Of a DNA stretch of 39,985 bases, positions 1 to 39,985 are shown piece by piece. The notes under the pieces were generated by a model. The model was not told where the DNA came from. It ran no database searches and saw only the letters and a list, made by a program, of their open reading frames with translations. The stretch is taken from IMG/VR virus record IMGVR_UViG_3300034110_000648, positions 1 to 39,985 of that record. The stretch is one strand, 5' to 3'. The translations under genes were made by a program, and so were the position numbers. Position 1 is the first letter of the stretch; every line of letters starts with the position of its first letter. This DNA comes from a virus.

Positions 1-155
1 GTGCACAGGCCTCGGCCGTTTCCGGCCTGGCCCGGGAGCTGCTGCTGCGTGACCAGGCCGGCAGCGATCAAGGCCTGGGCCTGGCCCACGTAGACGGCCA
101 TGCGGTACTCCACATGGCGCAGCACGCCGGGGAAGACTTCGGTTTGCTCAGGCAT
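1..155 (-). CDS. Unknown phage protein, N-terminal part (cut by window edge)
   Basis: The reading frame starts with ATG at 155 and stays open to the window edge (about 51 codons). Its start overlaps the stop of the next upstream gene (148-966) by 8 bp, which is typical of a translationally coupled operon. The visible residues begin MPEQTEVFPG and continue with an Ala/Gln-rich helical segment (YVGQAQALIAAGLVTQQQ). I recognise no family. It is the last visible gene of the leftward early operon. The integrase expected further left lies outside the window. Confidence 0.6.
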   Translation of the reverse strand, partial: MPEQTEVFPGVLRHVEYRMAVYVGQAQALIAAGLVTQQQLPGQAGNGRGLC

Positions 156-966
156 CGTCACCCCCTAAGCTATCCAGCAGTTCCCCGCCGGCGATGCTCA
201 TCGCGCGCTCAAGCATCCAGGCGGCGGAATGCAGCATGATGTCGTCGTTGTTTGCCTTGTCGATAACCCCAAGTGCTTTGGCAATCCTCACACTCAAATC
301 AGGCAGCGGTCCGGTGGTCAGGTCGCCGCATGTGCCCGGCCCCATCGCGTCGCCTTCCACTTCGGATTCTTGGTAATAGATGGCAACCAAATCGCTGATG
401 CCGAAAAGCAAATCGCTGTTCGAGTGTTCTGCATAGAACTCCAGGACGGCCTTCGCACATTGCATCCAGCACATCGCATCGAAGTGCGTGTCCTCAATTT
501 CCTTTTCCGTCGGCGTAACGCTGTGCCTCCCTCGCTTTTTTGGTCGCTTCAAATCGGCGAACACGATCTGTTCAGGTGTGTCTCCCGTCACCTGGCTGAG
601 CGCGGCCGCTGCCGTGGCTATGAATGCCGTGCGAGCCGCTGATTCCGTGTCGCCTGGGACGAGACGCGCGGCATTGATGCACGCCGCAACGTCATAGGCT
701 GCAGACTCGTGCTCCTCCTTGTTCGCCGTCGATGCCTGCAGCGCTATGCCAGATCCAATCCGGAGCAGGCGGTCTGATTCGCCGCTGAACTCATGGGGCT
801 CATCTGTCCTGCTCGCTTCATGGAGGGCTTGGGAGGCCATCCGGAACAGCGCGCAGCATTCCTCGAAGGTGGGTGCGGACTGATGGGCTGCAGGTGTTGC
901 TGCGGACGAGGATGCGGCCGCGCCGGCCTTGCGGCGGGCCTGGGGCTTTTCAGCAACGGCGTTCAT
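148..966 (-). CDS. Hypothetical phage protein, 272 aa
   Basis: A long leftward frame starting at an ATG that overlaps the previous stop as ATGA (963-966). The first 30 residues are Ala/Lys/Arg-rich and look disordered. The rest is predicted mainly helical and acidic (residues such as CCALFRMASQALHEA and KALGVIDKANNDD). There is no signal peptide or membrane segment. I do not recognise the family. Its similar length and acidic, helical style to the next gene upstream (963-1778), with coupled starts, suggests the two may act together. That is inference only. Confidence 0.75.
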   Translation of the reverse strand: MNAVAEKPQARRKAGAAASSSAATPAAHQSAPTFEECCALFRMASQALHEASRTDEPHEFSGESDRLLRIGSGIALQASTANKEEHESAAYDVAACINAARLVPGDTESAARTAFIATAAAALSQVTGDTPEQIVFADLKRPKKRGRHSVTPTEKEIEDTHFDAMCWMQCAKAVLEFYAEHSNSDLLFGISDLVAIYYQESEVEGDAMGPGTCGDLTTGPLPDLSVRIAKALGVIDKANNDDIMLHSAAWMLERAMSIAGGELLDSLGGDDA

Positions 967-1778
967 GCTTGGGCTCCCAGATCGTGGAAATTGGGGCCAC
1001 CGTGCCAGCGGCCAATGTCTCCGATCACAGAGTCACCCACGGCATGATCTGCCACGCTGCCGACACTTGTGGTGATGGACTGAGCTGCGCTGATCAGGTT
1101 GAGCCGCTCCCACTCGCCATCGCTCGTCAAGGCCATTGCCAGGATGCTGCCCAGCGTGGCCATATTGCCCGCGACGACTTCCAGCACAGCAGCCAGCTGC
1201 GCGCGCGAGAACGTGACGCCCACCTCCTGAGCCGTTTCTGGCTCCCTGCTGATGGGCGGGGTCGGGCGGTCGCGGAATGGCTTGGCGCCCGCATAGGTCG
1301 TCATGGCGCGCAACTCGCCGAGGTCACGCTTGGCTTTTGCGTATGCCACGCACAGCCGCCCAGAAAAGTCCTCTGCGTGGTCGATCAGCATCGAGACGAA
1401 GGCGGCTTCTCCAGCCGAGGTGCATGCGTCGGGGTTGAACTGCTCCCGGGCGGTCTCCAGACTGTTGTTGATATAGCCGAGCATGCTCGTCATGCTGCTG
1501 GTGTCCAGGCCTTCTTCGTCGTCCACTTCATAGACGTCGGGCTGCTCGAGGTGCCCAAGGAGCACGCTGGCTCGGTCCATGTGCGGGCACCGATAGCGCT
1601 CGACGGCGCCGCAGTGCGTGGTGTTCAGCACCATGTAGAACAGCGATGCGGCAGCCTTTTTGGCCAGGGCATCAGCCTCGGTCGTGGCAACGTCCGTGCA
1701 GCTTGCTGGCGCCGGCTTCTGATTCGCTCGCGGGGCCGCGGTTTTGCGAGCGGGGGCTAACGTGGCATCATGCGACAT
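963..1778 (-). CDS. Hypothetical phage protein, 271 aa
   Basis: The frame starts at ATG 1778, preceded by a purine-rich ribosome site (GAGAGGA). The N-terminus is basic and Ala-rich, and the body is helical with no recognisable motif. It contains a Cys/His cluster around residues 54-66 (NTTHCGAVERYRCPH), which could bind metal, but the spacing matches no family I know. Its stop overlaps the start of the 148-966 gene by 4 bp. It is the first gene after a hairpin that separates it from the antirepressor gene upstream. Confidence 0.75.
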   Translation of the reverse strand: MSHDATLAPARKTAAPRANQKPAPASCTDVATTEADALAKKAAASLFYMVLNTTHCGAVERYRCPHMDRASVLLGHLEQPDVYEVDDEEGLDTSSMTSMLGYINNSLETAREQFNPDACTSAGEAAFVSMLIDHAEDFSGRLCVAYAKAKRDLGELRAMTTYAGAKPFRDRPTPPISREPETAQEVGVTFSRAQLAAVLEVVAGNMATLGSILAMALTSDGEWERLNLISAAQSITTSVGSVADHAVGDSVIGDIGRWHGGPNFHDLGAQA

Positions 1779-1852
1779 ATGAAAGGTCCTCTCGGTTGAT
1801 CGCTGTGGGGGTTTTCATCGAGTTCCAGCGGTTGGCGCTGCTGGTTCTCACA

Positions 1853-1884
1853 GAAGCCTGACCGGTTGGCGCCGGTCGGGCTTC
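1853..1884 (-). terminator. Intercistronic hairpin, possible weak terminator
   Basis: A 13-bp stem (GAAGCCTGACCGG against CCGGTCGGGCTTC, one wobble pair) with a 6-nt loop lies between the antirepressor gene and the 963-1778 gene. The better T-run (CCTTTTG) follows on the plus strand. On the minus strand, where the flanking genes lie, only TTCTGTG follows. It may therefore act as an attenuator or an RNA-processing hairpin and not as a full stop. Confidence 0.4.
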
Positions 1885-1916
1885 GCCTTTTGTGTGGCCG
1901 GGGCGTTGGGTGGGAC

Positions 1917-2807
1917 TCATAGCAGGGCCGCCTGGGGTTCATCGGGGCCTTGCCTCGGCTTCAGATGGATCACACGGCTGCCCCTGCCGCGCTTGCCATC
2001 CTCCGCAGGCATGTTGTCGCGCACCACATCCACGACAGCTTCCCACCAGTCGATTTGATTGCCGTGGTGTGCGTTCTTGGCCTTGAAGGGCAGAACCTCG
2101 CCGTACTTGGTACCGGCTTCAGTCAGCACGTAGCCGTCCTCGACCTTGCGCTGCAGGCCAAGCTCCAGAAGCACCTTGTTGACGAGCTGGCTGCTGACTT
2201 TGGCGCGGCCTGTCTGCTCCGCGATGCGGGCGCCGATTTGCGTGGGGTTGAGGTGGACCATGCGCTCCAGCGCCACGGGCGGCAGCGCGCGGCGGAACTC
2301 GCTGAAGTCGATGCCGGTATGCTGCTCGAAGGCCTGGAGCTTGGCGGCGGCCACCACATCGAGGCGGATGCCAGGTACGTCCTTCAGTGCGTCGCCGACG
2401 AAGTTGATGACCTTCACCTGCTCCAGCGGCGTGCGGCCACGGACACGGGCAGGCTTCGTCTCTATTGGCTCTGGCGGGGTGGCCGCCTCGCCGGCCAGTA
2501 CGCGGCGCTCACACTCGATGTAGTACAGGCGGGCCTCTTTGCCCTTCGGGGTGCGCTCGACCATTGCCAGTTCCTTGGCCATGCCGATGCTGACGATGTA
2601 TTCCTTGGGAGGGCGACCGCCGGTACTTTCGGTCAAAAATGACTGAAAGTCCTTGCCCTCTTTGAAGTCGTACTCCTCAATGCGGCGGGCAATCCAATGA
2701 TTGAAGTCCGTGCCTGGGTTCAAGTGCTTGTGCAGGTCACGACCTACCGAGGTCAGCATGGTGACGCCGCCGATCTGGCGCGGCGCTACGGGGATGAGTT
2801 CGTTCAT
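1917..2807 (-). CDS. AntA/AntB-type phage antirepressor, 296 aa
   Basis: The N-terminal part (about residues 25-105) carries the AntA/AntB antirepressor pattern: a T-D-F-x-x-W core, then FKEGKDFQSF, then GRPPKEYIVSIGMAKELAM and an ERR end. In known phages such proteins relieve repression by the lysogeny repressor and push the phage to lytic growth. The C-terminal half (about residues 125-285) looks like a helical DNA-binding or oligomerisation domain (for example PTQIGARIAEQTGRAKVSSQLVN). A longer frame opens at 2858, but I chose ATG 2807 because AAAGGA stands 7-8 nt upstream and the longer start would overlap the next gene. Target inferred: the CI-like repressor at 8142-8843 or one of the Arc-like proteins. 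Confidence 0.85.
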   Translation of the reverse strand: MNELIPVAPRQIGGVTMLTSVGRDLHKHLNPGTDFNHWIARRIEEYDFKEGKDFQSFLTESTGGRPPKEYIVSIGMAKELAMVERTPKGKEARLYYIECERRVLAGEAATPPEPIETKPARVRGRTPLEQVKVINFVGDALKDVPGIRLDVVAAAKLQAFEQHTGIDFSEFRRALPPVALERMVHLNPTQIGARIAEQTGRAKVSSQLVNKVLLELGLQRKVEDGYVLTEAGTKYGEVLPFKAKNAHHGNQIDWWEAVVDVVRDNMPAEDGKRGRGSRVIHLKPRQGPDEPQAALL

Positions 2808-2820
2808 GGTGCTGATCCTT

Positions 2821-3093
2821 TCAGGGGTGGGTCGGGGTGATGGGCTCGTTAACTTCATGCTGAACGGGCACGGTGTATTGGGAAGCAGCGCTGACAGCCC
2901 TCTGCAGCGACTTCAGGCGCTCGTCGGCTTCATGGTGTTCGGTGCTGTACGCCCCTTCGTCAGCAGCCCAGGCGACAGCAATCGCTGTGTGGAAGATCTC
3001 TTCCAGCACGTCGCGCGGCACAAGGTCGAAAGTCACTTGGTGTGCCGTGATGGTGACGCGCCTAGTTGGGCGAAGCTGGGTGATATTGCTCAT
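2821..3093 (-). CDS. Hypothetical small phage protein, 90 aa
   Basis: A leftward frame overlapping the preceding gene by ATGA (3090-3093). It encodes a helical protein with a motif FDLVPRDVLEEIFHTAI followed by a conserved-looking helix ending in QHEV. The neighbouring upstream gene (3090-3365) has the same general pattern (VDLRTIPEDLKVEILQAAL and a C-terminal FMHEV), so the two may be tandem paralogues. No known domain is recognised. It is co-transcribed with the Arc-like repressor upstream and the antirepressor downstream. Confidence 0.7.
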   Translation of the reverse strand: MSNITQLRPTRRVTITAHQVTFDLVPRDVLEEIFHTAIAVAWAADEGAYSTEHHEADERLKSLQRAVSAASQYTVPVQHEVNEPITPTHP

Positions 3094-3365
3094 GCCGCTG
3101 CCCCTTCAGTTTTGGGCGTGATGTCCACCTCGTGCATGAACTGGCTGATGTGGCTCACGCGGCTTGCGAGCTGCTCCAGCACATCGGCCTCGGGCGAGTT
3201 GACCTGCAGGTCGTAGAGCTCGCCGTTGTCGTGAAGGCCCGCGACGTCGAGCGCCGCTTGCAGGATCTCCACCTTGAGGTCTTCGGGGATGGTGCGCAGG
3301 TCAACGAACCGCAGGCGTTCATTGCCGTAGCGTTCCCAGTGGATGGGGTTGATGGGCTTGCTCAC
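3090..3365 (-). CDS. Hypothetical small phage protein, 91 aa (GTG start)
   Basis: A much longer open frame (from 3698) runs antisense through the Arc-like genes and is not believable as protein. The likely start is GTG at 3365, which overlaps the TGA of the Arc-like gene as GTGA. This gives a 91-residue acidic protein beginning VSKPINPIHWERYGNE. It resembles the downstream 90-aa protein in layout (VDL-x2-P-x-D-x3-E followed by two helices). Function unknown. Confidence 0.65.
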   Translation of the reverse strand: MSKPINPIHWERYGNERLRFVDLRTIPEDLKVEILQAALDVAGLHDNGELYDLQVNSPEADVLEQLASRVSHISQFMHEVDITPKTEGAAA

Positions 3366-3526
3366 TGCTGGTTTCCTTTCGCTTGCTGTTGCTGTTTGCG
3401 GCTCTCTTCGAGCCTGAGAACGACCTCGGCCGTCAGGCTTCGGCGCGCGCTTTCCGCTTGCTCTTGCAGCCAACTTTTCAGCTCCACGGGGAGCCGAAGG
3501 TTGGTCTGGACTTCGCTGGGTGCCAT
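3362..3526 (-). CDS. Arc-like ribbon-helix-helix repressor, 54 aa
   Basis: The product starts MAPSEVQTNLRLPVELKSWL, a classic Arc/MetJ-type ribbon-helix-helix fold. The beta-strand VQTNLRLP would contact the DNA major groove, and the two helices end in SLTAEVVLRLEESRK. The tail is Gln-rich. ATG 3526 is chosen over an upstream ATG at 3595 because GAAAGGA precedes it and the upstream codons run through the promoter and operator DNA. It is the first gene of the leftward operon and diverges from a second Arc-like gene that shares the VQTNLRLP strand. Likely role: dimeric repressor of its own promoter, binding the AGCA-N3-TGCT sites. Confidence 0.85.
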   Translation of the reverse strand: MAPSEVQTNLRLPVELKSWLQEQAESARRSLTAEVVLRLEESRKQQQQAKGNQQ

Positions 3527-3543
3527 CGTGTTTCCTTTCATGT

Positions 3544-3601
3544 AGCACTCTGCTTGGTTTGCAATGTAGCAGTCTGCTTGGTTGCGTGCAAGCACTTTGC
3601 T
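3544..3601. promoter_or_regulatory. Three-site operator array, AGCA-N3-TGCT
   Basis: Three 11-bp palindromes lie between the divergent Arc-like genes: AGCACTCTGCT (3544-3554), AGCAGTCTGCT (3568-3578) and AGCACTTTGCT (3591-3601). Their starts are 24 and 23 bp apart, and each is followed by TGG. They overlap the start-point, spacer and -35 edge of the leftward promoter and the spacer of the rightward one. Spacing of about two helical turns would put bound dimers on one face of the DNA. Binding by the flanking Arc-like proteins is inference. Confidence 0.7.
3563..3591 (-). promoter_or_regulatory. Leftward promoter of the Arc-like/antirepressor operon
   Basis: On the minus strand, TTGCAC (3591-3586) and TACATT (3568-3563) are separated by exactly 17 bp, a good sigma-70 match. 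Transcription would begin near 3556, leaving a roughly 30-nt leader with GAAAGGA before the Arc-like start. The middle operator sits in the spacer and the first operator at the start-point, so a bound repressor would block it. Confidence 0.6.
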
Positions 3602-3609
3602 TGGATAAT
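3582..3609 (+). promoter_or_regulatory. Rightward promoter of the second Arc-like gene
   Basis: TTGCGT (3582-3587) and GATAAT (3604-3609) are 16 bp apart. A start-point 7 nt past the -10 box would fall on the A of the ATG at 3616. There is no Shine-Dalgarno sequence before this ATG. The mRNA is therefore probably leaderless, as in some phage repressor genes. The third operator lies inside the spacer. Confidence 0.5.
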
Positions 3610-3615
3610 CGACGC

Positions 3616-4053
3616 ATGGCCTCCGAAGACGTACAAACCAACCTCCGCCTCCCTGCTGATCTCAAGGACCGCTTGGTGGCATCCGCTGCCGAAAACAATC
3701 GATCGTTGAGCGCTGAGGTCGCATTCCGTTTGCAAGAGAGCTACGAGGTCGATCCGAAGGCCCTTGTGTCCGCCCTTAAAGGCCAGGCGGCGATCGCGCA
3801 GACGATGGCCCAATTCGTCATCAGCGCGGTTAACATCGCGGGCCCGCAGGCAACGCTGACAGCGGAAGTCATGAAGCTGATGAAAGAGGCAGCGACTCAG
3901 GTCAAAACCGGTGGGAAGCTGACGAATGAAGGGCCGTTGGACGACCTTATGGCTCTTCTCGTAGCTTTGGCCGATGCGTCTGAAGGCCAGGACCCTGTCG
4001 AGTACGCGAAGACGGTGTTGGCAAAACGTCGTAAAGACAAACCCAAGTCCTGA
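3616..4053 (+). CDS. Arc-like repressor with long C-terminal extension, 145 aa
   Basis: Residues 1-48 form an Arc-type ribbon-helix-helix domain (MASEDVQTNLRLPADLKDRL, then SLSAEVAFRLQESYEV), closely related to the divergent 54-aa protein. About 95 further residues follow: helical, Ala-rich, then a Lys/Arg-rich tail (AKRRKDKPKS). They could add oligomerisation or a partner-binding surface. The start is placed at ATG 3616 because the upstream in-frame ATG (3520) would read through the promoter. It is the only rightward gene in this part and converges with 4104-4892. Likely role: repressor of both divergent promoters. Confidence 0.8.
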   Translation: MASEDVQTNLRLPADLKDRLVASAAENNRSLSAEVAFRLQESYEVDPKALVSALKGQAAIAQTMAQFVISAVNIAGPQATLTAEVMKLMKEAATQVKTGGKLTNEGPLDDLMALLVALADASEGQDPVEYAKTVLAKRRKDKPKS

Positions 4054-4103
4054 ATCTTCTTTTGAGAATTCAGTTCTGAGCAACACCCGTGCTGGCGTGG
4101 CGC

Positions 4104-4892
4104 TCATGCCCATCCCCCAGCGATCAGGTTGCGAATGATTGCCGGGCCTTCGGTGCGGCCTGTGGCATCGTGTTCCTCTAGGTACTCAAACACCGCCAGG
4201 GCCTCGGCCATGTTGCGCGGCGCGATCCGCGCGAGCTGACGAAAGCAGAAATCGACGTGTTCCTGGAACTCGGGCCAGTGGTCGCCGGCCATGTCCACGC
4301 TGGCTTGGCGAAGCCAGTACAGGGACCGCTCGTATTCGTTGGCGTGGAGACAATCGGCGAGCGTTGACGGCACCAGTTCTGGGTGCTTCATGAATCGCGC
4401 ATCTGCTTTCGCGTGGTCGTAGCCCCAGAGTGCCTCCTTGTCCTTGCGCAGGCCCTTCAGGGCGGCCTTGCACGCGGTTTCCGCAGGCGTCATGGCGAAC
4501 AGGCCATCAATGGAGCCGAAGCGGGACAGGGCTTCATCCTTGCGTGCCTGTCGCTCCATCGTGGACTTGGCCAGCGACTCCAAATTGGCAAAGCCGAAGG
4601 TCATCAGCACGGCAGCGAAGTGGCCATTGGAGACGCGGGCCACATATTTGCTGTACCTGTCTTCGAGGTCCTTGGCAGGGGTCTTGATCTGCTTGAAGGC
4701 CTCCAGCGCTTTGTCTATCAGCGCAGGATGAGCGGTCTTGATGCAGTCGCGCAGCCAGAGGACTGCATCCAGCTCGCGGTCACCGGTCTCGTTCTTGGGG
4801 ACGGGTGTCTCCGGGATGGAGAGTGCTGTACTGGCGCTGGTCTGCACAGGCGGCAGCGTGAAGAGGGCGCGGAACGCCTGGTTGTCTTGCAT
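4104..4892 (-). CDS. Hypothetical phage protein, 262 aa
   Basis: The frame begins MQDNQAFRALFTLPP at ATG 4892 with only a weak ribosome site. The N-terminal 40 residues are Pro/Thr-rich. The rest is helical with no membrane segment or known motif (segments LDAVLWLRDCIKTAHPAL and FQEHVDFCFRQLARIA). It is the second gene of the leftward unit controlled by the promoter near 5213-5241. Position in the leftward early operon suggests a host-takeover or recombination accessory role, but nothing in the sequence proves this. Confidence 0.7.
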   Translation of the reverse strand: MQDNQAFRALFTLPPVQTSASTALSIPETPVPKNETGDRELDAVLWLRDCIKTAHPALIDKALEAFKQIKTPAKDLEDRYSKYVARVSNGHFAAVLMTFGFANLESLAKSTMERQARKDEALSRFGSIDGLFAMTPAETACKAALKGLRKDKEALWGYDHAKADARFMKHPELVPSTLADCLHANEYERSLYWLRQASVDMAGDHWPEFQEHVDFCFRQLARIAPRNMAEALAVFEYLEEHDATGRTEGPAIIRNLIAGGWA

Positions 4893-4910
4893 CTTGATCT
4901 CGCTGCGTTG

Positions 4911-5048
4911 TTATGGGTGCTGGCGCTGGGATGCGCGGTGGTTGCGCCAGAGCAGGCCCAAGGCCCAGGCCATGGACTGCGGCAGGGTTCCGCCAGCGCG
5001 GCGGCGCATGGCCACCAGGCGGAAGAGGCAGGCGAGTTTGCTGGTCAT
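4911..5048 (-). CDS. Small basic protein, 45 aa
   Basis: A short frame starts at ATG 5048 with GGAG 7 nt upstream and ends at TAA 4913-4911, 18 nt before the 262-aa gene. The product (MTSKLACLFRLVAMRRRAGG, then a Trp-containing helix and a His/Gln/Arg tail) is strongly basic. It is the first gene after the CI-operator-controlled leftward promoter. Function unknown. Support is the good ribosome site and operon position; there is no recognised homology. Confidence 0.5.
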   Translation of the reverse strand: MTSKLACLFRLVAMRRRAGGTLPQSMAWALGLLWRNHRASQRQHP

Positions 5049-5071
5049 CGTTCACTCCGACAGGTTGATGG

Positions 5072-5098
5072 AAGGGGGTGCCAAACTGACACCCCCTT
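5072..5098 (-). other. Leader hairpin upstream of the 45-aa gene
   Basis: A perfect 9-bp stem (AAGGGGGTG against CACCCCCTT, 9-nt loop) lies in the leftward leader, between the promoter at 5213-5241 and the ribosome site. It has no T-run on either strand, so it is not a standard terminator. It may stabilise the leader RNA or serve as an antitermination-type signal. Confidence 0.4.
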
Positions 5099-5212
5099 TG
5101 CAACACCTCACTGGCGGGATTTCATCCCTGGACCTGCCCTCTGCATCCTGTTGGGCTTACCGGCTTCGTATCGCTTGCCGAGGTCTTAGTGCGTGGTGTC
5201 GCGCTAAAGAGA

Positions 5213-5241
5213 ATTGTTAGCCTAGGCGAACTATATGTCAA
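5213..5241 (-). promoter_or_regulatory. Leftward early promoter (PL-like) under CI-type operators
   Basis: On the minus strand a perfect TTGACA (5241-5236) stands 17 bp from AACAAT (5218-5213). The spacer is almost filled by the operator at 5216-5231. Transcription would start near 5206 and give a leader of about 160 nt containing the 5072-5098 hairpin. The rest of the gene-free stretch 5049-5428 holds no further coding potential I can support. Confidence 0.65.
5216..5231. promoter_or_regulatory. CI-type operator, GTTAG-N6-CGAAC
   Basis: The 16-bp imperfect palindrome GTTAGCCTAGGCGAAC has the same architecture as the operators beside the CI gene (GTTAG-N6-CTAAC). It lies across the -10 box and spacer of the leftward promoter, so binding would repress it. 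Confidence 0.6.
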
Positions 5242-5260
5242 TGGCCTGGGGAAATATTTT

Positions 5261-5276
5261 GTTCGCTATGGCTAAC
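5261..5276. promoter_or_regulatory. CI-type operator, second copy, reversed
   Basis: GTTCGCTATGGCTAAC is, read on the other strand, GTTAG-N6-CGAAC: the same site as 5216-5231 in reverse orientation. Its centre is 45 bp from the first. Two sites at this spacing could bind cooperatively, as with lambda OL. Confidence 0.6.
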
Positions 5277-5428
5277 TATTTTTGATCAGGAAGATGACGA
5301 GGCTTCCTAGTCCGGATGGGCGGATGCAAAATAACCGTCGCGCGGGGCTTGTGTTTGAGTCGGCGTAGCGTCTGACCTCTGGTGGGCAGTCTTGATGGCT
5401 ACATTGATGCACCACACGGGAGACACCC

Positions 5429-5659
5429 ATGCACCACCTCGACACCATCGATGGAATCATTGCGCTCGCGGAGACAGGCCCGGGCGTGGAGCCAGGAGAG
5501 GCGCTGAATGTCTTGGCCAGGATCATCAGCGACATGAACCCCAAGGAAGCCAACTACAAGGAGCGGGTGGCTGGCCTGGTGCTCGTTGGGGCGACGCTGT
5601 GGCGCACTTCCGTTGCCGCAGGCGATGCGACTCTTGATGCCGCGCTCTGGCGCGCGTAG
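5429..5659 (+). CDS. Hypothetical small protein, 76 aa
   Basis: ATG 5429 has GGGAG 6 nt upstream. The product (MHHLDTIDGIIALAETGPGV...) is acidic and helical, with a C-terminal half of small hydrophobic residues (ERVAGLVLVGATLW). No family is recognised. It stands alone on the plus strand between two leftward units. I found no convincing promoter for it, so its expression is uncertain. Confidence 0.5.
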   Translation: MHHLDTIDGIIALAETGPGVEPGEALNVLARIISDMNPKEANYKERVAGLVLVGATLWRTSVAAGDATLDAALWRA

Positions 5660-5663
5660 CGCC

Positions 5664-5691
5664 CAAGAAAAAGCCCCGAGTGCTGGGGCTT
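5664..5691 (-). terminator. Rho-independent terminator of the 5756-7949 unit
   Basis: On the minus strand a 7-bp stem (AAGCCCC / GGGGCTT, 7-nt loop) is followed by TTTTTCTTG. It closes the leftward accessory unit that carries the Schlafen-like gene. Confidence 0.75.
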
Positions 5692-5755
5692 GTGCAGGAA
5701 GGTCGATGGGGTAGGGCGGCTCAGTTGGCCAATGGCGCCGGGCGTGTCAGCCTGG

Positions 5756-5974
5756 CTACTCGCAGCCCAGCTCGGTCAGCGTGTCCTGCAGCGTCTTGAT
5801 GAGCCGCTCAACGTCCTCGGGCGGCATCTCGACCCAGGTGGTCGTGTAACGCTTGACGATTCGCTTAATCTTCTGTTTCTGAAGTTCTATCAACGATAGA
5901 AGACGGAATTGTGTATTTTTGATCTGGGTGTTTTTCCATTTTTGGAATCGTGTAAGCCAGCAGGCCTTCTGCAA
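5756..5974 (-). CDS. Small protein overlapping the Schlafen-like gene, possibly a truncated remnant, 72 aa
   Basis: The frame starts at 5974 inside the 3' end of the 694-aa gene (110 bp overlap) and ends just before the terminator. Its last third (TTTWVEMPPEDVERLIKTL) is GC-rich and looks like ordinary phage protein. Its first half is AT-rich and basic and shares DNA with the accessory gene. One reading is that insertion of the accessory gene cut off the original start of an older phage gene. Another is a genuine small overlapping partner gene. I cannot decide between them. Confidence 0.4.
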   Translation of the reverse strand: MQKACWLTRFQKWKNTQIKNTQFRLLSLIELQKQKIKRIVKRYTTTWVEMPPEDVERLIKTLQDTLTELGCE

Positions 5975-7949
5975 CCATTGGAGTTAAGAACTCCTTGACC
6001 AAATGTTTATGATCTTGCCGTCGTAACAGCGATGCAAGATCCCTTGCGCTCATTGGTTGTACCGTACAAATGTCGCGGATCAACTGACTGATTAAAGAAC
6101 GTCGTGGTCTCGTCCCCTCTGTAGGCAGTCGATCGATGATTCCTTGGGGTAGCGTGGGAGTCGCCTGGTAGGTGTGTTGATCATGCTGGTGGGTTTGTGC
6201 GCTTGCCTGGTGGGTTTGTGCGTTTGCCTGGTGGGTTTGTGCGTTTGCCTGGTGGGTTTGTGCGCTTGCCTGGTGGGTTTGTGCGTTTGCCTGGTGGGTT
6301 TGTGCGTTTGCCTGGTGGGTTTGTGCGCTTGCCTGGTGGGTTTGTGCGTTCAGCTGGCGGGTTTGATCTGTTTCGGCATCCATTCCGCCTAAATTACCTG
6401 CAGAAAGCTGCATCTGAGTCATGTGGACGCTAGCAGCCGCACTTGCGAAGGGCTTTCCTGGTATATAGTAAGTTTGACTGCCACTTCCCTTCATTGTCAG
6501 CAATTCAAGGTCACGTAACCTTCGCAAATGTGTTGATGCATTCAGTGTATCTGTACGGTTTATAGAGCGATAAGCAGCGTTGTCAATAGCACCAACTTCT
6601 CGTACAAAGATCAATGCCCTGGACTCTTCGTCGGTTAGAGTTTCAGGCGTTATAGCTCGGAGCCAAGCGATATCTTCAGCTCCTAGGAAATGATGAAAAA
6701 GGAATGTGGCCACGAACTGATCTGGCTGCCTAGTTGACTCGAATGTTGGCGGCAGCAAGTTGTGCTGAATCATCAGCTCTCGCATTGCTCTAATTCCACT
6801 GCCCTTTGTTTCGGCGATATTTAAGTCGTGAAGAACAGCTGCGATTTTTGGATTCCGCGTCTGACTTCCTGGCTCTCCCAGCTGCTCTTCTGTTTTTATT
6901 GAGTGCCCAGGATTTCGAATTTCTATTCGATTTGCATACCTTATTATCTGAGTTGCCCCATGAATTCGATAACTGCGATGCATGACGGAATTAACTATGG
7001 CTTCGCGAATAACGCGTAATGGAAGTGCCGGCTCGTCTTCTCGTGCAAGCGCGCCTTCAGGTAAAGAAAATGACTGCGTCAACTCATCGCGTACTGCATT
7101 TTCCGCGCGCCTAATGGCTAAAAGCAATGGTGCTCTTATCTCTATCTGATCAAAGCGATGATCTGGATCTTCTACCCACTGGCGACCAGGGACGCGAATG
7201 TAATCAATGCGCATCATTGGGAAGCATCGCCTCAATGCCATTGAGGTGCCGAAAAGCAATATCCCTGCAACGGTTGGCCGAAACTCAATACCACGTTTCA
7301 CGACAGCACCCAATGATCGAAGTAGATCTTCATCACTCCAGGAAAGCTCTTCGGCTGCTGAATTTACTTTCGCTCGTAAACGCCGATACTCGTTCAGTGC
7401 ATCCGGATCGATATCGGTTAAGTCAGTATCTGGTAGGAGGGAAGAATCATATGTTTCAACCTGATGCCCCATGTAGAGTGCAATTAGATCATCTTCACTG
7501 CTTTGCTGGTCGGTTGGTCCAACACGCCTAAATGCACCTCTAGGCAAACCAAGATTGCTAATATAAATAGGCTTGTCTGTAGCTGCTGATTCAGGTACAT
7601 AAACAACTACTACCGCTTTGCCTTGGACAGCCTCGACAGAAATGATTGGGCGTACAGGGCGGTTAAATGTTGTTGCACACTGGCTTGCAACATCACTCTG
7701 AATCTTGTCCGGATTTTCTATGCCTACTACTTGATATGCCGTACCAAACATATCATCTGGATCACGCACAACGCCAAGAAGCAAATAGCCACCGCCTAGG
7801 CCGGGCTCGTTGGCGAATGCTGAGACCGTCTCCATGATTGACCGGTCAACTTTTGTGCAGCGCTTTGCTTCGACGCGATGCGACTCATCTAGCGTCGTTA
7901 GTTCCTGCAGGAGATCTTCAGCACTGCGCATTTTGACGTCAGATTTCAT
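5865..7949 (-). CDS. AlbA_2 (Schlafen-like) / HATPase_c_4 family protein with repeat linker, 694 aa
   Basis: Residues about 10-160 match the AlbA_2 (Schlafen-type) domain: an acidic ESHRVEAKR start and the end motif GAFRRVGPTDQQ followed by EDDLIALY. Residues about 300-400 match the HATPase_c_4 region of RecG-like transcriptional regulators (VIREAIVNSVMHRSYR, RIEIRNPG, GSGIRAMRELM). Winged-helix-like segments follow. Residues about 533-588 are eight copies of a seven-residue A-[SN]-A-Q-T-H-Q repeat, then a final helical domain. Unlike its neighbours the gene is AT-rich, a sign of recent transfer. Proteins of this type occur as regulators and in anti-phage islands. A prophage-encoded defence or regulatory cargo role is my inference. 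Confidence 0.8.
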   Translation of the reverse strand: MKSDVKMRSAEDLLQELTTLDESHRVEAKRCTKVDRSIMETVSAFANEPGLGGGYLLLGVVRDPDDMFGTAYQVVGIENPDKIQSDVASQCATTFNRPVRPIISVEAVQGKAVVVVYVPESAATDKPIYISNLGLPRGAFRRVGPTDQQSSEDDLIALYMGHQVETYDSSLLPDTDLTDIDPDALNEYRRLRAKVNSAAEELSWSDEDLLRSLGAVVKRGIEFRPTVAGILLFGTSMALRRCFPMMRIDYIRVPGRQWVEDPDHRFDQIEIRAPLLLAIRRAENAVRDELTQSFSLPEGALAREDEPALPLRVIREAIVNSVMHRSYRIHGATQIIRYANRIEIRNPGHSIKTEEQLGEPGSQTRNPKIAAVLHDLNIAETKGSGIRAMRELMIQHNLLPPTFESTRQPDQFVATFLFHHFLGAEDIAWLRAITPETLTDEESRALIFVREVGAIDNAAYRSINRTDTLNASTHLRRLRDLELLTMKGSGSQTYYIPGKPFASAAASVHMTQMQLSAGNLGGMDAETDQTRQLNAQTHQASAQTHQANAQTHQANAQTHQASAQTHQANAQTHQANAQTHQASAQTHQHDQHTYQATPTLPQGIIDRLPTEGTRPRRSLISQLIRDICTVQPMSARDLASLLRRQDHKHLVKEFLTPMVAEGLLAYTIPKMEKHPDQKYTIPSSIVDRTSETED
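6186..6353 (-). repeat. 21-bp tandem repeat (8 units) in the Schlafen-like gene
   Basis: Eight near-identical 21-bp units (plus-strand unit begins CTGGTGGGTTTG) run from 6186. They differ at one position in a C-T-T, C-T-T, C-T order. That gives a higher-order period of 63 bp and suggests duplication in blocks of three. The encoded linker alternates ASAQTHQ, ANAQTHQ, ANAQTHQ. Copy number is likely to vary between relatives. Confidence 0.9.
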
Positions 7950-7996
7950 ATGAATTTCTAATCCAGAGGATATTCGGCGCTTTAGGTTTCGGATGG

Positions 7997-8012
7997 GAAC
8001 GAATTTTCGTTC
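7997..8012. promoter_or_regulatory. Perfect palindrome upstream of the Schlafen-like gene
   Basis: GAACGAATTTTCGTTC is a 7-bp inverted repeat around TT, 48 bp before the start codon in AT-rich intergenic DNA (7950-8141). It could be an operator for the accessory gene. It does not match the CI operator consensus. No clear -35/-10 pair stands out beside it. Confidence 0.35.
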
Positions 8013-8141
8013 AAAGGTGGCTTATTTAGCACTTTTTCTAGTATTTGTCGCCAAATTTGGAAGGCTCAAAGCACCATCGAATCCGGCCCCACTGAGCCCT
8101 TCCGCCCAGCCGCCCCCCACCTCGCGGCGCCGGCCTTGCGG

Positions 8142-8843
8142 TCAGCGCTTGCGGAACTTTCGCCGGTGCTCAACCATGGTTCCTATCACAACCAGGTGAT
8201 GCTCATCGCTGCGCATGACCGGGTAGTCTGGGTTTAGTGGCACCAACTCGAAGACCTCGCAGCCTGTGTTTGTGATGCCTCGGACGCGATACTTTTTGAA
8301 GGTGGCTTCGCTCTTGGAGTTCTTGGCCGCCACATAGTCCCCCGGCCTTGGAACCACCTCGGGGTCAATCAGCGCCAGATCGCCTTGGTTGAACTCTGGA
8401 AACATCGAGTCTCCCTCGATCTCCAAGAAGAAAGCCCAAGGTGATGCGTCGTCGTCGCCGTACACAATGGCGTATCCGTCACCTGGCTCGTAGGGTGACG
8501 CCATCTCCCTGACTTGGCCCGCCTGGATCCTCGAAATCACAGGGTAGGCGCGCATACCAGCGCTTGCGGGCTTGACGTTCCGGTCAAAGTTCTGACTTGG
8601 CGCCTCCGTCGCTTCGCGCGGCTCAAGACCCTCCGCAAGCCAGGCAGGCGACACCTTCAGCCCGTATGCGGCGCAAATGGTCTCAGCGTGTCGGCGGGCA
8701 ATTGTGGATACCTTCTCCGGATTGTTGAACCACGCGGAAACTGTTGGACGGCTTACCTCGCAGATCTTTGCGATGTTGGCCATCACCCCGCGTTCCATCG
8801 GTGGCGGGAAGACCTCACGCAGTCTGTCTTGTAACTTGCTCAT
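8142..8843 (-). CDS. CI-like lysogeny repressor, HTH plus LexA/S24 peptidase, 233 aa
   Basis: Residues about 20-45 form a helix-turn-helix (ANIAKICEVSRPTVSAWF). Residues 100-225 form a LexA-type self-cleavage domain: the cleavage site Ala108-Gly109 (IQAGQV), catalytic Ser146 in EGDSMFPEF, and catalytic Lys183 or Lys184 in ATFKKY. The protein should maintain lysogeny and be cleaved when RecA is activated by DNA damage. The start codon overlaps an operator, with no ribosome site before it, so the mRNA is probably leaderless or nearly so. Cro-like and CII-like genes follow on the other side. Probable targets: the sites at 8842-8905 and 5216-5276. Confidence 0.93.
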   Translation of the reverse strand: MSKLQDRLREVFPPPMERGVMANIAKICEVSRPTVSAWFNNPEKVSTIARRHAETICAAYGLKVSPAWLAEGLEPREATEAPSQNFDRNVKPASAGMRAYPVISRIQAGQVREMASPYEPGDGYAIVYGDDDASPWAFFLEIEGDSMFPEFNQGDLALIDPEVVPRPGDYVAAKNSKSEATFKKYRVRGITNTGCEVFELVPLNPDYPVMRSDEHHLVVIGTMVEHRRKFRKR

Positions 8844-8905
8844 TAGCGTAGCCTAACTTTTTATCCGTTAGCTTGGGCTTGCGTATAAAGTTAGCTTGAT
8901 CTAAC
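8842..8905. promoter_or_regulatory. Lysogeny switch: three CI/Cro operators and opposed promoters
   Basis: Operators: ATTAGCGTAGCCTAAC (8842-8857), GTTAGCTTGGGCTTGC (8867-8882, weaker right half) and GTTAGCTTGATCTAAC (8890-8905, perfect). Starts are 25 and 23 bp apart. A rightward promoter may use TTATCC (8861-8866) and TATAAA (8884-8889), spacing 17. A leftward promoter for CI may use TTATAC (8888-8883) and GATAAA (8865-8860), also spacing 17. The two promoters would occupy the same DNA and exclude each other, with the middle operator filling both spacers. An alternative rightward pair, TTGCGT (8879-8884) and TAACAT (8902-8907), would start exactly at the cro ATG. The -35 boxes are weak, so promoter assignments are tentative. 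Confidence 0.6.
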
Positions 8906-8913
8906 ATGTATGC

Positions 8914-9153
8914 ATGAACAAGCCCGCAACCCAGGTTATCGACGCGCTCGGCGGCACCGCTGCGGTAGCGCGCATCTTCGACGTGAGACAGCCCAGCGTC
9001 AGCGACTGGAAGAAGGACGGCATCCCGGCATCGCGGGTGATGTTCCTAAAGCTGGCGTACCGCAAGGCACTGACCGGCATCGACTTGGCGGCCGCCACGG
9101 CACCGCGCCGAGCCCGCATGACACAGCCCGCAACCCAGGCCCGGGAGGCCTGA
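8914..9153 (+). CDS. P22 Cro-like repressor, 79 aa
   Basis: The product carries the P22-Cro/YdaS-type HTH: VIDALGGTAAVARIFDVRQ followed by SVSDWKKDGIP and a short helix. It diverges from the CI gene across the three operators, as expected for Cro. Its role would be to shut off CI and damp early transcription during lytic growth. No Shine-Dalgarno sequence precedes ATG 8914, and another ATG at 8906 is out of frame. The C-terminal 25 residues are Ala/Thr/Arg-rich and look disordered. Confidence 0.85.
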   Translation: MNKPATQVIDALGGTAAVARIFDVRQPSVSDWKKDGIPASRVMFLKLAYRKALTGIDLAAATAPRRARMTQPATQAREA

Positions 9154-9165
9154 CATGGTCTCGCA

Positions 9166-9381
9166 TCAACCGCGATATGGCCGCCGCCCGATCCGCTCGG
9201 GCCGGCTTCCGTCGAGCGCCACGCAACTGGAGCGGCATCGGATCCGCAATTCTCCGCACTCCCACGAAAGCTCCAGCTGGCTGGTGGTCAGCAGCTGCGT
9301 TTCCGCTCCCGTCTGCGGGTCGCGGTTCTTCGAAACGCTGGTTCGAACGCTGGAGTGGAACGCGTGTGTTGCGAGGTTCAT
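9166..9381 (-). CDS. Small antisense-strand protein between cro and cII, 71 aa
   Basis: On the minus strand, ATG 9381 has an excellent ribosome site (AAAGGGAG, 6 nt away). The product (MNLATHAFHSSVRTSVSKNR, then QTGAETQLLTTSQLELSWECG) has normal codon use for this DNA and looks like a folded protein. The C-terminus is Arg-rich. Competing plus-strand frames over the same DNA are Arg/Ser/Pro-rich and unlikely. It would be transcribed against the cro-cII message. Function unknown. Confidence 0.55.
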   Translation of the reverse strand: MNLATHAFHSSVRTSVSKNRDPQTGAETQLLTTSQLELSWECGELRIRCRSSCVALDGSRPERIGRRPYRG

Positions 9382-9474
9382 GGCGGCTCCCTTTGGTGTG
9401 GTGTTTGTTTGCATGGCCGCGATGTTCGGCTTTCCCCTCTTTCCCGTCCACGTCCAATTTTTCAGGAGCCGGAT

Positions 9475-9960
9475 ATGAGCGCTCTCGATGCACTGCGCCG
9501 CGGCGTAGATAACTTCCCTGGTGGCCGCGCTGTCGTGGCTGTTCGTCTCGGCAAGACCGATGAGGTTCTGCGCAAGGAGCTGTCTGGCGCTTCGTCGCAC
9601 AAGCTCGGCGCGGTTGATGCGCTGACCATTGCCGGCCTGCTGCGCGAGGCAGGCATGCCTCACTGCTACGACTACGCCGCCTATGTTGCGGCCGAAGCTG
9701 GCGGCCGGTTCGATTTGATCGATGCCTGCCGCACAGCGGTGGCCAGTCCCGTAGACAAGGTGTCCAAGCTGGTGCTGGAGACCTCGCACATCACCAGTGC
9801 GGTGATCGAGGCCATGCAGGACGGTGTGATCTCGGACAACGAGCTGGCGCAGATCGAGCGCGAGATCGCCGAGGCCGAGGAGGTGCTTCGCAAGCTGCGC
9901 CAGGCCGCGCGTGCCGTCAACGCCGCTGGCAAGCCGCAGCGCGCGCCCGCAGTTCCCTGA
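9475..9960 (+). CDS. CII-like phage regulatory protein (Phage_CP76 type), 161 aa
   Basis: The N-terminal 60 residues fit the phage CII/CP76 regulator family: SALDALRRGVDNFPGGRAVV, then GKTDEVLRKELSG and VDALTIAGLLREA. The C-terminal part is an extended acidic helix (NELAQIEREIAEAEEVLRKL), probably a coiled coil for oligomerisation. ATG 9475 has AGGAG 8 nt upstream. I reject a longer frame from 9355. The position after cro fits a role in the lysis-lysogeny decision. DNA-binding targets cannot be read from the sequence. Confidence 0.8.
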   Translation: MSALDALRRGVDNFPGGRAVVAVRLGKTDEVLRKELSGASSHKLGAVDALTIAGLLREAGMPHCYDYAAYVAAEAGGRFDLIDACRTAVASPVDKVSKLVLETSHITSAVIEAMQDGVISDNELAQIEREIAEAEEVLRKLRQAARAVNAAGKPQRAPAVP

Positions 9961-10061
9961 TCCCTTTTCGCCGACGGCCAGGGTCGCTCCCGCACAGCAG
10001 TTCCACCACCTGCCGGCCGTTGGCTTTCTTCTTGTGGTGCTCCCCTCTAAGTGGTGGACAC

Positions 10062-10385
10062 ATGCCAACGAAAACTCTCATAGACGAAGCCGCCCTGATC
10101 GCGGATCTCAATGCTCACTTCCCTGGCGCCAAGGCTCAGTCCCTGAGCAGCTGGTCGAGCAATCCGACCCAAATTGGCGCTGTGGTCTCCGGCGAGGCTG
10201 AGATCGAACCCGGCTATTGCATAGGCCCGTCCATCTACCTGGATGACGAAGCCTATGACGGCTACATCCACAGGGGGTTTGAGGCCTGGTGCGTGGCTCG
10301 TGGCTGGTATGTGGAGATTTACGAGCACGGCACGCTCTGGGTTGTGCCATTGCCCCTGGACAGCGCACTGGAGGCGAAGGAGTAG
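10062..10385 (+). CDS. Hypothetical small phage protein, 107 aa
   Basis: ATG 10062 is chosen over an upstream in-frame ATG (10020) because its context (GTGGTGGA) is better and residues before it look non-coding. The product is acidic with several aromatic residues (GFEAWCVARGWYVEIYEHG). It ends 2 nt before the next gene. Family not recognised; its position before the replication initiator suggests an early accessory protein. Confidence 0.65.
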   Translation: MPTKTLIDEAALIADLNAHFPGAKAQSLSSWSSNPTQIGAVVSGEAEIEPGYCIGPSIYLDDEAYDGYIHRGFEAWCVARGWYVEIYEHGTLWVVPLPLDSALEAKE

Positions 10386-10387
10386 GC

Positions 10388-11245
10388 ATGGCTGGCGAAT
10401 GGATCAAATTCGATAACAGCCTGCCAGAGAAGCCGGAGACGCTGGCGATCACGGCGAAGATGGGTTGGGACGACCCCGATTTGACCGTGGGCAAGCTGAT
10501 GCGCCTGTTTCGCTGGTTCGATCAGCACACCACTGACGGTAACGCTGTTGGCGTTACGCCAACGCTGTTGGATCGTGTGCTCGGCGTTACTGGCTTCACT
10601 GAGTGTGTTGCGACGGTTGGCTGGATCGTGGTCACGGAAGACGGTATCTCGCTGGCCAATTTCGACAAGCACAACGGCGCGACGGCAAAAAGCCGTGCTC
10701 AGGGTGCCAAAAGGGCGGCAACTCACCGAAGTAACGCTTCTAGTAACGGCGAAAGTAACGCTGATGGCGTTACGAGGCCGTCACCTAGAGAAGAGAAGAG
10801 AAGAGAAGATAAAGACAATACCCCCCAACCCCCCACCGGGGGGCGGCAGCGTCGGAGCGATGCTGGCGACGAGCCGGATGGCTTCGGCGAGTTCTGGTCG
10901 GCATACCCCCGCAAGGTCGGCAAGGATGCGGCTCGCAAGGCCTTTGCCAAGCGCAAGCCCGACCCCGAACTGCTGGCGAAGATGCTGGCGGCCGTTGCGA
11001 TCCAGGCCAAGTCCACCCAGTGGCAGCGAGACGGTGGCCAGTACATCCCTCACCCTTCGACGTGGCTCAACGAGGGTCGATGGAACGACGGGGAGGGCGC
11101 GGCGCAGGGAGGTGACAGCGAGAGCCGGCCGCAATGGGCTCTGCAGGCTGGGTTCGAGAACCGCTGGGAGGCCGAGAACGAGCGGTGCTACGCCCACAAC
11201 GCCCACCTCTTCCGCGACGGCCGCCGCATGGAGGTGCCTGAGTGA
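10388..11245 (+). CDS. Lambda-O-like replication initiator, 285 aa
   Basis: The N-terminal 110 residues look like a winged-helix DNA-binding domain (MAGEWIKFDNSLPEKPETL, LLDRVLGVTGFTE). A disordered Ser/Asn/Arg/Lys linker follows (about residues 113-155). A C-terminal domain then has the FWSAYPRKVGKDAARKAF pattern and the HPSTWLNEGRW motif seen in many phage O/DnaD-type initiators. Start ATG 10388 follows GAAGGAG. The linker is encoded by the iteron array and the adjoining purine-rich DNA, as in lambda O. The partner is the primase-helicase that overlaps its stop. Confidence 0.8.
   Translation: MAGEWIKFDNSLPEKPETLAITAKMGWDDPDLTVGKLMRLFRWFDQHTTDGNAVGVTPTLLDRVLGVTGFTECVATVGWIVVTEDGISLANFDKHNGATAKSRAQGAKRAATHRSNASSNGESNADGVTRPSPREEKRREDKDNTPQPPTGGRQRRSDAGDEPDGFGEFWSAYPRKVGKDAARKAFAKRKPDPELLAKMLAAVAIQAKSTQWQRDGGQYIPHPSTWLNEGRWNDGEGAAQGGDSESRPQWALQAGFENRWEAENERCYAHNAHLFRDGRRMEVPE
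10539..10830 (+). other. Candidate replication origin (iterons) inside the initiator gene
   Basis: GTAACG(C/G) repeats occur as an exact 12-bp-period array: 10731, 10743 and 10755 direct, then GCGTTAC inverted at 10767-10773. Further copies lie at 10539-10545 and 10551-10557 (inverted pair) and 10584-10590 (inverted). A purine-rich tract of repeated GAGAA units (10790-10826) follows. Lambda's origin has the same arrangement: iterons within O followed by an easily melted tract. Confidence 0.65.
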
Positions 11246-13041
11246 ACGCTGCAGAACTCAGCCAGCGCATGGCGTCCGACGCCGCGGCCATTGCCCAGCA
11301 TCTGCTGCCCAACGGCAAACGCAAGGCCGGCGAGTGGGTGGCTGGCAGCGTGAATGGCGAAGAGGGCCAGTCCCTGTCCGTCCGCCTGACCGGCGCCAAG
11401 GCCGGCGTGTGGAAGGACTTCGCGTCAGGAGACGCGGGCGATTTGCTGGACCTGTGGGCCGCCTGCCGCAGCCAGTCCATCGGCGAAGCCATCCGCGAGG
11501 CGAAGGAGTACCTGGGCATCCGCGAAGTGATGCCCGAGCGCGAGAAGAAGACCTTCAAGCGCCCGTCAAAGCCGCAGTGCCAGGCCGCCAAGGCCGGCGT
11601 CAAGGAGTGGCTCAACGGCCGGGGGATCACCGACGAGACCATCGCTGCCTTCCGGGTGGCCGAGCAGATCCGCGGCGGCAAGACCTACGCCGTGTTCCCG
11701 TACCTGCGCAACGGCGAGCTGGTCAACGTGAAGTACCGCAACATCGCTGAGAAGCGCGACATGCGCCAGGAGGGTGGGGCAGAGCCTTGCCTCTTCGGCT
11801 GGCACCTGATCGACCCCAAGGCCCGTACCGTGGCGATCACCGAGGGCGAGATCGATGCGATGACATTGCACCAGGTCGGCATTCCTGCCCTGTCGGTCAA
11901 TGCTGGCGCTGGCAATCACCAGTGGCTGGAGAACGACTGGGAGCGCCTGGATTGCTTCAGCGAGATCCTGATCTTTTTCGACAGCGATGAGGCCGGCAAG
12001 GCTGGTGCACAGGAGATCGTTCGCCGCCTGGGCCTGGAGCGCTGCAAGCTGGTCACGCTGCCCGAGAAGGACGCGAACGAGTTCCTGCAGAAGGGGGCTT
12101 GTGGCGAGGATTTCTGGCACGCCACCAAGGAAGCCAAGACCCTGGACCCCGAGGAGATGCGCCAGGCCAGCGACTTCATCAACCGCGTGAAGTCCATGTT
12201 CTATCCGGCCCACGATGACGGGGGCGACCCTGTACTGCGCCTGGACAAGGACCTGGACTGGTTCGAGTTTCGATCCGGCGAGGTCACCGTTTGGACCGGC
12301 TACAACGGCCACGGCAAGAGCCTGATGCTGTCCCAGGTGCTGCTGGGGCTGATGCAGCAGGGCGACCGCGTAATGGTGTTCTCCGGCGAGATGACGCCCG
12401 AACGCCAGCTCAAGCGCACCGTCAAGCAGGCCGCAGGCCTGGACCGCCCGAGCATGCCCTACATCGACGCCATCGGGGCCTGGCTGCATGACAAACAATG
12501 GTTCTTCAACGTTGTGGGTAGCGCAGGCATCGACCGTCTTCTGGCTGTGTTCCTGTACGGCTCCAAGCGTTACGGCATGCGTCACTTCGTGATTGACAGC
12601 TTGATGATGACGGACGTCCCAGAGGACGGGCCGGGCAGCATGACAGCCCAGAAAGAGGCCGTCCGCAAGATCTGCGACTTCGCGCGCCGCAATGGCGTGC
12701 ATGTCCACCTGGTCGCCCACCCCCGCAAGGGTGCGGACGAGTCCAAAGGCCCGGGGAAGCTGGACGTTGCAGGCTCTTCCAAGATCACCGACGGAGCCGA
12801 CAACGTGTTCACGGTCTGGAGTGCGCGCAAGGACGAGAACGACCCCGACCACGACCCCGACAAGCCCGACGCCAAGCTGGAGCTGCAGAAGCAGCGCAAC
12901 GGCGACGTGCAGCACTACAGCCAGTACCTCTGGTTCAACAAGGCCGCCCAGCAGTTCGCCACGAACAACCGGCGCCGCGCCATCAGCTATGTCCCTTTCT
13001 CAACCCAGGAGCCAAAAGATGAATTTGCTGACCAATCCTGA
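11242..13041 (+). CDS. Primase-helicase (TOPRIM plus RecA-fold), 599 aa
   Basis: A GTG start overlaps the initiator stop (GTGA). Residues 30-95 form an N-terminal domain in place of a zinc finger. TOPRIM motifs follow at residues 201-205 (EGEID) and 247-252 (DSDEAG). The helicase domain begins near 330 with Walker A GYNGHGKS (353-360) and later a Walker B-like FVIDSLMM. It should unwind DNA and lay primers at the phage fork, like T7 gp4. The lack of an N-terminal zinc-binding motif is a visible difference from T7 gp4; template recognition must be done otherwise. Confidence 0.9.
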   Translation: MNAAELSQRMASDAAAIAQHLLPNGKRKAGEWVAGSVNGEEGQSLSVRLTGAKAGVWKDFASGDAGDLLDLWAACRSQSIGEAIREAKEYLGIREVMPEREKKTFKRPSKPQCQAAKAGVKEWLNGRGITDETIAAFRVAEQIRGGKTYAVFPYLRNGELVNVKYRNIAEKRDMRQEGGAEPCLFGWHLIDPKARTVAITEGEIDAMTLHQVGIPALSVNAGAGNHQWLENDWERLDCFSEILIFFDSDEAGKAGAQEIVRRLGLERCKLVTLPEKDANEFLQKGACGEDFWHATKEAKTLDPEEMRQASDFINRVKSMFYPAHDDGGDPVLRLDKDLDWFEFRSGEVTVWTGYNGHGKSLMLSQVLLGLMQQGDRVMVFSGEMTPERQLKRTVKQAAGLDRPSMPYIDAIGAWLHDKQWFFNVVGSAGIDRLLAVFLYGSKRYGMRHFVIDSLMMTDVPEDGPGSMTAQKEAVRKICDFARRNGVHVHLVAHPRKGADESKGPGKLDVAGSSKITDGADNVFTVWSARKDENDPDHDPDKPDAKLELQKQRNGDVQHYSQYLWFNKAAQQFATNNRRRAISYVPFSTQEPKDEFADQS

Positions 13042-13261
13042 GCGCGCCATCACCAGTCTTGAGAACTGCCATGTGCTCCTGTGGAGCCAGAGCCAGTGCG
13101 CGATGCATATCGAACCAGTCAGCAGCATGCTGACCCATAACCGCCGAGCCTATGTCGAAGACCGACGCATGGACTACGTGCCAATCGCCTTCGGCACCCG
13201 AGATCTGTGCAGCGCACTGGCGGAAAAGGTTCGGCAAACCCTCAACAAGCGCCGCGGCTGA
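13019..13261 (+). CDS. Hypothetical small phage protein, 80 aa
   Basis: ATG 13019 lies within the end of the helicase gene, with CAGGAG about 8 nt upstream. The product begins MNLLTNPERAITSLENCHVL and ends in a basic helix (EKVRQTLNKRRG). No family is recognised. It is translationally coupled to the helicase and followed by the Q-like gene, so it belongs to the early replication operon. Confidence 0.65.
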   Translation: MNLLTNPERAITSLENCHVLLWSQSQCAMHIEPVSSMLTHNRRAYVEDRRMDYVPIAFGTRDLCSALAEKVRQTLNKRRG

Positions 13262-13287
13262 GCAGACCCGATTACCCAAGGAAAAGA

Positions 13288-13965
13288 ATGACCATCGAAG
13301 CACCAACCAAGCCCGTAGCCGCTGAGCGGCCCACCGTCGCAGAGCGCTTGACCAGCGCCAGCACCAGCAGCGACCTGTCCGTCGATCTGGAAAAGCGCGG
13401 AGATGCGGACTACCTGATCGCCGCTGGCATCCAGCGCGCAGGCCTGGGCCGGCTGGTCCAGCAGCTGATCTGCGAATGGGACCGCCGCGAGAAGCCGCGC
13501 CCGCTGACCGACGAGCAGCTGCAGAGCGTGGCCGAACAAATGCCCCGCAAGAGCCGGGGCCGACTCGACATGGTGGGCGCCCGCGTGGCTGAGGGTCGTT
13601 GGCACATGGAGCGCCGAATGCAGATCCTCACCAGCCTGCCGCAGTACAGCCGCCTGGTGGATCCTCACGCCGGCTTTCTGCCCTGGGTGCTGGCGCAGGG
13701 CATCAAGGACGCCCGCGCCAAGCTGACCGATGTGCTGCTCTGGTGGTGCGACCGCAAGTGCCCAGGCTGCGGCGGGGTCAAGCTGGGTGAGATGGCGATC
13801 TGCGAGACCTGCAAGGGGTTCGGCACCCGCGAGGTGCCGCACGAAGCCGAGGGCCAGCTGATTTCCGGGCACATCGCCGCCCATGTGGACCGCGCACGCT
13901 CGGGCACCATCGCCGCGCTCAAGCGCATGAAGGGGCTGAAGACGGTTGCGGCCGGCAAAGGCTGA
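13288..13965 (+). CDS. Zinc-finger protein in antiterminator Q position, 225 aa
   Basis: ATG 13288 follows AAGGAAAAG. The product is helical and basic, and carries a two-part zinc motif: CPGCGG at 158-163 and CETCKGFG at 172-179, a DnaJ-like CxxCxG pair. Being the last early gene, directly before a promoter, structured leader and terminators, it is placed exactly like lambda-type Q. Several Q families also carry a zinc motif. I infer late antitermination; a direct sequence match to Q is not something I can show. Its 3' end contains the candidate late promoter. Confidence 0.55.
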   Translation: MTIEAPTKPVAAERPTVAERLTSASTSSDLSVDLEKRGDADYLIAAGIQRAGLGRLVQQLICEWDRREKPRPLTDEQLQSVAEQMPRKSRGRLDMVGARVAEGRWHMERRMQILTSLPQYSRLVDPHAGFLPWVLAQGIKDARAKLTDVLLWWCDRKCPGCGGVKLGEMAICETCKGFGTREVPHEAEGQLISGHIAAHVDRARSGTIAALKRMKGLKTVAAGKG

Positions 13966-13973
13966 GGTATACT
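13946..13973 (+). promoter_or_regulatory. Candidate late promoter (PR'-like)
   Basis: TTGCGG (13946-13951) and TATACT (13968-13973) are 16 bp apart, across the stop codon of the Q-like gene. Transcription would begin near 13980 and meet a terminator about 140 nt later. This is the layout used by Q-dependent late promoters. Confidence 0.55.
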
Positions 13974-13979
13974 GCGTAC

Positions 13980-14123
13980 CTAGAGCGCAGGCGCAGACAA
14001 AACCGCCAGAGCTCACCCTGATAAACGTCCCTAGGCGGTGAGTCTGGCAAGACATGGAAGCGATGGGGGAACACGCCCCTACAGATCACAAGCCCGCACG
14101 GTTCGCGCCTTGCGGGCTTTTTT
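13980..14123 (+). ncRNA. Structured late leader RNA, possible stable small RNA
   Basis: Between the late promoter and the first terminator no protein is encoded. The RNA folds into a strong hairpin at 14006-14047 (CCAGAGCTCACC against GGTGAGTCTGG, one bulge) and a smaller GGGG/CCCC hairpin near 14064-14079, then the terminator. In a lysogen this could accumulate as a roughly 140-nt RNA like the lambda late-leader transcript. The gene-free stretch 13966-14389 also has strong GC-rich stems at about 14149-14176. Confidence 0.45.
14090..14123 (+). terminator. Terminator tR'-like, first
   Basis: A perfect 9-bp stem (AAGCCCGCA / TGCGGGCTT) is followed by a six-T run. It stops leader transcription unless antiterminated. 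Confidence 0.85.
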
Positions 14124-14268
14124 GTTGGCTCCCCGATCCAGCCGGGGCCGCCCCTGAGTGGCGTGATGGGGCGGGGACTCCTCCGCGAGCTGTCGCGGCG
14201 CTGGAGCACAGCGAACGGCATTCCCCCTGTGGCATTGGCCATAAGTCCGAAGGGGTGACCAATTCATG

Positions 14269-14291
14269 GCCTCGCTTCTGCGGGGCTTTTT
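14269..14291 (+). terminator. Terminator, second, before the late genes
   Basis: GCCTCGC and GCGGGGC (one wobble pair) with a TTCT loop, followed by TTTTTCG. Two terminators in series before the first late gene strengthen the antitermination reading. Confidence 0.7.
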
Positions 14292-14389
14292 CGTTTCCGC
14301 CGCCACCAGGTGCACCCGGCAAAGCATGCATTGCGCATGGGGTGCAAGGCCTGTGTGGCGGCTCCTATTTCACCCTCAAGGAGATCCAC

Positions 14390-14707
14390 ATGTCCCAGAC
14401 AGAAGAAGCCGAAGGCGCTGTTTACCGCCATCTCGAAGATGACGTGGAGCGAATCATCCCGGCGCGGCCTCATGTGCTGGCGCCTGACTTGGGCCAGAAG
14501 GTGGAGATCCTCCACGATGGTGTCCACCGTCTGATCTTCGTGAACGGCCACCCCATCGGCCAGGTGCTGAAGCTCGAAACACCCCGCGACGTTTTGGCGC
14601 TGGCCGGCGTCGTGGATCTCAGATTCGTTGCTTCCGAGATCGTGGAGCGCAAGGTGAGCCGCGATGAGTTCAACGCCCTCAAGTCCGAGGGCGCGGCCAG
14701 GAGCTGA
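14390..14707 (+). CDS. Hypothetical phage protein, 105 aa
   Basis: ATG 14390 follows AAGGAG. The product starts MSQTEEAEGAVYRHLEDDVE and has a beta-rich middle (QKVEILHDGVHRLIFVNG) and an acidic C-terminal helix. A longer frame from 14054 reads through the leader hairpins and is rejected. It is the first gene of the late operon. No family recognised. Confidence 0.7.
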   Translation: MSQTEEAEGAVYRHLEDDVERIIPARPHVLAPDLGQKVEILHDGVHRLIFVNGHPIGQVLKLETPRDVLALAGVVDLRFVASEIVERKVSRDEFNALKSEGAARS

Positions 14708-14709
14708 CG

Positions 14710-14967
14710 ATGAAAGAGCGCATCGCCAAGCTCCTCGACTACATGACCAGGCAGCAGGCGCTGGCGCTGGGCTTCACCAACCATGGTGCGATGTACGGCA
14801 TCCCCTGCTGGATTGGCGAGACCGACGCCAAGGGTCCGATGGTGGCTGCGAAGTGGGGCCCAGCCGAGTACCTGATCTCGCTGGGCCACTGGGTCACGGG
14901 CCTGACGCTCTCGATGCTGGGCCGCGAGCCCTATTTCCGCATCCAGATCGGCCGCGAGATCCGCTGA
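14710..14967 (+). CDS. Hypothetical phage protein, 85 aa
   Basis: It begins MKERIAKLLDYMTRQQALALG and its last codon overlaps the start of the HNH gene (TGATG). It contains aromatic, Gly-rich segments (NHGAMYGIPCWIGE) and one hydrophobic helix. It is not clearly a membrane protein. Function unknown; coupling to the HNH gene suggests joint expression only. Confidence 0.65.
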   Translation: MKERIAKLLDYMTRQQALALGFTNHGAMYGIPCWIGETDAKGPMVAAKWGPAEYLISLGHWVTGLTLSMLGREPYFRIQIGREIR

Positions 14968-15299
14968 TGGCCAGGCTCCAGACCCTCAAGAGCTCTGTGC
15001 CCGTGCTCGACACCCGCCGCGTTCAGACGATGCAGGCCGGCAGCTGGCGCACCAGCGATCAGACGGCAGCGCAGCGGGGCTACGGCTACCGCTGGCAGAA
15101 GGCGCGAGCGACGTTCCTGAAGGCGCATCCCTTGTGCATCCGCTGCCAGGCTGAGGGCAGGGTGGAGGCTGCGACGGTGGTCGACCACCGGGTGCCACAT
15201 CGAGGCGATCAGACGCTGTTCTGGGATCGCAGCAACTGGGATCCGCTGTGCGCCACCCACCATTCCCGAGACAAGCAACGCGAGGAGCAAAAGAGATGA
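14967..15299 (+). CDS. HNH endonuclease, 110 aa
   Basis: The HNH core is complete: zinc cysteines C57 and C60 (CIRC), the DH pair at 73-74 (VVDHRVPHR), Asn90, then C95 and H98-H99 (CATHH). In HK97-type cos phages an HNH protein encoded near the terminase assists DNA cutting for packaging. Here it lies about 1.7 kb before TerS, separated by small genes, so the same role is likely but not certain. Start ATG 14967 overlaps the previous stop. Confidence 0.88.
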   Translation: MARLQTLKSSVPVLDTRRVQTMQAGSWRTSDQTAAQRGYGYRWQKARATFLKAHPLCIRCQAEGRVEAATVVDHRVPHRGDQTLFWDRSNWDPLCATHHSRDKQREEQKR

Positions 15300-15532
15300 A
15301 GACAGTTCTTTCCGTCGCCTTGGTGCTGGCCGCTGGCGCTGCGATGGCCGCGCCCGTCGTCGTCATCCCGGCCCGCCCGGTGATCGTGGTTCCGCCTGCC
15401 AGGCCTGCGCCCGCAGTCCGCCCCGCGCCGGCCGCACCGAAGCCGGCCCGAGCAACCCCGACCACTGTTGTCGTGCCGCATATCGCGGCCCCTACGTGTC
15501 CCACAGAGCGCCGCGAGCGCAAGGAGTGCTGA
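15296..15532 (+). CDS. Exported proline-rich small protein, 78 aa
   Basis: ATG 15296 overlaps the HNH stop (ATGA). A clear signal peptide (MKTVLSVALVLAAGAAMA) with probable cleavage after residue 18-19 precedes a low-complexity region of Pro, Ala and Val (PARPVIVVPPARPAP). Two Cys residues lie near the end. The protein should reach the periplasm. Expressed from the late operon it could affect the envelope; no family is recognised. Confidence 0.6.
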   Translation: MKTVLSVALVLAAGAAMAAPVVVIPARPVIVVPPARPAPAVRPAPAAPKPARATPTTVVVPHIAAPTCPTERRERKEC

Positions 15533-15534
15533 AG

Positions 15535-15852
15535 ATGCGAATGATGTGCCCCCACTGCCAAGAGCATGCGTACACCCGGACCAGCTTGCAGCTGACCAAC
15601 ACCAGCCGCGAGACCATCTTCCAGTGCCGCAACTTCGAGTGCGGCCATGTGTTCTCGGCCGTGACGGAGATCAACCGCACGATCAGCCCCAGCGCCATCC
15701 CTAACCCTGCGGTGGTCCTGCCGATGAGCACGCACATCAAGCGCAAGCTGCTGCAGACCCAGCTGGACGCTATGCCGTCCTCGCAGTACCAACCCGGCTC
15801 CCACGCCGCGCCGGCCGCCACCACGCACCAGGGCACCGAGGCCCGCCACTGA
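15535..15852 (+). CDS. Ogr/Delta-type zinc-finger late activator, 105 aa
   Basis: The N-terminal half matches the Ogr/Delta family: MRMMCPHC at 1-8, then C31 and C36, giving the diagnostic C-x2-C-x22-C-x4-C spacing. In P2 and P4 such proteins bind zinc and activate late promoters by contacting RNA polymerase alpha. ATG 15535 has AAGGAG 8 nt upstream. The C-terminal 40 residues are Ser/Pro/Gln-rich. Finding this P2-type activator in a phage with HK97-type head genes is unusual and suggests module exchange or a second control of late genes. Confidence 0.85.
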   Translation: MRMMCPHCQEHAYTRTSLQLTNTSRETIFQCRNFECGHVFSAVTEINRTISPSAIPNPAVVLPMSTHIKRKLLQTQLDAMPSSQYQPGSHAAPAATTHQGTEARH

Positions 15853-15862
15853 GGAGTAGGAC

Positions 15863-16198
15863 ATGGACATGGACATGGATCTGCAAATGGACGCGCGGTC
15901 GGTTTTCATGCGCACCATCGCCGCGCGTGTCGAGGCGGGCGCCGAAGCGAGGGCGAAGAAGGATGCGGAAGCGCTGGGCCAACTGCTGGAGATCTACACG
16001 GCTTCCAAGAGCTCAGCCGTGAAGTTCATCCTTCGCGAGGCTTCCCGCAAGGTGGAGCGCGCGCTGGCGCAGGAGTACGCAGCAGCCGATGCTGAGGCAT
16101 TGGCAGACCACCTGGCCGCGATTGGCGCTTCCGAGGCCTGGCAAGCCGATGCAGGCTCGACCGCCATGCGCACTGTGGTGGATGGTGGCGCAGCATGA
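15863..16198 (+). CDS. Hypothetical helical protein, 111 aa
   Basis: GAGGAG precedes a triplet of in-frame ATGs (ATGGACATGGACATGGAT), so the exact start is uncertain. The product is rich in Ala and Glu with long helices (RIEAGAEA-type segments, KVERALAQEYAAADAEALAD). It overlaps the next gene by ATGA. No domain recognised. Confidence 0.65.
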   Translation: MDMDMDLQMDARSVFMRTIAARVEAGAEARAKKDAEALGQLLEIYTASKSSAVKFILREASRKVERALAQEYAAADAEALADHLAAIGASEAWQADAGSTAMRTVVDGGAA

Positions 16199-16536
16199 GG
16201 GCCGCAATCACGCAGCTGGCGCTGTACGCCGGCATGTATGGGCTGCTGTGGGCCTGGGTGGGTGATGGCGTTGAAGGAGCCGGCAATCTGCTGGCCTTTG
16301 TGGTCGGCGTGCTGGTGCTGTCCAACCTGCTCAACGTGCGCAGGACGGATCGTTTTCCCGAGCGCGCCTATGCGCTCCCCTCCGCAGTGGACAACGTGCT
16401 GAGCATCGGCCTGGTCATGGGCGCGGTTTGGTTTGGCCATTGGGTGATGGGCATCGGCCTTCTGATCGCATGGGCGTTGGGCGCAGGCACTCGCCAACTG
16501 CGGCAGGAGCGCCAACAGCAGGAGCGCAAGCAATGA
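16195..16536 (+). CDS. Small membrane protein, holin-like topology, 113 aa
   Basis: Three or four hydrophobic helices (about residues 5-22, 28-46, 68-82, 84-97) end in a Gln/Arg/Glu-rich charged tail (RQLRQERQQQERKQ), a topology common among holins. It is outside the lysis cassette at 35179-37039. It may therefore be a different membrane protein, for example one affecting superinfection. Start and stop overlap both neighbours as ATGA. Confidence 0.6.
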   Translation: MRAAITQLALYAGMYGLLWAWVGDGVEGAGNLLAFVVGVLVLSNLLNVRRTDRFPERAYALPSAVDNVLSIGLVMGAVWFGHWVMGIGLLIAWALGAGTRQLRQERQQQERKQ

Positions 16537-16751
16537 TCGAAGTCACGGACATCAATGGCCGCAGGCACCTGCTCAACCCCGACGGTATCGTCCGAGTGAG
16601 CGAGGCCTCGACCTCCTGCCAGTGGCATGGCATCCGGTCGCACATCGTGACGATGCACGGCGCGACCATCGAATGTCAGCAGAGCGTCCAGGAGGTGCAG
16701 AAGCTGCTGCAGGCGCTGGAGCAATCCCGGCTCGGCGCGAACGCAGCCTGA
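16533..16751 (+). CDS. FlbD-like small protein, 72 aa
   Basis: The beta-hairpin pattern MIEVTDINGRRHLLNPDGIV followed by a second hairpin (SHIVTMHGATIECQQSV) resembles the small FlbD-like fold, seen also in phage genes of unknown role. It ends the cluster of small late genes before the terminase. No direct functional evidence. Confidence 0.6.
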   Translation: MIEVTDINGRRHLLNPDGIVRVSEASTSCQWHGIRSHIVTMHGATIECQQSVQEVQKLLQALEQSRLGANAA

Positions 16752-16870
16752 GCCCGTCTGACGCGAGCCAGAGGCATCGTCGGGGCAGCCGAGGGGAGGG
16801 GGTGGGTCAAACCTTGGAGGACTCGTCCCTCCAGACCGCCCTGTTCCGCACGCGCAGAAAATTTCCCCCT

Positions 16871-16994
16871 GTTTGATTCTTTTGGGCCTATCGGGCGCAT
16901 GAAGAACATCGCGCAAGTCATTGCGATATCAGGAGTTTTCAGGGTTTTGATTTCCGGCAGACCGTGGAAATCAAACAAATCAAAGAAATCAAAG
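16871..16994. other. AATCAAA repeat cluster before terS, candidate packaging site
   Basis: The motif occurs five times: on the minus strand at 16871-16878 (GTTTGATT) and 16946-16952, and as three tandem 9-bp plus-strand repeats at 16968, 16977 and 16986. TTTGATTTCC (16946-16955) and GGAAATCAAA (16966-16975) form a perfect 10-bp inverted repeat. Terminase small subunits bind repeated sites next to their own gene in many cos phages. A 33-codon frame (16899-17000) also covers this DNA but has no ribosome site. Confidence 0.45.
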
Positions 16995-17003
16995 AGGTGA
17001 GCC

Positions 17004-17429
17004 ATGCCAAGAGGAGGGCCGCGGCCCGGTGCTGGCCGCCCGAAGAGCAAGCCGAGCCCGGCACCTGAGCCGAAGCCGGTAACGAAGAAGCCGGGGGGTA
17101 AGAAGGCCGCCGCGCCCACGGTGGATGCGCAGGGGTTCAAGGCTGATGACGCACCGCCCAGTTGGCCATTCGGCAAAGAAAAGCCTGAGCCGCCCCCGGA
17201 TCTGACGGACCTGATGCCGCTCGACTACCTGCTGGAGGTGATGCGGGATCCTGATGAGGACCGTGGGCGCCGGATGCAGGCAGCGACGTTGGCCGCGCCG
17301 TACTGCCACCCCAAGAAAGGGGAGGCAGGCAAGAAAGAAGAGAAGGCCGCTGCGGCAAAGAAGGTCGCCAGCCGGTTCACGCCGGCTGCGCCTCCAAAGC
17401 TCGCAGCCGCTAACGGAAGAAAGGTATAG
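17004..17429 (+). CDS. Terminase small subunit, 141 aa
   Basis: The start MPRGGPRPGAGRPKSKPS is the basic, disordered opening typical of these proteins. A Pro/Lys-rich linker follows, then PLDYLLEVMRDPDEDRGRRM and a conserved AAPYCHPKKGE segment. It recognises viral DNA and recruits the large subunit. GAGGTGA gives a good ribosome site. It lies 2 nt before the large subunit gene and just after the AATCAAA repeat cluster it may bind. Confidence 0.88.
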   Translation: MPRGGPRPGAGRPKSKPSPAPEPKPVTKKPGGKKAAAPTVDAQGFKADDAPPSWPFGKEKPEPPPDLTDLMPLDYLLEVMRDPDEDRGRRMQAATLAAPYCHPKKGEAGKKEEKAAAAKKVASRFTPAAPPKLAAANGRKV

Positions 17430-17431
17430 GC

Positions 17432-19150
17432 ATGGACTGGACGACCGCATGCATCGACTGGGAAGAAAGGTTGGTGCAGCGGAAGTCCATCATTCCGCCG
17501 CCGATCTTCCGGGACCAGGCCGAGCAAGCCCTGGCCATCTTCAAAGAGTTGAAGGTGGTGGACCTGGCGAAGGTGTGGGACGACGAGATGGGGCAATGGC
17601 GCCCTCCGACTTTCGGTGAATGCAGCGAGGAGTGGGTTTTCGACTTCGTTCGCGCCATCTTCGGCGCCTACGACGCTGAAACAGGCCAGCAGCTGATCCG
17701 GGAGTACGGCCTGCTGATCAGCAAGAAGAACACGAAATCGACCATCGCGGCCGGCATCATGCTGACCGCGCTGATCCTTTGCTGGCGCGAGGACGAGGAA
17801 CATCTGATCCTGGCTCCCACAAAAGAGGTTGCGGACAACTCGTTCAAGCCTGCGGCCAGCATGGTCCGTGCCGATGAGGAGCTGTCGGCGCTGTTCCACA
17901 TCCAGGACCACATCCGCACGATCACGCACCGCGTGAACCGCAACACCTTGAAGGTGGTGGCCGCCGACACGGACACGGTGTCGGGCAAGAAGGCCGGTCG
18001 GGTGCTGGTGGATGAGCTCTGGTTGTTCGGCAAGCGGGCCAATGCCAGTGCGATGTTCCAGGAGGCCCTGGGCGGCCAAGTGTCGCGGGAAGAGGGCTGG
18101 GTGATCTTCTTGACCACGCAGTCCGACGATGCTCCGGCAGGGGAGTTCAAGAAGAAGCTCGACTACTGGCGAGATGTGCGCGACGGCATCGTCCACAACC
18201 CGAAGGTGCTGGGCATCCTGTATGAATTCCCCAAGGCCATGCTGGAGAGCAAGGCCTACCTGCTCAGCGAGAACTTCTACATCACCAACCCCAACATGGG
18301 GCGCTCGGTGAGCCTGGAGTGGCTGCAGGACGAGATGAGCAAGCGCGCGCCGGAGCGAGATGGCGGCTTCCAGCGTTTCCTGGCCAAGCACCTGAATGTC
18401 GAGATCGGCATGAATCTGCGGGCCGACCGCTGGGCCGGCGCCGACTTCTGGGCTGGCGCTGTGGAGCGCGTGACGCTGGCGGAGCTGCTGCAGCGCTGCG
18501 AGGTCATCACGACCGGCATCGACGGCGGCGGCCTGGACGACTTGCTGGGCTTCGCGCTGGTGGGGCGCTGCAAGGAGACTGGCCGCTGGCTCGCGTGGTG
18601 CAGGGCTTGGGCTCATCCCTCGGTGCTGGAGCGCCGCAAGGAGATTGCGCCGCGGCTGCTGGACTTCGTGAAGGATGGCGACCTGGTGCTGGTCGAGCGC
18701 ATCGGCGATGACATGGAGGAGTTGGCCTCCATCGTGGCCGAGGTCGAGCAGGCTGGGCTGCTGGATCGGGTGGGCATCGACCCGGCTGGCGTTGGTGGCG
18801 TGCTGGAAGCCCTGGTGGCGGCCGGCGTACCGCAGGACAAGATCATCGGCATCAGCCAGGGCTGGAAGCTGGGTGGCGCCATCAAGACGGCCGAGCGCAA
18901 GCTGGCCGAGGGTGTGCTCAAGCACTGCGGCCAGCCGCTCATGGCCTGGTGCGTGAGCAATGCGAAGGTGGAGCCCAAGGGCAACGCCATGTTGATTACC
19001 AAGCAGGCCAGCAGCTCGGGAACGGGCGCCGCGAAGATCGATCCGCTGATGGCGCTGTTCAACGCGGTGCAACTGATGTCTCTCAATCCCGAGGCCATGG
19101 GTGGCTTGGATGACTGGTTGAGCGACCCAATACGGACGGGCAAGGCATGA
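17432..19150 (+). CDS. Terminase large subunit, HK97 type, 572 aa
   Basis: The ATPase domain carries a Walker A-like KKNTKS at residues 98-103 and Walker B VLVDE at 191-195. The nuclease domain shows its first acidic site in TTGIDGGGLDD (Asp364). Length is normal for HK97-type TerL. It cuts concatemeric DNA and drives it into the prohead through the portal. Its last codon overlaps the portal gene start by 4 bp. Confidence 0.95.
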   Translation: MDWTTACIDWEERLVQRKSIIPPPIFRDQAEQALAIFKELKVVDLAKVWDDEMGQWRPPTFGECSEEWVFDFVRAIFGAYDAETGQQLIREYGLLISKKNTKSTIAAGIMLTALILCWREDEEHLILAPTKEVADNSFKPAASMVRADEELSALFHIQDHIRTITHRVNRNTLKVVAADTDTVSGKKAGRVLVDELWLFGKRANASAMFQEALGGQVSREEGWVIFLTTQSDDAPAGEFKKKLDYWRDVRDGIVHNPKVLGILYEFPKAMLESKAYLLSENFYITNPNMGRSVSLEWLQDEMSKRAPERDGGFQRFLAKHLNVEIGMNLRADRWAGADFWAGAVERVTLAELLQRCEVITTGIDGGGLDDLLGFALVGRCKETGRWLAWCRAWAHPSVLERRKEIAPRLLDFVKDGDLVLVERIGDDMEELASIVAEVEQAGLLDRVGIDPAGVGGVLEALVAAGVPQDKIIGISQGWKLGGAIKTAERKLAEGVLKHCGQPLMAWCVSNAKVEPKGNAMLITKQASSSGTGAAKIDPLMALFNAVQLMSLNPEAMGGLDDWLSDPIRTGKA

Positions 19151-20442
19151 AAAATCGAACGAACACAGGCCTTGTCGGCCGCGTGCGCGCGGCCATCGAC
19201 GGCTGGGTGCGCTCCTTCAGCTTGCGCGACAAGGACCTGTATACGGATCGCGTGATGGACAGCGAGGCGGGGGTGGATGTCACTCCCAAGGCGGTGATGC
19301 AGGTGGATGCAGTTTGGAGCTGCGTGCGCCTCATCTCCGAGACCATTGCCACGCTGCCACTGTCGATCCATGAGAAGACCTCGGCAGGCAAGCGCCTGGC
19401 AAGCCATCACCCGCTGCACTTCATCATCCACGATCAGCCGAACGCGGACTCGACCGCATCGGTGTTCTGGGAGGCACTGGTGGCCTCGATGCTGTTGCGA
19501 GGGAACGGGCGTGCGGAAAAGCTCTATGTCGGCACGCAGCTGGTGGGCCTGGCCTTCCTGGACCCGAACAAGCTGGTCATCACCCGCGACATCAATGGCC
19601 GAAAGATCTACCAGTACCCGCGAGCCGACGGCACGCCCCGGGAGATCCCGGCATCGCGGATCTGGAACGTGCCAGGATTCACGCTCGATGGCGAAACCGG
19701 CGTGTCGGTGATCGCATACGGCGCCAAGGTGTTCGGCTCGGCGATGGCCGCCGAGCGCTCGGCCGCGAAGACCTTCCGCAATGGCATGCTGCCCACGGTC
19801 TACTACAAGGTGGCCGCATTCCTGAAGCCGGAGCAGCGGCGGATGTTCAAGGCCGAGATCCAGGGTTCGGTGGAGCGCGGCGAGGCGCCGGTGCTGGAGG
19901 GCGGAACGGATGTCGGGACTGTCGGCATCAACCCAGTTGATGCACAGCTCCTGGAGTCGCGGGCGTTCTCCGTGGAGTCGATCTGCCGCTGGTTCCGTGT
20001 CCCGCCCTGGATGGTCGGGCATACAGAGAAGTCCACCAGTTGGGGGACCGGCATCGAGCAGCAAATGATCGGCTTCCTGACATTCACGCTGGGGCCGTGG
20101 CTGCGGCGCATTGAGCAGTCCATCAGCAAGGACTTGATGACGCCGGCCGAGCGCACGCGCTTCTACCCCAAGTTCGCCGTGGAGGGCCTCTTGCGCGCCG
20201 ACAGCGCAGGCCGCGCCGCGTTCTATGCCGCGATGGTCAACAACGGGATTCTGACCCGCGACGAAGTGCGCGAACTGGAAGACCGGGAGCCGATGGGCGG
20301 CAACGCCGCTGTGCTGACGGTCCAGTCGGCCATGACGACCCTTGACGCCCTGGGCCAGGAGGGCGGCGCAGACCAAGCAAACCAGGCCCGGGCCGCGTTC
20401 CGCGCGTTCCTGGGCTTCAACGAAGAGCCGCAGAAAGGCTGA
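19147..20442 (+). CDS. Portal protein, HK97 family, 431 aa
   Basis: The sequence follows the HK97-type portal plan: an N-terminal AVMQVDAVWSCVRLISETIA helix, HPLHFIIHDQPN, then SICRWFRVPPWMVGH and SKDLMTPAERTRFYPKFAVEG. It forms the dodecameric ring through which DNA enters and leaves the head. It begins within the TerL stop and is followed 3 nt later by the protease gene. Confidence 0.95.
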   Translation: MKNRTNTGLVGRVRAAIDGWVRSFSLRDKDLYTDRVMDSEAGVDVTPKAVMQVDAVWSCVRLISETIATLPLSIHEKTSAGKRLASHHPLHFIIHDQPNADSTASVFWEALVASMLLRGNGRAEKLYVGTQLVGLAFLDPNKLVITRDINGRKIYQYPRADGTPREIPASRIWNVPGFTLDGETGVSVIAYGAKVFGSAMAAERSAAKTFRNGMLPTVYYKVAAFLKPEQRRMFKAEIQGSVERGEAPVLEGGTDVGTVGINPVDAQLLESRAFSVESICRWFRVPPWMVGHTEKSTSWGTGIEQQMIGFLTFTLGPWLRRIEQSISKDLMTPAERTRFYPKFAVEGLLRADSAGRAAFYAAMVNNGILTRDEVRELEDREPMGGNAAVLTVQSAMTTLDALGQEGGADQANQARAAFRAFLGFNEEPQKG

Positions 20443-20445
20443 ACC

Positions 20446-21306
20446 ATGAGCATGAAGAACTTGCCGGTGGCCCCGATGGGTCGGCCGAGCGCTAGCCTGC
20501 GCAGCGAAATCCTCCCGCGCGCTCTGGAGCGCTGGAGTCCCGAGGTTCGCGCAGCTGATCGCGACGAAGAACGCTCCATCAGCATCTATGACGCCATCGG
20601 CTACGACCCCTGGACGGGCGAGGGCGTCACAGCCAAGCGCGTTGCCGGCGCACTGCGCAGCCTGGGCAAAGGCCCGGTGACCGTCAACATCAACAGCCCA
20701 GGCGGCGACATGTTCGAGGGCCTGGCCATCTACAACCTCCTGCGCGAGCACGAAGGTGAGGTGAACGTCAAGGTCCTGGGGCTGGCCGCTTCGGCAGGCT
20801 CGGTGATCGCGATGGCTGGTGACACGGTGCAGATTGCCCGCGCCGGCTTCCTGATGATTCACAACGCTTGGGTTGTCGCCATGGGCAACCGCAACGACCT
20901 GCGCGAGCTGGCCGCCTGGCTGGAGCCCTTCGATGCCGCCATGGGCGACATCTACGCGTCTCGCACGGGCCTGGAGGCCAAGGCCATCGCCAAGCTCATG
21001 GACTCCGAGTCCTGGATCGGCGGCGCGGCGGCCGTGGAGCAGGGCTTCGCAGACGAGCTGCTGGCCTCCGACCAGGTGGGCAAAGGCGGCGGAAACGCCA
21101 GCGCCTCCGCTGTGCGTCGTCTGGAGGCGGCATTGCGCAACAGTGGCATGCCCAAGAGCGAGGCAATGCGCCTCATCAGCGATTTCAAGTCCAGCGTGGG
21201 TGATCCCGCTGGCAGCGGCGAGGGAGATCCCGCCGAGCGCGGCCCTGAGGCCGACATCAGCAGTACGGCGGCTCTGGCCGCATCCCTCACCTCTATCCTC
21301 CTTTGA
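20446..21306 (+). CDS. ClpP-like (S14) head maturation protease, 286 aa
   Basis: ClpP-type motifs are present: NSPGGD (83-88), the nucleophile region GLAASAGSVIAMAG (Ser116), and the catalytic His139 in MIHNAW. An acidic residue near 168 (GDIYASRTGL) probably completes the triad. It should cleave the scaffold-like N-terminus of the capsid protein during prohead maturation. The C-terminal 60 residues are variable and rich in Ser, Gly and Ala. Confidence 0.92.
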   Translation: MSMKNLPVAPMGRPSASLRSEILPRALERWSPEVRAADRDEERSISIYDAIGYDPWTGEGVTAKRVAGALRSLGKGPVTVNINSPGGDMFEGLAIYNLLREHEGEVNVKVLGLAASAGSVIAMAGDTVQIARAGFLMIHNAWVVAMGNRNDLRELAAWLEPFDAAMGDIYASRTGLEAKAIAKLMDSESWIGGAAAVEQGFADELLASDQVGKGGGNASASAVRRLEAALRNSGMPKSEAMRLISDFKSSVGDPAGSGEGDPAERGPEADISSTAALAASLTSILL

Positions 21307-21317
21307 AAGGGCATCCC

Positions 21318-22520
21318 ATGCCTCAAATCGATGACGACATCAAGCAGATCAACGCCAGCCTGAAGACGGTGGGCGATCAGCTCAAGACGCACGCCGAGTC
21401 GGCCGCGAAGAACGCGGAACTCAGTGCGGAAACCCGCCGCCAGGTCGATGACCTGCTGCTCAAGCAGGGAGAGCTGCAGGCCAACCTGCAGGGCGCGCAG
21501 CAGGTGCTGGCGAAGCTGGAGGCCAACGGCGCGGGCGGTGACGTGCAACACCAGTCGCTGGGCCAGCAGTTCGTGCGCAACGAAAGCTTCAAGAACTGGG
21601 TCGGGAATGCAGGTCTCGCTGGCCCTCGTGGTCGATGCGACATGACGGTGAACGCAGCCATCACCAGCCTGACCACCGATGCGGATGGCTCTGCCGGCGA
21701 TCTGGTGCAGACCACGCGCCTGCCGGGTGTGCAGGCGCTGCCGCAGCGCCGCATGACCGTGCGTGACCTGATCACCCCCGGCAACATGGACGGCAACGCG
21801 CTGGAATACGTGAAGGAAACGGGCTTCACGAACAACGCAGGCATGGTCGCCGAGGGCGCCAAGAAGCCAGAGTCGAGCCTGAAGTTCGACCTGGTGAGCA
21901 CGACGGCCAAGGTGATCGCACACTACATGAAGGCTTCGCGCCAGATCCTGAGCGACGCCTCGCAACTGGCCAGCCTGATCGACGGCCGCCTGCGCTACGG
22001 CCTGGCCTTCAAGGAAGAGCAGCAGCTGCTGAACGGCGACGGCACGGGCCAGAACCTGCTGGGCATCATCCCGCAGGCCACGGCGTTTTCCGCGCCCTTC
22101 GATCCTGCTGGCACCGAGACGAACATCGACAACATCCGTCTGGCATTCCTGCAGGCTGAGCTGGCCGAGTTCCCGTCCACGGGTGTGGTGATGAACCCCA
22201 TCGACTGGGCGCGCATCGAGCTGCTGAAGGACACCACGGGCCGCTACATCATCGGCAACCCGCAGGGCATTATCGGCGCCTCTCTGTGGAACCGCCCGGT
22301 GGTCACCACCCAGGCCATCACGGTGGACAAGTTCCTGGCCGGCGCCTTCAAGCTGGGAGCGCAGCTGTTCGACCGCTGGCAGGCGCGTGTCGAGGTGGCC
22401 ACCGAGAACGAAGACGACTTCGTGAAGAACCTGGTCACTGTCCTGGCCGAAGAGCGCTTGGCCCTGGCCGTGTATCGCCCCGAAGCCTTCATCTACGGCG
22501 ACTTCGGCAACATCACCTGA
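21318..22520 (+). CDS. Major capsid protein, HK97 fold, 400 aa
   Basis: Residues 1-80 are a coiled-coil delta domain (DIKQINASLKTVGDQL, QVDDLLLKQGELQANL), expected to act as internal scaffold and be removed by the upstream protease. The remainder is HK97-like (AGMVAEGAKKPESSLKF, IIGNPQGIIGASLW, ending RPEAFIYGDFG). A GAAAGGG ribosome site favours ATG 21318 over the TTG at 21303. No separate scaffold gene is present. Confidence 0.93.
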   Translation: MPQIDDDIKQINASLKTVGDQLKTHAESAAKNAELSAETRRQVDDLLLKQGELQANLQGAQQVLAKLEANGAGGDVQHQSLGQQFVRNESFKNWVGNAGLAGPRGRCDMTVNAAITSLTTDADGSAGDLVQTTRLPGVQALPQRRMTVRDLITPGNMDGNALEYVKETGFTNNAGMVAEGAKKPESSLKFDLVSTTAKVIAHYMKASRQILSDASQLASLIDGRLRYGLAFKEEQQLLNGDGTGQNLLGIIPQATAFSAPFDPAGTETNIDNIRLAFLQAELAEFPSTGVVMNPIDWARIELLKDTTGRYIIGNPQGIIGASLWNRPVVTTQAITVDKFLAGAFKLGAQLFDRWQARVEVATENEDDFVKNLVTVLAEERLALAVYRPEAFIYGDFGNIT

Positions 22521-22526
22521 TGGCTG

Positions 22527-22544
22527 GGCCCGCTTCGGCGGGCC
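22527..22544 (+). other. UUCG-loop hairpin after the capsid gene
   Basis: A perfect 7-bp GC-only stem (GGCCCGC / GCGGGCC) with a TTCG loop, without a T-run. It probably stabilises or bounds the capsid message and is unlikely to terminate it. Confidence 0.6.
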
Positions 22545-22569
22545 TGCCCATCTCCACCAGGAGAAAGCC

Positions 22570-22809
22570 ATGCTCATCAAGTTCAAAAAGCCGGACCCGC
22601 GCGCCGGCATGGTCGCTCGCATGGACAGCAGCCGGGGCCGTCAGCTGATTGACGCTGGCGCTGCTGACCAGGTGCCCGATTCGGTGACCCAGGAGCAGCC
22701 CGACGACGTGCAGCAGCCTGCCGAGGTCGATCAGCCCAAGGCGGCAGACGCTGGCGCTGCTGACCAGGTGCCTGCAGCCGCCCCGAAGCCGACGCGGGGT
22801 AAGAAGTGA
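22570..22809 (+). CDS. Small acidic head-associated protein, 79 aa
   Basis: The start MLIKFKKPDPRAGMVARMDS is preceded by AGGAG. The rest is low-complexity Ala/Asp/Gln/Pro with the nine-residue unit DAGAADQVP present twice, the mark of a recent internal duplication. It sits between capsid and connector genes, where head decoration or assembly genes often lie. No family recognised. Confidence 0.65.
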   Translation: MLIKFKKPDPRAGMVARMDSSRGRQLIDAGAADQVPDSVTQEQPDDVQQPAEVDQPKAADAGAADQVPAAAPKPTRGKK

Positions 22810-23141
22810 GCCTCATCGACCTGCCGACGGCAAAGCTGCACCTGCGTGTCGATGCCGATGATGAGGATGCTCTGATCGAGCTCTACATCGGCGCGGCCGA
22901 GACGGCGGCCAGCGACTTCCTGAACCGGAACGTCTACGGCACGCAGGCGGATCTCGATGCTGCTGGTGAGCCGGAGGAGGCCATGCCCATGGTGATCAAT
23001 CCCGCTGTGCGGGCTGCGATCCTGCTCATCCTCGGGCACCTTTACGCCAACCGGGAGGATGTTGTCTCCACGGCCGCCAACAAGCTGCCGATGGGCGCGC
23101 ATTCGCTGCTGTACCCGCATCGGGTCGGCCTGGGGGTGTGA
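22806..23141 (+). CDS. Head-tail connector, gp6-like, 111 aa
   Basis: A GTG start overlaps the previous stop (GTGA). The protein begins with the gp6-type pattern LIDLPTAKLHLRVDADDEDA, then LIELYIGAAETAASDFLNR, and ends PHRVGLGV. These helical proteins form the adaptor ring under the portal. Size and position fit the family. Confidence 0.85.
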   Translation: MSLIDLPTAKLHLRVDADDEDALIELYIGAAETAASDFLNRNVYGTQADLDAAGEPEEAMPMVINPAVRAAILLILGHLYANREDVVSTAANKLPMGAHSLLYPHRVGLGV

Positions 23142-23142
23142 C

Positions 23143-23478
23143 ATGCAGGCCGGCACTCTCAAGGACCGCATCCACATCCAGCGCAAGACAGGCGGTGCGG
23201 ATGAATGGGGCACTCCGCTGCCTGAAGGCTGGGAAAACATCTCCCCGGGCCGCATCGCCGCCAACGTGCAGCACAAGTCTGGCCTGGGCACGATCAAGGC
23301 CGACGCCGAAGTGTCCATCGTCCGCGCGAGCATCCGCATCCGCCGCCGCTCTGGCTTGGACGCAGGCATGCGCGTGCTGTTCGACGGCAACGTCTACGAG
23401 CTCAAGGCGGTGCTGCCTGGGCCGACCCGCGAGTACATCGACCTGGTGTGCGAGCTCACGAAAGGACTGACCCAATGA
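23143..23478 (+). CDS. Head-tail joining protein (head closure), 111 aa
   Basis: The beginning MQAGTLKDRIHIQRKTGG and the pattern RASIRIRRRSGLDAGMRVLF are typical of the Phage_H_T_join / gp16-like head-closure family. It seals the connector after DNA packaging. Start ATG 23143 is chosen over a longer frame from 23059, which overlaps the connector gene. Confidence 0.85.
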   Translation: MQAGTLKDRIHIQRKTGGADEWGTPLPEGWENISPGRIAANVQHKSGLGTIKADAEVSIVRASIRIRRRSGLDAGMRVLFDGNVYELKAVLPGPTREYIDLVCELTKGLTQ

Positions 23479-23732
23479 CCAAACCACGGACCCCACGCGC
23501 ACCCCGGGCGGCGCGCGCTGCCCAGGAAGCGCCGGCCGACGACGGCGGGCCGCGCGCCGTGCTGACCACCAGGCCCGGCACCATCGGTCCCTACGGCTAC
23601 GACGCCGGCCTGCTGATCGAGGACGTGCCGGCCGAGGTGGCCACCGCCAATGCCAGCTGGATGGACGCGGATCCCGAGCGTGTGGCCGAGGCCCGCGCCG
23701 CGCGTGCCGACGCTGTGCCGTTCAAGGGCTGA
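23475..23732 (+). CDS. Hypothetical head-tail region protein, 85 aa
   Basis: ATG 23475 overlaps the previous stop (ATGA). The first 30 residues are Ala/Arg/Pro-rich. A short conserved-looking part (TIGPYGYDAGLLIEDVPAEV) and an Ala-rich acidic tail follow. No domain recognised. The position between head closure and the gp10-like gene suggests a minor structural or assembly protein. Confidence 0.65.
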   Translation: MTKPRTPRAPRAARAAQEAPADDGGPRAVLTTRPGTIGPYGYDAGLLIEDVPAEVATANASWMDADPERVAEARAARADAVPFKG

Positions 23733-23737
23733 CGGCC

Positions 23738-24334
23738 ATGGCCAGCCGGCGCGATCTGCGCAAGCAGGCCCTGCAGGGGAACAAAACGTTCGGCATTGCT
23801 GTGGATCTCGATGGCCTCGACAGCCTGCTGGCTGACCTTGGCGCCGATGTTGATGCTGCTGTGCGCCCTGTGGCCCAGGCTGCGGCCCAGGTGCTGTACG
23901 AACGGGTCAAGATCAATGTGCGGGCGCTCGGCCGCTCCACGGGCAATCTGGAGCGCTCGATCTATCAGGCCTTCAGCCCTGAGAAGTCGGTCGAAGGGCA
24001 GCGCGCGGAGTACCACGTCAGCTGGAACCACCGCACTGCGCCCCACGGCCACCTAGTCGAATGGGGCTACCTGCAGCGATACCGCTACTACCGGGGCAAC
24101 GACGGCCGAGTGCGACCAATGGTGCGGCCCGGAATGGATGGCAAGAAGCCGCCTGGCCGGCGCGCCAGCCAGGCGCAGAAAGATGCGTACTACGTGACGT
24201 TGCCGACTCCGATTCAGGTGCCTGGCAAGGCGTTCATTCGCAGCGCGGAGAGTTCGCTGGCCGAGGCCCAGAAGGCTGCTGAGGCTGAGCTCTGGCGGCG
24301 GCTGTTCGAGAAGGGGGCCTACGGTGGCGCTTGA
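23738..24334 (+). CDS. HK97 gp10-like tail completion protein, 198 aa
   Basis: It has the gp10 pattern: FGIAVDLDGLDSLLADLG, a long Ala-rich helix, then APHGHLVEWGYLQRYRYY and VPGKAFIRSAESSL near the end. Proteins of this family sit at the head-tail interface. The stop overlaps the next gene by 11 bp. Confidence 0.85.
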   Translation: MASRRDLRKQALQGNKTFGIAVDLDGLDSLLADLGADVDAAVRPVAQAAAQVLYERVKINVRALGRSTGNLERSIYQAFSPEKSVEGQRAEYHVSWNHRTAPHGHLVEWGYLQRYRYYRGNDGRVRPMVRPGMDGKKPPGRRASQAQKDAYYVTLPTPIQVPGKAFIRSAESSLAEAQKAAEAELWRRLFEKGAYGGA

Positions 24335-24677
24335 ATCTGACCTCATGGCCGAACTGCTGGCCGAGTGCCCGCGCGTCGTTGTGGGCACGGCTCCCTACGG
24401 CACGGCCATGCCCTATGTGACCTGGCAGCACATCGGCGGCGACGTGCTGCGCTACACGGACAACGCGCCGGCCGACAAGCGCAAGCCGCTCATCCAGATC
24501 AACACCTGGGCCGCCACGCCGCTGCAGGCCTTCGCGCTGATCCAGCGCATCGAAGAGCGGCTCTGCGGCGCTGGCGCCTTCACGGCGCGGCCCCATGGCG
24601 ACCCCATCGGGGCCTATGACGATGCAGGAGTTGTCTCTGGCTACCTGCAGACTTTTTCCATTCTCGGCGCCCGATAG
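24324..24677 (+). CDS. Tail terminator-like protein (DUF3168), 117 aa
   Basis: A GTG start lies within the end of the gp10-like gene. The pattern AELLAECPRVVVGTAPYGTA, then YVTWQHIGGD and PLIQINTWAATPLQAFALI, matches the DUF3168 family, which caps the tail tube. It is followed by a terminator-like hairpin and the tube gene. Confidence 0.82.
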   Translation: MALESDLMAELLAECPRVVVGTAPYGTAMPYVTWQHIGGDVLRYTDNAPADKRKPLIQINTWAATPLQAFALIQRIEERLCGAGAFTARPHGDPIGAYDDAGVVSGYLQTFSILGAR

Positions 24678-24733
24678 GCCGCCTGACCTGTTCCGCCGCC
24701 CTGGCGGTCTCCCGCCCGCGAGGGCACTCCATC

Positions 24734-24761
24734 AACCCGCTTCGGCGGGTTTTCTGCTTTT
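24734..24761 (+). terminator. UUCG-loop terminator or attenuator before the tail tube gene
   Basis: AACCCGC-TTCG-GCGGGTT followed by TTCTGCTTTT. As the late genes continue on the same strand, it is probably a partial terminator that sets gene dosage, or is read through by antitermination. Confidence 0.6.
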
Positions 24762-24775
24762 GAAAGGGCCACAAC

Positions 24776-25432
24776 ATGGCATCTCTCCCTACCGGCTCGC
24801 GCATCGCCGTGGCCACTTCCATCGGCGCCAAGGTGCCCATCACCGCGATCACCAATGCGACCGAGGCGGTCTGCACGGCAGCTGGGCACGGCTTGGCCGT
24901 CGGCAACATCGTGATCATCCTGTCCGGCTGGGGCCGCCTGAACGGCATGGTGTTCCGCGTGAAAGCCATCCCCACCCCGGACACGTTCACCCTGGAGGGT
25001 CGCAAGGCCAACACCATCAACCCCAACCTGTTCACGCCAGGTGGTGGCGCGGGCAGCTTCCAGAAGGCGCTGACCTGGGTTGATGTGGTGCAGATTCTGC
25101 AGAACCAAACCAGCGGCGGCGATCCCAAAAAAGTCACATATCGCTACCTGGAGAGCGAGAACGAGCAGGAAATCAACGACGGCTTCTCGCCCGTGTCGCG
25201 CTCGCTGGAAATCGACGCCGACGCGATCGAGACCCCCGGCTACACGGCCCTGGAAGACCTGTCCGCCAGCGGCGCCGACACCATCCAGCGCCTGACCATG
25301 AAGAACGGCGCGACCAGCTACCTGGCCTGCACCGTGGCGCTCAACGACGAAGTGCTGATGCAGGACGGCCAGGTCAACCGCGTGAAAGCCGACTTCTCCG
25401 GCAAGGGCCGCTCCACCCGCTACGCCAGCTAA
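24776..25432 (+). CDS. Major tail tube protein, 218 aa
   Basis: It begins MASLPTGSRIAVATSIGAKV and contains a beta-rich core, EQEINDGFSPVSRSLEIDAD, and an end resembling tail tube proteins of lambda-like siphophages (SYLACTVALNDEVLMQDG). It stacks into the hollow tail tube. The position (after the tail terminator, before the frameshifted chaperones) is diagnostic. AAAGGG provides a ribosome site. Confidence 0.85.
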   Translation: MASLPTGSRIAVATSIGAKVPITAITNATEAVCTAAGHGLAVGNIVIILSGWGRLNGMVFRVKAIPTPDTFTLEGRKANTINPNLFTPGGGAGSFQKALTWVDVVQILQNQTSGGDPKKVTYRYLESENEQEINDGFSPVSRSLEIDADAIETPGYTALEDLSASGADTIQRLTMKNGATSYLACTVALNDEVLMQDGQVNRVKADFSGKGRSTRYAS

Positions 25433-25453
25433 GGCGTCCACCCCATGCACCGA

Positions 25454-25511
25454 CGCAGCCGCTTCGCTCCTTTCAGCGGGGCGGGCGGCTGCGCACGGGC
25501 TTTCTCTTTTT
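25454..25511 (+). terminator. Hairpin and T-run after the tail tube gene
   Basis: A 9-bp stem CGCAGCCGC / GCGGCTGCG with a long loop is followed by CTTTCTCTTTTT. It may limit transcription beyond the highly expressed tube gene. Confidence 0.45.
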
Positions 25512-25534
25512 CCATCCGCTGAAAGGATCACTCC

Positions 25535-25978
25535 ATGGCCACTCAATCCAAGACCGCTGTTTCCACTGCCGCAGACCAGGCCGGCAAGCAGAAGCCGCCC
25601 GCATTCATCTTCGGCGCTCGCCCCGACACAATCACCGCGCCCGTCTCTTTCGTCCGCGTGACCGGCGAGGTGGTCGAGCTGGAGTGCAAGTTCAAGTACC
25701 GCACGCGCCGCGAGTTCGGCGAGCTCTGGGACGAGGTGTCCAATGCCAACGTTCCCCAGCCGGCCGACGGCGAGAAATTCAGCTTCGCCAACCTGGCCGA
25801 CCGTGGCCTGGAATTCAGCGCCGAGCGCACCCTGAAGTACCTGGTGGGCTGGGATGTGGAGATCGAACTCGACAAGGCCGCCCTGGTGCAACTGTTCGAC
25901 GAGGAGCCCAACGCGGCTGCTGCGTTCTGGGATGCCTACCGTGGCGCCCTGGTGGATGGCCGCGTAAAAAACTCCTGA
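25535..25978 (+). CDS. Tail assembly chaperone, short form (gpG-like), 147 aa
   Basis: An acidic helical protein (YRTRREFGELWDEVSNANV, LKYLVGWDVEIELDKAA) located between the tail tube and tape measure genes. This is the position of lambda gpG, which coats the tape measure during tail assembly. The frame ends 4 nt after a slippery AAAAAAC heptamer, so part of the ribosomes should continue into the overlapping frame. Confidence 0.85.
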   Translation: MATQSKTAVSTAADQAGKQKPPAFIFGARPDTITAPVSFVRVTGEVVELECKFKYRTRREFGELWDEVSNANVPQPADGEKFSFANLADRGLEFSAERTLKYLVGWDVEIELDKAALVQLFDEEPNAAAAFWDAYRGALVDGRVKNS

Positions 25979-26286
25979 GCGCCACCGTCGCCTATTTCAC
26001 CCCCGACCCTGAGGTCGCAGAAGGCTGCGAGCCAGAAGACTACTGGGAAGACCCAGTGGAGACCTGGCCCGAGAACGCCGAGCCGCTGGCGCTGTTCGTC
26101 GGCCTGCAGACGCAATGGGCCTGGGTGGTGGGGATGGGTGGCGGCGGGCGCATAGGCCTGCGATACGAGGCGGTCTATCCGCTGCTGGACCGCGTTGCAC
26201 AGGGCGACCAGGAGGTCTGGGACGAGCTCTTTGCGGACGTGCGGCGGATGGAGATGGCCGTGGTCAACATCCCGCAGAAAAGGTGA
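25535..26286 (+). CDS. Tail assembly chaperone, long frameshift form (gpGT-like), about 250 aa
   Basis: A -1 shift at AAAAAAC (25966-25972) joins the short form to a second frame (codons from 25972 to the stop at 26286). The added part begins LLSATVAYFTPDPEVAEGCE, contains a Trp-rich middle (LFVGLQTQWAWVVGMGG) and a conserved-looking VRRMEMAVVNIP end. In lambda the T part binds the tail tube protein while G binds the tape measure. The downstream frame has no ribosome site of its own, which supports the fusion. Confidence 0.82.
25966..25972 (+). promoter_or_regulatory. Slippery site for -1 ribosomal frameshift
   Basis: The zero-frame reading gtA AAA AAC is the standard X-XXY-YYZ form. After a -1 slip both tRNAs re-pair with AAA AAA. 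The zero-frame stop follows one codon later, at 25976-25978. Confidence 0.85.
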
Positions 26287-26324
26287 TGCGGTAGCATGCC
26301 CTTCAATTTTTAAGCGAGGGGTAT

Positions 26325-26648
26325 ATGCGCAAAGTCTTGTCTGTCGGACTGTTGGTTCTGCTGGTGCTGGGTGCCGGCATTTATATGTACGGCGCCTATG
26401 TTGTCCACCAGCACCGCAATGCGGTGCGTGCCGAGCTTAAAGATCCGGATTCTGCTCAGTTCAGAAATGAGCGGTTGATCAACGGGTGGACCGTCAAAAC
26501 CAGCATTCTTTGCGGCGAGGTGAATGCCAAGAACGAACTCGGGGGGTACTCGGGGTTCAAGCTATTTGCCTCGACAAGCGGAGAAAGCGCCGATGTCGAA
26601 AAGGACGTTGGCAGCAAGGTATTCATAGAGGGCTATTGCGGTAAATAG
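26325..26648 (+). CDS. Membrane-anchored moron between chaperone and tape measure genes, 107 aa
   Basis: An N-terminal hydrophobic helix (VLSVGLLVLLVLGAGIYMYG) is followed by a soluble domain with the widespread pattern VRAELKDPDSAQFRNE and LCGEVNAKNELGGYSGFK. The base composition is lower in GC than the flanking tail genes. The gene has its own ribosome site (GAGGGG) and a strong terminator. HK97 gp15, a membrane moron that blocks superinfection, occupies the same slot with the same topology. A superinfection-exclusion role here is inference. I could not find a clear promoter. Confidence 0.75.
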   Translation: MRKVLSVGLLVLLVLGAGIYMYGAYVVHQHRNAVRAELKDPDSAQFRNERLINGWTVKTSILCGEVNAKNELGGYSGFKLFASTSGESADVEKDVGSKVFIEGYCGK

Positions 26649-26667
26649 CCCCGCACAGAACACATCG

Positions 26668-26712
26668 GCCCGCACAGCGGGCTTTTTTATGGCTCGCTTC
26701 GGCGGGCCATTT
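26668..26712 (+). terminator. Terminator after the moron, with adjoining UUCG hairpin
   Basis: GCCCGC-ACA-GCGGGC followed by six T (26668-26688) is a strong terminator. A second stem, GGCTCGC-TTCG-GCGGGCC (26691-26708, one wobble pair), with ATTTTG follows at once. Confidence 0.8.
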
Positions 26713-26726
26713 TGTTTGGGGGCGTC

Positions 26727-29700
26727 ATGGAAGAACAAAACCGCAAAATTGGCTTCGTGGTTTCTGCGGAAGACGACACCAAGACCACCTTTCAGAACAT
26801 CAAGACTGGCGCGGCCGACATGGCTGCGTCCGTCGCCAAGTCCGGCGAGCAGGCGGCCAAGGGCGTGAAGGGGATCGGCGATGGTGCCGATGAAGCTGCT
26901 CAGAAGATGGGGCGTGCTGAGAGCGCCATGGCCCAGGCGCTGACCCGCGCCACAGAAAAAGCCAGGATTGCCGCACAGGCGGGTGAAAGCTTATCGCGCG
27001 CTTTTGAGCAGAAGATCGAGATGCGTGGCCTCGATGCGACCAAGCTGAATCCGCTGGTCGCAAAGCTGCGCGAGGCCGAGGATGCGCTCGCCTCGTTCAA
27101 AGCCCAGCAGGCCAAGGATGCGGGCCAGAGCTCGTTCCTGGAGTCGCTGCGCTCGCAGACCCTGGCCCTGGGCAAGACGAAATCCGAGCTGCTGGAGCTG
27201 CAGGCTGCGCAGCTGGGTGTCGCCAGCCAGGCAGCCCCGTATATCGCCAAGCTGCGCGAGACGGAGGCCGGCATGGGCAAGGTCGGCGTGTCGGCTGCGC
27301 AGACCGCTGCAGCAATGCGCATGGTGCCGGCGCAGTTCACGGATATCGTTGTGTCGCTCCAGTCTGGCCAGGCCCCGCTGACGGTGCTGCTGCAACAGGG
27401 GGGCCAGCTGAAAGACATGTTTGGCGGTGCTGGCGCGGCTGCGCGCGGCATGGCTGGCTACGTGGTCGGCTTGGTGAATCCCTTCACCGTGGCTGCTGCT
27501 GCCGCAGCAACGCTCGGCGTCGCGTATTACCAAGGCAGCAAGGAGTCGGACAACTTCCGCCGCTCCCTTGTGCTTAGCGGCAACCAGGCCGGCACCACTG
27601 TCGATGAGCTGAACGCCATGGCCCGCGCCATCGCCAGCACGTCGGGCACGCAAGGCGCCGCAGCTGCAGGCCTTGCCGAGATGGCTCGCTACAGCAAGGT
27701 CGCATCCGACCAGCTGAAGGACTTTACGGCCATCGCTCTGCAATGGGAGAAGACCACGGGCCAAGCCGTCAGCGAGACGGCCAAGCAGTTTGCGGACCTG
27801 GCCAAGGATCCGCTGCAGGCATCGCTCGCGCTGAATGAGCAGATGAACTACCTGACGGCGAGCATCTACGACCAGATCAAGGCGCTGGAGAAGCAGGGCA
27901 AGACCGCCGAGGCTGCGGCCGTGGCTCAGAAGGCCTACGCCGACGCCATGAAGACCGGCGCTGATGAGCTGACGCAGAACCTGGGTTACATCGAGCGCGC
28001 GGTCCAGATCGTGACGGGCGGCGCAAAGAAGATGTGGGACGCCATCCTTGGCGTGGGGCGCCAGACCTCGCCCACGGACCAGGCGGCGAAGCACCTTGAG
28101 GCGCTGCAACAGGAGTTGAATACAAAGCTCGCGCAGGGGCCAAAGAACGAGCAGTCGCGTACGAGTTGGGACAAGGGCGTCGAAAACCTGAAGCGGCAGA
28201 TCCAGCAGGCATCCGATTTCCTTGCCTTCGCTGGCGCTGCCGGCAAATCCATCGCAGAGACTCAGGCCGCCAACAAGGAGTACGTCGATGCAATGGAGGA
28301 CTTCGATAAGCTCGCGGGCCAGTTTGCGACCAAGGATGTCAAGCGCAAGCAAGAGCTGACCATCGCTCAGAACGCCTACAACAAGTCGGTTGAAGAGACG
28401 AAGCGGGCCTATGCCAACATGCCGGAGTTGGGGTCGAAGCTGGCTGATCTGGAGGCGCGCTACAAGAACACCGTCGAGGGAATCAACAAGCGGTACACCG
28501 AGAAGGGCTCGGGCGGCATCAGCATCTCCGACAACCAGCTGGCAAGCCTGGAGGGCCAGCTTGCAGCGGCGAAGCAGTACCGCGAACAGCTGCTGACGCT
28601 GGGCGTGGCTGCTGCCGATCTGAATGCGGGGGAGCGCGAGTCGCTCAAGCTGTCGGCCCAGATCGAGAAAGCCACGAACGCGAAGACCCGCGCCAAGCTG
28701 GAAGAGGCCAAGGCCTTGGCCGATGCGCTGGGCGTGCAGCTGCGCAGCAATGACGGCCTGGAGAAGTCGATGAAGGCCCAAGAAGCCCTCATCGCTGGCA
28801 ACTTCAAGACCGCTGATTCGATCACGGAGCGTGCGCGCGAGCAGGAGGCTGCCAACGCCGTGTTCGGGAAGGGGCGTACGGAGATTGAGCGCATGACGCT
28901 CGCCACGCTTGAGCAGCAGATGGCCGAGGCCCAGGGCAGCGATAGCTTCGACCCGAAGTACATCGCCAGCCTGGAAGCCAAGATCGCCGCGCAGAAGCGC
29001 TACACGGCCGCTCTGCAGCAGGCCGACTACAAGCAGATGGACGACCGTCTCACGAAGTCGCTGCAGACGGCCAAGGATGAGCTTGCGATCCAGAAGGAGG
29101 GCCTGTCGCTGCTGGGCGCCGATGAGGTGCAACGCAAGAAGATCATCGCGCAGCGCCGCATCGAACTGGAGCTCGCCAAAGAGCTTGCGGAGATCGAGCG
29201 CACGATCTACAGCGACGACAAGGACGAGAACGAAAAGAAGCGCGAGACGCTGCGCCAGAAGGCCCGGGAGAAGGCCGAGGTCAACACGCAGACGTCGCTG
29301 CTCAGGATCCAAGAGGAGTACGTCACCAAGCAGGTCGAGCAGTACGACGAGATCTTCCGCAAGGGCTTCGCCGACATGCTCAACAACGGGCGCGACGGCT
29401 GGGACAGCTTCACGAAGAGCCTGACCACCACGTTCAAGACGACCGTGGCGGACCAGATCTACAAGATGTTCCTGCGGCCGTTCGTCGTGCAGGTTGTTGC
29501 CTCGCTCATCGGCGTTCAGGGTGGTGGCGGCGGTGGCCTGGGTGGCGTAGGCGGCACGGGGGGCTCAGGCGGCGGCTTTGGCGGGGGCATCCCTGGCCTT
29601 GGCCTGCTGGGCGAGAGCGGCCTGTTCGCCGGCACGAACTTCGGCGCGGGCCTCATGGGCGGCATGCCTGCCTTCTCTGGCGGCATCGAGATGATGATGG

Positions 29701-31955
29701 GCGGCGAGCTGTTCGCCGGGGGCATGCAGGCTTTTGGCGCGGCTCTGCCATGGGCGGGAGCTGCCCTTGCGCTGATCAGTCTGATCAAGTCTTTCGACAA
29801 GTCTGGCACCCCGCACTACGGTGCGGATGCCGTCTACTCTGGCGGAGAGACGACCGCTGTGAAGCGGCGCGAAGACGGTGCCCTGGGCTACTACGAGGGC
29901 GCCAAGTACTGGAACCAGGGCGCGCAGGACTTTGTGAACGGCGTGGCCAAGTCCGTGGGCGGCATGCTCGACTCGTTCGCAAAGAGCTTCGGCCGCGAGA
30001 CGGGATACATCGTCAAAACCGGCTTTGCAGACGACAGCAGCAAAGACGGCGCCTGGGGCGCGCTGCAGATCGTGGGTCCTGACGGCAAGACCATTGTTGA
30101 CTGGTCCAAGGATCAAAACAACAAGTGGGCGCCGCGCGAATTCGCAGATGGCGAAGCAGGGCAAAAACAGTACTTGGACATGATCGCCAAGGATGTGGCG
30201 GCGGCGATGAGCAAGACGCTCGGTGATGCAGACTGGGCAACTAAAGCGCTGGAATCCGTCAAGGACCTTGATAGCCTCAACGCCGTGTTGCAGCAGATCG
30301 GTGCTGTCAAGGCGGCGTTCGACGGTTGGGCCAAAACGCTCACGGGGTTCGCTGATATCACCGGCAAAGCTCAGACGGAGTTGCTCAAGTTCGCCGGCGG
30401 CATCGAGGCGCTGACGAACAACATCAACGCCTTCTACGCCGGGTTCTATTCCGAAGCCGAGCGCGCCGAGATCCTGCAGCGTCAGGTACGCGACCAGCTC
30501 AAAAAGCTGGGCGTCGTGGACATCGATCCTGCAGGAGGTGAAGAGGCCAAGAAGAAATTTCGGAAGCTCATCGAGGACGCGCTCGCATCGGGCAACACGG
30601 AGCTTGCAGCCAAGCTGCTGGCACTGGCACAGCTCTTTGGAGTCGCGGCGGACTATGCCCAGAAGTCGGCGGAGACGGCGGCCGAGGCAGCGAAGACGGC
30701 GGCAGATGAGGCAGCCAAAGCTGTTGAAGACGCGCGCAAGAAGGCCAAGGACGCGGCATACGCGAACTTCGAGGCCGCGATCCAGCGTGAACAGAAGTAC
30801 TGGCAGGACGTGGCCAGCGCATCGCAGGAGGCCATAAGCAGCCTGTCGAGTGCGCTGAGCACCCTCAAGAGCAATGCGCGCGACCTGTACGGCTCGCTGG
30901 ATGCCACGCAGCAGATGCTGGCCGCCCAGGGGATGGTCTACATCGAGGACGCACTGTCGGGCGTGCGCGGCGGGCGAAAGCTCACCGACTACGCCGGCCT
31001 GACAGATGCCATCGGCGCGGCGCGGGGCGGTATCAATTCGGGCCGCTATGCGACCCAGTTTGAGAAGGAGCGTGATGCATTGATCCTCGCCGGCCAGCTG
31101 ACCGAGCTGGCAGAGAAGGGTGATGCGCAGTTGAGCGTTGAGGAGCGGCAGCTCAAGAACTCGCAAGAGCAGCTTGAGCGCCTGGAAAAGACGCTTGTGT
31201 ACTGGCGTGACCTGCTGGACGGCAACAAGGCCCAGATCGATGCGACGCTCAGCGTGGAGGCCGCGATCAAGGCGCTTGAGGCGTTGCTGTTCCCGGAAAA
31301 GGCTGCGCCTGGCGGTTCCGGCAGCAAGGGCCCGCAGCCGAGCTGGGGCAGCGGAGGGGGCGGTGGCGGCGCAGGCACTCCAAGTTGGGGCAGCGGCACT
31401 GGCTCGTCGGGCAAGTACAAGCTGCCCACCGCGATCCTGCCGGATGGCTCGGTGATCTACGAGAACGCTGGAGCCGACAAGGAAAAGCACCTCGACGGCC
31501 TCGCTGGAATCTTCCACTCGTTCGACGGCACTGGTGATTTTGCGGGCCTCGCAAATGCGATCCGCAACGCTGGCGGCACGGCTAGCGACCTTGCTTACCT
31601 CTATGGCTACTCGGAGCGCGACGTGCTGGCCGCACTTGACCGCAACGGCATCCAGCGCTTCGAAGCGGGCGGCATGTTCGCGGGCGGCCTGCGCATGGTA
31701 GGGGAGCGCGGGCCTGAGCTGGAAGTGACGGGCCCGGCTCGCTACTGGTCCTCGGCGCAGACGCAGGCAATGCTGAGCGGCGCGGGCGGTGGTAGCGAGG
31801 AGCTGCTCGCCGAGGTAAGGGCGTTGAGGGCTGAGGTCAGCGGCCTACGTGCGGCAGCACAGCGCACCGCGCAGAACACCGACCCTCTGCCGGCCCTGGC
31901 CGACCAGTTCGACACCGTTGCTGGGTCTGGAGTTGTAAGGACGAGGAGCGTATGA
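26727..31955 (+). CDS. Tape measure protein, lambda gpH-like, 1742 aa
   Basis: The start MEEQNRKIGFVVSAEDDTKT leads into a long helical, coiled-coil protein. Near residues 200-275 is the lambda-like tape measure segment (PAQFTDIVVSLQSGQAP, then the hydrophobic VNPFTVAAAAAATLGVAYY). Further hydrophobic stretches occur near 920 and 1005, around a Gly-rich region. The C-terminus has the gpH-type RMVGERGPELEVTGP motif. It sets tail length and takes part in DNA entry. At roughly 0.15 nm per residue it predicts a tail well over 200 nm. ATG 26727 is preferred to the TTG at 26712. Confidence 0.93.
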   Translation: MEEQNRKIGFVVSAEDDTKTTFQNIKTGAADMAASVAKSGEQAAKGVKGIGDGADEAAQKMGRAESAMAQALTRATEKARIAAQAGESLSRAFEQKIEMRGLDATKLNPLVAKLREAEDALASFKAQQAKDAGQSSFLESLRSQTLALGKTKSELLELQAAQLGVASQAAPYIAKLRETEAGMGKVGVSAAQTAAAMRMVPAQFTDIVVSLQSGQAPLTVLLQQGGQLKDMFGGAGAAARGMAGYVVGLVNPFTVAAAAAATLGVAYYQGSKESDNFRRSLVLSGNQAGTTVDELNAMARAIASTSGTQGAAAAGLAEMARYSKVASDQLKDFTAIALQWEKTTGQAVSETAKQFADLAKDPLQASLALNEQMNYLTASIYDQIKALEKQGKTAEAAAVAQKAYADAMKTGADELTQNLGYIERAVQIVTGGAKKMWDAILGVGRQTSPTDQAAKHLEALQQELNTKLAQGPKNEQSRTSWDKGVENLKRQIQQASDFLAFAGAAGKSIAETQAANKEYVDAMEDFDKLAGQFATKDVKRKQELTIAQNAYNKSVEETKRAYANMPELGSKLADLEARYKNTVEGINKRYTEKGSGGISISDNQLASLEGQLAAAKQYREQLLTLGVAAADLNAGERESLKLSAQIEKATNAKTRAKLEEAKALADALGVQLRSNDGLEKSMKAQEALIAGNFKTADSITERAREQEAANAVFGKGRTEIERMTLATLEQQMAEAQGSDSFDPKYIASLEAKIAAQKRYTAALQQADYKQMDDRLTKSLQTAKDELAIQKEGLSLLGADEVQRKKIIAQRRIELELAKELAEIERTIYSDDKDENEKKRETLRQKAREKAEVNTQTSLLRIQEEYVTKQVEQYDEIFRKGFADMLNNGRDGWDSFTKSLTTTFKTTVADQIYKMFLRPFVVQVVASLIGVQGGGGGGLGGVGGTGGSGGGFGGGIPGLGLLGESGLFAGTNFGAGLMGGMPAFSGGIEMMMGGELFAGGMQAFGAALPWAGAALALISLIKSFDKSGTPHYGADAVYSGGETTAVKRREDGALGYYEGAKYWNQGAQDFVNGVAKSVGGMLDSFAKSFGRETGYIVKTGFADDSSKDGAWGALQIVGPDGKTIVDWSKDQNNKWAPREFADGEAGQKQYLDMIAKDVAAAMSKTLGDADWATKALESVKDLDSLNAVLQQIGAVKAAFDGWAKTLTGFADITGKAQTELLKFAGGIEALTNNINAFYAGFYSEAERAEILQRQVRDQLKKLGVVDIDPAGGEEAKKKFRKLIEDALASGNTELAAKLLALAQLFGVAADYAQKSAETAAEAAKTAADEAAKAVEDARKKAKDAAYANFEAAIQREQKYWQDVASASQEAISSLSSALSTLKSNARDLYGSLDATQQMLAAQGMVYIEDALSGVRGGRKLTDYAGLTDAIGAARGGINSGRYATQFEKERDALILAGQLTELAEKGDAQLSVEERQLKNSQEQLERLEKTLVYWRDLLDGNKAQIDATLSVEAAIKALEALLFPEKAAPGGSGSKGPQPSWGSGGGGGGAGTPSWGSGTGSSGKYKLPTAILPDGSVIYENAGADKEKHLDGLAGIFHSFDGTGDFAGLANAIRNAGGTASDLAYLYGYSERDVLAALDRNGIQRFEAGGMFAGGLRMVGERGPELEVTGPARYWSSAQTQAMLSGAGGGSEELLAEVRALRAEVSGLRAAAQRTAQNTDPLPALADQFDTVAGSGVVRTRSV

Positions 31956-32890
31956 ACATCCTTTTGCCAAAAGAAATCACATCGACCTCATTCGGCCCCG
32001 CCACCACGATTCCCGCGCTCGATGCAGCGCGGGGCGAGGTGGCGTGGGCCGCGTCTGGCCTCTACAAAATCGGTGATGAGAGAGTGGATGCCGATGGCAT
32101 TTACTCCTGCGTCAAGGAGTACACGGCGACGGGCACAAGCAAGCCGCCGTCTCAGGATCCGACCAACTGGCTGTTCAAGCAGCCGACGAACCGCATGTGC
32201 CCATTCGACAAGTACCTGTACACCAAGGCGCGCGCATTGCACTCGCTGACGTATGAGCTCATCGGGGTGTTTGTTGACGGTGTGGTGTTGTATGGCCTTG
32301 AAGCAGATGGCCTGAGCATTTCCGTCACTGCTGGGCCAGGCGGTGCAAACCTGATTGATCCGATCAGCATCGACCTATGGCAACAGGCCTATGGCGAGTT
32401 CGAGTACCTCTTCGGCTCGCTGGCGCGCGGCACGCATTACACGTTGAAAGGCCTGCCCATCCATCCGGATCAGCGGATCAAGATCACCGTGCGGCGCAAC
32501 AACGCAGACGTGGAGGCCGCTGTGGGCTACATCAGCATCGGGAACCAGAAGACGCTGCTTGCCCCGTCAGGGGATATCAGCGCCGTCGAGGACGGGGCCG
32601 AGGTTGCCACCAAGGACTACAGCTACACCGAGGATTTCCCCGACGGCACGTACAGGGACATCGAGGGGCGCAAGGCCAAAAACATCAGCCTCAGCTGCGT
32701 GATCAAGGCCGACCAGGCGCCTTTCGTGGATTCCTTGCTCACTCAGATCGCGGGGAAAGTCGTCGCCGTCGAAGTGTCCCAGATGGCCAAGTTTTCGCAC
32801 CTGGCCACGGTCGGGAAGGTCGCAGGCACGGTGCGCTCCACGGGTGGCCCCACTGCGCGAGCAGAGATACAAATCAAAGGAAACGTATGA
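31952..32890 (+). CDS. Tail tip protein after the tape measure, 312 aa
   Basis: It overlaps the tape measure stop by ATGA and begins MNILLPKEITSTSFGPATTI. The sequence looks like a beta-rich virion protein (SGLYKIGDERVDADGIYSC, YISIGNQKTLLAPSG, AKNISLSCVIKADQ). Its place suggests a distal tail or tail-tip role, but I recognise neither a Dit nor a lambda gpM/L motif. It is the only candidate hub component here, as the usual large tail-tip genes are absent. Confidence 0.65.
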   Translation: MNILLPKEITSTSFGPATTIPALDAARGEVAWAASGLYKIGDERVDADGIYSCVKEYTATGTSKPPSQDPTNWLFKQPTNRMCPFDKYLYTKARALHSLTYELIGVFVDGVVLYGLEADGLSISVTAGPGGANLIDPISIDLWQQAYGEFEYLFGSLARGTHYTLKGLPIHPDQRIKITVRRNNADVEAAVGYISIGNQKTLLAPSGDISAVEDGAEVATKDYSYTEDFPDGTYRDIEGRKAKNISLSCVIKADQAPFVDSLLTQIAGKVVAVEVSQMAKFSHLATVGKVAGTVRSTGGPTARAEIQIKGNV

Positions 32891-33909
32891 CAGATCCAGT
32901 GATCCCGGATATCCCTCCGGCTCCTGTTGTGCCGCCGTACCCAGCCCTCGGCGCGCCGAATTTCAACCAAATGGCATATGACGTAGGAACGGGTATGCCT
33001 GGAGTCGTGTCCGGGCTGAATGCCATTGCCGCGGCTGCCCGAGAATGCGCTTTGGCCTCGCGTGCATATGCCCAGTCGGGGGATGGTTCCCGGCAGCAGG
33101 CCGAAGCAGCTGCAGCTGCGGCGACAGCAAAAGCGGGCGAGGCACTTGGCAGTGCATCGGCAGCATCGGGCTCAGCGTCCGCAGCATCCGGCTCGGCCGG
33201 CGCCGCTGCTGGCAGTGCGAGTACAGCTTCCACCCAGGCCGGCATTGCCACCGCTCAGGCAGGCAATGCCAATACAGCCCGGCTCGCATCGGAGGCCGCG
33301 CGAGATGCCTCTGTTGCTGCCCGCGACGCAGCCCAGGGCTACCGCGACCAAGCTGAAGTCTTCGCAAGCGGCCAGCTCAAGGGCAGCAGCACGACGAGCG
33401 TGACGCCCGGAGCTGGTGCCAAGAGCTTTGCGATAGAGCCCTCTCGCTCTTTTGTGACGGGCATGTACCTGGTGGCCACGTCCACCAGCGACCCAGCAAC
33501 GAGCATGAGCGGCTATGTGCAGAGCTACGACGCCGCGACGGGTGCTCTGGTCATTGGAGTTGACAAGTTTGCAGGAGTGGCAAAGGCGGACTGGGTGATC
33601 GGCGTGGCCGCGCCTGGCGCTTCTGACTCGATGACTGTGCAGGTCATCACTGCAAACACGAATGCCGTGCCGGGGGTGTTTTACATCTTCGCTACTGCCG
33701 GGATCACCCTCACGATTCCGACGAACTTCAGTGCGGGCCAGACGTTCGGCTTTGGCATGTCGCGCGCGATCACCACGGCAAACATCAACTGGCAGAGCAA
33801 CAAGCTCAAGGGCCGCAGCCCTGGCGTGATGCAGCTCCTGTCCCAAAACGACACGGCTGTGTGCATGTGGGTCAACTCTACGGATGGATTTATGGAGGTG
33901 GTGGGATGA
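32887..33909 (+). CDS. Tail fibre protein with Ala/Ser/Gly repeat stalk, 340 aa
   Basis: After a Pro-rich start (PVIPDIPPAPVVPPYPALG), residues about 65-155 form a low-complexity Ala/Ser/Gly stalk with repeated SASAASGSA-type units. Such regions form triple coiled coils in fibres. A beta-rich distal part follows (SGYVQSYDAATGALVIG, MCMW-type end). It overlaps both neighbours by ATGA. Likely receptor-binding fibre shaft. Confidence 0.75.
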   Translation: MTDPVIPDIPPAPVVPPYPALGAPNFNQMAYDVGTGMPGVVSGLNAIAAAARECALASRAYAQSGDGSRQQAEAAAAAATAKAGEALGSASAASGSASAASGSAGAAAGSASTASTQAGIATAQAGNANTARLASEAARDASVAARDAAQGYRDQAEVFASGQLKGSSTTSVTPGAGAKSFAIEPSRSFVTGMYLVATSTSDPATSMSGYVQSYDAATGALVIGVDKFAGVAKADWVIGVAAPGASDSMTVQVITANTNAVPGVFYIFATAGITLTIPTNFSAGQTFGFGMSRAITTANINWQSNKLKGRSPGVMQLLSQNDTAVCMWVNSTDGFMEVVG

Positions 33910-34691
33910 GCACGTTTTCTGAATTCTTCGGCGGCGGCGGGGGCCGGCTGCGCTATGTGCGGCACACCACAAGCACAACCTGGACGCCGCCGCCCGACCT
34001 CATTGGCAACGGTGGGCAATGCTTTGTGAGGATGGCTGGTGGCGGCGGCGGTGGCGGCAATCAACTGTCCGGCTGTGGTGGCGGTGGCGGTGGCGGTGCC
34101 GTGATCGTAGAGCTGACCACGATTCTTGCGGCCATCTCAATCGTCATTGGCGCGGGTGGCCCGGCCGCTGCATCGTGGGGCATGGGTGGCAGCGGCTCCC
34201 AGACCTCAGTCGGGTCGCTCGTTGCGCCTGGTGGTGGCGGCGGATCTGGAAGCAGCACATCGGGCGCCTTTGCTCCTGGCCTGCCGGGCGCAAGCGGTGG
34301 CGGCGGGGCGGGCGCAAACCACGGTGGCGGTGGAGGCGGCGCCGCAGCTTCTGCGGTGGCAGCGACGGTGATGGGGTCTAGCTTCTCACTGGGCGGCGCT
34401 GGCAGCTATGGCGGCGCCGGTGCGCGCGGGGCGGCTGGGGCAATGACCGATTCATCGCATGGAGCTGTCGGCCTTTACGGCCTGGGTGGCGGCGGCGGGG
34501 CGGGCGGTGGCTCTGGCGCTGCGTCGCCCGGGGGCAACGGTGTGAGCGGCGGCGCCAATGGCGGCACTGGCGCCACCGCCGCCACCGCGGCGCGCGCAAA
34601 CAGCGGTGGCGGTGGCGGCGGTGGTGGCTACAACAATGCGAATGCATCTGCCGGCGCGGCCGGCGAGGTTCTGATCTGGTGGTACGTATGA
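33906..34691 (+). CDS. Glycine-rich fibre tip or adhesin, 261 aa
   Basis: At least ten Gly-rich blocks (runs of 4-8 Gly) alternate with short variable segments. The end LIWWYV is hydrophobic. The pattern resembles Gly-rich receptor-recognition proteins such as the gp38 type, where polyglycine helices pack into a sandwich and the loops touch the receptor. The position after the fibre gene supports a tip role. Simple-sequence DNA here favours slippage and so changes in host range. Confidence 0.7.
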   Translation: MSTFSEFFGGGGGRLRYVRHTTSTTWTPPPDLIGNGGQCFVRMAGGGGGGGNQLSGCGGGGGGGAVIVELTTILAAISIVIGAGGPAAASWGMGGSGSQTSVGSLVAPGGGGGSGSSTSGAFAPGLPGASGGGGAGANHGGGGGGAAASAVAATVMGSSFSLGGAGSYGGAGARGAAGAMTDSSHGAVGLYGLGGGGGAGGGSGAASPGGNGVSGGANGGTGATAATAARANSGGGGGGGGYNNANASAGAAGEVLIWWYV

Positions 34692-35122
34692 GCAATCACT
34701 TTGCACTCATCAATAGCGGCCGCGTCGAGCAAGTCATCGTTGCAGACGCTGATTTCGTGGAAACGATCCGCGCGCACTGGGACCACGTCGAGCCCGCGCC
34801 AGAGACTGTCGGCGCCGGCTGGACCTGGGACGGCCAGGCGTTCGCTGCGCCCCCAGCGCCTGACCCCGGGCCGCAGCCCGCGCCTGTGCGCCACATCAGC
34901 GTGGGCGCGTTCTTTGACAGGTTCGGTCCCCTGAAGCTGGCAATCCTGCGCGACCAGAACTACGACTGCAAGGCTGTTGTGATGGACGCGAGCGTGCGCA
35001 ATTACATCGATCTCGATAACCCGGACCTGCCTGCAGGCCTGGCCATCCTGCAGGCTGCAGGGCACGCGATTGACCCCGCCGCCATCCTCGATGCCCCGAT
35101 CCAGCTGCACGAACTGCCCTGA
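34688..35122 (+). CDS. Fibre-associated small protein, possible assembly chaperone, 144 aa
   Basis: It begins MSNHFALINSGRVEQVIVAD, then GWTWDGQAFAAPPAPDPGP, a layout shared by many small proteins at the ends of phage fibre operons. The C-terminal half is helical (VGAFFDRFGPLKLAILRDQN). Tail-fibre assembly is the likely role but is not proven. It is followed by a strong terminator. Confidence 0.65.
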   Translation: MSNHFALINSGRVEQVIVADADFVETIRAHWDHVEPAPETVGAGWTWDGQAFAAPPAPDPGPQPAPVRHISVGAFFDRFGPLKLAILRDQNYDCKAVVMDASVRNYIDLDNPDLPAGLAILQAAGHAIDPAAILDAPIQLHELP

Positions 35123-35140
35123 CCGACACCACTCCACAAC

Positions 35141-35162
35141 AACCCGCTTCGGCGGGTTTTTT
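35141..35162 (+). terminator. Terminator at the end of the tail operon
   Basis: AACCCGC-TTCG-GCGGGTT with a T-run to 35162. The stem-loop is identical to that at 24734-24751. It separates tail from lysis genes. Confidence 0.8.
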
Positions 35163-35178
35163 CATGCCTGGGAGGGCT

Positions 35179-35571
35179 ATGAATCAACTGGAACCGACGA
35201 ATGTGGCCATTGCTCTGGCTTCGGTGCTTTTCGGGCCGACGCTGGCCGCCCTTGTGGGGCCGTATGCAGTGATCCTGATCGCGTCCACGGTGGGCGCGGC
35301 CTGGGCGCTGGGTCGGCGCGACCCGAGCGCGCGCCTGGGCGCAGCCGGCTATTTCCTGCGGCTCAACGTGACCGCGCTCCTCGTGACCTGGGGCCTGGCC
35401 ACGCTGGCGGGCCGCTGGCTGGGTTTCGATGAGACCAACTGGATGCTGGCCCCGATCGCGCTGCTCGTGGGCGGCGTGGGCGACGACTGGCCGCGTCTGG
35501 GCCGCTGGGTCTTCGAGCGCATGGCGCGCGTGCTGGAGCGCAAGGCAGGCGGCGGTGAGGGAGGTGCGTGA
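35179..35571 (+). CDS. Holin-like membrane protein, 130 aa
   Basis: Three hydrophobic segments (about residues 9-42, 57-78 and 88-102) and a basic/acidic C-terminal tail (RMARVLERKAGGGEGG) fit a holin. It is the first gene of the lysis cassette, with a strong GGGAGGG ribosome site before ATG 35179. It should form holes in the inner membrane and time lysis. Confidence 0.75.
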   Translation: MNQLEPTNVAIALASVLFGPTLAALVGPYAVILIASTVGAAWALGRRDPSARLGAAGYFLRLNVTALLVTWGLATLAGRWLGFDETNWMLAPIALLVGGVGDDWPRLGRWVFERMARVLERKAGGGEGGA

Positions 35572-35876
35572 TGACGTGGCAAGCACATCAACTCCTGGCC
35601 ATGGCCAACCTCGCGATCTGCCTGGGCATCGGCTGGGCCTGCATTTGCCGGCTGAACTCCCACGTTGCCCGCGTGCACAAGCTGGCTCGCGCTCGGTACG
35701 CGCTGCTGCTGGCCGGCGCGGTGGCCTCTGGCCTGCAGCCCATGCTGTGGAACACCTGGACCACCGTGGGCGACACCATCTTCAGCGCCTGCGTGCTCGC
35801 GGGCCTGCTCATCAACGTGGCGCGCTGGCACGGCGCTGGCCACCCAATGCGGAGGCAAGACGACAATGAACTTTGA
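35571..35876 (+). CDS. Second lysis-cassette membrane protein, 101 aa
   Basis: Three predicted membrane helices (about residues 7-27, 45-62, 68-88) end in a charged tail (RWHGAGHPMRRQDDNEL). GTG 35568 and ATG 35571 are adjacent, and either may start the gene. It may be a second holin subunit or an antiholin. Its end overlaps the endolysin gene by 11 bp. Confidence 0.7.
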   Translation: MTWQAHQLLAMANLAICLGIGWACICRLNSHVARVHKLARARYALLLAGAVASGLQPMLWNTWTTVGDTIFSACVLAGLLINVARWHGAGHPMRRQDDNEL

Positions 35877-36387
35877 CCAGGCATTCGACAGGCTGATCGG
35901 GCACGAAGGGAAGTTCACAGCCAACCCTGCCGATGACGGCAACTGGACCGGAGGCCGACAAGGCCGCGGCGAGCTCAAGGGCACCAAGTACGGCATATCC
36001 GCCGCCGCGTACCCGCATCTGGACATCAAGGGACTGACGCTTGAGCAGGCTAAGGCGATCTATCTTGAGGACTTCTGGGACGTGATCGGCCGCGCTCACC
36101 CCTCGATCAAGTTCCAGATGTTCGACGCTGCAGTCAACCACGGCCGGGGCAACGCCGTGCGGATCCTGCAGCGTGCTGTGATGGTTGCCGATGACGGCAT
36201 ATGGGGGCCGCGTTCCCAGGCCGCCCTTGACGGCATGCAGGAGCTGCGCGGGCACAACGATGTGCTGCTGCGCTTCCTGGGGTTCCGGCTGAAGTTCTGG
36301 GCCAGCCTGGCCAAGTTCGACCAGTTCGGGCGCGGCTGGACGAACCGGGGTGCTGAGAACCTGCTGTTCGCTGCGGAGGACAACTGA
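35866..36387 (+). CDS. Endolysin, GH108-type N-acetylmuramidase, 173 aa
   Basis: The catalytic motif GHEGKF (Glu14) is followed by NPADDGNWTGG and GTKYGISAAAYP, the hallmark of glycosyl hydrolase family 108. The C-terminal peptidoglycan-binding part has DDGIWGPRSQAAL. It cuts the glycan strands of the cell wall. There is no signal peptide, so export depends on the holin. Confidence 0.92.
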   Translation: MNFDQAFDRLIGHEGKFTANPADDGNWTGGRQGRGELKGTKYGISAAAYPHLDIKGLTLEQAKAIYLEDFWDVIGRAHPSIKFQMFDAAVNHGRGNAVRILQRAVMVADDGIWGPRSQAALDGMQELRGHNDVLLRFLGFRLKFWASLAKFDQFGRGWTNRGAENLLFAAEDN

Positions 36388-36767
36388 TGATCAGCGAAAA
36401 GCTTCTGCCGGCCCTTGTTGCCGTGCTGGTGGCCAGCGCTGCAGGCAATGCCCTGCTGGGCTGGGCCTGGCTGTCCGCCCGGGACGACGCGGCCAAGACT
36501 GCTGCTGAGCTGGGGAGCATGACGGGCCAGCGCGACGGTGCGCTCAAGGGCGCGCAGGCGTGCAGCGACGCGACCGAGGCCCTGGGCACGGTGGCCGCAC
36601 AGCGTGCAGCCGAGGCGGCGCCGGCCCGTGTTGCGGCCGCTGGCCAGGCCCAGGCACTCAACGCCCGCGCCGACTACACGCTTTCCCGCCAGCCCGCTGC
36701 CGGCGACAGCTGCGCGAGCCTGCAGACCCTGGGCAGCGACTGGCTCAAGGGGAGGGCCAAGCCATGA
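36387..36767 (+). CDS. Inner-membrane spanin (Rz-like), 126 aa
   Basis: One N-terminal membrane helix (LLPALVAVLVASAAGNALLG) is followed by a periplasmic Ala/Gln-rich helical domain. It overlaps the endolysin stop (TGATG) and the outer-membrane partner gene. It should span the periplasm with that partner and fuse the membranes at lysis. Confidence 0.8.
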   Translation: MISEKLLPALVAVLVASAAGNALLGWAWLSARDDAAKTAAELGSMTGQRDGALKGAQACSDATEALGTVAAQRAAEAAPARVAAAGQAQALNARADYTLSRQPAAGDSCASLQTLGSDWLKGRAKP

Positions 36768-37039
36768 TGCGCACGCTGATGCTGCTGGGCACGCTGGCCC
36801 TGGCCGGCTGCGGATCCGTGCCGCGTGTCGAGATCCAGGAGGTCAAGGTGCCTGTGCCCGTGGAGTGCCGCGAGCCGGTGCCGGACAGGCCTGCCATGCC
36901 CACGGAAGCCCTGGCCGACGATGCCGACCCCTTCGAATTGCTGCGCGCCGCCCTGGCCGAGATCGACCGCCGCGAAGGCTACGAAGTGCGGCTGCTGGCC
37001 GCCTTGCTGACCTGCACGGTGCCGCTGACGCCGCGCTGA
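36764..37039 (+). CDS. Outer-membrane spanin lipoprotein (Rz1-like), 91 aa
   Basis: A lipoprotein signal peptide has the lipobox LALAGC (Cys16). A short Pro-rich region (VKVPVPVECREPVPDRP) follows, as in Rz1, then an acidic helix. Two adjacent ATGs (36764, 36767) are possible starts. Unlike lambda Rz1 it is only slightly overlapped with, and not nested in, the Rz-like gene. Confidence 0.78.
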   Translation: MMRTLMLLGTLALAGCGSVPRVEIQEVKVPVPVECREPVPDRPAMPTEALADDADPFELLRAALAEIDRREGYEVRLLAALLTCTVPLTPR

Positions 37040-37349
37040 TGCCGGACGTTGGCCCAAGCTATCCCATTGACGCGCGAGCGTAGAGCATTTCGATCGCCGC
37101 TCATCGCTGGCGGCGCTCCTGATATTCCAGCGTCTCTTCGAGGGGCGGGAATCCAGGTGTACGCTCACGGCCTGGCTGTTATCGTCTTCTCCATACCTCT
37201 CCCTGTCTCTGTCTCTCCACGGATGCTCCAGTGGGAAGCTTCCCAACTTGGTTTGGGAAGGTGTGGCGTTTCCGAAATGTCGCCTTGGGGACGGAGCCCT
37301 AGAGATTTTTACTGATGCACCGACACAGTGCACAGTTCAAAGTGGGTTC
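37040..37349. other. Non-coding interval with a 14-bp palindrome
   Basis: I see no supported gene. A GC stem (CGCCGC 37095-37100 / GCGGCG 37110-37115) lies after the spanins. TGGGAAGCTTCCCA (37232-37245) is a perfect palindrome, with a half-site TTTGGGAAGG at 37252-37261. These could be regulatory sites for the next gene. Confidence 0.4.
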
Positions 37350-37634
37350 ATGCTTTTGTGTATTTGGTCGCTGTGCCCGCTCTGTCAAGAGCGGTCCAGA
37401 GCATATCTGCTGGATGGCGGCTCTCAGCGTCACTATTTCTGCCCCTCTTGCGGCGAGTTTGAGATAACGAGGGCTGCGCTGTCGGCCATCTGGCGTGGGG
37501 CCGCGTCTGTGCGTGAGCAACTTTTGAACAAAATGAGAGCAGTGCAGTGCAATCGCCTAGCCGTTATTAGGCTGGCGGACGAGAGCGTTTTTTTCGAGCG
37601 CTTGGAGGTGGCTGTCAAAAAGCGCCGCGTCTGA
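37350..37634 (+). CDS. Small zinc-ribbon protein, 94 aa
   Basis: Two CxxC pairs form a zinc ribbon: CPLC near residue 9 and CPSCGEFEIT near residue 31, separated by RSRAYLLDGGSQRHYF. A basic C-terminal helix follows (EVAVKKRRV). ATG 37350 is chosen, as residues before it (from 37248) look non-coding. The start is uncertain because the ribosome site is poor. Function unknown; such ribbons bind nucleic acid or proteins. Confidence 0.6.
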   Translation: MLLCIWSLCPLCQERSRAYLLDGGSQRHYFCPSCGEFEITRAALSAIWRGAASVREQLLNKMRAVQCNRLAVIRLADESVFFERLEVAVKKRRV

Positions 37635-37753
37635 AGAAGTGCTAGATCAGTGCAGAGAACCCATTACTGGGCGCACGCGCATGGTGAAGGCGTAAAGACT
37701 TCTGGTCAGTACTGGTCCCACGTATCGGGGGCGCGGTCTTAGTGAGGTGCCAA

Positions 37754-38023
37754 ATGCCAAAAAAGTACAAAGCTCTTCTCAAACTGAAGGTTGCCTTGGA
37801 TGCTGCGATCAACGTGCTTGATGCCGGAAAGCCGCAGGCCATCCAAGCGGCTCGTAAGCTTGTACGTGATTACCACTTGGAGAGCGGCGACTTGTTTGCC
37901 GCCGACCAGTTGCGGCAAAACACCGCACGCTACCGCAACCCCAAGACTGGCGAGACATGGTCAGGCCGAGGGCGTCCGCCTCGCTGGATTGAGGGACGTG
38001 ACCGCAAGCCGTTTGAGGCTTGA
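37754..38023 (+). CDS. H-NS-like small DNA-binding protein, 89 aa
   Basis: The C-terminal 30 residues match the H-NS family DNA-binding domain: YRNPKTGETWSGRGRPPRWI, with the minor-groove motif GRGRPP. The N-terminal 50 residues are helical (LLKLKVALDAAINVLDAG) but shorter than the usual oligomerisation region. It could silence AT-rich DNA or interfere with host silencers. ATG 37754 has a GAGG site; a GTG at 37742 is an alternative. Confidence 0.82.
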   Translation: MPKKYKALLKLKVALDAAINVLDAGKPQAIQAARKLVRDYHLESGDLFAADQLRQNTARYRNPKTGETWSGRGRPPRWIEGRDRKPFEA

Positions 38024-38039
38024 GCGCGAGAAGGCGACC

Positions 38040-38303
38040 TCAAATGCGCTCGCCAGCACTCCAGCTGTCTCTGGTGCATTGGGGAGCGTCGGGCGTGATC
38101 GGCAGAGATGCTTCTTCGGTGGACGATGCCATTCCAATAGTTCGGTGAGCACTAAATGAGGCTTGCGGACGCTTGGAAATAAGCCATATGGCGGCGATGA
38201 TGATCAGCGTCCCCAATAGCAAAATACCCAACGTGACATACGGACTCCATGAAGATTCCGTGTTTGGGCCGTAAGGGTCGTCTTCCAAATAGTCATCCTG
38301 CAT
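38040..38303 (-). CDS. Putative small membrane protein, 87 aa
   Basis: An acidic N-terminus (MQDDYLEDDPYGPN) leads to one strong membrane helix (YVTLGILLLGTLIIIAAIWLI), then a charged Ser/Thr-rich tail. It converges on the H-NS-like gene. There is no good ribosome site, and an upstream frame ends inside it. It may be a frameshifted remnant or a real accessory gene. Confidence 0.4.
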   Translation of the reverse strand: MQDDYLEDDPYGPNTESSWSPYVTLGILLLGTLIIIAAIWLISKRPQASFSAHRTIGMASSTEEASLPITPDAPQCTRDSWSAGERI

Positions 38304-38814
38304 AGGGAGGTGCCGCCTTGGCTATCGGTGACCAAGGCTTCTGTCGCCCTGCCTGCTGACTGTAGGGTTGCGTCATAGTTGCCGCCGCTCACATTGGGGA
38401 AGTTGACGGATGCTACGCCTGATTCCCACACCCAACAATATGTAGCTTCTCCCAGCCTGTGAGGCCGTACAGGCGGCAAGCGAGATGCCTACTGGTCAAG
38501 CTCATCCCCTACACATTCCATCGTCTATCTGCCACACGACGAAGATGCGCTCAAGAGCAACGTTTCTTCAACGCTTCGCCCTCTGTCCAAGGTGGTCAAC
38601 GCTTCGCCCATCGGCACTGTGCTCCACAGCGCCTCGAAGTCCTCAATGACTCGCACTTTCCAAGTCAGCCTGTTGCCTGAATCGCGAATGATGCGGCTGA
38701 CCTGCTACGCATGGCTTTACCCCTACAGAAGAATCTTTCTATCGAGAATCAATTATCGAACGAAGCTGCTTGCCTAGCCCTGTGCTTGTGCGCATAGACC
38801 CTTTACGATGAGTC
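38304..38814. pseudogene. Degraded coding sequence, minus-strand fragments
   Basis: Two minus-strand stretches look protein-like but lack starts or are broken. One lies within 38204-38479 (for example SGVASVNFPNVSGGNYDA) with only a TTG start. The other spans 38525-38704 (RIIRDSGNRLTWKVRVIEDF) with stops on both sides. No intact gene is supported. The AT-rich end (38735-38810) may hold the promoter of the next gene. Confidence 0.35.
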
Positions 38815-39093
38815 ATGAGCTTCGATCAGATCGCAATTGCCCTACTGGGCGCCCTGGCGGCCTGGCTCTCCCAGGCCCGGGGCGAGGGCTCGCGCAAGTG
38901 GGCGCCGGTGTTCGGCATGCTCGGCCAGCCATTCTGGTTCTACGCCAGCTGGCAGGCCGAGCAGTGGGGCATCTTCGCCGTATCGATCATCTATGCCTGC
39001 GCCTGGGCTCGGGGGCTGTGGGTCTACTGGATCTCGCCACGCCGCGACCAGGGCACGGGATCTATCCAGCTGGTGCCAGGCCGCAAGCCATGA
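38815..39093 (+). CDS. Small membrane protein, 92 aa
   Basis: ATG 38815 begins MSFDQIAIALLGALAAWLSQ. Two or three hydrophobic helices (about residues 5-20, 33-48, 52-70) contain many Trp residues, and a basic tail follows. It overlaps the next gene by ATGA. No family recognised; small proteins like this are common near phage ends. Confidence 0.65.
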   Translation: MSFDQIAIALLGALAAWLSQARGEGSRKWAPVFGMLGQPFWFYASWQAEQWGIFAVSIIYACAWARGLWVYWISPRRDQGTGSIQLVPGRKP

Positions 39094-39368
39094 TCTACAC
39101 GCTCCACATCGACAAGGAGGAGCCGGGGCTGTACGCAGTGCGAGTCCTGGACGGACGCGCCGAGATTTCGGAGTTCCAGACCGCAACCATTTCGGGGGCG
39201 ATACGAGACTGCGCGGTGGCCACGGTCCCAGGCCTGGACGGCTTCCACATCTGGTACGGCCATGTCTCTATCGGCACCACTTCGATAGACGCCATGCGCC
39301 ACGATGCCGAGACGCTGGCGCAGCGGCTTGTTAGTCTGCATTCGCAGTTCGGAGGCCGCCCCTCCTGA
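39090..39368 (+). CDS. Hypothetical protein, 92 aa
   Basis: It starts MIYTLHIDKEEPGLYAVRVL and is a mixed alpha/beta protein without signal or membrane segments. It contains an Ile/Gly-rich strand region (GFHIWYGHVSIGTTSIDAM) and a C-terminal helix. It is coupled to the membrane gene upstream. Function unknown. Confidence 0.65.
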   Translation: MIYTLHIDKEEPGLYAVRVLDGRAEISEFQTATISGAIRDCAVATVPGLDGFHIWYGHVSIGTTSIDAMRHDAETLAQRLVSLHSQFGGRPS

Positions 39369-39409
39369 TGACTTCATAGAATGCTCGTCATCTATTGGAG
39401 GAGCTGAAG

Positions 39410-39685
39410 GTGAAGAAGCTGAAAAGTCTGATGTGGGTGGCTGCGTTTGCGTGCGCACTATTGGCAGTGCTGGCGTTGAGCAAGCCGTCCCTTGAGAAAA
39501 CAGCAGATGATCTGCACAAGGAGTCGGCCGAGCGCGTTGAAGCCAACACCAAGCATTGCGAGGCCCGCGGAAAGATCTATGTTCGTGAAAGCGTCTGGGA
39601 TCGAGGGGAGTGCATGACGCCAGAAGAGGCTTCGGCGGCTCTCATCAGGATGAAAAAAGACCTCGATAACCAGGGGCTCAAATAG
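39410..39685 (+). CDS. Small exported or membrane-anchored protein, 91 aa (GTG start)
   Basis: A very strong ribosome site GGAGGAG (39397-39403) lies 6 nt before GTG 39410. The product has a basic start, one hydrophobic helix (LMWVAAFACALLAVLAL) and a charged periplasmic domain with two Cys (KHCEARG, RGECMTPEE) that could form a disulfide. It is the last phage gene before the attachment region. A lysogenic conversion role is possible but unproven. Confidence 0.65.
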   Translation: MKKLKSLMWVAAFACALLAVLALSKPSLEKTADDLHKESAERVEANTKHCEARGKIYVRESVWDRGECMTPEEASAALIRMKKDLDNQGLK

Positions 39686-39692
39686 CCCGTCC

Positions 39693-39738
39693 ATGTCCCA
39701 CTTATGTCCCAGGCACCCACTTAATGCGCGGTAAGTGG
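39693..39738. repeat. Integrase-site-like repeats beside the tRNA
   Basis: ATGTCCCA occurs twice, 11 bp apart (39693-39700, 39704-39711). CCACTTA occurs at 39698 and 39717 and inverted (TAAGTGG) at 39732-39738. The last two make a perfect 7-bp inverted repeat around 8 nt. Short repeats within about 70 bp of a tRNA 3' end are typical of arm-type integrase sites. Confidence 0.5.
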
Positions 39739-39759
39739 TTGTCGCGATTGGGAAAGTGA

Positions 39760-39834
39760 TGGTCCCTCCGACAGGAATCGAACCTGTATCTGGCGCTTAG
39801 GAGGCGCCCGTTCTATCCATTGAACTACGGAGAG
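39760..39834 (-). tRNA. tRNA-Arg (anticodon CCU), with encoded CCA
   Basis: The minus-strand sequence folds as a cloverleaf: acceptor CTCTCCG / CGGAGGG (one G-U), anticodon stem GGCGC / GCGCC around loop CTCCTAA (anticodon CCU), and T arm ACAGG-TTCGATT-CCTGT. CCA is encoded at 39762-39760. Its 3' end faces the prophage, so it is the probable integration target, with the attachment core in its 3' half. Confidence 0.93.
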
Positions 39835-39911
39835 GAGCAAACGGCGATTGTAAACCCATGGCGGGTCCGCCCCGCGCAGCGCCGGCAGGGCGGCTGCGCA
39901 GGGGTGGGGCG

Positions 39912-39985
39912 TCAGTCCTTGCGCACGGTGTAGATCAGGTCCAGCGCGCTGGTTTCCCCGGTCTGGCCGCGCAGGGTGAGGCGGC
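39912..39985 (-). CDS. Host gene, C-terminal end, TamB-like (partial)
   Basis: The last 23 codons of a leftward gene are visible, reading RLTLRGQTGETSALDLIYTV and ending in TGA at 39914-39912. The ending resembles the C-terminus of beta-proteobacterial TamB (translocation and assembly module), a beta-rich tail close to YTVRxD or YxxRF. The fragment is too short to be certain. It marks the chromosome beyond the prophage. Confidence 0.45.
   Translation of the reverse strand, partial: RLTLRGQTGETSALDLIYTVRKD

Follow-up and report, generated by a model that had tools for sequence, protein, structure and literature searches.

The divergent pair of Arc-family ribbon-helix-helix (RHH) genes at positions 3362-4053 of the virus record IMGVR_UViG_3300034110_000648 (39,985 bases; this whole stretch is hereafter the window) is a prophage variant of the immI (arc/mnt/ant) module of phage P22. 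We consider it likely that the locus works as a secondary immunity cassette of that kind, with the longer of the two proteins in the role of Mnt. As judged from sequence, what would be new relative to P22 is a homotypic array of three sites, a probably leaderless Mnt-like gene and an exchangeable antirepressor. A regulatory cassette of textbook standing, P22 immI has been known chiefly from P22-like phages. The earlier note on this DNA, which had suggested that the pair could make a bistable switch, did not recognise the mnt/arc/ant layout of the locus, which is not an isolated novelty.

The window is a prophage, with open reading frames that read as terminase, portal, tape measure and lysis genes. 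Domain searches identify a CI-like S24 repressor gene (8142-8843, minus strand) and a Cro/YdaS-like gene (8914-9153, plus strand). The RHH pair, about 4 kb away from the CI gene, is thus separate from the CI/Cro region (8142-9153), as the earlier note had it and as in P22. It is not near the late genes, in contrast to P22-like phages, in which immI is placed within the late operon, with genes 16 and 9 on either side; this feature concerns position and not function. A 694-residue protein is encoded at 5865-7949 (minus strand), with about ten heptapeptide repeats, NAQTHQA or SAQTHQA, near its C-terminal part (6174-6400).

The short gene (3362-3526, minus strand) encodes 54 residues (53 in P22 Arc) and the long gene (3616-4053, plus strand) 145 residues, the partner being the longer one in both systems. 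The two are separated by 89 bp, while 90 bp separate arc and mnt in P22 (AF217253). Both proteins score above the Pfam Arc (PF03869) gathering cut-off of 20.4 bits, with 29.2 bits (E 8.5e-7) for the short protein and 27.1 bits (E 3.8e-6) for the long one, and they are 57% identical across 42 residues. Their description as an Arc-like pair sharing the strand VQTNLRLP is therefore correct, whereas in P22 the strands differ, QFNLR in Arc and HFNFR in Mnt. The extra domain of 95 residues attributed to the long protein exists as a part of about 100 residues after the RHH domain, which is predicted to be helical at low confidence, the AlphaFold model being poor (pLDDT 63.6, pTM 0.35). This C-terminal part is longer than in P22 and hypervariable across relatives: clustering those of 76 long proteins at E 1e-3 gives 46 groups, and that of the window stands alone in its group. 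Our conjecture is that such hypervariable C-termini might insulate coexisting prophages by blocking mixed oligomers.

As in P22, where ant comes after arc, the short gene heads an antirepressor operon. It is the first in a series of minus-strand genes that overlap or lie close together (3362-3526 to 148-966), followed by a 91-residue gene (3090-3365), whose GTG start overlaps the TGA of the short gene and which has no Pfam match, and by a 90-residue gene (2821-3093), whose start overlaps the preceding stop. Next come an AntA/AntB-type antirepressor (1917-2807; Pfam AntA, E 6.9e-22; PHROG anti-repressor Ant, E 2.3e-33) and genes of 271 (963-1778) and 272 residues (148-966), the former with 88% DNA identity in the related locus L004 and the latter largely kept there (match from 221). 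The idea that the pair feeds the antirepressor operon is supported by position, but AntA is the fourth gene of the operon and not adjacent to the short gene. An AntA-type antirepressor and several other genes in the operon are unlike P22.

Three AGCA-N3-TGCT palindromes lie in the 89 bp, 24 and 23 bp apart, exactly as first described. Site 1 (AGCACTCTGCT, 3544-3554), a candidate operator like the other two, is centred 23 bp upstream of the short ATG and is the positional counterpart of the P22 mnt operator (TCCACGGTGGA), which is centred 25 bp before arc and, as TCCA-CGG-TGGA, fits the same XXCA-N3-TGX'X' rule. Site 2 (AGCAGTCTGCT, 3568-3578) and site 3 (AGCACTTTGCT, 3591-3601) lie within the spacers of the predicted promoters of the short and long genes, respectively. 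P22 thus differs in having a single site for Mnt and another, of a different kind, for Arc, instead of three sites of one type with the third in the long gene's promoter. The palindromes sit in a 20-nt direct repeat, the copies of which are 70-95% alike to the reference copy. AGCA-N3-TGCT matches number four in the whole 40 kb window versus 1.22 expected by chance, and about 1e-7 triples at such spacing would be expected by chance. P22 Oarc (AGCACTCTACT) shows some likeness to site 1, but the dyads are 3 bp apart and we have taken this as chance. In the literature searched, which covers few subscription journals, we found no published account of the three-site array.

The promoter predicted for the short gene and its operon (3563-3591, minus strand) reads TTGCAC-17-TACATT with a TG before the -10, and that of the long gene (3582-3609, plus strand) reads TTGCGT-16-GATAAT. 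The proposed overlap of the palindromes with both promoters is plausible, although the hexamers are weak (8/12 and 7/12 at best) and a strict scan found no promoter. The long gene's start does look leaderless, as had been claimed: the GATAAT ends 6 nt upstream of its ATG, and no good Shine-Dalgarno sequence is found in its upstream region, while the short ATG is preceded by the Shine-Dalgarno-like AAGGA. This register is conserved, a -10-like hexamer ending 6-7 nt before the long ATG in 29 of 34 intergenic regions of the AGCA class (related loci that are not independent, several with weak hexamers), while the intervening bases vary freely. Across these regions, long genes are without a good Shine-Dalgarno sequence and short genes nearly always have one. 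Since the -10/ATG register is conserved and there is no good Shine-Dalgarno sequence, these regions are most simply read as giving a transcript that begins at the ATG or right beside it, and the long gene is probably leaderless. In contrast, P22 mnt is preceded by a leader that contains GGAG.

The palindromes are conserved in homologous divergent pairs, the lack of which the earlier note had named as grounds for refutation. We surveyed 78 distinct divergent RHH pairs, collected through protein-based and DNA-pattern-based fetches plus annotated phage records. Each pair is represented by a locus obtained without the DNA pattern, and therefore the way in which the loci were collected does not predetermine the operator statistics. 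At least two full palindromes of one XXCA-N3-TGX'X' type are present in 38/78 pairs (0.005 in shuffled sequences), and at least three in 32/78 (0 in shuffled sequences). Three exact AGCA-N3-TGCT sites occur in 31 distinct pairs in a near-fixed register. The distance to the short ATG is usually 22-25 bp for site 1, that to the long ATG is usually 19-21 bp for site 3, and the spacings between sites are mostly 23-29 and 23-27. Antirepressor-type domains are frequent downstream (P22_AR_N in 13 of 58 ORFs, Rha in 6, KilA-N in 6, Bro-N in 6 and ORF6N in 5). Named relatives are found in Comamonas, Simplicispira and Paraburkholderia genomes. A search of genome contigs with the RHH domain alone gave only four loci, and relatives are present in 7/400 genomes from the family of the Comamonas relative, as expected of sporadic prophages. 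The Pseudomonas phage UFJF_PfDIW6 (OM418631), known from annotation alone, likewise has a divergent Arc-family pair with an antirepressor downstream of the short gene, but its long strand is of the F type and it has no AGCA triple.

Across the family, the type of palindrome changes with the long protein's recognition strand. Where the residue between Q and N of the long strand is V, T, M or L, the sites are AGCA-N3-TGCT (41 loci), and where it is F, they are A[TC]CA-N3-TG[AG]T (11 classifiable loci). One K-strand protein is the sole exception to this split (Fisher 1.6e-10, uncorrected for relatedness). P22 Mnt (HFN) goes with TCCA, and longs with TIYMR go with TGCA. When all RHH columns of both proteins are considered, site type is best predicted by columns 8 (z=8.1) and 7 (z=6.6) of the long protein, and the 14 best columns include none from the short protein. 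Site type is kept in 21/21 locus pairs with similar longs and unrelated shorts. Conversely, shorts that are 80-85% identical stand beside AGCA sites when the long is QVN (L081) and beside A[TC]CA sites when the longs are QFN (L084, L089 and L098). Site type is also associated, though less strongly, with the short strand (p=0.014, uncorrected). The link between strand and operator rests on about three to four independent changes, too few events for significance in the strict tree test, in which the phylogenetically independent contrast goes in the right direction. L050 does not fit the rule, and such palindromes are missing from a clade of seven loci whose longs carry QVNLR (L040 and L042-L047). 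Since site type tracks the long strand, and the short strand much less, the three palindromes are most likely the operators of the Mnt-like long protein.

Two further observations concern specificity. The intergenic regions of L142 and L147, with QLN longs, have mixed half-sites, AGCA on one side and ATCA on the other, possibly representing an intermediate specificity. In the L028 pair, whose strands read QFKLR with K in place of N, the palindromes are ACCCANTGGGT, a further operator register.

The main alternative builds on the shared operator originally envisaged: both proteins would bind the same three palindromes through VQTNLRLP, in a competition like that of CI and Cro at OR, with different site preference setting the switch. 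We regard this as a serious possibility, albeit one that we do not favour. The recognition strands are identical in the window's clade, where both proteins may therefore recognise these sites, and no TAGA or TCTA half-sites, as in P22 Oarc, are found in the 89 bp (3527-3615). The shorts in most other AGCA-class clades have strands unlike that of the long, which makes the match a feature of the clade. An operator shared by both proteins is at odds with palindromes that track the long protein across the family, and with the shorts of L033-L035, which stand beside AGCA arrays without any QxNxR strand. An Arc-like site of another kind may exist within the intergenic region.

Heterodimers of the short and long proteins as the active species, also put forward in the earlier note, would be compatible with 57% identity across the RHH domain, but we find no support for them and consider them improbable. 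Different shorts replace one another beside a constant long type, and vice versa, which fits separate homodimers better, and short and long proteins appear (with weak support) to belong mostly to old and separate lineages. The idea of a toxin-antitoxin or plasmid-partition operon under RHH control, which draws on PHROG matches to phrog_795 and phrog_2685 labelled "partition protein ATPase," is highly improbable since RefSeq gives the Mnt proteins of phages ST160 and SE1 that label too, while the operon codes for an AntA antirepressor, and neither a toxin nor ParA was recognised among its genes. We therefore rejected a partition-protein identity based on these labels. The label itself is apparently wrong for Mnt-type proteins, both in PHROGs (phrog_795 and phrog_2685) and in RefSeq (NC_014900 and NC_011802).

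Turning to the surroundings of the cassette as an immI variant, the related locus L001 (IMGVR 2913649978_000002) is 99.8% identical to the window over 3362-4905 and, in the fetched stretch, shows no match on the operon side of 3362. This sharp recombination border (L001:2747) coincides with the last base of the short gene. The exchanged block includes a 262-residue gene (4104-4892, minus strand; phrog_6204) that adjoins the 3' end of the long gene and is common to L001 (99.8%). Beyond the border, L001 has a Bro-N antirepressor versus AntA in the window. Close relatives have antirepressors of the Rha (L002 and L005), Bro-N (L129) and ORF6N (L130) types. On this sequence evidence, the antirepressor is swapped between relatives at the short-gene end.

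P22 provides a template for how the cassette might work. There, arc and ant are under repression by Mnt, while Arc acts as a repressor of mnt and a moderator of ant, and Ant binds the C2 repressor (PMC11016777), roles that are further documented elsewhere (PMC7549136, PMC2629481, PMC8022706). Mutual repression would therefore be the expected wiring here, and we infer from P22 both the directions of repression and the action of the antirepressor on CI. In a lysogen, the long protein would be made from its own predicted leaderless promoter and would bind the three palindromes. Occupied sites 1 and 2 would shut off the promoter from which the short gene and the antirepressor operon are transcribed, while binding to site 3, in the long gene's promoter, would allow the long protein to limit its own synthesis. 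Upon infection, before the long protein builds up, the operon promoter would be open, and the short protein, its companions and AntA would be made. AntA would counter the CI-like repressor, and the short protein would later damp both the operon and the long gene, as P22 Arc does.

In lambda-type CI/Cro regions, three operators likewise lie between divergent repressor genes and the transcript of the maintenance repressor is leaderless. However, those repressors are HTH proteins controlling early lytic genes, whereas here RHH proteins would control an antirepressor operon. Tentatively, and with considerable doubt, we suggest that in the window's Burkholderiales clade two separately evolved RHH repressors converged on one strand and read one three-site operator oppositely, in CI/Cro-like fashion, while elsewhere operator type and long strand changed together, yielding a natural RHH recognition code and mutually insulated secondary immunities.

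The survey shows immI to be a mobile, mosaic switch that many prophages carry and of which there are tens of natural variants. Among these variants, a difference in recognition strand comes with a difference in operator type, and one antirepressor replaces another downstream of a control unit that stays constant. They are ready material for studying RHH specificity and how prophages keep their secondary immunities apart.
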